Shown here: piece by piece, positions 1 through 64,000 of the stretch | How positions within the stretch are numbered: position 1 is the first letter of the stretch | How the letters are laid out: each line of letters opens with the position of its first letter | Source of the DNA: Hericium rajendrae | Taxonomy: Eukaryota; Basidiomycota; Agaricomycetes; Russulales; Hericiaceae | Assembly: GCA_033439255.1 (NCBI GenBank) | Contig: CM065886.1 | Span: forward strand, 2,294,001 to 2,358,000 | Reading direction: 5' to 3' | Length of the DNA stretch: 64,000 nt | Notes under the pieces: model-generated | What the model saw: the letters and a program-made list of their open reading frames with translations, nothing else | Databases searched by the model: none | Told to the model about the DNA's origin: nothing | Translations under genes and position numbers: made by a program

Positions 1-2234
1 ACCGGGCCCCTCAAAGCCGCCACGCCACGCTGGAAACAGCGCACGCATGAGCTCCGCTTGCCCACTGCGCGTGACGGTGACACCGCGCGCACGCCGGCCC
101 TTGCCAAGCACCGAGTTCTGAGCCGTCCGCAGCGCAGCGCGCGCCGCATCCTCGTCCGCCATCTCGGCGTATGCGTGCGAGAGCGTCTTGCCCTTGCGGT
201 CGAGCAGGACATGCACACATTTGACGGGATGTTTGAGCCAGGCGCGGATGGCAGGTGGAGTGATGTCCTGCAATTAACGGTTAACGGACTGATCATCTTG
301 AAGGAACGATGACCTACCCAGGGAACATTGTCAATCCTCAGCACTGGGGTTTCTCCCGCCCTTCCAGAAGACACTGCAACCTGCCTCCTCGCGGCGCCAG
401 TCGGCGTCCCGGCCCGACCGGCCTCGTCACCAATGCTCCCAAACCCTCCCCGAGGTCCACTCGGACTCGAACCTTGCGAGCCAGAGGTAGATCGCAACGT
501 GAAGTTGCTCACACCCGCCTTGCAAACCGCACACTCCATGTCCTTTTCCCCAACAATGTTCAACGCGCTTGTAAGGCAAGCAGAACATAATACGTGACTG
601 CAGGGATCGAGGACGGCGAGGGAGGACGGGGCGAGACCGCAGACGGAGCACACGGACGGAGACGCCGGAGCGGGCTCTTCAGGAAATATATCCTGTGGAA
701 CAGAAATGGCAGGCCCGAAAGGAGAGGACTGAAACTGAGAAGTTCCGAACATAGAGGTTCGAGAAGATGCGAACGGGGAGGACTGCGGTGAACCTTGCCC
801 TTGTGAGATATGCAACGACTCGGCAGCGGCGGAAAGGCTGAAGCCAATGGGGCCCTGCGGGTCATCGAATGGGTCGTTGAGGGCGAGCGGCAGCGTGCGA
901 GGTTGTGTAGGCGAGAACGAAGGGTACGGTGCATACTCGTCTTCATCAATATCGAACAGGTTCGTCGGGGTCTAGTCAAACAGGGCCGAGTGCGAAGTTT
1001 ATTTCACGTTTGGTCCGCATATACACAGATGATGACGTACCTGTCCAAATGCAGGCCGTCGCCGCGGATACGCCGGGTCCGAGAGGCTTCCCTTGAGCTT
1101 AAGGCGACTCACGTTCGACGCGCGCGGCGGGGGTGTGTTGAGTGCCTGCAGGGTACGACGGGCCGGCGTGTGGGGCTGACCTCCGGAGCCCAGACCTTGC
1201 TGGTGAAGAGGCTGTGGCGGCGCCTGGTGAACGATTGTCTGAGCGCGGGTGCGACGCTGGGCCGTGAAGAACGCTGGCTGGAGAGCTAATCCGTGACATG
1301 CGCCACAGGGAAGATCGATAGCACGTCAGCGCGAAGCGGCTGGATCAAGGACAAAACAGCCTACCTGGGCATCACAACGGATGTGAAGAGCAGAGAAGGC
1401 CAGCGCGAGGACGGGGAAGACAAAATGATGATGAGCACACGTAACGTTATCCCCCATCATGGCAGGCAGGCAGGCAGGCATAGCATCACACGCCGCCATG
1501 CCAATCAGGATCAACAACTCACCTTCATGGTCTTGCGTATGAAAAAACAGCCCTGCACCAGAGACATTGGCTTCTGGGGCAGTATGGTCGCTCCCTGGAA
1601 TCCGAAGCGGACGCATATAGATGGCACATAGGGGTGAGGAAAGGAATAGAAGAGGACGTCAGCACGTGGAGACAAACCAAAAGAGACGCATATATGCACC
1701 TGTGAGAGCCATGAGCAACCGCAAAAGAGCAGAGGATTCCAAACTGCGCAGTCACGTACCTTCGTCATCGGTGTACGACGTATCTTCGCATCCAGCCGCC
1801 ACCCGAATCCCGTTTTCGCTTGCCCGCGAGCGCCAGTCCTCTGTGGAGCCCAAGTTGTCGCGCTTATCGCTGGCATCAGGCGACGCAAACGCATTGATGT
1901 TGCCCTCAGGCGAAAGGGCTAACGGGAAGGGTATCTGCGCGAGCGACCCGGGGGTATTGAGCGCAGAGCTGCCGGGCGACCACGAGGAACGGCTGAGAGG
2001 CGAAAACGTGCTTGCACTTGCGGGGGTAATAGGCGAACGATAATAGTTGCCAGCATGCGCGCGGGGAAGACGCTGCGGCGTCGCGGGCGGGATATCTTCG
2101 GCGTCGGCAGAGCGGACGTGGTAGGCGGGAGTGACGGGCGCAGAGGCTGGGATGGGCGGGAGGTGAAAGGCGGGCTTCGTCGGGTTCGGGGTGTTGTTCG
2201 TCGTCGCAGTCTGCATCGGCATCGTAAATGGCAT
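1..2234 (-). CDS. RING-finger plus RRM protein, 3' end cut by window edge
   Basis: The gene reads leftwards and runs out of the window. Exon 1 (2234-1760) starts with ATG and gives a Ser/Pro-rich region rich in T/N/P. A Gln-rich exon (about 1277-1041, containing FFTAQRRTRAQ) joins in phase to 971-318, which ends in 267-1. Exon 971-318 has a RING-like cysteine/histidine series: CSVC, then CSHVLCSAC, then CAVC. It then runs into VLRIDNVPW, the start of an RRM that continues in the last exon (DITPPAIRAWL, then HVLLDRKGKTLSHAY). Introns 317-268 and 1040-972 are canonical. RING plus RRM suggests an RNA-binding regulator that may act as a ubiquitin ligase; this is inferred. The connection between 1760 and 1277 is unresolved and may include another small exon near 1570-1511. 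The protein C-terminus lies outside the window. Confidence 0.7.
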
Positions 2235-2848
2235 GTCGGGAACGAGTGGCGCGGGCGGTGGCGGGAGGCGGGGCGTCGGGCGTCGGTTGTCGTGGTGGTG
2301 GTCGGGTAAGTGAAAGGAGTCGTGCGAAAGCCAGTCGAACCAGATTTCTTTTTATGGCACGCGTCGAGACGCGGTCACGTGTCCCTCCTTGCAGGCCGCT
2401 CGCTGCCTCTCCGAAGCCCCGGCATCTGTGCACCATTTGGAGGGAACAAAAGACGGGAGCATTCCACAGCGCTGAGCATAAGTTTACGGGATGAAAGTCC
2501 AGGACAATAGCGACAGGGGTCACTGCAATCTTCCATCGCAAGATCAGAAACACGAGGCTATGGAACAGCCTGAATGAAATAAACATGCATGCCCGTATTC
2601 GTACCGGTGCAGGTAAGAAAGAAGATGGACAACGTCCCATGTAAATTACGACTACCGTATAATAAGTGATGATATGATATGCATAGTAAGTGGGGCAACG
2701 AGCGAATAAGGATATGTAAGTGAGTGTGTCCGTGCCTTGCGAGGCGCGGAAGGATGTAATCTAATATGAGATGGAGCAGAACCGGACAGATGCGACGGAT
2801 GATAATGGTCGTACAGTCGCAAGTTATCCTAGGAAATGGAATCGACCT

Positions 2849-3015
2849 TCAGAACGGACGAACATACGTGAATGAATTCGAACGCCCTCCCACCCCCGAC
2901 GGAGTCATTCCCAGCAACACCATACTGAGCACAACGACTGTCAGCAGCGCATGGCACATGGCGGAGGAGGAGCCTTTCGGATATCTTGCCTCATGCTTGA
3001 TCGAATCCCCGGCGT
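2849..3015 (-). CDS. possible terminal exon of a small membrane protein
   Basis: Read on the minus strand, a good acceptor (pyrimidine-rich, ending GAGCAG) precedes an open stretch of 55 codons. It encodes a basic segment (IKHEARYPKGSSS) followed by a hydrophobic helix (CHALLTVVVLSMVLLGM) and a short polar tail ending in a stop at 2849. This looks like the C-terminal anchor of a small or tail-anchored protein. An overlapping frame upstream (MSPIVRSKMWFDSGPLF) also reads well and carries on as MRQDIRK, so a short gene with an unrecognised intron is possible. No family is recognised. It could also be a spurious open frame in the 973-bp spacer between its neighbours. Confidence 0.25.
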
Positions 3016-3207
3016 CTGCTCATCGGTAGAGTCCAAAAACAGCGGTCCGCTATCGAACCACATCTTCGAACGAACAATGGGCGACATCCAGGAACCTAGG
3101 AAGCAGGTGGTCAGAACCCGGAACTAGCACAGCCCAGCCGCGGGACACACGAACCTACGCCACGTATCAGGCCGCACCGCCAGCCATCGTTGTCGCTGTA
3201 CCAAGAA

Positions 3208-4773
3208 TCACCGTCCCCACTCCGTCCAAGCTCTCGGCAGACCCCTCCGGCGCCTAATCGTCCCCCCATCCCACTCCCCCTCGGTCCCTTCCCCCTCCCC
3301 AGTATCCCCCTCTCCCTCTCCTTCGCCCTCGCCCTCAACCCATTTTCTCCGACCCCTTCCCACCGCTCGCCCGACATTTCGCGTCGCGCCAGAATTAACC
3401 GTGTGCACAGAGGGCGGTTGCAGATGCTTCCGCAGCGACTGGATAGACATCTGCCGCTTCGGATGCAGGAGCATCCTCGCCAGATCCAGCTCTCCCTCCT
3501 CTTCATCCTCCGATCCGTCCGATCCCTCCCCTTCCTCGTCAGTCGCCCAGCCATCCTCAACCCGCCCGCTCAAACTCGGGCCCCCGTCTCCCCTCCCCTT
3601 CGCCCTCGCCTTCCCCTTCGCCCTCACCGTTCCATCGTCCGCGCCCCGCGTCCGCGACGAAGCTCTCGACACCGGCGCCGATCGGCACACGACGTGGGTC
3701 GCAACCACGACACCAGGCGCGAGCACGACCTGCGGCGGCTGCAAATACGCCATGCTCTTACCAGGCGCAGCGGGAGCCGTCGGCGAGGTCGGCATCGACG
3801 GCGACGCGACGCCCAGCACCGCCCGCGCGACGGTCTCCAGCCAGCCCGTCGGCATCGGCGGGCGCCCCTGCTCCCTCGCGCGCCCGCGCGGCGCTGCCGT
3901 GTGCGGGCGCGCAATGTTAATATTCGGCGTGGACGCAATGTGCCGCAGATATGCGTGCGCGGGCGAAGAGACGTCGTTCTGCCTAGCCGCGCCCGTGCCC
4001 GCGCGGGGAAAATGCGGACGCTTCGACGGGTCGAACGAACTCTGCGGGCGAAGTTGTTGGTGGTGGGTATGCTGCTGGTGATGCCGACGGCGCGGGCGCT
4101 CGTGCTCGCGCTCATTGTGAGAGGACGTCGACGTGCTCCTGCTCTCTACGTCTGGCGCCATCGTGAATTTTGGTGCGCTCGACCGGGGCTGTTCCATGGA
4201 TGAAAACTGGAGACGCAGGTCCGCGACGCGGTCGTGCTTCGCGGATTTATTTGCATGCGGTGATGGCGATGGCGGAGGCGACCACACCGTTCGCGGCTCG
4301 GCTTGCTCTTTCCCTTTGCTGCCGCCCAGCCCCAGCCCCGCGAGAAACCCAGCAATGGAGCCGCGCGCCTGGCTTCTCTCCTCGCGCTCTCGCTCGCCCT
4401 GTTCGGCGGCGCGCTCCGCTTCCGGCGTGAACACCCGCACGTCTTTGTACCCCGCTTCGCGCAGGAGATCCTCGAGCCGCTCGTACGTCTTGGATGTCCC
4501 GCGGCGGTGCAGCGGCACTCGTGAGGGATCACGCGAAAGCTCCGCGTACCGGGCGCGCCCTCGTGGACGGGCGGGTGTCTGTGTTTGCATTTGAGTAGAA
4601 AATGGAGGCGAGTCGGGCTGCGTAGATGTAGAGGGATGCGATGCACTCGAAGAAGAGAGCAAAGACGGCGGGGAGGCGGAGGGGGACACAGAGTCTGGAC
4701 GCTAATGCATGTGAATATGATGTAGCTTATAAGTGGTTGCTTGACGGATGAATGCACGGTGCGCACGTACCAT
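3208..4773 (-). CDS. unknown low-complexity basic/acidic protein
   Basis: A long open frame (4701-3208, 498 codons) with strong coding character on the minus strand. There is no ATG at its start, but a clean acceptor (CATTAG) at 4703-4702 pairs with a donor GTACGT at 4770. The exon before that donor ends exactly in ATG (4773-4771), so the likely first coding exon is only the start codon and the protein is about 498 aa, beginning MRPDSVSPS. Features seen: a Ser/Pro-rich N-terminus, KTYERLEDLLREAGYKDVRVF, a His/Gln-rich stretch (HHQQHTHHQQ), a hydrophobic patch (AYLQPPQVVLAPGVVVATHVV), a very acidic run (DEEGEGSDGSEDEEEGE) and a C-terminal GE-repeat followed by RRRR. No known domain is recognised; it is probably an uncharacterised fungal regulator or scaffold. 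Confidence 0.65.
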
Positions 4774-6004
4774 AACACCTGCTAAAGTCTAGATGAACGA
4801 GATGAAGACACTCTCGGATCTCTGGACACTGGAAAGAGGACAATGAGTGAAGTTCCTCCCCCGCCTTGAATCCGGGACTAGGTACAGCCAGAATGATCTC
4901 CTATGTGTCGAAATGCTGCTCTGCAAAGCGACTGACCGTTCGCGACGGTTGCCACTATCGTTGCCGTTGTCGCTGCCAGTGAGCTTGACGATGGCGAGGA
5001 TGTATGTGGACGTCGCAGAATTGGCGCGTATATTCGCAAGAATTAATTCGGGCGGGAAAGAATCACAGATGATGTAAAGCCTCGAAAAGGTATGTCATTC
5101 CCACGATGCATAAAGAGTATTCGACGCTACTCGACGTCGCGCTCGAGTCTGTTGATCAACAACTATCAAGCGTTTCATGTTCAACAACCCGCGCACGATC
5201 AGCCCATCCACGAGGGCTACTCTTCTTTCTGTTCGAGCGGGTTACTTGCGGCCCGTGATCTACGCACTTCAGACAGAGGACCGTAAGGCAGCCGTGCTGA
5301 CCGCATATTACGACGCCACCATCACTTTCGTCAGGCCGCAGAAGTGAACATTGCGAAAGGTATCTGTTACTAAAGTACTCACCCGCGGCGTTCTGGTTGT
5401 AAAAGGTCAGGTTCTAAGCTAATTCTCTATGGGTGAAAAGGCATCACTTAGAGGGCCTAATCATTCGGAATGCCTTCGTGATATTTCCTTCGGTTCATTG
5501 TGATCTTTCAGGCCAGAAATTTCCCAAAATTAGACAGAGATCGAGGAGAGGTGGTCTTGAATTCGAGATGTCCGCGATGCCAAGCCTGAAAATGCATATC
5601 ACCTCTGAGTGCGTGTTGTGCTCGACTCGACATGTTGCACGAGTGCCCCGCAGCGGAACGGAGAATCAATATACTTGGCTGTAGGATAACAAGCTTGATC
5701 CAGATCCGAAAACTCTCTGGATCAGTTGAACTATACACGTTATAAACGATATATGTGATATACGATATATATTAGACGTCCATTATACAGGAGAACAATT
5801 TATGTACCAGGAAAATACAGGATAAACGCGACGCGTTCCTCGGCATGACCTAACTGTCGGTATCACATGACTCCTCTAAGCGCGTAATTTCTGTAATTTC
5901 CGAGTCCACCGCGTCCGTCGAACATTCATCTTCCTCGACAGCCCGACCACACACTCTCAAACCACCTCTTAAACCACCCCAGCCACACCCGGAACACAGG
6001 CTCA
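4774..6004. other. intergenic, no firm gene
   Basis: This spacer separates the divergently transcribed unknown gene and the CBS-domain gene, so it should hold both promoters. A stretch around 5080-4800 is open on both strands (minus: FPPELILANIRANSATSTYIL), but neither reading matches a family or has a proper start. The remainder is AT-richer and shows no RNA gene or repeat that I can recognise. Confidence 0.4.
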
Positions 6005-6753
6005 ATGTCACTGAGCGTTGCAACAACGTCATCGGCGGGTGTGAATGGCTTCGTCCCGCCACCTCCGGATAAGTATCGCGGAGCTGTAGTCGAGGTAAGT
6101 GCGTTTCTGAGTCTGCGACATGGCGGGATTAACGCATCGAAATCGGGAATATTTTAGGATCTGCAGCTTCCACCTGCATTCACACTTCCTAAGGATGCGG
6201 ACATATCGCGTGCGCTCGAACTGGCGTATGATCGCGATTTCTCTCACATACCGTACGTCCTCCCACTTTGTTCCTAACGTATATCTGAACCAGAAAAACA
6301 GGATCCTTGACCATAACCGGAAACCTTTGGGCTATCTTGACGTCCCATCTCTCAAGAAGAAATGGGAAGCTGGCGAGGCAAACCCCGTGCGTCCCACCAT
6401 CTTCTACCACCCGTGACATACTGACATTTTTCCAGTCCGATGCCGTCTCTGCACATATGTCACGCTTCAACCGCTCAGTCACCACCAACCCCTACACCGT
6501 TATCACCCCGGACACGCCACTTGCGGACTTAGAGCGCTTTCTGCAGGACAACATCTTCGCGCTAGGTGCGGCTTCTATCACTTCTTGACGCAATGGCGCC
6601 CGTTGACCGTGCGACAGTGACGGACTATGACCGCAAGTTTGTGCTGGCGGTCGCGACGGGCCAAGATCTCGAGGTGCGCTTCTATCCTTCGGTCGTAGCT
6701 GTTCTGTGAGTAACGATCCTGGTGTGCAGAGCTTCGTTACTCGCCGTGGTTGA
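6005..6753 (+). CDS. CBS-domain protein
   Basis: Six exons with closing phases (6005-6094, 6158-6252, 6302-6386, 6436-6565, 6618-6673, 6730-6753) give 159 aa. The N-terminus is a short proline-rich leader (VNGFVPPPPDKYRGAVVEDL). Two CBS motifs follow: VPSLKKKW and YTVITPDTPLADLERFL mark the linker and second repeat, and VTDYDRKFVLAVATGQDLE is the typical end of a CBS pair. Stand-alone single-pair CBS proteins bind adenosyl nucleotides and regulate partner enzymes or transporters. The partner here is unknown, and no membrane segment or catalytic domain is fused. The last exon is tiny (24 nt, SFVTRRG then stop). Length and exon pattern look intact. Confidence 0.85.
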
Positions 6754-7918
6754 AGGTCGGCTCCATCGATATACCCTCTTTCGTCCGCGGCGCATATCTC
6801 CGCCATCCGTCCACCATGATTGGGATTCATCTCCCGAGATAATGATCTCGTGCATCCTTTCGTCTATTCATAGAGCCTTGGGAAGTAACGTACGCATGCG
6901 TCTGTATTTAAATAATGGATTATTGGCTGTTTACCATCATCCATCTTGATAAGATTCCGCTCTTCACGGTTTCGGGATGCGGATGCGTCTGCACCCTCCT
7001 GTCACCCTATTAGTGGAGATCGATGGCGTGAAAGGACTTGTGAGAAGAAAAGTGACACGTACGATGACGAACCAGAGATGGCAGGGAAAAGAGAATACGA
7101 CTGCAGCATCAGTAGCCAAACGGTACACGACCGAGCTCTTATGGAAGTTACGCGCTTAAAGGAGGATGATTCAACTCATACCGACAGCCAGGTTACCAAC
7201 GAGGAAGACGTCGCAAGATATCAGATTGTCGTGTTCCTAGTCCAGCTACGTAAGAGTCGCCGTACTGGGTGCTCGACCTGCAAATTCAAAATTGAAAAGA
7301 GTATCGATGGGTGCTTGCATCGCAGAGCTACACGACCAGCAATATATCATCGTTTGGCTCACCTGTCCGTGACAGTAGCTTTTATCAATCCACCGCTGGC
7401 TTCCTGCTTTCATACGTTTGTTCAGTCACATCTTAATACACGCGCAAGACACGCCCGCTGAATCCCAAAGGACCAAAAGAGACAACGAAGGACAGACGGT
7501 AAACAAGAAAAGACGAAGGAATGCAATACATAGGTATGTATACATACAAGCGGGGAGAGCACGACATCCTGAGCTCAGATTTACGCACATGGACGGGTAT
7601 CAAAGCGCACGTTAGCAGAACGAGAGAGGAGAGATGAAGGGAACAGGAGCGGAGAGAAAAAGATAATAGTGACTGTGGTATGTGGGAGAAGTGGTATGGA
7701 ATTACTTGTAGCCCCAAAAAAAACTCTGCTTGCTTGCGATATGAGATGGAGGGAGCTGTGGGCGTCTGCGGGCGCCGCGAATGGGGCAGGGACCATAGCT
7801 GGAGCCAGGCCGATTACTCGTATATCGATCAGCCAGACGTGTCCGGCGGGACAAGGCGCAGTGCATCCGCAAATGATGGATTGGGAGTAAACCGTGGGGT
7901 CCAATCCAGAGGCGAATG
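6754..7918. other. convergent intergenic spacer
   Basis: Spacer between the 3' ends of the CBS gene (+) and the 7TM gene (-). It has one 171-codon open frame on the plus strand (6946-7461), with no family resemblance and low coding quality, probably chance. A run CCCCAAAAAAAAC near 7715 and AT-rich flanks fit 3' UTR sequence for the minus-strand neighbour. I see no RNA gene. Confidence 0.4.
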
Positions 7919-10233
7919 TCATCGACTGCCACGCAGCCGCTTGCGCACACCCGGAAGATGGCCTATTGACAATCAGAACGGTGCGCTGAACTTTAGAGGC
8001 GAGACACTCACCAAAGACAATTGCGGGGCCCCAACCGGCGAGAATAAGAGCGATGTGTTGTGTCCCAAATGGTGTTGGTGGACGGCCCTTGGCAAGGTCG
8101 ATGATGGTTGACAGGGACGCCAGAGCCATTATAACGAAGAATGCCCTATATCGCCGTCAATACATGGTTCAAACGGGACAAGCAAGAAAGACATACAGCT
8201 GAAATGTGAGAATTCGCCAGACGGCAGGACAGAGGGACGTCGCTAGCCGAGATGGCTGTCTCGACGCTCCTACAGACGCATCTACGTCAGTGTCACCGAA
8301 GCGGTGGGATTGACACCACATACGGTTGAAGTTCGATCCAAGATTGCCCTGCGGGACCCGCGCCTCCTCGAACTCTAGCTCGTCCTTCGCAATGCTCGCC
8401 CTGTCCTCTTCGTCTTCCCTTGCCTCTCGATGCTCCGACTGCCACGGCAGCGTTTCCACATGATGCAACGTACCCTCCTCGACCTCCTCGACGCCTCCGA
8501 GATCATGATCATGTCTTGCGAGCGCAAAACTCGGCCAATCCGTGTCGCTTTCGATGCTCTGCCTCAGCGGAAGATGGAATGCGCGCACATTGAAGCCAGG
8601 AGAGATGGGCGTGCGCGAAGACGTCGGTGACGAGGGCTCATGGGGGAGGATATCTGGGCCCGGGAGCGCAGTTGCCGCAGGATACAGCGCGCCGGGGTCC
8701 GGGAACGATGGGGAGTAGTTCAGTGGAACCTCAGTAGTCGGAGGCGGAGGGGGAGCCGCATTCGCCTTGCTCTTATTTGGGACAGCCGCGAAGGTAATGG
8801 GTGACGACGAGTCAGAGCGCGCGGTGCGCACTGATGGCGCGGGTGACGGTGACGGCGGTGACTGGGCGTAGATCGTCGTCTCGGACGTCTTGGCAGAGAG
8901 CGGCTTCGCGTGCGGGACACTGTGTGCGGTGGTTGTCGGCGAGACGGGAACGTCGAACGTGTTGGCAAATTTAAGGTCGCGAGCGGTGTCCAGGCTACTT
9001 TCATCTTTCGGTGGGAGCTTGAGAGCACGGGAGGGTGTGGGGACGGAGAAGAGGGAGCGACGCCGGGGACTGCGTACGGGCAGCCGAGTGAAGGAGAGTG
9101 TGTCTTCCGCGTTATAGCGGCAGCGTTGGCTGCGGCTGTGAGCGTGGAAGACGCGGATAGCAGTGAAGGTGGACAGAACAAAGCAGGGAATGGAGACGAT
9201 CATGGGCACGCCGGCGTAGCTTAACATTCGTGGCCTGGACACGAGTTTGATTGGTGGTTAGAGGAAATACAGGAAGACGTAACGCACCACAAGGGATCCG
9301 TAGCGTCGCAGTGCATGTCATTCGAAGGTTTTACAGCGTCCAGTTTGAGGAGCACAGTGAGATGTGCGGTGAAGGCAAGCGCTGGATATACCACTACAAG
9401 AAAAATGTATGAAGGTCGCCATGATAAAGTGCTACGGAGCCATATGAGAAGATAATTTCTTCATGTGGGGATACAGGCACGCACGAACGGCTCATTTGCG
9501 TCAGTTGCTGAGATTTGAATACCGATGAATAGGTGGCGATCGCGAAACATGCACAGATGCCAGTGAGGACACAGGCGGACAAACTGATGAGCGCCGCTTG
9601 CGCCACACAGAAAGCGTGGGGCATGAGGAATGGGTCCATCTTCCAGATCATGCCTAAGAATTTGGCGAAGTCAGCTCAATATACTTTGGCGCCGGTGTGG
9701 ATGGTACGGAAAAGATTCCGAGTGCTCTGGGGTGCGCGGATATCGGAGGACATCCCAGGCATCCAGGACTCCGTTGCAAGAACGCACAGAAAAATTTGCT
9801 TCTTAGAATGCGGAAAACACGGAGAACACATCCAGAAGGCAGCAACCACCCGACTAGAATGCCCTCTTCATGCGCATTTCTTCGTCTTCATTGAGCCGAT
9901 AATAACTTTACCTTCGATATCCGCCAATGCCTCCGGCATGAACGATCGATAGCATGGATTCACGAGAAATTTCGAGACCCAGAAGACGAACGCACCTAGA
10001 CAGAAAACGCCTTCCATAATCGTCACCGCGACGCAATACAAGAGGGGTGCCCATACAACGCCTATCGCCTTAGAGAACGGCACCAGGATGATCCACGACG
10101 CGAAAATTCCTGTCACCAATCATCACCGACACAAAACCCCGGGATCAGCAAAATTCTCCTCCCTCATGCGGCACAAGTCCTCACCTAGAAACGCCGCGAC
10201 AAACCAGACGATCTTGAGTGCGAGCGGCAGCAT
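7919..10233 (-). CDS. 7TM receptor-like (orphan fungal GPCR-type) protein
   Basis: Multi-exon membrane protein. Phase-consistent exons: 10233-10185, 10109-9912, one starting 9653, one ending 9288, then 9234-8197, 8145-8012, 7962-7919. The junction between about 9530 and 9420 is not fully resolved. Hydrophobic segments in order: ALKIVWFVAAFL, SWIILVPFSKAIGVVW, PLLYCVAVTIMEGVFCLGAF, QAALISLSACVLTGICACFA, IFLVVVYPALAFTAHLTVLL, MLSYAGVPMIVSIPCFVLST and, near the end, IALILAGWGPAIVFG. This matches the layout of an orphan 7TM receptor group common in Agaricomycetes. A roughly 270-residue Ser/Pro-rich, partly acidic loop lies before the last membrane segment (third cytoplasmic loop position). The C-terminus GHLPGVRKRLRGSR is short and basic. 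The ligand is unknown. Coupling to the nearby G-alpha is only suggested by position. Confidence 0.7.
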
Positions 10234-10980
10234 CCTGCGTCCTCCTCGCCGCTACCGGAGCGGGTGTCGGCCAGGTATGGTCGTACACCGCCGCGCAGCG
10301 ATCCTGGGATGAGGAGAAGGCGAGATGGGATGCTGCCCAAGCTTTGGACGCACGGTTGGCTGCCTTGGTGATCAAAGTAGAAGGCAACCCACGGCCGGCA
10401 GCACCGCCAGGACTGGCAGACATGCGCGGCAATTCGTGAATCGCGTATCAAATATCTTCCTGATCCGACGCTGCACTCATGACCTCAGCGGCTGGAGGAA
10501 GGCACACGGGGCGGTTATTTTGGTAGGCGAGACCCACGCGGCGTTGTCTGTTTGCTGCTCAGCAACCATCACGCATCAACTTTTTCCCACCGCCAGCAGG
10601 TCGAGCACATCGAAGCAAATGAGCAGGCGCTCCTGCAGGGAAGCATGACTTATCCAGTAACAGCGCTGCCACGCCGCAGTTTCAGCATCTCAGACAAGTC
10701 ACATTTCCGGCGTCGTCGTACGAATTGAGACTAGCCTACAAAGGACGATGATACGATGACAGCAAGTCGCAATACACACCAGAGCGCTCACCAATTTCAG
10801 GATAGCAACGCAAGACAGCAGGACAGCAGTAATCTTGCATGGAAGAACCGTGAAAGACCTTCTTTGTATGTAACGGGGTACGTGGGAAGGAAGGAACCTA
10901 CATTCAAAAATCTAGTCGGGGTCAGTGCGGGCCGAAACCACAAGGGAAGACCACCGCCTCATCCATCTAACATAGCGACC
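10234..10980. other. intergenic between 7TM gene and PTEN 3' end
   Basis: Holds the presumed promoter of the minus-strand 7TM gene. A plus-strand open frame at 10218-10439 (hydrophobic start, then VGQVWSYTAAQRSWDEEKARW, amphipathic) overlaps the first exon of the 7TM gene and reads surprisingly well. It lacks a supporting upstream exon and is treated under the findings. From 10440 to 10980 nothing coding or repetitive is evident. Confidence 0.4.
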
Positions 10981-13628
10981 TTAGTCCTCGAGCGCCTGTC
11001 CAGCCTCGACACCCTGCCTCAAGGTCGACCCGGCCCCCAGTGCGTGGACTACGCCTGCGCTCTTTCCCCCAATTCCCTCTGCAATCCCCTTCGGGGGAGC
11101 CCGTGCTGGAGGTTCGGCAGGTTCCTCAGACGATAATTCCTGCATGTTCAGCTCGATGTCGAGCAGCGTCGCCCCCAGGCCTATCGGGAAGTCCAGCTCC
11201 GCACATGTGAACCTCACTGTAGCGGGCTCTGGCGTTTCATCATTGTCGGAAGACGGTGGCGGAAGCGAGAAGGCAGGGATGAGCCACATCCACGCCATGA
11301 ACACCTGTCATGCTAGGCTTGAGCGGTGATACGACGAGCAGACAATGATGCAGAAAGATACCTGGCCCATGTAGAGTTTGATTCTGACTTCTCTATTCGC
11401 ATCAAGCACTACGCCGTTCTCTCCGTCTTTAACGCGGAGCTTTCGGGTAACAATTTTGCCGACTTTCTCCTGTATCAAGCCATGTGAACTCGTGAATAAA
11501 CGAGAAATGGACCAACGCACGTCCTCATCCGACACGACGCCCAGCCTCGCAAAGCTCCTCACCATCTTCTTCGCATCCCACCTCTCGTCCTTGAAGATAT
11601 CGCCAATGTGCTCCTGCTCCCCCTCATTCCCTTCTGCAGGCATAATATCCCCACCCTCGCGTCGCCGCCCCATCCCGCCCGGCCCCTTTGCGCGGCTCCA
11701 CCGTTCCCACTTCTCCAGCACCCCCACCAGAGCATCATCGTACCGCGACAAGCTGACCCACAGCTCGCCATGCCCGTACGCATCCGGGCGAGGATCGCCC
11801 GTCACGAACGGCAGCGTGCGCTCGAGGATGTGGCTCGCGGCCTTCACGACACCGAGCTTCAGCCCCTTCGTCTCGTACATGCGCACCGTCATCTCGCGCA
11901 GGCGCACGCGGCGCGGCGCGGGCGGGTCCGCCCAGAAGCCGCGCGGGCCCGCGCCCGCAAGCAACACGCTCCAGTAGCGCAGCCAGCGGCGTTGTGATGG
12001 GATGGATATGCCCTGCTTGGGCGTCTTGCTTATGTCTTCGGACTCCGACGAGGATGAGGTGTTGGAGGACGTCTCGAAGGACTCCTCCGACTCGGGGGAT
12101 GAATTGCGCCGCATGCGCCGGGCTGTGTGCAGCTCGAGAATGCTGGCGAGCGTCGTCTCGGCTTCAGAGTTGGACTTGCCCTTAGCTCTGGACTTGCGTC
12201 TAGCTCTGGACGACACCCGGCTAGTGGTGTCATGCGACACAGCAGAGTCTGAAGCCGGCGTCTCGACGTGCGATTCACCGGGGACACCTGCATCCAGCGA
12301 GGGCTTTTCCTTGCCTTTGCTATCCTCATCTTCCGCAGGAGTCTCAAGCGCAACGGTCGCATTCGACTCCCCGTTTGTTTCTGCATCAACTTCCGTCTCC
12401 GGTAGCACTATCGCGTCGTCGTGCGGCATCTCGTCCATCATGCGCTCAGCGCGGTCGCGTGCCCACTGCTTCTTCGCCTTTGTTGTCGGCTCTTCACCTT
12501 CTTCGGTGGTGATACGTGGCACAATGCCCTTTCTAAGCTTCGCCCATTCTTTCTTGTTATAGCTGCGCTCGAGCGCGGGTGGGGCGGGCGCGGAGTCGAG
12601 CGAAAGTAGGTATGCGCAGGCGAGCGTGCCCGAGCGGCCTTTGCCGGCTGCAATCAGAGTGTAAGCATGTAGTTGACAGACATCGTAGATGGTTGAGGGC
12701 TGCGGAAGGACGCACCTTTGCAATGGAAGACGGCAACCCTTTCTGGGGACCCGTTCAGCCACAATCGTACTTCGCGTACGGCGAGAGCAATAATTGCTAG
12801 TGGAGGCGCACTGTAGATGGAGGATCATCCGGTCAGGTCATGTATGATATCAGAAGATGAAAATGAACCGATAATCAAAGAAGAGTAAGATGTAGATGCA
12901 AGTATGAGCGTTTGGACAGATCGCAGCAGACCCAGGCGAATGCACTAGGACTACCGCTCGGGAGGGCGTAAAGGTCTGGTATGACAGGACCTTCGATATC
13001 ATGAAGATCCACATTGCACGCCGTATGCCTGGGATCATGATTGAAATGACGAAGACATGGAAGCGCTGCATCTAAATGGAGAATGCCCCACGCAGCCTGT
13101 GACAGATGACCACAGCGGATATCAGAGTGCGATCTCGACCACCCCACAATAGCATCAGACGTCCATGACACCGAGCATGATGCGAACAGCATCACACACA
13201 TAAATGATGTGACGCAGGGTGTGAATTGGAAAGAAAAACAACAAAAATAATCGAGAAGATGCTCACTGATGGTCAGGGAACGGGTACCTGCTCACCCGTC
13301 CATCAAACACAGCTGGATCATACGAGTTCTCGCGAACCGGACAGAAATTGAAGACCCAAAAATTCTTCCCGTGGCGGTGCTCGAGGAACTTTTTTGCGTC
13401 CTCACGCCGATTGCGATAGAACCCTTCGAGGCCCACAGCAGGATAACCCATGACGATAACACGGTCCGTGATATACGCGAGATCTTTTAATCGTGTCAGC
13501 TCCCGTGGTTGCCAGTAGGGGATGCAGTCTTATAGTGTTGATTGCGGCTCACCGAGTTCAAGATCGAGGTCGCTGTCTTTGAAGCGTGCTTTACCCCCAG
13601 AGACAAGACGTCGCACAAAATCTGCCAT
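10981..13628 (-). CDS. PTEN-type lipid/protein phosphatase
   Basis: Five exons close in phase: 13628-13553, 13483-13267, 12810-12716, 12647-11362, 11304-10981, giving about 665 aa. The N-terminus has the PTEN hallmarks MGYPAVGLEGFYRN, KNFWVFNFCPVREN and YPFPDHHAPPLAII. The catalytic P-loop HCKAGKGRSGT (Cys about residue 128, Arg about 134) is intact, with an intron splitting the Ala codon inside it. PTEN removes the 3-phosphate of PIP3 at the membrane and opposes PI3K signalling. After the phosphatase domain comes a long insertion (about 200 residues, acidic and Ser-rich: SNTSSSSESEDISK). The C2-like domain follows (RWLRYWSVLL, LREMTVRMYETKGLKLG, VRIKLYMGQVFMAWMWLIP). The intron between exons 2 and 3 is about 456 nt, long for this genome. 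Larger than human PTEN (403 aa) because of the insertion. Confidence 0.9.
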
Positions 13629-15858
13629 GGTGTTTATGCAAGCGTGGAAGATATGAAGGATTATTGGTGATATCAAACGAAGGAAAGAGAGGAGACGACG
13701 AGAGCGATCGGGTTGCAGAGGGTCTATGGGCGCAGCGTCAGCTGATGACGTCATACAGCTAGATATAGTAACCCCCGACTCGCCTTTCCAAAAGCTCCTG
13801 GTGGAAAAGCGCATGGTGGGGTCGTCGCTGGGGTGGATGATGTCGACGGGGTCATGCACGTCGTGGGAGGCATGGTTCGCGCTCTGCGAGAATATGCTGA
13901 ACAATGACGCGTGATTCCGTATGTAACAGTATACAAGGTTGGCAGGCAGTTTCGTTACTTCGTGCACGTCTATCCCTATTGCCTGATGCCGGAGCGAACA
14001 CTGGACCTGGACAATTTTGGGGTGAAGAATATCAGCTTCTCGAAGGAACAAAGTAAGGACATGAAGTATGGGAGGAAGAATGGAAGGAATCAGTTTTCCG
14101 TTCTTGGCAGCGAATTCGAGCGGTTCCTTCTCGGACAAGGTCTCGAGCAGTGTACCAGAACGAACGCGCTGCCTCTGCCTCATCGAGCGCGAGCTCTCTG
14201 CAGGTACGTGATGTTGTCATCAGGATATGGCAACACGTCGATGGACGCGTTGGCCCGTTTCAGACGAAACAAGCGCGAGTTATCTGAGAATACGAATGGA
14301 ATACCCACATGAATCCTTCTTTGTATTCATCATACTCCTTGGAACAGTCTCAGGACCCGAGTATCCACATATTATGAAGGCAGCACGTCAGAGTAAATCG
14401 GCAGCGACAACCGCAAGTTCAAGTCTGGGGAAGAAGCTGAAGAAGGTGGTGGTGGGAAGACCAGCGGTTTATTGTCATTGAGTAGCATACTGGTTTAGTG
14501 TGGGGGATATATGATGAGAGTAAGAGAGTCAGGGAACGCAGGATTTAGTTATCTCCAAGTTGACGTTGAAGTCGCTGTCAAGTCAGTCGACTACTCGCGA
14601 GGTCGGAAACTGGAGGGTTTACGGTTTCTGGAAGTGTGGTTTACGGTTTCCGGAAGTGTCTCAACCGTCTCGACCGTCTCAACCGTCTCAACCGTCCCAA
14701 ATGCTTAAGTAAGCCATTCAATTGTGGACAGTTGGGACGGTTGGGACGGTCGGTCTGTCCAACCCTAACCCAAACTCAATATCTCACATCCCTCGAAAAA
14801 TCAATATACCCGCCAACCCAACCGATCCCAACCCAACCGGCATGAGCGCAAAAAGGGACTGCGTGGTGGACAATTCGAAGAGGTGTCCGAATAAGGCAAC
14901 TGTCTAGACTGTCCCGCGGCGGGACGGTCGGCTTGGACAGGTGGGACGGTTGGGACGGTTGGGACGGTCTCAGGCGTGGGAACGTCGAGACACTTCCGGA
15001 AACCGTAAACTCTGGGAAACGACGTATACATGCTTATGTCATCGCCATCACGAGATATGTTGAACTTCAAAAGTCAATAGAAGTTGAAGTTGAAGGTCAA
15101 CTTTGATACAGATGGAAGTACTGCAGTTTTCGACGAACAGTTCAACAAGAGGATGTGAGTTGAATGGTGTCTGATTGATCTAGACCAGTCTGATGTTTCT
15201 GGGTTTCCTTAGGCTGCATCTGACAAGTCCTGTCGCGACTTTGATTTCGAGAAATTTAGCAACAGCTGCTCAGCAGCTACCGCATGAGAACATCTGCTGA
15301 CCCTTACAGTTCAATTCAAGCCATATAGCCGAGCTTATCGTAAGCTAATACTGGAACCTGACAGTGAGAAATCACGATCGTGATGTGTGTTGCAGTTGGC
15401 CCTTTTAGAATGGACCCTTGCAGGTTGAAGGTACGTGCTTCATACCGCGAGAGATCCCCTCTATTCCCGCCATAGGTCTTTGTCCAACCATCAATGAAGT
15501 CAGTCCCAGACTCTCGTTACACTCAGCAACTATATCCCATGCGTGGCGCTGATGTCAGGCCAAATGCACCGCAGATACCGTTCCAGATATGAACACCACA
15601 TTTGCAGATTTCCCATGGAGAGCGCGTAGCACCTAATCCCCATTTGACGGGGCACCCCCGATCACAGAGGCCGCACCGTATATCAAGCCTGTGGGATTCG
15701 CTCAGCTCCCATTTTGACGCTGTGCGTTTTTGCATCTTCAGAGCTGGGCTCTGCTCCTACCCCTCCAAACTCAGCGCAAGACGTCATACGATCTTTCCAT
15801 TTCGCTTTACACCAGTTTTCGTTGGTTACGAAAGAACACGCCCGTCTTTTATCTTCTT
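13629..15858. other. divergent spacer between PTEN and second receptor
   Basis: The region carries the promoters of PTEN (-) and the second 7TM gene (+). Around 13726-14490 both strands have open frames (plus: DDVIQLDIVTPDSPFQKLLVEKR and, later, SLGKKLKKVVVGRPAVYCH), none recognisable or joined convincingly. A hairpin-like repeat element occupies 14639-15010. The stretch 15011-15858 shows nothing further that I can support. Confidence 0.4.
14639..15010. mobile_element. hairpin-type MITE with CCGTC minisatellite arms
   Basis: A perfect 24-bp inverted repeat bounds this 372-bp unit: GTTTACGGTTTCCGGAAGTG plus TCTC at 14639-14662, and its reverse complement at 14987-15010. Just inside each end are complementary short tandem repeats: four 9-mers of the type CAACCGTCT on the left (14661-14700), and GGGACGGTT repeats at about 14725-14755 and 14940-14970. 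The whole unit could therefore fold into a long imperfect hairpin. An outer, one-mismatch copy of the terminal motif lies at about 14616-14638. There is no coding capacity and I see no clear target-site duplication. This is MITE-like; the superfamily is unknown. Confidence 0.65.
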
Positions 15859-17758
15859 ATGGGTGCAGCTTTGTCTCGGAAGAATTTGGAACCGCAGAAC
15901 GCAGCTGGAGGCACAACTACGCAGCTTCCTGATTTCGCAGGGCTCGATGTTTCCGTTAGGGATGAACTGGTGTATAATGATCTGGCGAGGGCCTTCATGA
16001 CGGTGCGTTGTTCGTGCGAATCAGCTTCCAAGCGTCTTAGTAGTTATCCTAGGCTATCGTCTTTGCTAGCGCTCTGTCACTGGTCTCAGTCCTGTTGATG
16101 TGGATTGTAAGTTCGTCTTTGTTCACATCAGTTTACGCATCTCAGTGTACTATGTGTATCAGCTAGCCCTAGCTTCCAGAGGGCCGGCCAAGACGGCACA
16201 AACGAACCTCCTTTCGTTTGTGAATTGCCTTTTACTCGCGAACGGCATTCAGGCCGTAGGTTCTCTCTTCAGCACACAATGGGTGATACAGGGCGCAGTG
16301 ACAAGTGGGTCTTTGTGCAGTTCTCAAGGTAAGCATTGGTCGTGTCAAGTCTTGCCGTCCTACTCACTGGCTGACATTGTCTCAGGCGCTGTCAAGCAGG
16401 CAGGAAACGTCGGCGCAGCGGTTTGGCATGTATTCCACTCAAATAGGAGTGCCGTCGCCACCAACTAATGTTTCGCTCAGGTCCTTTATGCTTTCCGTGC
16501 ATGCGTTCAACCTCCTTTTCATGCGCATTACGGTGACTAATGCTGCGAAATGGACAATAATCTTTGTTGGCTGGTTTGTGGTAATCCTCATGGTCATCAT
16601 CGGACCTACGGCGATCCAAAACAAGGAGCACGGACCCTATTTCGGTGTCTCTGGTTACTGGTACGTTTAACATTGGCGGTATTCATAGCGACTTCGTTCA
16701 CACGTGGTAACAACAGGTGTTGGATTACCGAAGAATACCCAGCCGAGCAGACATTCCTCGAGTACTTCATCGTACGCTGCCTTTGCTTTCTCTACCTGCC
16801 GCTCGAGATTGTGACCCTCAAGCAATAGGAATGGCTCTCGGCATTCCTGAGCATCCTGCTCTACACCTGCATCCTCCTTCGTGTGCGCGGAAATCTTCAT
16901 CGGAAGGACAATGGCAAATGGGGTCTGCGCTTCGTCTCGCGATCCGACAGCTGGAAGCTGGCCATGGGGCGCGACATCCTCGACACCGTGATGGTACGAG
17001 TCGCGGCCGTCATCGTTTGGTATCCCGTACGCTCTACATCGCATTTCCGTGACCAATACATCACTGCTGACTAGCACCACGCAGGTCGCATACACGATCC
17101 TCATCTTCCCTATCAGTGTCGCTCGATTCTCCTATTACGCAGGCTCGCACGTCCCCACGTGGGCGACCTTCACCTGCGACTTGATCTTCAGCCTTAGCGG
17201 TACGCGACCTTGTTCTGCCTGACATACACTGACTGAATCCGAGCGGATCATCCAGGCTTCGCAAATCTGATGCTCGCGCTTGTGACGAGCCGTCTGCTGC
17301 CCGATATGAACGATCTCCCCACCTTCGCGACGCAGCGCAAGATCGCACCTCCGCCGAACGGCATTACTCCCTTCACATTCACGCCCGCGGATACAAGGTT
17401 CGTGCCGGTCCTGCTCACGCCGGGCGCGCACAGTGCGAGCCACGCGACTACGGCAGAGAAGCCACCAAGCGATCAAATGCTTCCAAAGGAGTTCGCGATG
17501 ATGATGAAAGAGGTAGACATGCAGCTCGAGGCGCAGGTACAGGCACAGCATGCACTTGAGCATGCGTCGCGCATGCCGCCTGCAAGGCATGGACCACAGA
17601 GCTTCGTGCTGGATCAGTATGCACGCGGTGAGGGCCAACGCGGTGGATCATTATTGTCGCGGGTTTCGTCTTCGATAGCAAGGTTCTACTCGCACTCGGA
17701 TGGCCAGATGCCAGAGGAGAATCGAAGTTCTCGGCCGGCATATGGCCGGCCTTTCTAA
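15859..17758 (+). CDS. 7TM receptor, cAMP-receptor/Git3-like
   Basis: Nine exons with closing phases (15859-16002, 16053-16106, 16163-16328, 16386-16425, 16481-16660, 16717-16771, 16829-17026, 17085-17199, 17256-17758) give 484 aa. Membrane segments visible: FASALSLVSVLLMW, NLLSFVNCLLLANGIQAVGS, SFMLSVHAFNLLFMR, WTIIFVGWFVVILMVIIGP, LEYFIEWLSAFLSILLYTC, VAAVIVWYPVAYTILIFPIS and FSLSGFANLMLALV. The motif GYWCWIT before the fifth segment is typical of fungal and Dictyostelium cAMP-receptor-like and Git3-type receptors that sense nutrients through G-alpha. The tail is long (about 165 aa), polar and probably cytoplasmic. Intron 16426-16480 must use a GC donor (TG|GCATGT) to keep frame. The G-alpha gene lies 1.3 kb away, in convergent orientation; coupling is inferred only. 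Confidence 0.8.
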
Positions 17759-19014
17759 CTCAGACTGCGCTGTTGTCTGTGATGAAGTGCAGTTTCCATA
17801 AATTATAGTACGGATGATATTCGTTGATTTGCTTTTCTGACTCGAAAGTCTCCCGCAGGCATTTTGTATCAGTACATTGCTCGTGAAAAGAAAGAACACA
17901 ACAAAACTGGAATGCAGATTGCCTATATCCTGCGAATGTCCTGCTCCGATATTCGGGGATTGCTAAGATTTGCAATATGACATGACATCGGCGACAAGAC
18001 CGATGTACGGGACGTTCTGGACCATCCCACCCCCAAGTTTGAGGGATTCGAGGATTGTGGCAATCCTGGATGTGATAATATTTCGGGGTGAAGGTGAGAC
18101 TGAGAGGGAAGATGAGGGGTTTCCTCGCGATCACCGGGGCTGAAGGCGCTCGCAGCGTGCGAGGGCGGAGGCTTCTGTCGTTCCTCGTGAGCCCAGGGCT
18201 AGTAACATCTGCAGTGAGCGAGGGTGGAGACGACGTAGCCTGTAAAGGCGCAAGAGCCGCGACGGTAGGGTTCGTCTTTGGCATGTTGGGTGAGTATTTC
18301 AGACCCCTTTTTTTTGAAGCCATATTGCTATTCGACGCTGATGCGCCATGGACCTGAAAGACAGGACGGGCACTGGAAGCGGGTACTTCAGACCTTCAAC
18401 GGACGTGCAAGAGCGGGAGTGGGCCGATTCAAGCTTCAGCTTCAGCCTTCGCCACATCCGTCGGCCCGTATAGACCTCGATCCGACTATCCATTCGAATT
18501 CATTCCTCCGACAACCACCCACTTCAAACTTCGAAAGACACGAGCGGCGCCCGTTCAACAGCAAAGAAATCCAAATAAATTTACCCATCCAAAGCTACAA
18601 ATACAACACGGCCACATATTCAAACGCAAGGCGAAAGAACGAACGAATAGTCATATGGAATCCGGGGGCATAGCGGTAGCAAAACGAGAAGGATGGCAGA
18701 AGGTCATGTCGGACCCTGTGTGTGGGATGGTATATCTATTTGCGGGGTGAGACGGGATTCAGACATAAATGTGCAAGGAGGGATTGAATTGAAACATAAG
18801 CACAAAGACCGAAAGCCGAAGTGAAAAAAAGAGAGATAAAATGGTCATGAGACGAATGAGCGATGGAGCAGGAGGCGAGAGCAGCGATCAAAGACTTGGA
18901 GCAGTGTTTCGCATCCGTGTCTGGATGGAGAACTGACGTCCAAAGGCAATTATGCTAAGCATTGTGATAGCGTATGGTGTCTTTTCAGTGTCGTCAAGGG
19001 AGCGTTGCGGGGAA
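17759..19014. other. convergent spacer holding a gene fragment
   Basis: 3'-to-3' spacer between the second receptor and the G-alpha gene. It contains the fragment described at 17963-18284. From 18300 to 19014 the sequence is A-rich on the plus strand with no coding signal and probably holds the 3' UTR of the G-alpha gene. Confidence 0.4.
17963..18284 (-). pseudogene. fragment resembling N-terminus of a fungal MLKL/NLR-like protein
   Basis: On the minus strand an ATG at 18284 opens a Ser/Thr/Pro-rich leader (PTVAALAPLQATSSPPSLTA). After a good acceptor (CACATCCAG near 18064) a different frame reads IATILESLKLGGGMVQNVPY then IGLVADVMSYCKS and a stop at 17963. The second piece has the pattern of the short helical N-terminal segment of agaricomycete signalling ATPases and MLKL-like proteins (LESxKxxxxxxxNVPYIGxVAxV). 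I found no donor that joins the two in phase, and nothing continues downstream. It therefore looks like a truncated relic, although a small real gene cannot be excluded. The match is by motif memory only. Confidence 0.35.
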
Positions 19015-21390
19015 TTAGACGATCAGCGCGGACTTCTCAAGGTTCACGCGCAGAATCGACTCAGCAACTGTGTGCGTTAACAAGTACCGTGAGATCGCAT
19101 AGTGACGGCGGAGGTAGAGCGACTTACCATCCCACAGTATGAAGTGCGTCGTCTTCGCGTCCTGTGACAAGACACCGTGTCGTTAGCACGCGTAGAAGAG
19201 AAGCATGGAAGGAACCGGGTACGCACGGTTACCGATGTCAGATGGCAGTAGAACGGGCGTGGAGACGGTGACTTCTCCTTGATGATACCCTGGAACTTGC
19301 GCTTCAGGTCTGCAGAGACCAGAGATCAATTGCCGCCCCGACGCAGACAGGAGGTGACAGAAACGCACATGCAGACGTGTTCTGGAAATCGTTCGGCCTG
19401 TCACCGTATGAGGTGATGTACTTCCCGAACCGGATGCCTGCGGCGAGCTTCTCCTTGAGGATATCGCACTTGTTGAGGAAGAGCACCATGTTGGTGCGCT
19501 CGATGAGCGGGTTCGAAACAATCTGATTCCAGAGGAGTACAGAGTCCTCCTATCATTCACACACCATCATCAGCGATACAGATTCTCGTGTGGGGCATCT
19601 AATGGCGGAGATGCGACGCACCAGACGGTTGACGTGCTCGTCTTCCGCAAGCACCTGATCGAAGCAGCTGATAGGCGCGAGGAATATGATGGCGGTCATG
19701 TCATCGAAGTATGGCACCCATGCAGCTGCATCACGGAAGAGATCTATCAGTTCCATGAGATATGTAAGGCCGAGAAACCTCCTTGCCTCTCTGGTGGGAA
19801 CGATGCCGATGGTCAATGTCGAGGGCCCATTAAGAGCATAGAGACAGACTTACGAGTGACCGGTGTCCGCCAACGTCGAATACATGCCAGTCGCGGCTGA
19901 CCACGGAGTCTACTATCGGGGCTCAATCTTTCATGTATGAGATTAAAAGACACCAGTTAACCCACTTTGACGACTTAGAGTGAACCGATACTCGGAAACG
20001 CCGAGCGTCTTGATGCGTGCACGTAAAATATCGTCTGCAGATCGTCCTTCAAAACACGCACAAGATGAAGCTGTGAAGCTTGGACGTACCGTCTGAGGGA
20101 ATGTACCGCGAAGAAGTGACGCGATCTAACTGGTCAAGGAAACTATGTGGCGATGTCTGTTAAGGGATCACGACTCGACAGTCAAGTCACTCACAATCCC
20201 GACATCTCCTGCAGCCTCATCTTCTGCTTCTCCAGCACCTCTCTGATGATTGAGTCCTCCCAGAGGCGCTTCATGTCCTCGCCACACATATGGATCAGCC
20301 GCCCCGGGTCGTCCGGATCGTCCCAATCAATCCCATAATCCTCCTCATTCGCCCCGCTCCCACTCCTTTTCCGCTCACGCGGACTCTGCCCCACGTCCGC
20401 ACTGTCCCGCGCACTCGTCGGGCCGCCCGCGAGCATGCGCCCAAATCGGCTCTTCCAGCCACCCGAGTTGACGGACACCTCGCGGTGCGCGAGCGACACG
20501 TCCGTGAGCGACGCGAAGTGCGCAGAGGTATGCGGGTCAGACGACGCGCAGATGGCGAGCTTGCGCACGAGCGCCTCCTCGACCTGCATCAGCGGCGAGA
20601 GGCGCATCTTGAGTCGCAGATGCTCCGGCGTGAGCTGCGGGAGCGAGGCGAGGGTCGAGGAGAATGTCGAGGAGAAGGACGCAGAGCGCGCGTGCCGGGC
20701 GAGTGCGGTATCAGGTGGGGAATAGGGCTGCGCGGTGCCCGGGCGCACGTTGGGCGACACGGAGCTCGATTGGAGGTGGAGTTGGGCCTCATGGATGTCG
20801 GTCAGAGTGTCGAGTATGAGATGGATTGAGCGGACGACGTTAAGTTGGATCACGGCGCGCCAGATTATTCGTTCGGCTTTGAACGCCTGGATCGGAGGAG
20901 CGCTTGTAAGGGATAGTTACGAGAAACCCGCAGCTACGGGCAAATTTACCTTTGGTGACGCCATGAGCTGGAAGTCTGTTACCAATGTCATCAGCTTCTT
21001 CGGCAGTCTTAGCTTTCGCTAGAAGTTCGACTCACTCTTTAGCGTGGTCGATTTGCCTACGGGCATCAAAATCATTTAATGATCCACTACAATGCTGAAC
21101 AGAGATATAAACTTACCAGATTCGCTTTGGCCTGCCAAAATCGAGCTCGTGAGTCTGCATGTTTCCGGAGGAATCGAACAATGCACACCTAACAGCAGGA
21201 TTTTCACGGGTTTAGGATTCTTCTTTGCCGCCAGCCGCTCCTGGTTGATCTCCTCGTCTATTTGCTCTGAATGCTTTCGCGCCTCCTGCTCCGCGAGAAG
21301 GCGCCGTTCCCGTTCTTCTGCCGTCTCATTTGGGGGAGGTGCAAGGGCACGCGTGAGAGGGTCGTCGAGGCTGGCTGCTACGGGAGCCAT
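19015..21390 (-). CDS. heterotrimeric G-protein alpha subunit with large insertion
   Basis: Fourteen normal exons plus one 4-nt exon close in phase (first 21390-21189, last 19067-19015) and give 528 aa. Canonical G-alpha has about 353. The P-loop is LLGQSESGKSTTLK. Helical-domain sequence follows (NFQLMASPKAFKAERIIWRA), then an insertion of about 170 residues that is Ser/Pro-rich and acidic (SASFSSTFSSTLASL, GANEEDYGIDWDDPDDPG). Switch I region is DDILRARIKTLGVSEYRF, switch II DVGGHRSLRAAW, the guanine-specificity loop FLNKCDIL, and the late motif TSVTDAKT. No N-terminal MGxxxS myristoylation signal is visible (starts MAPVAASLDD). This is the divergent insertion-bearing G-alpha class of mushrooms. 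It binds GTP and relays receptor signals at the membrane. Switch I lacks the usual RxxTxG spacing of classical subunits; the catalytic Gln of switch II is replaced (GGH rather than GGQ), which may slow GTP hydrolysis. Confidence 0.88.
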
Positions 21391-24300
21391 AGTTGAGGGT
21401 ACAGCGGATGTGTGTAATGACTTGTGATGACTATTTTCAGGATCGAGGCAGAAGGGCGTTACGGTCTGTGGGTCGGGTATTTGTTATGAGGGCGTCAAAA
21501 GGCTGGCGTAGACGCTGGTTGCTGTACTGCGCCAACAGTACAGATTGCGCATATGTGTATCAGCGGGCTGTCCTGATGATGACCATGAAACCGTCTTACC
21601 GCAGATCTTGGCTGGCCAAAGCAGCCTCGATGTCCCAAATCCGGCGAAGATAGGCGGGATGATGATAAAGGATGATGGTGGTGATTATATGTCAATACAA
21701 TTTCGATGCCCGTCGGCAACGTCGACCAGACGTAGCTAGTAGCAAGATGAAGAAGTAAGGAGAAGATGAAGGAGAGGATGAAGGATCAGAGGAAACTTAC
21801 AATTACATGATATGTTGTGATGGGAGACCGGTTACCCCGGCCTGTGAATTTCCAAGTCTTCTCATCTTCTCAAGGTAACATCTCGTCCATCGGTCCTTTC
21901 TATATCTTCCCTTCCATCAAGCAAGAACATCACTGTCAGGCTCTGCGTTTACCCGCACAGACTTCAGGCAAGAACATGTGCATCATTTCCCTGGGCGGGT
22001 CGACGTCTTCCCGCTCCATCGCTGCTGACTTCACTACGTAGGACAAATTCTCATTTGCTCTGGCAAGCTCTAAATAAGGAGCTCTCGACGGCTATTCGGG
22101 AGGCGCACCAATTCCATCTGCCGCCTCTTCTCCTGCAGCTGTTGGAAATGGCGAAACCCTAAGACAGGCGGTGCATATGTCGGCGCCAGTACGTTCCGAG
22201 GACCGAAACGCTACAAAGGTGACCCAGAGCGTCCTCGTCTTTGGCGTCAGTGAACTTAACAACTCTATGACCACCCCCTTGTCGTCTCCCCCTGCAGATC
22301 AGAACCCGCGGGACGGACAGGGATCCATGCAAATTTCGTCTGTTGTCACCGTCTTTGCTACTTGATCTGGCTGAAAATGACAGACACGGGCGTACACGGC
22401 CAAGTGGTTCAGACGTCCGTAGGTTGACCGGGACGTTTTTAAAAAAAGTCTACAAGTACGGGTAAACTCAGTCTCACACGCCACCTATCCAGCAAACGGA
22501 TCCCATCAATGTGACGGCTCGAGACAGAGATGACGTCGGCGGCAAGTAAATACTATCCGAGGTTCTATAGCCAAGCAGCCTCAGGATAGAGCTCAGGCCG
22601 TCCTCAGGATGGATTTCGCTTCAGCCGAGGGTTCGCGGTGTGACGTGCCTAAAAAATGATGCTCAGAGCCACCGGCAACGGTGAAAGGTTTCGGAGCCAC
22701 AAATCGCCAGAGACGAAAGCCATGAAAATTTGGTTAAGTCGACTCTACAGTGGGCAGGAAGGCTAAATACGCTGTCATAATACATATCCTTTACGAAATG
22801 TACAAGGTGTTGTAGTTTAGTGGTCTTCATTGTACTTATAGATTTGTTAAGGTCATCGGTTCGGTCCTTTCACTGTGCATAATTTTTGTGGGAAATTTGG
22901 GCTTTTTGTCGCCCGTCCCCATCTCTTCCCTGGATCGATCTCGGCTGCCCGCTTAGGCGGGTTTGTCATGCGTGTGTAGCGAAAGTCAACCTCAGGATGG
23001 ACTCAAACCATCCTACGGACGTCCTCGGCTAATCGCGTAGGTCAGAAGCCGTCTTAGCCGCTCCTGCAACTTCCGTTCAGCCCGCAGATCGCGGGACTTT
23101 TCTGCACTCAGGATCGCGTTCACGCCTTCCTCAGGCCTTATCATTCAGGCCATCCTACGGTCTTCTGAACCACTTGGCCGTGTAGGCGACATAGGCCTGG
23201 CCTGAGTCAGCTCGCATCGGCCCCGGCTGTCGCGGAGTGTTCGAGCTGTGCTGCGCAAGGATGAACGAGGCTCATTGAAATTTTGCCTCCGTCCAGTCCC
23301 GATCGAAAGGATTCTCAGATGCCCGCCCGAGGCAAGCTGAAGCACACAACTGGACGCAATTGATTATCACAGCGAGTTCCATCTTTTTCTCCCTAGTTTC
23401 GCTTAGTCGGACTTACGCCTTGTGCATGATCTACACAGGTCATCGCTGTAATCATGAGCGCGCGCCTGTACAATACCCCCATGTGGTCCAAAACGGGTGT
23501 ATTCACCACCGTTTTGATGTAGAGGCTGATCTGACCGTTCGACTCCAGGATGAACAGCATCGTATGCAGCAGCAAGTCTAGATCACGAACTCTCACCGAT
23601 AGGTCTGCTTCACATAGGCTCGGGCATGCTCGGGCACGGTTTCTGCATACGAAGTCCTCTTTCGCATCTGGCTGTGGGTATCGAAATTGACATGCAGCAG
23701 ATTTAGAGATCAAACTGGCTTGATGCAAATGACAGATGGATCTTCTATCACTGGAGAAGACATGGACTGCCATCGCTCGTCAATACGCACACGCAGGGTC
23801 GCTGCACGTACTAACAGCCTCCCCTGGAGTCCAAACACGTACTCATCGAAGTGGGATGCATCGACATGCTGATCTGACAGGGACGTATATCTGCCGAAGA
23901 TCATTCTGTTCATCAAACCTGGCAGCTCCTGGAGGGTTTTCCGGTATGATAGCCATTCTTCATCGCCATCTGACGCACGCAGCGATCTACGTCAATTAAT
24001 TTACCGAGGCTGCAGCGATCGCGGACTCTGCAGGACATGTGTGTCTTCGGTGTTGTCAGGACTTGTCATTGTCGGCGATATGGTATACAAGTCGACTGAC
24101 GGACGTACTGTGGAGGTGTCTATCGGCTGCAAAGCTTACCTGACGAATGACAACAGGATCGGGAAAGACGAGTGGAGGCCAGGCCTGGATCTCGCGCATG
24201 TCGGAATAGCAACTGAATGATGCGTCTAGTCACCGCCTAGTACGACAGAGACTGAAGACAGGCCTCGCCTCGGTCTTGGGGAATGTGCGTAGTTGCAGAT

Positions 24301-24480
24301 CTCCATTCTTCGCGAAGTTTGAATTGATACGGCTTTCCCATGCATTAGGGGACCGAGAGAGATCGTTGAAATCGCTAAAAGCAAGTAATTGCTACGGTAA
24401 TTTTGCGCAGGACATAAGGCAGGCGCTCATTGAGCGCACTAGATTCAGTAAACGCCCGTCATGTTGTGTTGCGCGCTAAC
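21391..24480. other. repeat-rich intergenic region
   Basis: No gene is supported. It includes the promoter side of the G-alpha gene and a 792-bp TIR element (22393-23184). From 23185 to 24480 only short, low-quality frames are seen. Recurrent CCTCAGGATGG-like motifs cluster between 22570 and 23130, inside the element. Confidence 0.45.
22393..23184. mobile_element. non-autonomous DNA transposon with TIRs and GGCG flanks
   Basis: Imperfect terminal inverted repeats bound a 792-bp unit. The left end starts TACACGGCCAAGTGGTTCAG (22393) and the right end carries its reverse complement, ending CTTGGCCGTGTA at 23184. The similarity continues for about 30 bp (GTCCGTAGG versus GACCGTAGG). The bases flanking both ends are GGCG (22389-22392 and 23185-23188), consistent with a 4-bp target-site duplication. 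The interior has no transposase frame but has internal repeats of CCTCAGGAT. The superfamily is uncertain; 4-bp duplications occur in Sola and some Academ-like elements. Near-perfect ends suggest a fairly young insertion. Confidence 0.65.
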
Positions 24481-24846
24481 ACTTGACTAGTGCCATCGCG
24501 TCACCACCATTTATAATAATGTCGCCTTCAAAGTTCGACGGGTCCGATGTGCGTTGCTTTCCAGTCTCCTATGGACCTGTGCTGCAGTCGCTCGTCATTC
24601 TACATCCAGGAAGAGCACGATTGGTCGGCCGTCTGTGCGATGCCGGCTGGCTGAAAGGAACATCGCGGTGGAGATGACTTATAGTCCTCTTTGAATTGGT
24701 AATCCATATCCACGCAAGGGTCAATGGTGCTCTATGCTTTGGGTACTGGGATGTGGGACGTCATGTTAGAGATTCCCTGTGCCTTTTGCTGACCATTGAG
24801 TGCATTGTCCTTCATAATGACACCCTCTGGTTTAACACAGAACTAA

Positions 24847-25074
24847 TTGCTTGGCTTCAGGCATCTCCTCTCCATCAATCAATGCTTCGGCCCATTAAGC
24901 GATACGTCGCGGGTATTATGGGTTATGATCCTCGCCATGAAGTCTATTCCAGTTCTTTCGAGCGTATGTTATCTCTCCTCCACAATCTTGGGCCATGTCG
25001 TACCTATACCTGGCCTGCAATGTGAGTTTATACCTACCGTCGAATCACTACTCTCTCACAATTATTTCCCCTAA
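24847..25074 (+). pseudogene. decayed F-box/LRR gene remnant
   Basis: The conceptual peptide VMILAMKSIPVLSSV, followed by CYLSSTILGHVVPIPGLQ, aligns with the intact gene at 46537-48474 (MILAIKSVPALSCA, then YRLSSPAFDHVAAMPGLR). The same LRR-region segment thus survives here on the plus strand. Flanking sequence from about 24480 to 25600 has short frames in shifting phases and no complete gene, so this is an old broken copy. Its full extent cannot be set by eye. Confidence 0.55.
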
Positions 25075-26552
25075 AGATTTGGTCGTTAATTTACCGCTAT
25101 CCAGCCGAAGCATTACACCATTCGCTTCAGGTTCAAGTCTGACGATCGCAAAAGCCGAACCCAGTATTGGTACCACTCAATGGGTCATTGCGTTCCAGAG
25201 GACCATCAAGTTGCATTAAACCCTGTGGCATAGCGAAGCACGAATTTGACCTGGTTGACGCCATGGGTGGTGGTGCCGTGGCAAGGGACTTCAATATGTG
25301 GACTTTGGCTCGATCTGTGCTCTTGTGTTGTGCACGCACGCTTCATACCATATGCACGAGTCCAACACGCCTCTGCGATTTCCTCCTGATCATTCAACCG
25401 GTTGTTCTGTTGGATGTGTCCGTCAGGGTCTGCCTTTCAATGTTACCTAAGGTCCGAACCCGGCCGCAAGACATTCTCCATCTGTTATTCCCCAATTTGA
25501 CGCGCCATACAAACGTTATCTCCCCCCTGCTTCATTCAGCTGCTTTACCCTCCCTTTCCATCGGCTGATGGTGCTGGCATCGTTCACATATTCGATTGAA
25601 TGTGTTGTTGACGTTCGAGGGGCACTGCTCTATCCCACACCATCCGCTTTCCATGACCGGCATAATTTCCGATCGGTCTCTCTTTGAAGTTATCGTGGCA
25701 TCCGATATGTAGCTTGAAAAGGCAAACGTCGTTCAACCTTGATTGCTATCACGGACACTTGTCGTCTTCCTTGATCCCCCTCGAAACACAATCCCTAGCC
25801 GCGGACACAATCCTACAGTAAGCCCTCGGTGGCCCTGTCGAGATTATCTAGTTCGACTTGTAATGGAGCGCAGTGCCCCCGATTTCTGCGTCTCTACCGT
25901 CAGCTGTACTCACATTCTGGTCCAATAACTCGCCGGATTCGCATGGGTTTTCACGCCATTGACTGCATCTGATTCCGACGCCATTCTCCATAGCCTTGCT
26001 CGATTCCCTCGATGATGATCCAAGCCTGTATTGCCTGTAAGCCACACGACCCCGTCAGTTATTTGTTCGCTCACACAATCCGGATACCGCGCTTCACCAT
26101 GTTGAGTCAACATCTCCTGCTATACCTTCGGGCTTGACTCGAGTCGGTAATATCTCCCATAACGAAAGTCCCCTGATGGACAGATTGTCTTACAGATTAT
26201 TGCATTGAGTCAACAGCAATCATTCAAGCCATGCATGTGAAGCTGCAGTCTCCGCCGGACAAGTCGGCGACCTAACTAGTAAACGATGTATCATTGCAAG
26301 CTCTCATCGTGTCCAAATTCCGAACTCGCGTGTTCGTCTTGTCTTTGCCTCTTCTTGAATATCCTCAATCACTTGTCACCCGTTTAACTATGGATCGGTG
26401 AACTTCAGCCCGCTAAAGCAATCGGACATCCTCATCTTACGACCTGATTGTATACAACTGGTGGTCTGATATGGCGAATTTTTCCGTTGCACATCATGGG
26501 GCTAAGGATTTTGGTCGTTATATTACAGGACTACTTTTGGTCTCCTGTGCTT
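25075..26552. other. spacer with probable F-box debris
   Basis: Short frames on both strands, none with a start, domain or consistent splice signals. The first few hundred bases probably continue the decayed F-box copy. No RNA gene or clean repeat is recognised. Confidence 0.35.
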
Positions 26553-28596
26553 TTAATCCCATCCGAAAATCTCATCTTGATCGCTCGGTTTCTCGACAAC
26601 AGCCTCAATCTGGTCTCTCGGTTCATCGTCAACCACCTTATCTTCGTCCCAGCCCACTAGCTCTACCACTGACACAACCCCATCCGAAGATAGCACTTCC
26701 AAATCTTTGAAACATCTGTATTTGCGACGTGATTGGCTGGTATCCACGTAAAGTGCATGTACGGGCACCCCAAACGTCCGGCGGAGGGAGAGCTGCTGGA
26801 CCAATGAGTTGATTGTCTCCTTCAGATTCCCCCCATCGACCGCGGTGAAAGTTTCGGCCTTTATATTCAATGTTTCTAGCTCAGGAAGGAAGAGGCGAGT
26901 GCCTTCGACTACCGTCGTGAGAGGCTCTAGACTGATGATGTCCCTTGTCAGCGCTGTGAAAACCACATCCCGCACATAGGACGCGCTTGTTATGTTCAAC
27001 GAGAGCATGCGGACTCTATCGCATCGGCCAAGGATATTCAGCCATGCCGAGGACAGCATATCCTCAGTGGCGATGGTACTATCAGGGGTCTGTGCTGATG
27101 TCAAGTCAAGGTCTTCCACTTCGTATAGTGGCAAAATGTTGCAAAGAGTCGCCAAGAACTGTGGAGAGCGTGCATAGCTGTAATGCGAGTGATTCAGAGA
27201 GAGATGAATAACCGGTATATAAAGGGCCTCGGATGTTTCATCACCGCCGTACCAGACCTTCACATCTGCTGTAGCGTCCCCCGAGATCTGCGCGGCTCGT
27301 ATAGGTCGTCCTCCTAGGATTTGGTGGACGTGTTTCGTCAGGGCAGGGACTATGTCATCGAGCCATTCCGGCTCCACATTATAGCTGGACGATAAGCCGA
27401 CCTTCAATCGGGAGAGCGCAACGCAATGCAAACGATCAAGCAAATGCCCACAACTGGAAGCCTGGTCGTCAATGGAGAGGATTCGAAGGTTTGGCAGGTC
27501 AACTGGGGGATAGTGAGTGGAGGACGGTGGGATGTCAGGAAGGCAGTCTATGAGCCTGAGAAGCTCGAGCGCGGGCATTCTCGTGAGGCAATGGAAGAAA
27601 TTTTCAAAGCTGCCTTCGATCGCAGATGTACGGCCTTCACGGAAGTCCATTTCCATGTGGGTTATATGGCTACCCCATAACGTAGACGTCCACGGCAGTG
27701 CGAGCCCACGCAACGAGAGGCGGCGGAGCATAGGGCACTGGCCACCGAACAAGTCCGCAGGCAGCCAGTATGCAGAACCAGGGATAACGCCATAGCTGTC
27801 GCTATCGCTATCGTCATAATACTCCTCGTTCAAGCTCCCTTGGGAAAGGAAAAGTGATTCCAGGATGGGAGCCGGAGCCTGCAGTACCTGCGATCCTTTG
27901 ATTGCGGGTTGTATGGTTTCCCAGCCACCGCGTCCTAGCAAGACAAGGTGCCGAAGTTGGGACGCAGCATGGATGGGCATATCAGGAAAGTCGCTTTCAT
28001 GTAGAAGTCCTCGTACGAGAAGCAACGGCGCTGACTGGGCTCTAGAAATCATTTCCTGGCACCACTTTTTGCTGGTGGCATATGTGATGTTTGCCCAGAG
28101 AGCAGGGGTTTGCAGAGCAACGTCTCGCCAACGACGGCACGTATGCGTGAATACAAATTGGTGCTGGCTTTTCGAAGATGTCCCATTTTCGGAGAATACA
28201 TCTTCAGACGACAGTCCGCGGACTTTATCCCAATCCGTGTCCAAATCGAAGGGCGGAATGGGGACTGTCTGCGTGAACATGAAGATACGAGCCAGAACCT
28301 CTGGCGGCAGTCGGTTCACTGGGGATAGATGATTGCGCTGGGATCGAAATGATGTGATGAGGCCCTCCAGGGTCTCCAAATCCTTATCCATGACTCGCTG
28401 TGCTTCGGCCAAAGATGACGGGTCAAGCGACTGGGCCCTATCATGGCAGCTCGAAAAATGCGCAGCCAGGACGTCCTGCCAATTTCGTGCGTCTGCGATT
28501 CTGCGATATAGACATCTAGGTCAGGATCGATGCAGAAGGAGCACCCAAAGAGAAGAACCTGTCGTTATCGTCTGGCTTCGAGCCATCTAACGCCAT
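26553..28596 (-). CDS. F-box/LRR-like protein (intact duplicate copy)
   Basis: Two exons: 28596-28559 (MALDGSKPDDND) and 28500-26553, joined across a 58-nt intron in phase, 661 aa. The N-terminal region has coiled-coil-like helices (QRVMDKDLETLEGLITSFRS), then the F-box-like motif HLSPVNRLPPEVLARIFMF (about residues 71-89) and the usual basidiomycete continuation CRRWRDVALQTPALWANI. The rest has spaced leucines (LRHLVLLG, LRRLSLRGLALPW, LELLRLIDCLPDI, LNIKAETFTAV) as in leucine-rich repeats. F-box proteins join the SCF ubiquitin ligase through Skp1 and choose substrates by the repeat region; the substrate is unknown. Its relative at 50.4-51.5 kb is broken. The upstream neighbour is the LENG1-like gene, and both belong to the inverted duplication. 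Confidence 0.82.
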
Positions 28597-29045
28597 GATA
28601 GAAGAAAATTCGGATGAGTTGCTGAGCTGCTGGTATTGCGCGAGAGGGCAGTGAAAGGCATAAAATGTCTTCAGGGTTTGGGCTTTGACCCGCGGAATTC
28701 GAAGGGTCGGATCGATCCTTTTCCAAAGCGCCTGGGATATCCGAAAACAGGCCGCTGACACGTGAACGATCGTCACGATGGGAGGGCTCGATTACGGTCA
28801 TAACATGAGGCCTCAGTCAGTTGTGCGCTGACTGCGAAGCCTAAAACGGGGTCGAACTGGGTACGTCCAAGGAGCATGCAAGGAGGGAGAAATAGTCCTT
28901 TACGCGTGGCGATTCTTACACAGCCATGATAAGATGATATACATGAACGAACGTCGTGTTCACTGCTAGGATTATGAAAACTGGCTGAAAGACAGAGTAA
29001 ATCTTAACGAGCTCGTACAAGCATTATAATCACACACCAAGGTAA
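28597..29045. other. short spacer inside the duplicated unit
   Basis: Spacer between the LENG1-like 3' end and the F-box 5' end (449 bp), presumably holding the F-box promoter. Near the LENG1 stop the minus strand reads CTTGGTGTGTGAT, a string also found after the stop of the second LENG1 copy (about 49931), so the duplication covers at least part of it. Confidence 0.45.
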
Positions 29046-30134
29046 TTACCACCTGGCCCCTCGCCTATCATCTCTTCCGCGCCCAGCATCTTCATTCCAG
29101 CCTCGATCCTTCCATCCTCTCCGATCCCTTTCTCCTCCCCAATCTCGATCTCTGTGCCTGTGCGCAGCCTCCACCTCGTCTGGATTGAAAACATCTCGGT
29201 AGGACCCTCCATGGACAGTGCTCGGCGTTGCAGTGACACTGCCTTCTATCTCCCGCTTCTTACGGGCGATAAGTGCCTGCGCCCGAGCGCGCTCAGACGA
29301 TTCGCGAGAAAGGCGCGCCGACAAATTCGGGTTTCCAGAGACTGATGGCGGTTTCGAGCTCGAGTTCGAGCGACGATCTCGAGAAGAAATTGATGGCTTG
29401 GCTATGTGCGCTGGGATTGCAGCGATCGGATCCGCAATTGATTTCCGAGCAAGATCACGTATCCTGGAGGAGGCGAGGTAAGTTAATATGCATGACAGGT
29501 GTGAAAATAAATTCAGACATACCTCCGTTGTTCCTCTTTCCGTCGGTCCTCATCCTTATCTGAATCTCCTTGACGTGAGGAGTACCATGGCTTCAAATCT
29601 TTCTTCGTAGGAGCAAGTGGTACACCTTTCTCGGTCTCAGCAACGGGAGCCGCTTTCTTCGAAGTACGGACAGAAAGAGCGACAGATTGCTGTGTAGTGT
29701 CAGCTAGACAGCAAGAAATGGGGATCGCGGCATAACCCACCTGCTCAATGTCCTCGAAAAGATTGATATGTCTATTTCCTCCCGACGTGAGAGAAGAGGT
29801 GGATGGAAGTGGCAGGACGCTTGCACTAGCACTGGTGCTTGCGCTAGGCCCGGCAGCCTCGGGCGATTCACCCGTCTGATCCTCGACACCTGCCCGCTGG
29901 CGCAGTGCAACTATACGTGCTTCTGAGTCCTATGTATTCATTAGCCTGAACCACAATCAATAAAGCAAAAGAGACGCATGGCAGAATGATGATGATACAT
30001 ACGGCAAGCAATGCGCGGTCTTCCTCCTGGGCTTCCTTCATTCGAGCCTCTTCTTCATCACGTCTAACTCGTGCAATATTGTCTTGTCTGTATGGATGAT
30101 ACGACTTGTGATGTGCGATGTTTAGCTTGCCCAT
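29046..30134 (-). CDS. LENG1/CIR N-terminal (Cir_N) domain protein, copy A
   Basis: Four exons in phase (30134-30003, 29929-29741, 29689-29523, 29463-29046) give 301 aa. The N-terminus MGKLNIAHHKSYHPYRQDNI, followed by ARVRRDEEEAR, is the Cir_N domain found in CIR co-repressor and in LENG1-family nuclear proteins. The middle is Ser/Ala-rich (ASTSASASVLPLPSTSS), with INLFEDIEQ and a conserved LKPWYSSRQ. The C-terminus is charged and Arg-rich: REIEGSVTATPS, FNPDEVEAAHRHRDRDW and an RG/RD-rich tail ending RRGARW. Proteins of this type are linked to splicing or transcription complexes; the precise role is unknown. A nearly identical second copy lies at 48828-49926 in inverted orientation. Confidence 0.85.
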
Positions 30135-33100
30135 GGTGAACAGAAAGCCTTGATCGCGGTGAAGTCAAAGGCAAGGAACAGTTTGGTATAGTAAGCGCCC
30201 ATAAGTGAGTTAACTTACATAAGACATTTTATTACGTAAGCACTCGACCGAGCCTCCCCGCCCCTGGCGAGTGCGAATAGTATTGCGGGACCCTCGGTGA
30301 CATATTCACGCATCCGTTCTGCGATCTCAGACGTTCAAAGCGCATATGTGAGTACATACATCAAAGTGCTGCTGGCATTTCATCTTCGTGAAGAGTGGCA
30401 TGAACATATGTCATCCACACTGGACGACTCAAATACGTCAGGACAACACTCCCTCAGGATAGCGCTCGTTTCTTATAAGTTTCAGCGGTGGGAGTCTTCC
30501 TAATTGCATTACAGATCTAGCTCATCCTTCACAGGCAGACACCGTATCTCCAGGGCGCAGCTCTATGAGCCAAATATACTATGGTTCATGGAAGTCTGGA
30601 GACCGCGACAAGCCGAAAGTTAAGGGTTCTGACAGTGGAGATAAAGATCTCGCCCGCCCTTAGCGCGGGACAACAAAACCCGAACAGGGAGAGAAGAACT
30701 ACAATCCATGACTGCGGGCCATGAATGCCGTGGTGGCGTAATTTGGGAAGAAGTCGACAAGGTTTCTTCCATATCGTCTGCTTCGTGGGCGCATGGGTCA
30801 CGACGCGATCACTGCTGTCGGAGCTGCCAATTGAACGGACATGGCAGATGCGAGCTCTTCGGTAACACTCAAGGTGTCGTCGTTTAATCAGCGGGGATGC
30901 TGGACCTGCATTCCCTATGTCAACTTAATTGCGGCCTCGGGTAGCGGTCTTGCGAACGAGATCACCGAGCGCGACATCTTGACAGTGCTGTTGTCGAGCA
31001 AATAATGTCAGATCAGGTAAATACTATTGGTCAGCGCCTTTTTGCAGTGCAGAATTAACCAAAAACATCTGATGTCTATCATATATAGGGCGCCCAAAGT
31101 CAACGATATCTGTTGGAATGTGAAAGTGCATCGCGCACTGCATGTTTCCGGAAATCGTAAGGCATCTGATCAGAAATCGATTCGGAAGCAGGACTAGCGC
31201 GACAATACTCGCTCTCTCTCGGGAACATGTCAAAAGAGGACGACCTTTGGTGTTCCATTCTTGGAAAGAAGGTTCCTGGAATTAATGGAATCAGTAGAGT
31301 CAATCCACGATCAGTTTCTAGGCAAGACGAGCGGTCACAGGCGATGAGCAGTCGCATCGAGTCGGAATACCCGATCTCATAGTCTCCACGCCTCTTAGTG
31401 GATATCACCCCTCCATCGCCGAGAATTTCCATATGCATCCATGCCAACCACTGTCCAGTGTGGACCTCGGACTGGCCATCGACTGTCGAAGGCCTGAAGA
31501 AGCAATTGCAAAATAACAAGATCAGTCGTGAACTCAGCCTATCAAATGTATTCGAAGGAGAACATTGCGAAGATCGCGCACATGCCCTGCCTGATAATCT
31601 CGAAGTTGCTGCTCCAAGTTGTTGTTCCTTTTGTGTCAAGCTTTTTCCCGCTTGGGATCTCGAGAAGCCCACGAACTCCGCTTCGGGACGACTAAACTCT
31701 CGCGCACGACACGTCCTCGGGTATCGAAGGGCCCTCACCACATACCCACGGCCAGCTATTCTCACAACGAGTCCCTTGTTTTATGAAAAGTCGTCTAAGA
31801 CTGCAACGCCGCAGCTTCTTGGGCGGTCGAAGCTGCGATCAGCCTATACGCAGCCACCGAGTACCACGGAGCTCGTTGCCCGAGCTCCGCCTTCGCTGGC
31901 AACTACTATCTATGGCGAGGATGACGGCTTCGTTGTTGCTGTGATATCGGCTGTGTCCAACTGTGTCCTTTTTCCATCAGATCCCGGGAGAAGATCTATG
32001 TTGAGAGAACCTTAGGGTCCAGAGAGAACACCATGAACGGAAAGTGTTTCCTGTGATGAAGGCGACCGAACCGCTCAGATGGAATGGTACGGTCGTCATA
32101 CGGTTCGGTCTCATCGAACTGATGGCGTTCGAGCGGGATTGTTCCAGCTGAAAGAAGATCAAAATGATTGGGCAGACGTCCGAGGGAAAAACGTACCAAG
32201 AAGGGATGATGTTTCCTGCAAGATCATGTAGAAAGCTCAGGCCTGAGCTTTGGCTCAGGTGTGTACCACAAACCATGCAATCAGACACTGCTGATATTGC
32301 CGGGGGAAACTTTATGACATGACGAACAAGCAGTTTTTGATGGATTTGTGGGAGTTTCAGGTGAAGCAGCGCCGGACACCACACAATACACATGGACCCG
32401 CATGGACCTGCGCCGACCGTCTCAATTAATTACGAAGTTTAGGTTCTGAAGCCTCGTCAACAGTGAGTACGCAACGTCGTATTCAGCCATAGATAGACAG
32501 CCGACAGGAGTCGCCAACGGCGATATCAACATCGTAACAAGTATATTAAGCGAGTTTTGCCATAATTCATAACTGGTTCAAGGTCCGCTGTGGATCAAAA
32601 GACAACGATGGCGACGTCGAATGCATTGCGACAGCTGATTTTTTGAAGCAGAAGTCGATAGCGCAATTTGTTACAAGGTTACAGTATGTTGTCTGTCAAT
32701 TCATCATGTAACGACTTCTGACTTCTGACCGCTATAACTCTCGGAATAATCTCCACGGACTTTCTTATTTCATCAAACAACGCGAACAACATGCCCTGTC
32801 TAACCTATGTCAATGGGGACCGCAATGACATGGCATCAACATGGTACCTGCTTCTGTACAGACCATACGGAGCTTATGCAGAGCTCGAATGTGAGTTCAT
32901 TCATGATGCAGTGCATTAACTTGTCATCAGCCGGATCTGCTTATCGATACGTGAACGTCAGTTCCAGCTCAGGCAGAAGTCCTCAACCAGCCCGGCCCTC
33001 TCTTGTCGCGACATCTGTACGAGCGGAGAGCCTTCGGGACTTGTGATCACAGGGTCATGGAGCATCGCGCTTGAGCTCGAGGCGGCAGGGCAGACCACAA

Positions 33101-36100
33101 CATGTGCTTCTCTGTCAATCCCGCGCAGGACCACATCACGAAAAAAACGGAAAATTACCTTTCGTGCTCATGAAATTCCGCGTCGGAGCCTCGCGCTGTT
33201 CCCATGCCATCGGATACCATTTCTCCGGGTAGGCACCCCGTCTGTCGACCGCAGCACCGCCGACAACACGCTCAGCCATCCGCATCCGTACCTACATCTG
33301 ATCTCAAGTTCAGAAGCACGGGCGGGCTTGCATTCGCAAGCGGGACTGTCCTGCAAGCACGTCTGGCCATCGCTTCCCTCCGACGGGCACGGAGGCGCCG
33401 CGCGGCTCGTCGGAGCGCGCGTGTGCCAGCGAAGTATCAGGCTCTGCGCGGCCGCCTGATTCGCTGGTGTCTGCCCGCAAACGCGTCAGCAGCGATGAGG
33501 CATCGGCGCGCGGCTGCTAGTAGTCGTGTGCGCATGCTGCTTCTGCCTTGTTCCTCGGGCGTAGAAGACGTCTTCGAGCAGCTGGGCCAGAGGGTGGCCT
33601 GGAGGATACGACATGTGATGCTGTCCAGTGAGAGTTCCTGTCAATGCGGAACTTACTAGCAGATGACAGCGCTCTGGGATGGAGGTCAGCCCAGGCTTAG
33701 GGGCGGAGACAACTCAACTACACAGCAGCGCTGGATGCAGCGCCTCAAAAGGCAGATGAGCTTTATCTTATTTTCCGGCCAGGAACCAGTCTAGAATGCT
33801 GACCGCGCAACGCTGGGCGGATCATGAGCATGGGTCCCCGAGGGCGTAGAAGATCTCGGTCTCAAGGCACATTGAGTCTGTCGTTTCGCGGGAGTCGCGG
33901 AGAGGACCTAACGCAATGGAGACAGCAGCGCAGGGACAGTGGGTCGGAGCAACACGATCGAACCATGTTATTCTTCGTTGTAGACGCCAACGGGCCTGAG
34001 TTGGCATCAAACCTGTTGCGAATTCAGAACAGGACCCGGGACAAGATCATCATGGAGGACCACTGGGTAGAGCCTGTGCAAAGTTCATTCAGGTCGGGTC
34101 GAGTTGATGTCGATCGACAATGCATACGCGATCCAGGCGTCATTTAAATGGCGAGGTACGGATTGTAGTCTGTGTAGTCCGTTCCTGTTTGTTCATCCAG
34201 CGCAGATGTGGTGCATCGCGACCAACATTCAATGCAGCGGGACCTCATCGCGGTGCAACGCCACGATCGAGGGACGTGCCACAATCACTGCGACAGGGAG
34301 GTCGGGCCAGTTTCCGTGGCTGACTTCCGAGCGGACAAAGAGAGTGTCGTTTCAGGCTAGACAGGCTGGGTCAGATCCGTATAGTGCAGCACTGGGGCAC
34401 TAAACCGTTCAACACGAGAGACGCCGGAATCGGAGATCGGGAGCTCGAAAACAGGTACGGGCCGCATCCTAAACCGCCGAGGTGAGAACCCAAACCACTA
34501 AAGGCCAAAGATCTATTCTTAAAGCATTCTCCGAAAGTTCAGGAGGAACGTAAGTCTGTGTTCGCCATCGTCCGCGAGTGTGGATGCTCCACGGATCGTC
34601 GGTTCGGCGTATGCTCGAGACGAATGGAGGTGCCGTGGGTTCAGTCCGTGTTGATGACAAGCTGACAAGACAGTGATCCATGTATCGTGTCAGTGCACCA
34701 CGCACCGTTGTGGCGACGTCAGCTCTAAAGCTGCTCCGAAGACGCCCATACCGCACAATCCACCGAAGTGGACGATGCAGATATGTTCTCGGCGCATGGC
34801 GCAGATCCTCGCCGGTCAGCACTGCAGGATAGCACAGCCAGAAGCCCAGAGTTACTATCGGAGTTACGGCTAGACACACATCCTGGACCGGGACTCGGGA
34901 AGCAGCTTCACCAGCGAAGACGGAAGGCCGAGCGGAGCTGCGAGAACGCATGCTCGCCCGCAATCCACTCTCTGTTCCATCGATTGCCCGCCGCTGATTG
35001 ACCGCAGTGTAATGGAAGCCTTCATTACCGACAGCTTACGCTGCAGCCGGATCGACGCGTCGCCCAGAGGCCGCGTCGCCTCAGCACGCACTCCACCCGC
35101 ACCCCGCACACAAGCTCCAGGACGCACCAGAAAGTGCGCGGCCATATCCACGTGGCCGCCGCGCACGGAGGACGACAAGTTAGTGGTCAAGTCAGCATCG
35201 GACGCGCGTCAGCACCAAGCCCGGCATCTCCACGCCCACCCAATCTGCGCGTGCTCTGACAAAATCTGTCAGCGCAGAATCCGATGGCAGCCTGAGCTAG
35301 GGCTGACATGCCCGCCCCACACAGCGACCGCTCTGCGGTCCACTGAACGGCCGCTGCGTTAGATAAGGCGATCTGTACGTTTTCGTATTCGCTGTATGGC
35401 AGAGGGGTGACCATGAGCCGACAGCGGCGGGCAGAAGCGCGGAGAGAGCTGCGGTCGGCGTGCATATTGCCGTTGGTGTCTGTCTAAGGAAAGCCGGATG
35501 ATCCAGATATATCAGCTTCTAGTGTCCACTTCGTGCGTCGGGGATCTGCATGCCATAATGCGCAAGAGTCAGGAATCCTACTGATTCGAACCGACGTCCG
35601 CTTGCCGAAGTATGCTGGAATACGCTTCGCCCCCGTATGCATTGCGCGGCATGATGGAAGCTCAGAAAGACGACCGGTGGAACATCGCCGGCAATGCAGA
35701 CTCACCATCGTAGTCTCGTAGACAGTATCTCGGAGATCGTCCTCTTCCTCGTTCTTGTAGCTAGACAGCTGAACATTATCATTCCATACTGTTCACTGAC
35801 TTGCTACTGGCTTCGATATGAAATGCAACGGCGTTGGCGTAAGTGGTCGTAAGTGGTGGTAGTAGCAGGTCGGTCTCGGGGGTGGATTACGTAATGACAT
35901 ACATCCGGCGCAGATGCCAGAAGGAAGCAAGCAGCAAGGAATGCATGCAGCATTCGATCGCATAGTATGTATAGCGACCCCAGCCACGTCTCGCCGTGCT
36001 CTCGCATGCACGGAGTCGCTCGACAGTGCATACCGTGGCAAAGGTCGGCACATCGAGCTCACCGGTATCCCAGACAGGTCGGGCGGGGCTCTTGTCACCG

Positions 36101-36529
36101 GACGTCGGGACTCGGCGGTCGCAGTCTCGCCATTTCAAGCCATCTCCGTGGCGGAAAGTACTGTTCTGGTCCACCGCCGATAAAAATCAGTATGGTCACC
36201 ACATGCGTCGGCGTAATGGTAGAGCGTCTCACTGCGGGCGCGATCGACTTCATTGTACTCCTTCCAGGAGCCGAACAGAAGTTGAAGCGCGCCGTTTGTG
36301 GCCTGGGCATAGTGATGCACGCACGCGGTGGACACCCCATCGCGCTCTCGATGGTGCATATCGTTGCGAAGGACGAAAAAGCGGCTCTCACTACTACCCA
36401 GACACATCATGAAATGCCGTCATCATCGTCGCTGCCCCGAGCTCTCCATTTCAAGTCGTCCTTGCAGCAGAAAGCACTGTACCAGGCTATCCATTGCGAA
36501 TTAGTACAATATGTCTTGAATTTAAAGTA
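30135..36529. other. gene-poor region
   Basis: The largest stretch without a firm gene. On the minus strand, 32393-31000 has frames that may be remnants of a different F-box class (LLHLKLPQIHQKLLVRHVI; SAGTIPLERHQFDETEPYDD; DSMRLLIACDRSS), broken by phase changes I cannot splice away; this is tentative. A two-exon small ORF is listed at 32791-33046. From 33050 to 36500 the sequence is GC-rich, with open frames on both strands that look like chance. Confidence 0.35.
32791..33046 (+). CDS. possible small two-exon protein
   Basis: ATG at 32791 opens 33 codons (MPCLTYVNGDRNDMAS, then WYLLLYRPYGAYAELE) ending at a strong donor GTGAGT (32891). After a 40-nt intron ending CATCAG, the second exon 32931-33046 continues in phase (SAYRYVNVSSSSGRS) to a stop, 71 aa in all. 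The signals are good, but the intron is shorter than others in the window, there is no family match, and the upstream 5' UTR is not evident. It could be a small secreted or membrane-associated peptide or a chance frame. Confidence 0.28.
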
Positions 36530-36626
36530 GCCGCGTTGGCGTAGAGGTAGCGCGTCCCACTTGTAGCTATTGCGTAATCGTAATGCGGAAATGGGAAGGT
36601 CATTCGTTCAATCCGGGTACGTGGCA
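36530..36626 (+). tRNA. tRNA-Thr(UGU) with 25-nt intron
   Basis: Acceptor stem GCCGCGT pairs with ACGTGGC. The D-arm is GCGTAGAGGTAGCGC. The anticodon stem TCCCA/TGGGA encloses a 7-nt loop C-T-TGT-A-A interrupted after position 37 by a 25-nt intron (36566-36590). The T-arm is ATTCG TTCAATC CGGGT. Anticodon UGU reads ACA threonine codons. A TTTTT run (36630-36634) follows as the RNA polymerase III stop. All stems pair, so the gene looks functional. Confidence 0.9.
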
Positions 36627-36734
36627 TAATTTTTGTCGAGGCGGGGCTGGAGGTCAGTACGGAAGGAAGGTTCCTTTTTGGTCCCTGCAAAACGTGTTGG
36701 TTTGTTTTCGGTGCGCGCGAAACTCGGTGACAGT

Positions 36735-36770
36735 TGATCGGAAGGTCATGAGTTCGACTTGGGGACGTGG
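36735..36770 (+). repeat. tRNA-Thr 3'-half-like remnant
   Basis: About 110 bp downstream of the tRNA-Thr gene, GGAAGGTCATGAGTTCGACT and the following TGGGGACGTGGTG resemble the 3' half of that tRNA (variable loop, T-arm, acceptor strand ACGTGGC), with several mismatches. There is no matching 5' half. It looks like an old partial copy. Confidence 0.35.
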
Positions 36771-36899
36771 TGTATTTTCTTTTGAATTTCTGCAGGCGCA
36801 TTGATTGACTATCTTCCACCGTCCTCTCAGGTAGTTACAGCGAGATACAGTATAACATGTGTACATTATTCCTTCGTATTACTTTGATTCGTTAATGTC

Positions 36900-39650
36900 A
36901 TGAATTACATACACCGCAACTTTCGCCACAACATCCCAACAATCGATAATTACACGCCCACAGCGCACGCGCCGCAAGCAACCGACCCCCGTCCCTCGAC
37001 GCCACGCTCCCAAACCGGAGTTTCACCCACAAACTGCCTAGCCTCCATCCAGCCTCTCCTTCGCGTCCGCCTTCCCTTCTGTCCCTGATCGCGAGGGCTG
37101 CACATGCGATCGAGTCGGCGTCTGCGTTCCATCCGGGGCTACGACCGCCCTGCCCCACAGCGCCAACTATCGCGCTAGCCAAAAGGGACGCCAGGGGCCT
37201 GTGTACCCGTGATTGCTGCGGCTCCGATGAACAGAGGGGGAGCTTCGATGGGCGGTTTCGGTAGTGCGACTTTGCTGGTCAGACGCGTGATGGATCGTAC
37301 AGATGAAGTTCAAGAGATGCGTGAACGGCCTGCATCCGGGCGCGAAACCAGAGACGCGACACGATGACGCACCGTTCGTTCGCCGCAGCACCGTACGCAG
37401 CAGCGGCCCCATGTCCGTGGACACCGTACACGCAGCATCGAATGCACCGCGATCCGAGCACCCCGTCCGCCTGCACGGTGGCACGTACTACACACCCTCT
37501 CCAGCGCCTGCGCAAAAGCCCCCGACAGCACTGTACGATGCATCGGTCCTGGACGTACCCGGGCGCTTTGGCTGCTGGAGACGGGCCTGGTAGGCTGCGC
37601 TGGTGCGACCATACGGGTCAAAAAAGTGCATGTTCGACCGCTACAAGATGTGCGCGGTTGCAACGGACCGTGTGCTGCAAAACCAGAAGATCAGACGTCG
37701 AACGGCCAGCGATCCCGCACCATTCCCGCTCTGCAAAGACCCTCCACCATCGAACCACTTGCAGCACGACGACAGCCCCACGTCCGCGGACACCGTACGC
37801 CCGCGCGTCTGCAGCATCGAGCACCACCACGATCCAAGCAGCACCGTCCCATCCAACTGGAACGCATCGCAGTGACGTTCATGACACCCGCAGACCCAGC
37901 GCCTGCGCAAATCCGGCAGCAATATTAAATATACGATGTTGCATCAGACGGGAACGCACCTGCGCGCGCTAGAAGCTGCCGGCTACTCAGCGTCGTACGG
38001 TGTGGGGTACGTCGGGGCCAATTCGCAGGGACTGTTGAGTGCTGGCTGCGATGTAGACGGTGCGCTGGAGCGGAACAGGACAAACGCGCGCCGCGATGCG
38101 CACGTCAAGACCCACAATAGCAGACGCGTTCAGCCTGTCACCGATAAACTGCAGGATCAGAGCAGACGCATAACGATAGAAACGACCGTCCAGGTGCACG
38201 CGCACGTGCAGAAAGGGCATCAATAGGCGTTCGCAGCGGCTGCAATTAGATGCAACTGCAGATCTGAAACGGCACGCGCGGGGGCACGGGCACAATGCCA
38301 CGCGAGCGCGGATCACGGCGCGGCTCCGGCGCGCGCGGAACGACCGCGTCCAGGCAGCAGACTCCTAGGTATTTGGCGCGGGGCGGGTGGTGGATTTATG
38401 CATGCAGATCCAGGAGTGTGTGCAGGGTCGGCTGGCTGGTGCGGGCTGGTGAGCAGGATCAGCCCTTGTCGGGGCTCGTTTGGGCCGGGCGAAACATCGA
38501 CCGGCGTGATGCGGCTGGCGGGCGACGATGCGCGGGATGCCAGACGCAGATTCACCGTTGCATTCCGGAGCACGTCGAAGGCCGCGGGCACGGCAGTTCG
38601 AAAGTATAATTCCCCGACTCTCGACGCAGCAGCGGAAGCAACACGGGACTAGTACCGTCCGGGATCTGAAACGGCGCGGGCGGGCGGGCGACCACGCGAG
38701 CGGAACGACGGACGGCTCGGCTCCGGTGCGGACGGAGGGGCGGTCTGCGGTCGAGGGCGGGTCGGGGCTCGCGAGGGTCGACACATACGCAGGGAAGGTA
38801 TGGCCGACGCACGAGGTTGTTTCTGCGGGAGGCGCACGCCGCCAGGAACACGGAGGGTTCGCGAGATAGAATAGCTGCAGGCGAGACGCACCTATTTGGC
38901 GTAGCGTGATTGTGAGGTGGTGGGATAGAGTTTTGGTCTAGCTCTAGCACAGGCACGGCGGGCACAGGGGCGCGCGCCCTTGCTATATGCTTCATGCGTT
39001 TGCGCATGGACTGTTTTTGTGTGTTCGTGGCCTGTTTGCGCGGAGCAGCGACGTGCGCGGTCAGCAGCGCGGGATGACGGTATGGTGCAGATCGCCGCGC
39101 GGGCGTCTGCGTTGAAACGTGCTCGGGCGCGGGGGATATTCGCTCTGCCGGGCTGGGCTGCTTTCGCAATGGAGCGGAGCGGGTGGGCAGGCTGGACGGG
39201 GGTCCGGTAGGATCGGAGGGAGCGCACACGGTGAGGTGCGGTGGATGACATGGGCGGGCGTGTACGGGGCAGACGGGTCATTGTAGGTGTGTGGTATAGG
39301 GAATCATATGGTATGGCAGGGAGTTGCACTGCCAGATAGACTACTGTATGGTGCCACAGGGCGAGATGAGCTGCTGGAGGGCGACGTATTTGGTCTTTAG
39401 GCACGCTTCAGGATTACTGATGGCATGGACGTTCTGTTGCAGGCATGCAAGAGCAAGATCCGGAGAGTGATGGCGACGCGGAGCAGAGAGAGCTGTATGG
39501 CAGTGTACGGAGACCAGGGAGAGCAACGTCAATAGCCCCGATCTGATCTACCCCGCCGATGTCGGGGACACTTACCACGGCGAACCGGTTCGAACGAGGC
39601 GCCGTAGGGCCGGGAGGCGAGATCTGGATCTCCCCGTGCTGGTCGGTGCG
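36900..39650. repeat. GC-rich spacer with diverged tandem blocks
   Basis: Two pairs of diverged direct repeats lie here. In the first pair, the block around 37394-37490 recurs at about 37762-37860 (shared core TCCG(T/C)GGACACCGTAC, then GCAGCATCGA and CGATCC(G/A)AGCA), spaced about 370 bp. In the second, the block starting GATCTGAAACGGC at about 38260 recurs at about 38666, spaced about 400 bp, sharing CCACGCGAGCG and CGGCTCCGG. Open frames here run on both strands and in several phases, as expected from GC-rich sequence, and I recognise no protein. Origin unknown. Confidence 0.45.
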
Positions 39651-39704
39651 CGGATCTGGGAGCATCTTCTCCTCGAGCACTTCACGCTAGCGAATCCGAT
39701 GGCA

Positions 39705-39710
39705 TATATA
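39705..39710 (+). promoter_or_regulatory. TATA box of the 39.75-kb F-box gene
   Basis: TATATA lies 41 bp upstream of the ATG at 39751, a normal distance for a fungal TATA box with a very short 5' UTR. Confidence 0.5.
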
Positions 39711-39750
39711 GCCCAGCTGCCCTCGTCGTGGCCAGCCAACCCACCCCGCC

Positions 39751-41035
39751 ATGGAAGCTAACACTAGCCCGCTCTGGTCGCGTCTTCCCGCCGAGCTTCA
39801 CCTCGCCGTCATCGACCTCCTCGCGGCCTCGCCCGCCTCCCTTGCCGCCCTCTCCCAGACATCCAAATCGATCCACGCCCTCGCCCTCCCAGCCCTCCTC
39901 CACGTACGTTTCTCACGTGCCGGCTCGCCCGCTCTCGCTAACCCCCCTCCAGCGCGTCACCCTCCCGTCCTTCCCCGCCCTCCTCGCCTTCCTCGACCGC
40001 CTCCCCCCGGCCCACGGCGCGCACATCCGCCAGCTCACCCTCAGCACCGCCGCCCCCGCCGCCCTGCCCAACGAGTGGCACCTCCCCCCAAGCCCTTCCC
40101 CGCGCACGGACGCCCTCGTCCGCCTGCTCGCCCTGACACCGCACCTGCACACCCTCGACCTCCGCCTCAGCGGCAGCCTCGCGCCGCACGCCCTCCCCGC
40201 CGTCGCGCGCCTCCGCGCCCTCCGCACCCTGTCCCTCGCCAACGCAGACGACGAGGCCGCCAGCCCCCTCAGCGAGCGCCTCGCCGCCGCGCTCGCCCTT
40301 GCCCTCCCAGCCCTGTCATCCCTCACCCTCCGCAGCATCACGCGCTCCCGCGCCGCCGCGCCCGACCTCGCCTGCCCCGCGCGCATCCCCCTCGTCGCCG
40401 ACGACGCGCCGCCTCCCTCCATAGAAGACAACGATGACCGCCCGACGTCGCCCGTGCTCCCCGCCCCCGACCCGACGCTCCCGGCCCTCCTGACCCACCC
40501 CGCACTCGAACACCTCGCGCTGCACGCGACGCACCTCGGCGATCCCGCCTGGGCGCTCCCGACGCTCCGCCCCGCCGCGCCCCTCGCATCTCTCGCCCTC
40601 GGCGCGCACCCCGCGCTCCCGCCCGCGACCGCCGCCGCGCACGCGAGCACCGTCCTGCGCGCGACGGAGCGCGCACGGCTGCGCGTGCTCGAGCTTGATG
40701 TTGGGCTTGTGGGTCCGGCGGTCGAGATGCCCGTGCTGGAGAAGGTGACGCTGGGCGCGCTGCACCCCCCGAGCGCGATCGCGGGCACGCTTGGCGTGTG
40801 TGGCGGCGTGCCGAGGCTCGAGGTGCGCGCGGTGCCGGAGGACGTGCCCGATGTGTGCGAGGAGCTGGCGGCGTACCTCGAGGACGCGGAGGAGGCGGCG
40901 GTGGGCGAGGTGCGCGTTGTGTGCGTGCCCGGGCTCGATGGGGAGCGTGCAGAGATGGATGCGGACGGGCGGGAGGCGGTCGACGCACTTAGGGGGGTGT
41001 GCGGGGCGCGTGGGGTGCGGTTTGGGGTGGCGTGA
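39751..41035 (+). CDS. GC-rich F-box/LRR-like protein
   Basis: Two exons, 39751-39903 and 39953-41035 (49-nt intron, canonical), give 411 aa. The N-terminus SRLPAELHLAVIDLLAASPA followed by SLAALSQTSKSIHALALPAL is an F-box-like motif at about residues 8-50. The rest shows regularly spaced leucines (IRQLTLSTAA, LHTLDLRLSG, LRTLSLANAD, LSSLTLRSI, LEHLALHATHLGD, LRVLELDVG), matching LRR-type substrate-binding repeats. It probably acts as an SCF adaptor with unknown target. The coding sequence is strikingly G+C-rich with C or G at nearly all third positions, unlike the F-box genes at 26.6, 46.5 and 51.8 kb. It is not part of their recent duplications. Confidence 0.75.
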
Positions 41036-44000
41036 ATTTTGGGGTGCTTGGGCAGTAAAAGGCATGCATAGGCCGGATACCCGTGGACTGTACATACATA
41101 TTTACATACATACATACATTGCATCTTGCATCACTGCGCAACTCGAACATCTTGCATCTCTTTTGCGCATGCTCTGTGGCCGCTTGCGTGAATGGCAGAC
41201 TGGCAAGCTTTGCTCGTGCTAAGGATCAATCTGTACATGCCAAATACATCACAAGGCCCGACTCGTGCGGTCCAACACAGCGCGTGTTCGCCCAGCGTCG
41301 CACACGGACCCTTCATGCATACACACCAGGCCTAAGCACCCAGACCAACTTCGCGCATCGACACTCACAACATCACACAAGGGCTCACGGCACCGGTCTC
41401 ACGTTTCCCAGAGGACCCGAGGACGAGTCAATACGGTACCTCCGTGCCGCGTAAGTAATCGTGACGCTTGCTTCGAGTGCGTCTAATCGCGTGCGGTGCA
41501 TCTGGACTACGAAGGTGCTCTGGAGTCGCGGTATGGTACAGTCGCGCGCAGTGCTCGAGGCCGGCTCGGAGTGTCTTCACTGGTGGGCGACGCAGTGTCG
41601 GCGGGCGGCGGCGTCGATTAGCGGGTCGACTGGGGCATAGCGGGCTCGCGTCCGGTGGGCCCGCGAGAAGACGCGCTTGTGTCGATGCAAGAGAACACAA
41701 GGCGACGGGCGCGAGGAGAAGAGCGCTGCTGCAGCTTTGACCGCGAGCCGCTAGGGGACAGGGTGCACTCTTGCGTAAGGAGAGAGACTGAGTGAGATCG
41801 TCGGGGACGACAGCGTGTGTTCTGTGCGCAGTACTGGGCAGCAATGCAAGCACGGCGTGGTCGAATTGGGCCCGCGAGACACGGTGGCGTCCGTGCACCG
41901 CGGCGTTGCGCTCTCGAATCTCGACCCTGCATCGAGCACGCTTCTTCGTCGCAAAGTACGACATGTAGGTTGCAACGAGAAGAACACTTCTGCGAAGAAG
42001 TCCGCGTCGTGCTGGCGACCGGAAGCGCATTAGACGATGATATTATGGGATCGCCGCACCGCCTCGAGGGGGTGGGTGCTGGTAGGTTGCGGACCGCTAC
42101 GACGGCGGTGTCCAGAGCAGCCGTGTCGGTGTGTGAACGAAGCAACGCTGACGTTGTCGCGAGCTCGCAAGATGAGGCTTCCTGCGGCGCTGCGACATGA
42201 TTCGTTGTGGAAAGCGCATTGTCCGTCCACGGCGCGTCAACGTGAGCAGCGGCAACATCGCGCACTCGCCGAGTCCGCGTTGGATCGGCGTCGCAGACAG
42301 ACGTGGGGCACCTGCGACTGGGGTATTTACCACGGCCGTCGTGTAGTATGCTCGTGAATGCAAGGTTGGCCGGCGCTGGCTGCACCGTGAATACTTTACT
42401 GTATGTATCCCACCGGATCATACAATGCCACGTGTGCCATGTGCGCGTGCCAACATCTAGACCTAGAACCGTTTATAAAGTCAGCTCACGACCCTGTCAA
42501 CAAGCGAGGAACGGACGTACTTACTAGTACAGTGCTTTGCATATGAAACTGCAGTCGACGTGTCGAGAAATCTGTTTGCAGTCGCCAAATAGTCACACTA
42601 TGTCACATGTCAGTCGACGGACTGCTCTGACCCTTGCCCCTGCGTCTTGTAGCATCCTGCCGTCTTCAACGATGGACGTCGACTCTCGGTACGTCTCTAA
42701 CTGAATTGACGAAAGTACGTAGCTAAAAAAAAAAGGGTCTTCGCTGGGCCATGGATCCATGCGCGTCCTCGAAGCTCGCCCCAAGGCGCACCACAGGATT
42801 CAGTCGGCACCGTAGCGTGGCGGCCATAACTCTCCCATTTGTGCTTCCGACGTTGAGGAGAGCGAAGAACTCCTGCCAGTTATGACATGCGAACGTTCTG
42901 GACACGCCGACGTGTTCTCTTTTGGGGTCTAAAAGTCTGCGTGCCTCAGACACCGCGACTTGTACTCAAGCGAGATATCTATGCAGGTAGGATAAGTACA
43001 ATCTCCACAAGTCGCGTCCACGCCACTATAGCGATGTTGGAATATGTTGCTGTAAGTGAGTGTCTTCGGTACCTCTGGGTGCAATATTTGGTGTCTCGGT
43101 GGTTGGCACTGAGGCGGCAGGCACGGCGTGCAGGTTACGGTTGGGTCGTAGCTGCTCAAACTTCAATGTCTGTACATGAACCTTGTTTGTAGGATATTTA
43201 TCTGCTTATCTAGAGGAACCTTGAGTGCTGTAAGGCATGCGAAGGCGTGTGCTGTACTAAATTTGCAAATGGGATTTAGAGCGCCAAACTGTCACGCTTT
43301 GGTCCGAACAAACAAAGATCTCAGCGCGTCGACTGCAGTTTCATATGCAAAGCACTGTAAGTGAACGAGCGTGACATCAACGAAAATCATAGAATTTGGG
43401 AACGACCCATCGCCGCGCAAACTTACAAAGATCACGTGTCGAGGGTCCTTACTGAAAAGTCTCAAGCCACTCCGCCACGGTGAAGAGGCGAAGGGTCGAC
43501 TTTTGAAATGAATTGGCATCAGGATAGGTGATGGGCAAGTCCGCGGCCGGATCGCCGTGATTCCACGTGTCGCTGTGGGCGCGGAAGTATGTTCATGTTC
43601 TGCCGACAGCCCACTGGTTCACAGTTCGGAATCAAGCATTGGAATATGGCGCGGGGAGGACACTTTGCCGGAGCCGGAAATGTTGCTTAGTGGTCGTAGA
43701 TGGGTAGGCACGCCTTGTGCGAATATGTCACAGGCATTAGGTGAAATGCGTGCATCAGGAGATTGCATGCGACCGACGCGAGGTCTTCTACATCCAGGGA
43801 TCATGAAGGCAAATTTCGACTGCAAATCCCCACACGAGGACCTGATAAGTATGTATGTGCCAAGAGCAGTTCGATTTGCCTCGGCTCGCGGCCTGCGCAG
43901 GGTTGATGTCGACGGGTACCTGGAGGCCTCAAAGTGATGCCCGCACGCGAGCATGTCCCTGCATACCCTGTGTCTAATTAGTAATAAAGTTATGAATCCC

Positions 44001-46536
44001 ATGAGAAGGGAGAAGGGAGAAGGTTGATGACTTCTTGTTGAAGTGGAGGCGAAGAGGTTAGATCGATGGATGGATGAGTCTGGAAAGTGTTCTCGCGGGT
44101 CGTGTAGTATTGCGGTATTGTCGATGTCGGCTTCGAGCCAGATCACCTTTGGCCCGACAGCGTCAAGGTTGGTACGAGAGACCTTGAAGAAATCGTGAGC
44201 CGGCATGAACGAAATCTAGCATCGTCGAAAAGGGTCAATGATCTTGCTTCTGGCCGCCTTGTTGGCAGCGAACGTTACTCATGTGTGATCCAGCGGACAA
44301 AAATCCATCGAACTCGATAGGAAATCGCCCACCTGTTTGAATCCAGAGGTAAAACAGATCCTGCCCAGAACGAGCCCCAGATAGCCAGCGGGCATCGCCT
44401 GGAGTGAAGATCAGCAGCTTCGCGCGCGGGAGTAGTATCACTTACCTGACTTGCGTACTGCCCGAAGGTTTGCACATAGCATATGCCACCTTGTGGTGAG
44501 ATCATCAAGCGGAACGCAGCCCCAGCCGCGGACACATCGGAAATCCAACAAAGCCACATAACAAAACATGAGCCCATAACGCCGTATGGACGAAGTCGGC
44601 AAACGTACATTTGAGCGTCTTACGCAACCACGGAACTTGCGCTTGAAGCCTGAAGGGCCTCCACCCGGCGGGCCGCGGCTGATGGAGGAACGGCAGAGCT
44701 TTGGATGGATGAAGTAAGCTCGGAGTTTGGGCGGATGTGAGAGCGTGCGGTGACTCGAGACCGGTCCGCCTGGTTGCAATGCCGTGCATAGGGACTGCTG
44801 TTGATCAGAATGGAGGAGTATGGAACGAGATGGTGTATGTATCACGGAGGTTTCGGTGGTAAAATGATAACAAAGCTTCATACCTAGGTTAATTCGAGTT
44901 GTAATGGAACGGCAATTTGCAGTCCGATCAGTGGCATGCATGAGTCAAAGGTTCTCTCGAGTTTCCGGCTAACTTTCCTCACACCCAAGTCTGGGGACAT
45001 GCAGGACCTGGAGGCGCAGTCGTAGCACTGTAGACTCGACGAACGGTTCTGATGGAGGTGAAGGCTCCAAGGAAACTTGAGTGAGTGAGCGTCGGTGGAG
45101 ATCGATGAGGTAAGCCCGGAGGTTGAAGTGGCCGGGTAAGACGCGGCATGCAGAATGACGAAAGCACGAATAAAATCGGCTCTTAGAAAATGAGCATCTG
45201 CATAGAACATCCAGAATATCGTGTTGTTTACAGGTAGTGCCGTCGCTGATCATCATTGAGGGGATGGGAAAGGCTGTGGTCGACAGGGCTACGCGCCTGC
45301 AATGGACGGAGTCCGAAGGAGATGCAATCACTGACATACGAAAGTGCCCCCCACGGGATCCGATGGATTATGAGACAAGAATGCGGCTGCAATTAGCGGT
45401 AAACCTAGAGCCGGCAAGCGCTGCACTGCGCTCGATTGCGAGTCGAACAAGATGGTCGTGACCCTAGGCCACCACAGGCGTACTAGCGGTCATGTTTCGA
45501 CGCATCAAGGAAAAAAAACGACCATCCGTACCGTTCATTGAAGTTGAACGATCTGTACCTTTTTCACTTACGTGGACACTAGATCGGGCCCTTATGCTTT
45601 GACTGAAAAGTGAAAATGCGGGGTAGAGAAGTGCCCCTTGGACTTCGACAACACATTCGATCGAATTTGCTAATGCACCAGCTGACAGAACAGCAGGGAC
45701 AAACCGCCCAATGAAGCAGAAAAATACAGAGTTTAGCGTGGTCAGTATTGTCGAAATGGGGAACAACAAATGGATAGTACCTTGCGACCAGGCTCGGACC
45801 TTATGTAACGCATGCTCTGGATCCAGCTGAGCAGAGTGATCAAGGGAAGATACAGGGGTATGATGGACTCAGCTGGTACAGGGTGCGCACCGGAGCATAT
45901 ACATGACTGCAGTTAGAGCTGGTGACCGGTATTAGATGGCATGATCCAGACCATAGTTGTAACTTTACCACACCTACCTGGACAAGCTGGCCAGAAATAG
46001 TAGTCTGGAATCGCTCGACAAATTGGCGGCCATATCGGGTCAACAAACGTTAATGAGCAATGCGACAGGTCGAACAACAAGATCAGTCGACATAGCATTC
46101 GGATCTTCCGGTGTTGTATAGCAGCATTGCAGTGGCATCTCCAGAACATATGTAGCTTCATTCCGAGCTTTGCGGTTGAGCTTCAGGCGGATAGTGCAGT
46201 GCATCGACTGGTTCGCTCGTCAATCTACGGATGCAATTTCAGATCGTAGACAGATGGATGCAGATGATGAGAGAAACCATGCGAAACGTTGTCAGTGATA
46301 CCAACGCAAGCCTCTCCTTCAAAATAACACAGCCGATTCAGCCACAGGTTATCCTGCTCGTCTGGGTGTCCGACGTGTTGGTACCAATTGCACAGCGCTT
46401 TCGCCGAAGATACACCGGTGGCGTTTATGAGAAGGATAACAATAGGTCACAATATAGTATAACGAATTGATAAATCGGTGATAGCATCAACTTTGAACTA
46501 TGTTCAATAACGGTTCTCCTATGAAAGTGATGTACG
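41036..46536. other. gene-poor region with one TIR element
   Basis: Apart from the element at 42530-43357, I support no gene. A TACA microsatellite sits at 41090-41125. On the minus strand, 44610-43950 has readable but unconnected pieces (AAFRLMISPQGGICYVQTF; LLIFTPGDARWLSGARSGQD then LFYLWIQ; VSRTNLDAVGPKVIWLEAD) that may be exons of a real or decaying gene. I could not set a start, and no family is recognised. 45480-46500 shows only short frames. Confidence 0.35.
42530..43357. mobile_element. TA-flanked TIR element, Tc1/mariner-pogo type, non-coding
   Basis: Perfect 31-bp terminal inverted repeats: the left end begins CAGTGCTTTGCATATGAAAC and runs to 42560 (CTGCAGTCGACG), and the right end is its exact reverse complement, finishing GCAAAGCACTG at 43357. 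TA dinucleotides flank both sides (42528-42529, 43358-43359), the target-site duplication of the Tc1/mariner/pogo superfamily, whose ends often begin CAGT. The 828-bp interior has no transposase reading frame, so it would need a partner enzyme. Perfect TIRs point to recent insertion. Confidence 0.8.
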
Positions 46537-48474
46537 TCAGCAAACGAAATGTAGCCTCGAAAATGGATGTGAACTAACGCTATAACGCGAGCTGCCATCT
46601 GTGGACGGGAACTTAATGAGATACTCATCATCAGAGTCATTGTCCTTCTCATGGCGCTCCAGATACTCTCCCTCCGTGAGGTCTTGGTTCTCTGGTAAGT
46701 TGCAAGAGAGCCAGAACTGGACGCTGTGGTCTGAAACAGAGTGCACGTTGGGGAAGTACGTCTTCAACCACCGTGCAACGCGCCGCTCCGCCATGTCCGG
46801 CGCATCCCCGAGCTGCATATCCAGGGCCGACAGCGGCCAAGGCGCGCGGTGATCCCAATCCTTCTCCTCCCACGCCCTAGCGTCGTCCTCGAACCAGGCG
46901 TCCAGCTCGAGCTTCAGTCTCTCCAGGCGCGGACAGTTTCTTGCCAGCGGGAGCAGCCCCGGTAGGGTGACGCGGCTCGAGTCGTCCTCGTAGGGGCCGC
47001 AGCCCAGGTGAAGGAGCTCCAAACTCGGCCATGCGCGGGCGGCGCTGGCAATGAAGTTGTCGTCCCAGCAAATGGCGCAGGATATAAAGGAGAACACGCG
47101 CATCTTCGCGAACTCCAAGAGGAACTGCAAAGATGCAGATACGAGCACGCCATTGACCACATCGGTTTCCCTGTCCCCTACTATATCGTCATGGTCATTA
47201 TCTTCATGGCTGTCGTCACCATGGCCGCCGTCGTACTCGTCATGGACGGCGTGGTCTCTGACCGAAGGACAGAACTGGATACATAAGCGCTCGAGCGTGT
47301 CGCGCGCGCAGCTGTTGTTCACCGAGGCCATGAGGCGAGTGACGACACATGCGCAGGCGCAATCGTCAAAGGCGATATTGAGTGACTTGAATGGACGGCG
47401 GCCGCCGAGATGGTCCAGGAAGGCCAATGTGGCCCTTGCCGATACGTGGCAGAGCGTGAGGTTGTCTAGCGCGGAGAAAAACGGCATGTCGGGCGATGAA
47501 GGGATGGGTAAGTCGTTGAACAACACCAAGGAGCGCAGACCAGGCATAGCCGCGACGTGGTCGAAAGCCGGGGACGATAGTCGGTATGCGCACGAAAGAG
47601 CGGGCACAGATTTTATGGCTAGGATCATAGTCAATGCCTCCGCCCTGTGATGCACTGCCGACGGCTTTGCGACCGGTCCGTTGGCACCCTGGATGGCGAA
47701 TTCTTGAAAGTTGGGGCAGGTCGCCATGAGAGCCGAGAAGACTCCATAGACCCAGCCCCTGTAGTAAGGCCAATCGTCTAACAGCTTTGGACGCATGAGT
47801 ACTTGCTCTGTTATCTGATCGAAACGCCGGCGTCTTCGGGGCATTAGTTGTTCCCGCAATGGTATCTCGAGGCTTACAGGTGTGACGGTCAAGCGTTTGA
47901 GCGCAGGGCCGTAGAAAAGAGTGATGTATGGGAAGATATGTCCGGGGTTATGATCCCACATGAGACGTTCTACGTCGAGAGAAATGGGCGTTCTCTCCGT
48001 ATTCGTGCTGAGCGCGAGAAGAAAATCGGTGACAACGGCGCCCCCGTCGGAAACCTGAAGACCGCGTACGCGGGATGCATAGTAATTGAAACGTGCCCAA
48101 TTCGAGGAGCTATGTTTGCGAGTCGGAACCATCTGCAGGTATGAATGAGATACTTATCTGTCCCAGTTCTGCATGGTACTCACGTAGTTGATGATGTCTT
48201 CCAGCTCAGAATCCTCGGAAGGCGACCTGACTGAATCTTCGCCGCGTCTCAGCACATACAGAAGTGGATACACGGACGGGAGATTCCTCCACAGTGCATC
48301 AAGACCAGGCTCCAAAAATCTCTTGGAACTGCGAACCAGAGCGAGCACCGCGGCCCGTCCGCCGCTCGGATCCTCGCTGAAGAAGTGATGCTTGAGCCCT
48401 AACGACGCATCCTCTTTGGGCCACAGTTCCTCGATGACTTGTGTAATGATGTCGTTATTCAGGACAGGGTGCAT
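46537..48474 (-). CDS. F-box-like/LRR protein
   Basis: Two exons, 48474-48184 and 48132-46537 (51-nt intron with donor GTGAGT), give 628 aa. It starts MHPVLNNDIITQVIEELWP, an F-box-like helix pair, followed by GGRAAVLALVRSSKRFLEPG and LDALWRNLPSVYPLLYVL, the variant F-box layout common in mushrooms (xxDWLxxLLxxLP). The large second exon carries leucine-rich segments (LKRLTVTPVSLEIPL, LRSLVLFNDLPIPSSPDMPF, LDNLTLCHVSARATLAFL, LERLKLELDAWFED) and an Asp/Glu/His-rich low-complexity loop (DGGHGDDSHEDNDHDD). It is homologous to the gene at 51757-53497 and to the relic near 24.9 kb. Probably an SCF substrate adaptor; the target is unknown. Confidence 0.8.
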
Positions 48475-48827
48475 GGTGAAGCTGATGCAAGTCTGCAACG
48501 CGGATGATGAGTGCTACATATGAAGAGGATACAACCCGTGCTGCTCACTTTTTAGATGTCAAAAAAGCTGCGAGTCGTTTGCGGTGGGGTGCGCGGGTCG
48601 ATATGTGCAGTTCGGTGCAGAGATATCGAACATCTTTAAGACAGAAACACGAACAAAAGGCGCTATTTCGAGGACAAGACACTGCATCAGGGGATGGTCG
48701 CAGAATACAATAACGCGTCGTGCGCGCCTAACGACGCGCCGCGCTTATTGGGCGCTTATAATAATGATCAGTACTGCTTCAACTTCACCGCTTCACCATT
48801 GGCACTACCATCTGGTCTGTGCCCACC

Positions 48828-49926
48828 ATGGGGAAGCTTAACATTGCACATCACAAGTCGAAAAATCCATATAGACAAGATAACATCGCACGAGTTAGAC
48901 GTGATGAAGAAGAGGCTCGAATGAAAGAAGCCCAGGAGGAAGACCGCGGCACATTGCTTGCCGTACGTATCATCATCATTCTGCCATGCATCTCTTTTGC
49001 TTTACATATTGATCGTGGTTCAGGCACATGGATATACAGGACTCGGAAGCACGTATAGTTGCACTGCGCCAGCGGGCAGGTGTCGAGGATCAGACAGGTG
49101 AATTGTCCGAGGCTGCCGGGCCTAGCGCAAGCACCAGCGTTGCTAGTGCAAGCGTCCTGCCACTTCCATCCACCCCTTCTCTCACGTCAGGAGGCAATAG
49201 ACATATCAATCTTTTTGAGGACGTTGAGCAGGTGGATTACGAGGCGATTCCCTTTTTTTGCTGTCTAGCTGACACTACGCAGCAATATGTCGCTCTTTCT
49301 GTCCGTACGTCCAAGAAAGCGGCTCCCGTTGCTGAGACCGAGAAGGGTTTACCACTTGCATTTACCAAGGAGGATCTGAAGCCATGGTACTCCTCACGTC
49401 AAGACGATGTCGATAAGGCTGAGGACCGACGGAAAGAGGAACAGCGCAGGCACGTCTTAATTAATTTCCGTATCTGTCTTGTATGCTAACGTATCTCACA
49501 TCTTCCAAGATGCGTGACCTTGCTCGGAAATCTATTGTGGATCCGATCGCTGCAATCCCGGCACACATATCCAAGCCATCAAGTTCTTGTCGAGACCGTC
49601 GTTCGAGCTCGAGCTCGAAACGGCCACCAATCTTTGGAGACTCGAATTTGTCCGCGCGCCTTTCTCGCGAATCGTCTGAGCGCGCTCGGGCGCAGGCACT
49701 CATTGCCCGTAGGAAGCGAGAAATGGAAGGCAGTGTCACCGCGACGCCGAGCACTGTCCACGGTAGGTCTTACCGAGACGTGTTCAATCCAGACGAGGTG
49801 GAGGCTGCGCACAGGCACAGAGATCGAGATTGGGGAGGAGAAAGGGATCAGAGAGGGTGGAAGGATCGAGGCTGGAATGAGGATGCTGGGCGCGGAAGAG
49901 AGGCTAGGCGAGGGGCGAGGTGGTAG
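48828..49926 (+). CDS. LENG1/CIR N-terminal (Cir_N) domain protein, copy B
   Basis: Inverted duplicate of the gene at 29046-30134. Exons 48828-48962, 49040-49231, 49283-49453 and 49510-49926 close in phase, 304 aa. The domains match copy A: Cir_N at the N-terminus (MGKLNIAHHKSKNPYRQDNI), Ser/Ala-rich middle, LKPWYSSRQ and the FNPDEVEAAHRHRDRDW tail. Splice signals of the last intron have changed: the ancestral donor is GC here and the ancestral acceptor base is lost. Using the next GT (CAC|GTCTTA) and the shifted AG restores frame as QRRHMRDLARKS. Expression from this copy is thus possible but may be weak. Its downstream F-box partner is decayed. Confidence 0.75.
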
Positions 49927-50443
49927 CTGTCTTGGTGTGTGATAACGATGTCGTTGCAGACCTACCTATTGATTCTCTCCTGCCATTCAACCAGATATGA
50001 TTCTAGCGGCTAACACGATGCTCGTCAATGTCTTTCGTCGCATAGATTGCGGTTTGTCAGGCTTCAGTTGCAGAACCACACCGCGACAAGCTTTGGGCTG
50101 TGACTGATCGAACCGTCCGTCATGGCGCTACTTCACATGTCAATGGCATGTTATTCGGAAGTTGTATAGGATACGTTATCCTGCCTTCCTTCTCAGCGCT
50201 TTGCGAAAGGATCGATTCGATTTTACAGTTTCCAAGAGTTGACGCCTAGAGGACGTCTCGTCGCTCTCGCTATTTTCTCCCAGTACTACTTCGCGCCCTC
50301 GATACCTGGCACCCTGCTAGCAGTTCCTCACCTGACTTTGTTCTTAAAATCTGGCGGCAAGTAGCTCGAATATAGAGGGTGAACAAGAGTCAGTATGTTC
50401 GTGTGCTCTTAAGCTGAGACTGACCTGAGGATTTGGCACCCAG

Positions 50444-51513
50444 AATCACAGATACTCAGCACTGGAAGGATATCTTGATTTCGCATTTCTCAAGCCATCA
50501 TGATATTTCCCTGTCGCTCGACTCCCGCCCATCTTCGGGTGACGCCCAGCAATGCATGGACAAGAATCTGCAGACGCTGGAGAACCTCGTCACATCATTT
50601 CGATTCCAGCGCAACCACCTATCCCCAATGAACCAAGTGCCGTCGGAGATTCTCGCTCGTGTCTTTATGTTTATCCAGACAATCCCACTGCCGCCCTTTG
50701 GTCCATGTACAGATCAGGATACTCTCAGTAGGATCTTTGCAGAAGATCGGCATGACTTCTCTTCTCTTTCATGCATATTTTCCGTCTGGCGAGATTTCGC
50801 TCTGAAGACTCCAGCTTTGTGGGCAAACATCACGTCTGCGACGAGCAGAAAGTGCTTCAAGGAAATGCTGTCTCGGGCCCAGTCGACACCGCGGCTCATT
50901 ATACGACGATTCAACTACCGAGACGCGCGATCTCCAGGATATGTCCGATCATGCCTGAACCTTGGCATCTCGCTTTGCTAAATGCCGCTGGCTGTGAAAT
51001 TATACAACCTGTGCTTTCTCGAATCGCTTTGGCTTTCCCAAGAGGACTGGAAATTGGATGATAACGTTGTGTTCGGCGCTGCATACCTGTGTAGCCTGTG
51101 GTTCTCAAATGTTGATGGCCCCTCCCAGCCGTCGGAAGCCTACCCCAACAACGGTTGAAGCTTCTGCGTCGAGTAAGCTTTGTCTTTCTGGGATAGAGAC
51201 ATTAATCGGCAATGTCTTACCTGTTCTTACCGACCTCGGTGTTGGAGACGTTGAAGAGCCGGGAGACGTAATCGGCATCCTGGTTCAGCAGCTCTCCCTG
51301 ATCTCCGCCGAACGTTGGGGGCTCCGATGTATACACTTCGCATCGACGTCAGCCACTTGCGTCACAAATATTGTGCACGTTCTTGAAAGCCTTGAAGACG
51401 ATGTCCTCGGATGGGGTCGTGTCGCTGGTGGAGCTCATCGGTGTGATCGAAGTGTGAAGCGAGCGATGGAGGTGAGCTGTGAGATTGGCTTGAATAAGTC
51501 GGTAGTCCTGTAA
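50444..51513 (+). pseudogene. decayed F-box copy, partner of the 26.6-kb gene
   Basis: Opens right after an acceptor (GCACCCAG) with ITDTQHWKDILISHFSSHHD, matching IADARNWQDVLAAHFSSCHD of the intact copy. It keeps the F-box part (HLSPMNQVPSEILARVFMF) and FALKTPALWANITSATSRK, then loses frame after about residue 175. The next piece, HLALLNAAGCEIIQP, is in another frame. Most of the LRR region (roughly 1 kb) is deleted, and only the end is recognisable (ILVQQLSLISAERWGLRCIH; LESLEDDVLGWG). No upstream first exon comparable to MALDGSKPDDND is visible. Clear pseudogene. Confidence 0.75.
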
Positions 51514-51756
51514 CGTAGCAATTTGGCGTCTTGATCGTTCTGTGTTTAAGACCTAACACAATGGCACGAATCATGATCGAAACAATGCTTTTTCAAGCCA
51601 TGCGAAGGTACTTGCAATTTAGCTCTCCAGCAAAGTCAAGAAAGGTGCTTAACACAGGGTCTTCTCGAGTATAGCTAAGGAAACACACGATGAAAAGCCA
51701 CGGAATGGACAGCTGTTCCTTCAAGATCTACTCCCTCGAAGAGCCGTATTTCTGTT

Positions 51757-53497
51757 TCAAATCGGAGGGTCTGCAAAAGCATCAGGGTAGGGGAAAGTTG
51801 CAAGAGCAAGGTATTCGGGCAACCAATTGGTAAATTGGTCCATATATTCGTCCTCTGTTATCAAATGGCACTCCGGTTGATCGTAGTTCAGCCAGAAGCT
51901 GACGCGACGGTTGGACACTTTGCTGAGGTTCGGGAAGAGGCTCTTCAAGAACGTTGCTATCGCACGTTCCGACTTGGCGGGAACCGCTCCAAATGCAAAC
52001 CACGACGTGGAGTTGTTCTCGAGTGTCCACTGGGGCCGTTCCTGGCTGACAGCCCACTCCATGTCGTCCCATCTAACGTCCAGCGAAAGCTTTTCGAGGG
52101 AGTGATATTGCTTCGCTATGGAGAGCAAACCTCGCGTCGTGATCTTGTTATTATATATACAGTCTGGACTTGGACCGGGGTTTGATCGCAGCTCTAATAA
52201 AGCGATGTTGCTCCAGGCAGAAGCCACGCCCTCCAATGTGTCGTCATCCCATGCGATGGCACATGACAATATTGAACACTCCTCTAACTTGGTAGTGCTT
52301 CGGAGCCAAGATAGTGAATCAGGTGCCAACAGGTTGTCCGAGATTGGGCTGTTGTCGCAGTCTTGGCCATTAGGACACAGAACGAGGGTCAAAACGCGTA
52401 GCGCGTCTGGATCGCAGATAGCGTCTAGCACTCTGAATAAGGCCTCAAGCTGACCGCGCCCTGCGCAATCCAGGCAGGAAAGAGCGATACACTTAAACGG
52501 ATGGCGACCAAGTGACCGGAGAAAGCCAATAGCTTCTGCGAGTGGCGTGGTTGATATGGTGACGGTCTCGAGCGATGGAAAGTACAATGATTCGGTACCC
52601 TCAGAGAAGACCGACGGCCGGATAAGGCATATGTTGCTGATACTGATGGAGCGCAATGCTGCCATAGAAGAGAGATGACGGAATGCAGACTGTGTTAAAT
52701 AAAATCCGCAGGCAAAGGATTCCAGCGAGCGCATCGATTCCACCATGCATGACGCCTCGTCTTCAAGCTCATCCTCGTCCATCGTGGACTCCCGGTTTTT
52801 CACGATCGCGAGCTTCTTCAGCTGTGGGCAGCTGTCGTCCAAAGTCGACATCATGGAGTGCAAGGAGCTGCGATAGTAGGGCCAGAAAAGAACCCGCCTT
52901 CCTGGGTGTATTGTGAGCTCCTGCAGCCACGCGCCGCAAAAGAGACGAAGAAAAGGCCACTTCTCCCGCTCGCTGTGATACCAAACGATGGACTGTAGTC
53001 TCGGGAGAATGGGCGCGGAACGACATTTCATGCTGAGTTCAAAAAACACGTCTTCGCTAACGTTGTCGTCGGCATCGGTCCAGAGCGTCCGAACGCGCCA
53101 TGCATAAAAGTTGAATCTCTCCCAGTTAAGAGCCTTGAAGCCTTCTGAGTCTCTCTAGATGAATACGTCTCGTCAGCATAAGCTTTCTAATCTCAGAAGT
53201 AGTGAAACTCACGAAACGGCACGGGCTAAGCTTTGGACCGGATTCGTCTGGTCCAAGTGGTTTATGATGCTCGTTGAAACAGTGCAATATGGGTGCCAGA
53301 GACAGAAGATGCTTCCACAGTGCATTCAGGCATGGCTCGAGGAAGACCTCTTTTGAGGTACGTGCTAATGCGGCGAGTGAGCTTCGTCCTCCGGTTTTGT
53401 CAAGAGAGTTGTATAGGATATTGAGCACCCCATTATGAGGGTATAAATAGTTGATTATGTTGCAGATAATGTCCTGATTCATAAGGCATCTATGCAT
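51757..53497 (-). CDS. F-box-like/LRR protein
   Basis: Two exons, 53497-53213 and 53154-51757 (58-nt intron), give 560 aa. The N-terminus MHRCLMNQDIICNIINYLYP is followed by GGRSSLAALARTSKEVFLEP and LNALWKHLLSLAPIL, matching exon 1 of the 46537-48474 gene step by step, including the intron position. The second exon shows LRR-like periodicity (LQELTIHPGRRVLFW, LRSISISNICLIRP, LETVTISTTPLAEAIGFL, LRVLTLVLCPNGQ, LEKLSLDVRWDD). The end, FPNLSKVSNRRVSFWLNYD, corresponds to FPNVHSVSDHSVQFWLSCN in the paralogue. Frame is intact. Role inferred as a ubiquitin-ligase adaptor. Confidence 0.8.
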
Positions 53498-56400
53498 CTT
53501 CGCGTTTGCAGTCCTGTAACGACAAGCGCGTCAGCAGTCCTGTGCACGTCTGGAGTTCCGATCGACTCACGTCATAATGAACTATGTTCGCTTTTGTAGT
53601 TGACCTGTGGAGATCCGGAATGGATAATTGAAAGGATCCTGTGGTTCCTTCCCAAGAAATTCTTCGATGTCCTTCCAAAGTTAAAAGTTAGATCTCACCA
53701 ACCTTTCAAATTACAACGGCATGAGACCTCACCACAGCACTGCCGAATATTGTTCGGCTTGAAAAGCTGCAAGCATAAGAAGCCTGCGTTAGTTTTGGTC
53801 AGAGATGAGACGTTAAGGGTATACAGTAACTTCTACAGAACAAGTAGTGTACAAGCTGCAGTGGCATGTACCGTCGGACATTTGAACCATCGGTCAACTT
53901 GGCGAGTTCAAACTCCGACGTCAAAGAACGTCAAAGGAATCGGAATCCTGGCGAACGACTTTGAACATGCTGACTTGATTTTTGTCCTTGTTTGATATAA
54001 CAAAGGATGTTTATAAAGGTATCTTTCGTTTATTTAAATCGTGTTTAGACAATGTTTACACGAGGCTAATCTTCTGTCACCTTTTCTGCGACGCGTCGCT
54101 TTTGTCAGGCCGCGCCTGGACTCGCTTTTGGTCGCCAGCCATCGTACGCTCGCCGCGCGAGCAGCCTCGCAGGCAACGCGGAACCTTTGTAAGGAGTGAC
54201 ATGCTGACTGCGGCTGTCTGTCGCAGTTGGTCAAATTTGTCGTCCGGGCGTCTCCTTCGGGGGGGCGCCGCTTTGCCTTATTTCACCCGCTGGAAGCTCG
54301 CTCCCGCTGGAGCTCTCAAACGTGAAGCAGATGATTAGAATCGAGGTTGCAGCAGGGCAAGTCGAGCGCCAAGCGAACCGGAAACGGCCGGCGCTCTAGC
54401 TCGGCGCGCCAGAGCTTCCCTCCTCCGCACCCTCATAGATCTCCTGTTGCCTTGATTTCCTCGAGCTTGCGGGTATAAGAATTTTCAATCAAGCATCTTT
54501 CGATAGCGCTCTGTCATTTTGTCTGTGTAAAGTGGGAGCATGATGTCGTATTACTATTCGTGTTTCACAGTCGTATACTTACCATGGGAATGTTTGAGGA
54601 AACCCCGGCTGACTTGCCAATTTTGGCAGAGCTGCTCTATGAGCGCTTGAGCCTCAAGAAAATTCATGCTTTTCTTCTCTTGCAGGACATGGATAGTCTG
54701 ACTTTGACTGTCCGAGCATGTATTTGAGACAATATCACATAAAACTTTGGTGTGAGACTAAGGTCAAAGTAAAGAGTAACGTACCACGTACGACTGTGAG
54801 AAATGTACTGACTATCGAGTAAAGCCTAAAACCATGCCGGTGCGAACCGACTCCCGTGGTGCTCTACGGCGTTCAACTTCCGCTCACTCGCGCTCGATTT
54901 TTCAACCATAAATAATGTCATAGATGTCCTTTCTATCCAGCGGGTGACTTTCCCCGGGCGAAATGTTATTCATCGTCAATAGGACGGAGGTTGGATCGTT
55001 CAGAACTACATCCTATTCCAGGTTACTTTCATCCGTCGCATTGAAGAAATAGACCAAAAAGCTTTCATTGAGAGGACAAATTGTGATGAGGGAATATATG
55101 TCCGAAGTGAGTTCACGTAGCTTCGCATGTCAACAAAACTGACCATATCAGGTTTAATCTGGTTTGTCGAATCTGTTTGGGGCCGATGACCGAGGACCAC
55201 CCCTACAGACTTTCATTTATTCAAGGTTCGTTCGAGAGGGTCAAGGCCTTATCTGCCTGTCTCTCATCTAACTAGTGTCGGCATCTCGGGAACTCACTTA
55301 TTCTATTCTATGCAGCGAATAAAAGCCCACGGAAAGTCATCCAGTGCCAAGGACACGACAAATGCATAACTGAGTTACGCCAAATATTGATGAAAACGCA
55401 CTCCGAGTCGGTGATTAAGGCTAACAGAGCCCTGAGCACAGCGTCTTTCGTTGCAACGCCCAAGTTCTTGAAATATAAAGCCATATCATACTATTTACCC
55501 TCGCGAAGAGATGAAGCATCGAGTCAAAGACAGCTGTAATTCCTCTCGACCGACATATTCATCTCGAGCTCAGCCAGCCGGCACCGCGCCGCGCCGCGCC
55601 CTCCGGCAGCTTCGCCTCCGGATGCAGAACGACGAGTAGCCGCAGGCAACTTGTGACATAGGCATCGATCGCAGCGACAAGATACATAGGACGACGCGTC
55701 CCAACCTTTGCCAGTCGGGGTGGCTGAATTGCAGGATCGAAAGCGCGCGACGCAATTCCTTGAGGCTACCGCTGTTCGAGCTCGAGCGCAAGGGTCTCTG
55801 ACGTAGAGTTAGGCGAACACCCATGAGCACGGGGAGGCGGCCTGCGACGCATGCATTCGACGCTACATGCGCCGCTGAAAAAAAAAACCGTGACAAGCGC
55901 TTGGAGGCGCGGGGCAGGGAGGGCGTGTGGTGTGATGGTAAGAACGGCAAGACGAGTGTCTCGAGGCAAGACAGCACACCTGCCGCCGCCAATATGCAGT
56001 CTAGGCTCTGTCGATACGTAGCTATTGAAGCTTGGCACAAAATTGAGCTTCCCCGGCGCACGCATAACGCCCAAATGAAGCGTGGCGGTGGAGAATGTGC
56101 TCATGATGTCCGAGGTGTTAAGAAGTAACAGTACGCTGAGATGTGGGCGCGTGCGGAAGAAGTATGTCGATGTCGAAAATATGACATACTGATTGTTCTT
56201 GACAGAATCTGAGCGATATGGAACCAGGACGTCGATGAAGGTAGAGGTCTATGCCAGGAAAGAGACCCAGACGGAAAGTGACTGGTATCGAAGCTAGGTA
56301 GACATGTTAGAGAAGATACGACGTGAAGGGGCCTAATTGGACTAGGTCAGTTCATGAGGCGTCCATGTCGGAAGAGTTACCGGCTTAAAACTCCCCACCG

Positions 56401-57466
56401 TGGTATAAGCCAGCGAATTCGTGGACCGGTGTCGAACTGAACATCCTGGCGTCTGACATGACGCACGACAGCAATGGCGAACTTGAAGCCTTGAGCCAGA
56501 AGATGTCACGTCTTGGAAGTGAGAACCATGCGCGGCGTTGCATTCTGTCAAGACAAGACTGCGCGCAAGACACGAAGCATAGGGCCCTGCATGCGTCGCG
56601 TTGTCCGCAGTTCTAAGGTGATGTCGATGACGAGCCTGGGGCAAGGAGGTTGAGTAAGCCCTTTGGAGACTCCGCGTGTCGGTGCACAGCTTGAACCAGA
56701 CCTGCCCAACCCCACCGCAAGATTGTTGGTTACAAACTGGAGGACCCATTGGGGCGAGTGCACTTGCTTGGTATGAGCCTCGAAGAAGTCCTTCTGTGAA
56801 AGACTTTGGGGCTATCTGAGCAGAGGTGTATGGATGCAGAGGTGGATCCGTAAGAGCTAGTCGCAATGCGGTGGGCGGACACCCAAGCTCTACTCTGAGA
56901 TGCTAGAGGAGCGCGCCCGTCTTCTAAAATTCTCGTGGGTAGATCGACGCTGCAAATCTCGTTTCGGGACAGGGCATCTAGTCTGCATACAGCCATCAGT
57001 ATTCGACCGTCTGAACGGGTCTCAAAATCTACTTCACAACGCGTTTCAAATGGCTGGGGACGGTCATTTCACGGTCATCCATTTCGTCTGTTAGCACAAA
57101 CACATGCAGATGCCCACTTCAGGATTCGACAGCCTGTCCGGAGTCGGTCGATAAGGACAGTGAAGTCAGCATGTTTTTGGAGTGCGTGGAGAACATTGCC
57201 CAGGGCAGGCAGGACGCGGACCCCATCAGCAACCCCAACAGAATACGGCCACGTGACGTCTTAATCCCCAAACGACTCACGCCCAGGCCGGCGGGCTGCA
57301 AACAAGTCGAACCACGACGAGATGCGAGGCCGGGAACAGGCCAGACGACGAATAGATGTTCGAGATATACAGGCAAAATGACAGAGTGAAAGAATCAGAA
57401 GTGAGCGGGTGGGGAGACGGGCGTTATGGAAGGGGCGGGGGAGCCCCAACGCATTCCTCTCGGCGT
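53498..57466. other. long intergenic region
   Basis: Between the F-box gene and the desaturase promoter. A 131-codon plus-strand frame (53600-53995) and several minus-strand frames at 55570-57000 have no recognisable family and no splice support. Around 54060-54420 the sequence is GC-rich with AT-rich flanks. The last several hundred bases should contain desaturase control elements. No RNA gene was seen. Confidence 0.4.
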
Positions 57467-57474
57467 TATATAAA
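57467..57474 (+). promoter_or_regulatory. TATA box of the delta-9 desaturase
   Basis: TATATAAA lies 86 bp before the start codon, followed by a pyrimidine-rich leader (CTTTTCTTCCTCTTTCTCTC), the usual arrangement of a strongly expressed basidiomycete gene. Confidence 0.7.
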
Positions 57475-57552
57475 CTCGGCTCGCGTCGTCTTGCTCGTCA
57501 TTCCTTTTCTTCCTCTTTCTCTCTTCTCCACCCCTCTTCCCTTCCTCCCGTC

Positions 57553-59219
57553 ATGTCTACCGTTTATCCCTCACGAAAGACTCCGCCGCCGGAAATGGCG
57601 CCCTTCACGCCTCCGCTCACCCCGCCCCAGTCCAAGGGCGCGCTTCCCGAGGCCGACGCCATCCCCATCGACCTCAACATCCCGGACAACTACGTCGACT
57701 ACACCATCAAGAACACCAAGCCGCTGCCTCCGATTGGGTGGAACAACTGGTGGAAGGAGCTCAACTACCTCACCGTGGCGATCCTCACCCTCACACCTGC
57801 AATCGCTATTTATGGCGCGTTCACGACCAAGTTGCGGTGGGAAACGGCCGTCTTTTCCGTCTTCTATTACTTTGTGACAGGTCTCGGTGCGTGTGCTTCT
57901 CTTTGTTGCCCAAAGCTTCTGCTCATTCTTTTCTGCTGCAGGCATCACCGCGGGCTATCATCGTCTCTGGGCTCATCGCTCCTACAACGCGTCCAAGCCT
58001 CTCCAGTACGCCCTCGCGCTTGCCGGTGCAGGTGCCGTCGAAGGCTCCATCAAGTGGTGGTCCCGTGGCCACCGCGCCCACCATCGCTACACCGACACCG
58101 AGCTCGACCCTTACAATGCCCATAAGGGGTTCTGGTGGTCCCACGTCGGTTGGATGCTCGTCAAGCCCCGCCGAAAGCCCGGTGTTGCCGACGTTAGCGA
58201 TCTCAGCAAGACTGAGGTTGTCAGATGGCAGCACCGCTGGTACGTCTGGCTCATCCTTGGCATGGGCTTCGGTCTCCCCACCCTCATCCCCGGCCTGCTC
58301 TGGGGCGACTGGCGCGGCGGCTATGTGTATGCCGGTGCTGCGCGTCTCTGCTTCGTCCACCACTCCACATTCTGCGTCAACTCGCTCGCGCACTGGCTGG
58401 GCGAGACGCCATTCGATGACAAGCATACACCCAAGGATCACATGATTACGGCGTTCGTCACTGTCGGAGAGGGTTATCACAACTTCCACCACCAGTTCCC
58501 CATGGACTACCGGAACGCGATCAAATGGTATCAATATGACCCGACCAAGTGGTTCATCTATGTCATGTCGCTTTTCGGCCTTGCGTCGCACCTGAAGGCA
58601 AGTCATCTCGATGATGCATCATTGCTTCATTCTGACATGTTGCATCTAGACGTTCCCGGACAATGAGGTCAAGAAGGGTCAGCTGACGATGCAGCTCAAG
58701 CGTCTCCGCGAGACCCAAGACGGACTCGTCTGGCCTCATGACAATGATCTCCCTGTTATTTCGTGGCAGTCATGTACGTCACTGGCGCCATCGCTTCCCA
58801 TAGCGGAGACTGACATCCGCATACAGTCCAGGAGCAGTCGGCAAAGCGCCCGCTCATTCTCGTGTCTGGCTTCATCCATGATGTCTCTTCCTTCATCGAA
58901 GAGCACCCCGGCGGTCGCCATCTTCTCGTCAAAAACATTGGCAAGGACGCGACGACTGCATTCTTCGGCGGCGTGTACGATCACTCTAACGCTGCTCACA
59001 ATGTAAGCTATCTTATGCGTATCTGTCTTGGCATCGCTTACGCATACACTGCAGTTGCTCTCCATGATGCGCGTCGGTGTCCTCGCCGGTGGTATGCCCC
59101 ATGGTCTCGATGAAAAGACGATCCCACCTTCGTTGCGCCTGCGCGTAGCCCGGTACGACGAGCTCTCCTCGCCTTACAGTTCGGCTGCACAGTCCGATGG
59201 AGAGGGTATGCTCGGCTGA
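57553..59219 (+). CDS. OLE1: stearoyl-CoA (delta-9) fatty acid desaturase with cytochrome b5 domain
   Basis: Five exons in phase (57553-57886, 57942-58597, 58650-58773, 58827-59002, 59055-59219) give 484 aa. The enzyme inserts the first double bond at carbon 9 of stearoyl- and palmitoyl-CoA in the ER membrane, using electrons from its fused cytochrome b5. The three histidine boxes are present: HRLWAH (118-123), HRAHH (155-159) and HNFHH (291-295). Membrane stretches are [20 protein letters not shown] and [20 protein letters not shown]. The C-terminal b5 domain has the haem-binding HPGG (398-401). The intron after SHLK (58598-58649) begins with GC (AAG|GCAAGT). A GT donor would run into a stop, so GC-AG is required. 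Full length, essential housekeeping enzyme; very clear call. Confidence 0.97.
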
Positions 59220-59610
59220 GCTCTGCACGGCTGTCTCGCGTGTATTATATCGTACTTCACACCGCTCCTCCATGCATGCTATCCTACGTTTAGTAAGTTG
59301 CCAAATCTTGGACATTAGAAGGCGAGTCGCTCGCGGTAGATGGGTGATAAGGAGTGTGAGGGTCTACGACGGTTTACGACTCGGACGAAAACGATCACTG
59401 GCGGACGGTCATGGATAGAATTACTGTGTTACTGTGTTCTGCCTGGCTCGTGTGGTAGACAGACTGTTCGGCCTGGGATCAATGCATTGTATTAGTTGTT
59501 GTGTATGCACTTCACGACGTATGTGTGTGTTCTGAAAACGTTATTTTTGTGTGTAGGACTCGGAGCTAGGTTGAAGTCCTTTTATTTGCAAGGGACTAAT
59601 CAATAGACAT

Positions 59611-59692
59611 GGCCGCCTGGCGAAATGGCATCGCGTCTGACTACGACTTGGTTCTAATCAGGAGATTGCAGGTTCGACCCCTGCGGTGGTCA
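59611..59692 (+). tRNA. tRNA-Arg(ACG) with 10-nt intron
   Basis: Acceptor stem GGCCGCC pairs (with two G-U pairs) with GGTGGTC. The D-arm is GCGAAATGGCATCGC. The anticodon stem TCTGA/TCAGG encloses loop C-T-ACG-A-A interrupted after position 37 by CTTGGTTCTA. The T-arm GCAGG TTCGACC CCTGC is perfect. Anticodon ACG (inosine-modified) reads CGU/CGC/CGA. A TTTTT run shortly downstream (about 59716) serves as terminator. Confidence 0.9.
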
Positions 59693-60187
59693 ATGTATGT
59701 AAGACAGTTTACCATTTTTCCTTGTTTAAATTTTGATTTTGATTCTGCTTTTGCTGTCACTAACTTCATGATGAGGAATGACTTTCATCCGACTATTACT
59801 TTCATCCGACTCCGTTCGGTGGTCCTCATATCGTCACTTGCCCCCGCTCAGTCGCCCGCACCTTGGAGTCGGCACATACAGCTGCTGACCTGCCAAGTAC
59901 TATGAATGTGAGGTTGAAGCTCGCGGGGATCCAACACGATGTGGAAATAATACGGTATCCAGGTGAGTCAATAAACAAGCCCAACTCGAGACTGATGTCC
60001 CCGACAACGAAACGCTGGGACACGCCCGATTCCACGGGCCTCACGCCTGTGCGCAGGGTGCTCCGCGATGCCATGCAGGCATTCAAGGAGTACGACCTGG
60101 ACACGGACGCGGGCATCGAGGCGGCGATCCGGGATATGACGCGCAGGCTTGGTGAAGTGACGAACGTGTCGAAGGCGTGTTACTGAG

Positions 60188-60455
60188 CCGTGCTGCCCAT
60201 AATCCCATCATGGGGTCAGGATCAGGACGACATAAGTACACCTGCAAACGATGCCACTCACCAGGCGTGCATTCCGCCGGTACTGGGGCCGTGTTGTATA
60301 CGCGTCGCCGCGCGACGTTGTCTACGAACCTGTCCCCGGACTCAGTGATGCGCATGTGAGCACGCACTTGGCCGAGGACGACGTACAGCGCCGTTGTGCC
60401 GATATCCCGGACCATCATGGCCTTCGTCGCGCCGGTGCTGTTTGAGAAGCGTATC
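60188..60455 (-). CDS. possible internal exon(s) of an unknown gene
   Basis: After an acceptor-like GCATTAG on the minus strand, the frame reads RHVTIRFSNSTGATKAMMVR, then DIGTTALYVVLGQVRAHMRI and TESGDRFVDNVARRRVYNTA, of good coding quality, up to a donor GGTGAG near 60263. It continues open beyond that. I found no in-phase upstream exon with a start (a proline-rich frame at 60743-60483 is a candidate), and on the opposite strand 60020-60186 also reads well (VRRVLRDAMQAFKEYDLDTD). At least one real gene is likely here, but its strand and structure are unsettled. Confidence 0.3.
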
Positions 60456-61646
60456 GTCACATGGCGCTAATGCACGCAGACATTACCACGGAGACTTCAG
60501 CTGTTTCGCGCTGCCGGAGCGCACTGAGGGGCTCCATATGCCGTCGACTATGAAAGACGTCCGTTGCCGGAACGCGAGGGGGCGCTTGAGCCATCGGAGG
60601 GCCCTGGAGACCGATACAGGGTGGTACCATTTGCACCTAGCCGACATTGTCGTTGAGGCGATTCGAGGATCGAGAGGAGAGGGTAAGATGAGCTGTTGTG
60701 GTGCATGCGAGCCAGTGAAGCTCCGAGACATGTGTTCCGTCATCCCCTGAGTCTTATGTTTTACAATATGTTGTACATTTGGCTGTATGGGAAACCACCA
60801 TGGTTCCGCCCATCATCCACATCTTGGAATCAGTGGTGAGACTGGCATTGCGAGACTGCATCATGATAGCCCGAGAAATGTGCAATCAACATGGCCCACC
60901 AAGCTGGCCGAGACGCCACAATGCTAAGTTTCCACTATTCAGTCAATCGCAGGGAAAGAGCATGCTAAGGTACCCACTTGCAGTCATTTGGTCGTATATT
61001 GATGGTTAGCGGATCTATGGCTGTTTGAGGCAGGAAGCAAGGGTGAGCCTGGGTGACGGCGAAAGAATGGGAGACGTCCAGGCGAACGGGGAGTGATCTG
61101 GCAAGCATCAAGGCCTCACGCCTCGGATCGATCCATCCCGTTCGGTCTCCTCTAGACGATAACTGCCTACACGAGGCATGACGACGCAAGCTTCGACTGA
61201 GGAGGTGCCAATACAGCGCTGTAAGTAGACCGAGATCAAGTGCCTAGACACTCGTCGCAAAGACCCGAGGAAGGAAAAGATAGATGTGGTGGAGGTGTTA
61301 GAGCTTAGATCGTGTTGCTTCGTATCGTCTGCGTTACGACAGCTTTTAGAATTGATATGAATGAGACAAAGAGATAAAGGACAGGATATGAAGGCGCACT
61401 GACCGTCTCGTCTGCAGTTATACCTTGTGGTACCATTTGCAATGGCAGCCGAGGGCGGAGGGCCTGCACGTCAAGCAGCAACGCGCCAATCACGACTAAG
61501 ACCATTGCCTCCTTTATAGCCGTGGACTAATGACCTCGAGATGCAAGCGGTGGCACCCGGCCCATGGTAGATTCCTTGAGGATAGCAACTTGATGTAGGG
61601 ACGAATGCTTGACTAGCGTCGACTCGTACGACAGTCGATGCAATCT

Positions 61647-62456
61647 TCAAGGACATATTCCCTCAGCAGCATTCGGCAACTTCGGCACCCAATCTCCCAT
61701 CCTACGCCCCCTCCACCACAACCCCGGCTTCGCGCCACCCGCAACCGCGCGCTCCCACCGCAAATCGATCTCCCCGCCCAACAGACCCTTCGCAGACGCG
61801 AGAGCCGGATTCCAGAACGCCATACCGAAGTCATCAGCAGAAGCCTCCGAGTCGCGCGCCGCGGGGAGATTCAGCAGGAAGAGCGGCACTGGCGACGACT
61901 GTGCGGCGAGGAGGCAGAGGCGGGTGAATGGGGACTGGGAGACGAGGAGCGCGACGATGGGTGCGGGCGCGTGCTCAGGAGGGGATGGGTGTGCTTTGGC
62001 GGTATGGCGGTAGACGACGCCTTCGAGTTCGCGGACGTAGCCTGGGCCCATCTTCTTCTTCTCGGCTTTGCATTGGGCTAAGATGCGAAGGCGACGCGCA
62101 GGCGGCACGGGTGGCTCTGTGTCACCAAGAGAGTTTGGCCGTGCAGAACATGTCGATGATGAAACGTCCGAGATCTTGCCTGCAGCTAAACACCACCGTG
62201 TGCGGACATGGGCCATCAATCTTTTCAGTCTTGACCATATACACGACGAATGAAGGCACGCACCAATCCCCGGAAGCGTATCCGGAACCCACCACCACCC
62301 AGCGAGGTCGACACCCCCGTCCGCACGTCCGCCGACGCGTGTGAGCGCCATGGAGAGGTTATCCTGTAGAATCCGGAGCGATCTGTTCTCGAATGCCGTT
62401 CCTCGGTGGACGGCGGATAAGAGCGAGGCAGACTGGCGAAGACGGGTTATGTGCAT
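61647..62456 (-). CDS. RRG7: RRG7-like mitochondrial protein
   Basis: Two exons, 62456-62264 and 62179-61647 (84-nt intron), give 241 aa. HRGTAFENRSLRILQDNLSM, followed by ALTRVGGRADGGVDLAGWW, is the signature of the RRG7 family (Required for Respiratory Growth 7), whose fold resembles restriction-endonuclease-type nucleases: the Glu of AFE, the Asp of GGVDLAG and the later QCKAEKKK supply the usual E-D-QxK catalytic pattern. The C-terminus has LVSQSPFTRLCLLAAQSSPV and PLFLLNLP, also typical. The N-terminus (MHITRLRQSASLLSAVHR) is basic and Ser-rich, fitting a mitochondrial presequence. In yeast, loss affects respiratory growth; the molecular role is not settled. Confidence 0.72.
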   Translation of the reverse strand: MHITRLRQSASLLSAVHRGTAFENRSLRILQDNLSMALTRVGGRADGGVDLAGWWWVPDTLPGIGACLHSSCIWSRLKRLMAHVRTRWCLAAGKISDVSSSTCSARPNSLGDTEPPVPPARRLRILAQCKAEKKKMGPGYVRELEGVVYRHTAKAHPSPPEHAPAPIVALLVSQSPFTRLCLLAAQSSPVPLFLLNLPAARDSEASADDFGMAFWNPALASAKGLLGGEIDLRWERAVAGGAKPGLWWRGRRMGDWVPKLPNAAEGICP

Positions 62457-62815
62457 AGAACCGCTTGGACCTATACACTGCCGGGGTCACAATAGACGAC
62501 GGCGCTCCGGATTCCAGGCTTCGGGTGCAATGATGTGTGTACGTGAGCTATGTGCAAGTTTGTCGAAGCTTGAGCTTGTGGGACAGAGCGAGAACAGAAT
62601 GCGGGCAACTTGGAAGTGACACACACGCGATTTGTCGCGTAGACCTACATAGACCAAGCGGTATCTGTCTTTTAGGCACGAAGATAAGTCAAGTCTATCT
62701 ACTCCATCTCTGCGAAACCAGATCGATTAGAACTGAAATTTTGAAGTCAACGTAGGTCGACTTGTATGAAAAGTGCAAGTGGAATGCAACAAAAATCTGC
62801 ATGTCAGATGGGAGA

Positions 62816-62892
62816 CGACCGCCGCAGGGATCGAACCTGCAATTTTCTGATGACAATCGAAATCAGACGCGATGCCACTTAGCTGCTGCAAA
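62816..62892 (-). pseudogene. tRNA-Arg(UCG) relic lacking its 5' acceptor strand
   Basis: On the minus strand the D-arm end (AAGTGGCATCGCG), anticodon arm TCTGA/TCAGA, anticodon TCG followed by a probable 5-nt intron, T-arm GCAGG TTCGATC CCTGC and acceptor 3' strand GGCGGTC are all present and closely match the tRNA-Arg at 59611. The first about 10 nt are different (TTTGCAGCAGC instead of a GACCGCC-type strand), so the acceptor stem and D-stem cannot form. It therefore looks like a tRNA gene broken at its 5' end. Confidence 0.6.
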
Positions 62893-64000
62893 AACTAAGT
62901 CGAGCGCAGCGAGACGAAAGTTTTTGCGAGGGCTAGCTAAGGCGAAATAGAGCGAGGCAACAGCGCGGCCCGGTCATGGCCGGAGCCGTCAGGCAGAGGA
63001 AAGGACGGGACGCGCTGGGAGAGAATTCTCACGCTCCTTCAGTCCTCCTCCTGCCTCGTGCCTGCAGTGCACGATACGATTTTTTCACCCACCCACCATC
63101 CCTTTTGCTTTTAGCAAAACATCAGCGCTTGCGCGCTGGGGGGGGCCTCGGTGCCTAAAACCTGGAGAAAGGTTGAGCGGCATTTGCCGGACCCTCCTTG
63201 CTTCGCAAGCAGCTCGAGTTCTTGGGACCGCAGCAGGATGCGCCTTCGGCGCGCGGATCGTTGATGCGCGACGCGCTGATCACGGGAGTCACGTGCCCTC
63301 ATCACGTGCCCCCTCCTGCGTCCCCAAAAACTCCACCCCCCACCTCACAAACTAGCAATCAGCATTGAGTCCTGTTCAGGAGCAATCTGATTTTACTTTC
63401 ATTCTGAGAATCTCTCTCCGCCTTGCGAGCGAAGCACTTTCGCTAATTAGCTAGCCAGGCGATTGTATTTTTTTTCGCATTAAGAATTAAGAAAGGTATT
63501 GACGAAATTAAATAATTTCTAAATTCCTCGAGCTCTGAATATCTGCGCCCCGCCTTGCTTGTGCAGCCTGGCATATTCATGCACGCTGTTCCAGTACTTC
63601 GCTGCCTGCTTCGAGTCTGACCCGTACCTACTAACTAGTCTGTTTCGAGGTTATATCCGGCTTTCCGGCGCCTGCGATTTAGCGACAAGTCCGAGTTCCG
63701 GGACGAATTGATTCCGCATCGTAAAGGATTTTGTGCGATGCGAAGTCCGAAGCCGATATATAACCCGCGGGGCCCTTATAGCACAGCAATACGACCTAGC
63801 TGAAGAGGCGTTCTTTTTAACTTGTGTATTCGGTTCTTGCGCTCTTGGCTTGCGTTCCTGCAATGGTGTGTAGGTGATAAGTTCGATGCATTTCGCTGAA
63901 TTTTGTGACTTCAGCACGTGTCCGTTATGTCGTCATAAGCCCGCGTTCGGTATCGAGCAATCGCAGGCTGAGGCTAAGAGTTCTTCATCTCGAGGTTAAC
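62893..64000. other. terminal spacer, possible palindromic repeat
   Basis: No gene is supported. A stretch of GCGAGGGCTAGCTAAGGCGA at 62927 has a loose inverted counterpart near 63420-63465 (CGCTAATTAGCTAGCCAGGCG), which might be the ends of a decayed TIR element of about 530 bp inserted next to the tRNA relic. The rest is AT-rich with short chance frames. Confidence 0.3.

Follow-up and report, generated by a model that had tools for sequence, protein, structure and literature searches.

The window, by which we mean the whole 64,000-nt stretch of Hericium rajendrae DNA that was analysed, contains a complete G-alpha gene (L013) on the reverse strand, spanning positions 19015–21390. The gene model opens with an ATG at 21390, closes with a TAA ending at 19015, and is composed of 14 exons and 13 introns of 52–72 nt encoding 531 residues. 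Its product matches the Pfam G-alpha profile PF00503 with 323 bits and carries hallmarks of G-alpha proteins, including the P-loop GQSESGKS, the switch I Arg and Thr in RIKTLG, and NKCD at the NKxD motif. The position of the catalytic Gln of DVGGQ, which we take to be Q204, is occupied by a histidine (DVGGH, 19877–19863). The gene is called a G-alpha because of the whole-profile match and not because of the catalytic Gln, and GTPase activity is no part of this claim.

In the best-supported reading, the switch II codons of this gene are distributed over three exons, all on the reverse strand. Exon 8 (19854–19912) terminates in DVGGHRSL and is followed by intron 8 (19791–19853; 63 nt, GT-AG, gtaagt..ccaccag, phase 0). 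Then come the four bases AGAG (19787–19790; exon 9), which hold codon AGA (Arg380) and open the next one, GCT (Ala381), with its first base, intron 9 (19726–19786; 61 nt, GC-AG, gcaagg..gatgcag, phase 1) and exon 10 (19622–19725), which begins CT-GCA-TGG (A-A-W-V-P-Y-F-D-D). With splice borders marked by slashes, the letters read CTC/gtaagt (exon end at 19854), ccaccag/AGAG/gcaagg and gatgcag/CTGCATGG from 19725; that is, a 4-nt coding exon bounded by an acceptor and a donor (CAG/AGAG/GC). An earlier note on this DNA had proposed such a layout, and its positions and intron lengths proved exact when the letters were checked. Based on the sequence, we infer that switch II is split by two short introns 4 nt apart and that the AGAG between them is a micro-exon supplying a conserved arginine, a reading to which we assign a probability of about 0.93. 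The joined transcript would then read ..CGGTCACTC-AGAG-CTGCATGG.

With AGAG included, all 14 exons join into one frame that stays open for 531 codons up to the stop, and the switch II product is DVGGHRSL-R-A-AW. The exons ending at 19854 and starting at 19725 are indeed out of phase, as the same note had observed: joining them directly, with AGAG skipped, leads to a stop at codon 389. Retention of intron 8 results in a stop at codon 387, retention of intron 9 in one at codon 399, and retention of both also gives an early stop, with codons 387–399 as the range over all forms with skipping or retention. Because each of these events ends the frame early, inclusion of AGAG would be needed for the normal full-length product; its regulation is possible. 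The exon is thus required for the frame, although other open readings that avoid AGAG exist.

Both introns fit the lengths of the eleven other introns of the gene. Splice sites were scored with PWMs trained on 78 introns of at most 150 nt from the well-aligned core of the family; L013, L015 and L018 contributed no switch II introns to it. Longer introns and those lying in N-terminal or helical parts that align poorly were omitted as well; these included three GC calls of low confidence (L010, L011 and L019) and three more of the kind in the helical part of L015. Intron 8 has a donor of 7.77 bits and an acceptor of 6.48 bits, values usual among the training introns, and a YTRAY motif lies 23 nt before its 3′ end. 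The GC donor of intron 9 scores –3.02 bits with a PWM trained on GT donors only (no GC in the set), and 5.49 bits if position +2 is read as T. GC-AG introns typically have an otherwise strong donor context, AG/GCAAGT; the context here, GAG/GCAAGG, matches its AG and GCAAG and differs in the last base. The intron ends in an AG acceptor and contains a branch-site-like CTGAT 22 nt from its 3′ end.

We identified 28 G-alpha matches in the genome (46.8 Mb, 19 contigs), whose intron-rich genes with their short introns would fit a basidiomycete. The matches correspond to 11 genes with a switch II; the truncated fragment L017 and the Arf gene L021 were excluded. Three of the 11 are canonical (L009–L011) and eight, including the window gene, belong to an expanded group. 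Within the latter, L014 and L020 are intronless at switch II. Spliced alignment places a single phase-0 intron in L012 and L016 at the exact site of intron 8 of the window gene, and a single phase-1 intron in L019 at the exact site of its intron 9. L015 has both introns, GT-AG and 59 and 50 nt long, around a 4-nt exon of its own, CGGC (R-P). Neither of the two contains YTRAY in the stretch tested, as is also the case for 28 of the 78 training introns. L018 carries a 9-nt micro-exon, AGGGGTCAG (R-G-Q; G000:C10:1349589-1349597, reverse strand), between a 46-nt GT-AG intron and a 48-nt GC-AG intron (CAG/GCAAGT), the second of which sits at the intron 8 position. The same residues, RGQ, are found without an intron in its sister L014 (support 100/98). 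Altogether, switch II of these genes has three intron positions within 13 nt, and three of the eight expanded-group genes have a micro-exon there. All nine genes whose switch II can be read without a 4-nt exon have the switch II arginine, as do the two that depend on one. We take Arg380 to be R208 in G-alpha-i1 numbering, presumably a residue with a role in the active conformation of G-alpha. Its aligned counterpart in the best solved-structure match, 8xqp_A, is the second Arg in GGQRSERKKW.

Spliced alignment with foreign paralog proteins supports the same exon. Queries for each target were nine of the ten other genes (L018 left out), including the three canonical G-alphas that lack these introns. 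AGAG was chosen by nine of nine queries in the window gene and CGGC by nine of nine in L015; the query proteins came from paralog models built with the window protein in its micro-exon reading, a circularity absent for L009–L011, L014 and L020, in which switch II is contiguous in the DNA. When the AGAG acceptor was forbidden, seven of eight queries lost 2.8 points and moved to a product reading RSLVTAW, and the eighth took another intron 2.4 points lower (crude DP scores). Forbidding the CGGC acceptor of L015 cost all eight queries about 13 points. For L018, the 9-nt exon was chosen by six of ten foreign queries, a 103-nt intron by three and a 94-nt intron by one.

Chance levels were obtained from 20,000 dinucleotide shuffles of each interval, the motif being an Arg-coding 4-nt exon left through GT or GC and flanked by introns no shorter than 45 nt. 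This motif arose in 263 of 20,000 shuffles of the window interval, and with sites at least as strong as those observed in 6, so that the layout goes beyond chance. The corresponding counts for L015 were 345 and 0. For the L018 interval, a 9-nt exon encoding R-x-x appeared in 794 of 20,000 shuffles and one encoding RGQ in 6.

The claim that inserting AGAG is the only way of restoring phase did not hold. Allowing either one intron of 40–140 nt or an exon of 1–12 nt between introns of 45–80 nt, we enumerated 25 open readings, 13 with one intron and 12 with two. Three of these keep the length of switch II, namely RSLRAAW from the micro-exon, RSLVTAW from an intron starting at 19849, and RRFLAAW from weak sites, and an enumeration of two-step splicing returned the same three length-preserving products. 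A further reading, RSLVRAAW, keeps an arginine and is one residue longer; one from donor CG/gtcact was considered among the open readings and set aside. A spliceosomal twin intron, in which an inner intron breaks up a splice motif of the outer one, was rejected, because in the two-step enumeration the AGAG product always required two separate introns, whichever was removed first.

The closest competitor is a single 124-nt intron (19726–19849, reverse strand; gtctgt..gcag) with its donor 4 nt downstream, CTCGTAA/gtctgt, and the exon ending at 19850, which would give DVGGHRSL-V-T-A-W, and with it the tryptic peptide SLVTAWVPYFDD, with no micro-exon at all. It is in frame, keeps the length of switch II, uses ordinary GT-AG borders, falls at the intron position of L019 and is only 2.8 points worse in DP; we nevertheless disfavour it as very improbable. 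Valine would replace the arginine found in all nine paralogs that need no 4-nt exon, and its donor scores 2.83 bits, a level to which 6 of 78 training donors descend. It would also bypass the GTAAGT (7.77 bits) 4 nt upstream, the exact donor site of L012, L015 and L016. If this reading were true, a consensus donor exactly at a paralog intron site would therefore be a coincidence, since across the 11 loci only 0.25% of positions reach such a donor score or a higher one. Of the 78 training introns, a set limited to 150 nt, 77 are shorter than 124 nt; intron length by itself does not settle the matter, as L015 (129 and 343 nt) and L020 (225 nt) carry longer ones. The equivalent reading in L015 needs the donor GCTTTC, at a cost of about 13 points.

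The strong GTAAGT donor could also be joined in an open frame to an acceptor at the end of AGAG, so that a single 67-nt intron (19853–19787) leads directly into GCAAGG.. and switch II acquires a 20-residue insert, ARRFLGLTYLMELIDLFRDA, perhaps as an alternative isoform. Given that this acceptor, CAGAGAG, reaches –1.26 bits and is preceded by another AG, that the arginine would be lost and that no paralog model has an insertion there, we regard this as hardly credible. An error in the sequence or its assembly, or decay of the gene, might likewise be suspected from a non-canonical donor and two exons out of phase. The gap, however, amounts to four bases, the conserved Arg codon plus one, and not to one base; the remaining exons are undamaged and keep one frame through 531 codons, and the same layout recurs in a divergent paralog, so the chance of such an artefact appears negligible. 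A search of the same genome with a 96-nt joined-exon query found no spliced retrocopy, the matches being the gene's own two exons, and two collections of viral and prokaryote contigs, in which fungal genes are not expected, yielded no relatives. The micro-exon with its GC-AG intron, as originally proposed, thus stands as the best-supported reading, given the agreement of nine of nine queries, the presence of each flanking intron alone in paralogs, and the 4-nt exon of L015.

How such an exon might be included can be outlined. On the established view of intron definition, a short fungal intron is recognised as a whole, which leaves exon size of little consequence. Each of the two introns would be recognised as a short unit of its own, and a 4-nt exon would require nothing but two complete adjacent introns. 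Removal would probably be stepwise, beginning with intron 8 and its consensus GTAAGT and leaving intron 9, whose GC donor is weaker, for the second step, because both splice-site complexes would hardly fit on 4 nt at once. As for its origin, we infer that the micro-exon exists because two intron positions found separately in the family co-occur in the window gene and in L015. These two genes are divergent, with end branches of 0.57 and 1.28 changes per column; the tree leaves five of eight inner branches open, including the relation between them, and the order of intron gain and loss is not readable from it. If the intron pair was inherited from their common ancestor, it would be old.

A broader proposal is that switch II of the expanded family is a splicing hot spot, where tiny exons exit through GC donors above chance, a weak exit donor forces stepwise removal and thereby inclusion of 4–9-nt exons, and the output of active G-alpha is tied to splicing efficiency. 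We consider this improbable. GC exit was found in two of three switch II micro-exons versus none of 78 other aligned introns, a comparison that is biased because the aligner penalises GC donors.

The published cases that can be set beside this one are taken from excerpts of the cited papers. The earlier suggestion that 4 nt lies near the lower limit for fungi has to be abandoned, as exons of 1 nt (PMC12940212) and 3 nt (PMC5639578) have been published. The first, in Fusarium CYP621A, resembles the present case in that an ultra-small exon in a conserved motif was deduced from a phase mismatch and an intronless relative; it differs in being 1 nt long, present in many orthologs and confirmed by RNA reads (PMC12940212), whereas the window gene has 4 nt and paralogs showing each flanking intron alone. 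For the Fusarium exon, rescue through a cryptic exon was proposed (PMC12940212); here two neighbouring introns would suffice. Dactylellina lipS is, like the window gene, an intron-rich fungal gene with exons below 5 nt, in its case 3 nt, but it encodes a lipase and the exons are mentioned in passing (PMC5639578). The P450 genes of Phanerochaete chrysosporium are likewise a basidiomycete family with very small exons, the shortest given as 6 bp, and introns of 45–55 bp (PMC1184071), and an 8-nt example is cited in PMC12940212; they are another family, and GC exit is not mentioned in the excerpt (PMC1184071). Trichoderma virens Xlr2 also has a micro-exon; its inclusion is condition-dependent (PMC11121469), whereas AGAG is needed for the frame. 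GC-AG introns represent 1.009% of annotated fungal introns (PMC7072748). Among the literature matches listed, no description of a micro-exon in a G-alpha gene was found, and the excerpt on four Flammulina G-alphas, in which the motif DXXGQ is called conserved, mentions none (PMC9030616). Judged from sequence comparison, the micro-exon would be a new case of a kind already known in fungi; its value lies in the paralogs, which give an unusually clear picture of its possible origin as the space left by two separate introns.

Automatic gene finding often overlooks exons this small (PMC12940212), and leaving out AGAG would either shift the frame of switch II or put a valine into it. The paralogs illustrate how a micro-exon can form, with the flanking introns alone in sister genes and paired in two divergent copies. 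The family could also be used to ask whether 4-nt exons depend on ordered splicing and whether GC exit donors matter.

The Gln of DVGGQ is absent from all eight expanded-group genes versus present in all three canonical ones; its position is occupied by H, T, A, S, C, A, S and A in the window gene, L012, L014–L016 and L018–L020, respectively. These eight G-alphas may be poor GTPases.

The window gene also has a 15-nt micro-exon in the P-loop (exon 2, GQSES; 21117–21131, reverse strand), flanked by introns of 57 and 60 nt. Paralogs carry one of these flanking introns each, L019 only the upstream one and L012, L016 and L015 only the downstream one. Elsewhere in the genome, L022 (G000:C10:93200-98500) is a partial copy of canonical L009 that covers the P-loop and helical part, with switch II not seen. 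It adjoins pieces that by eye resemble genes for a protein kinase and for the large subunit of RNA polymerase II, and the region reads like captured or duplicated gene fragments.
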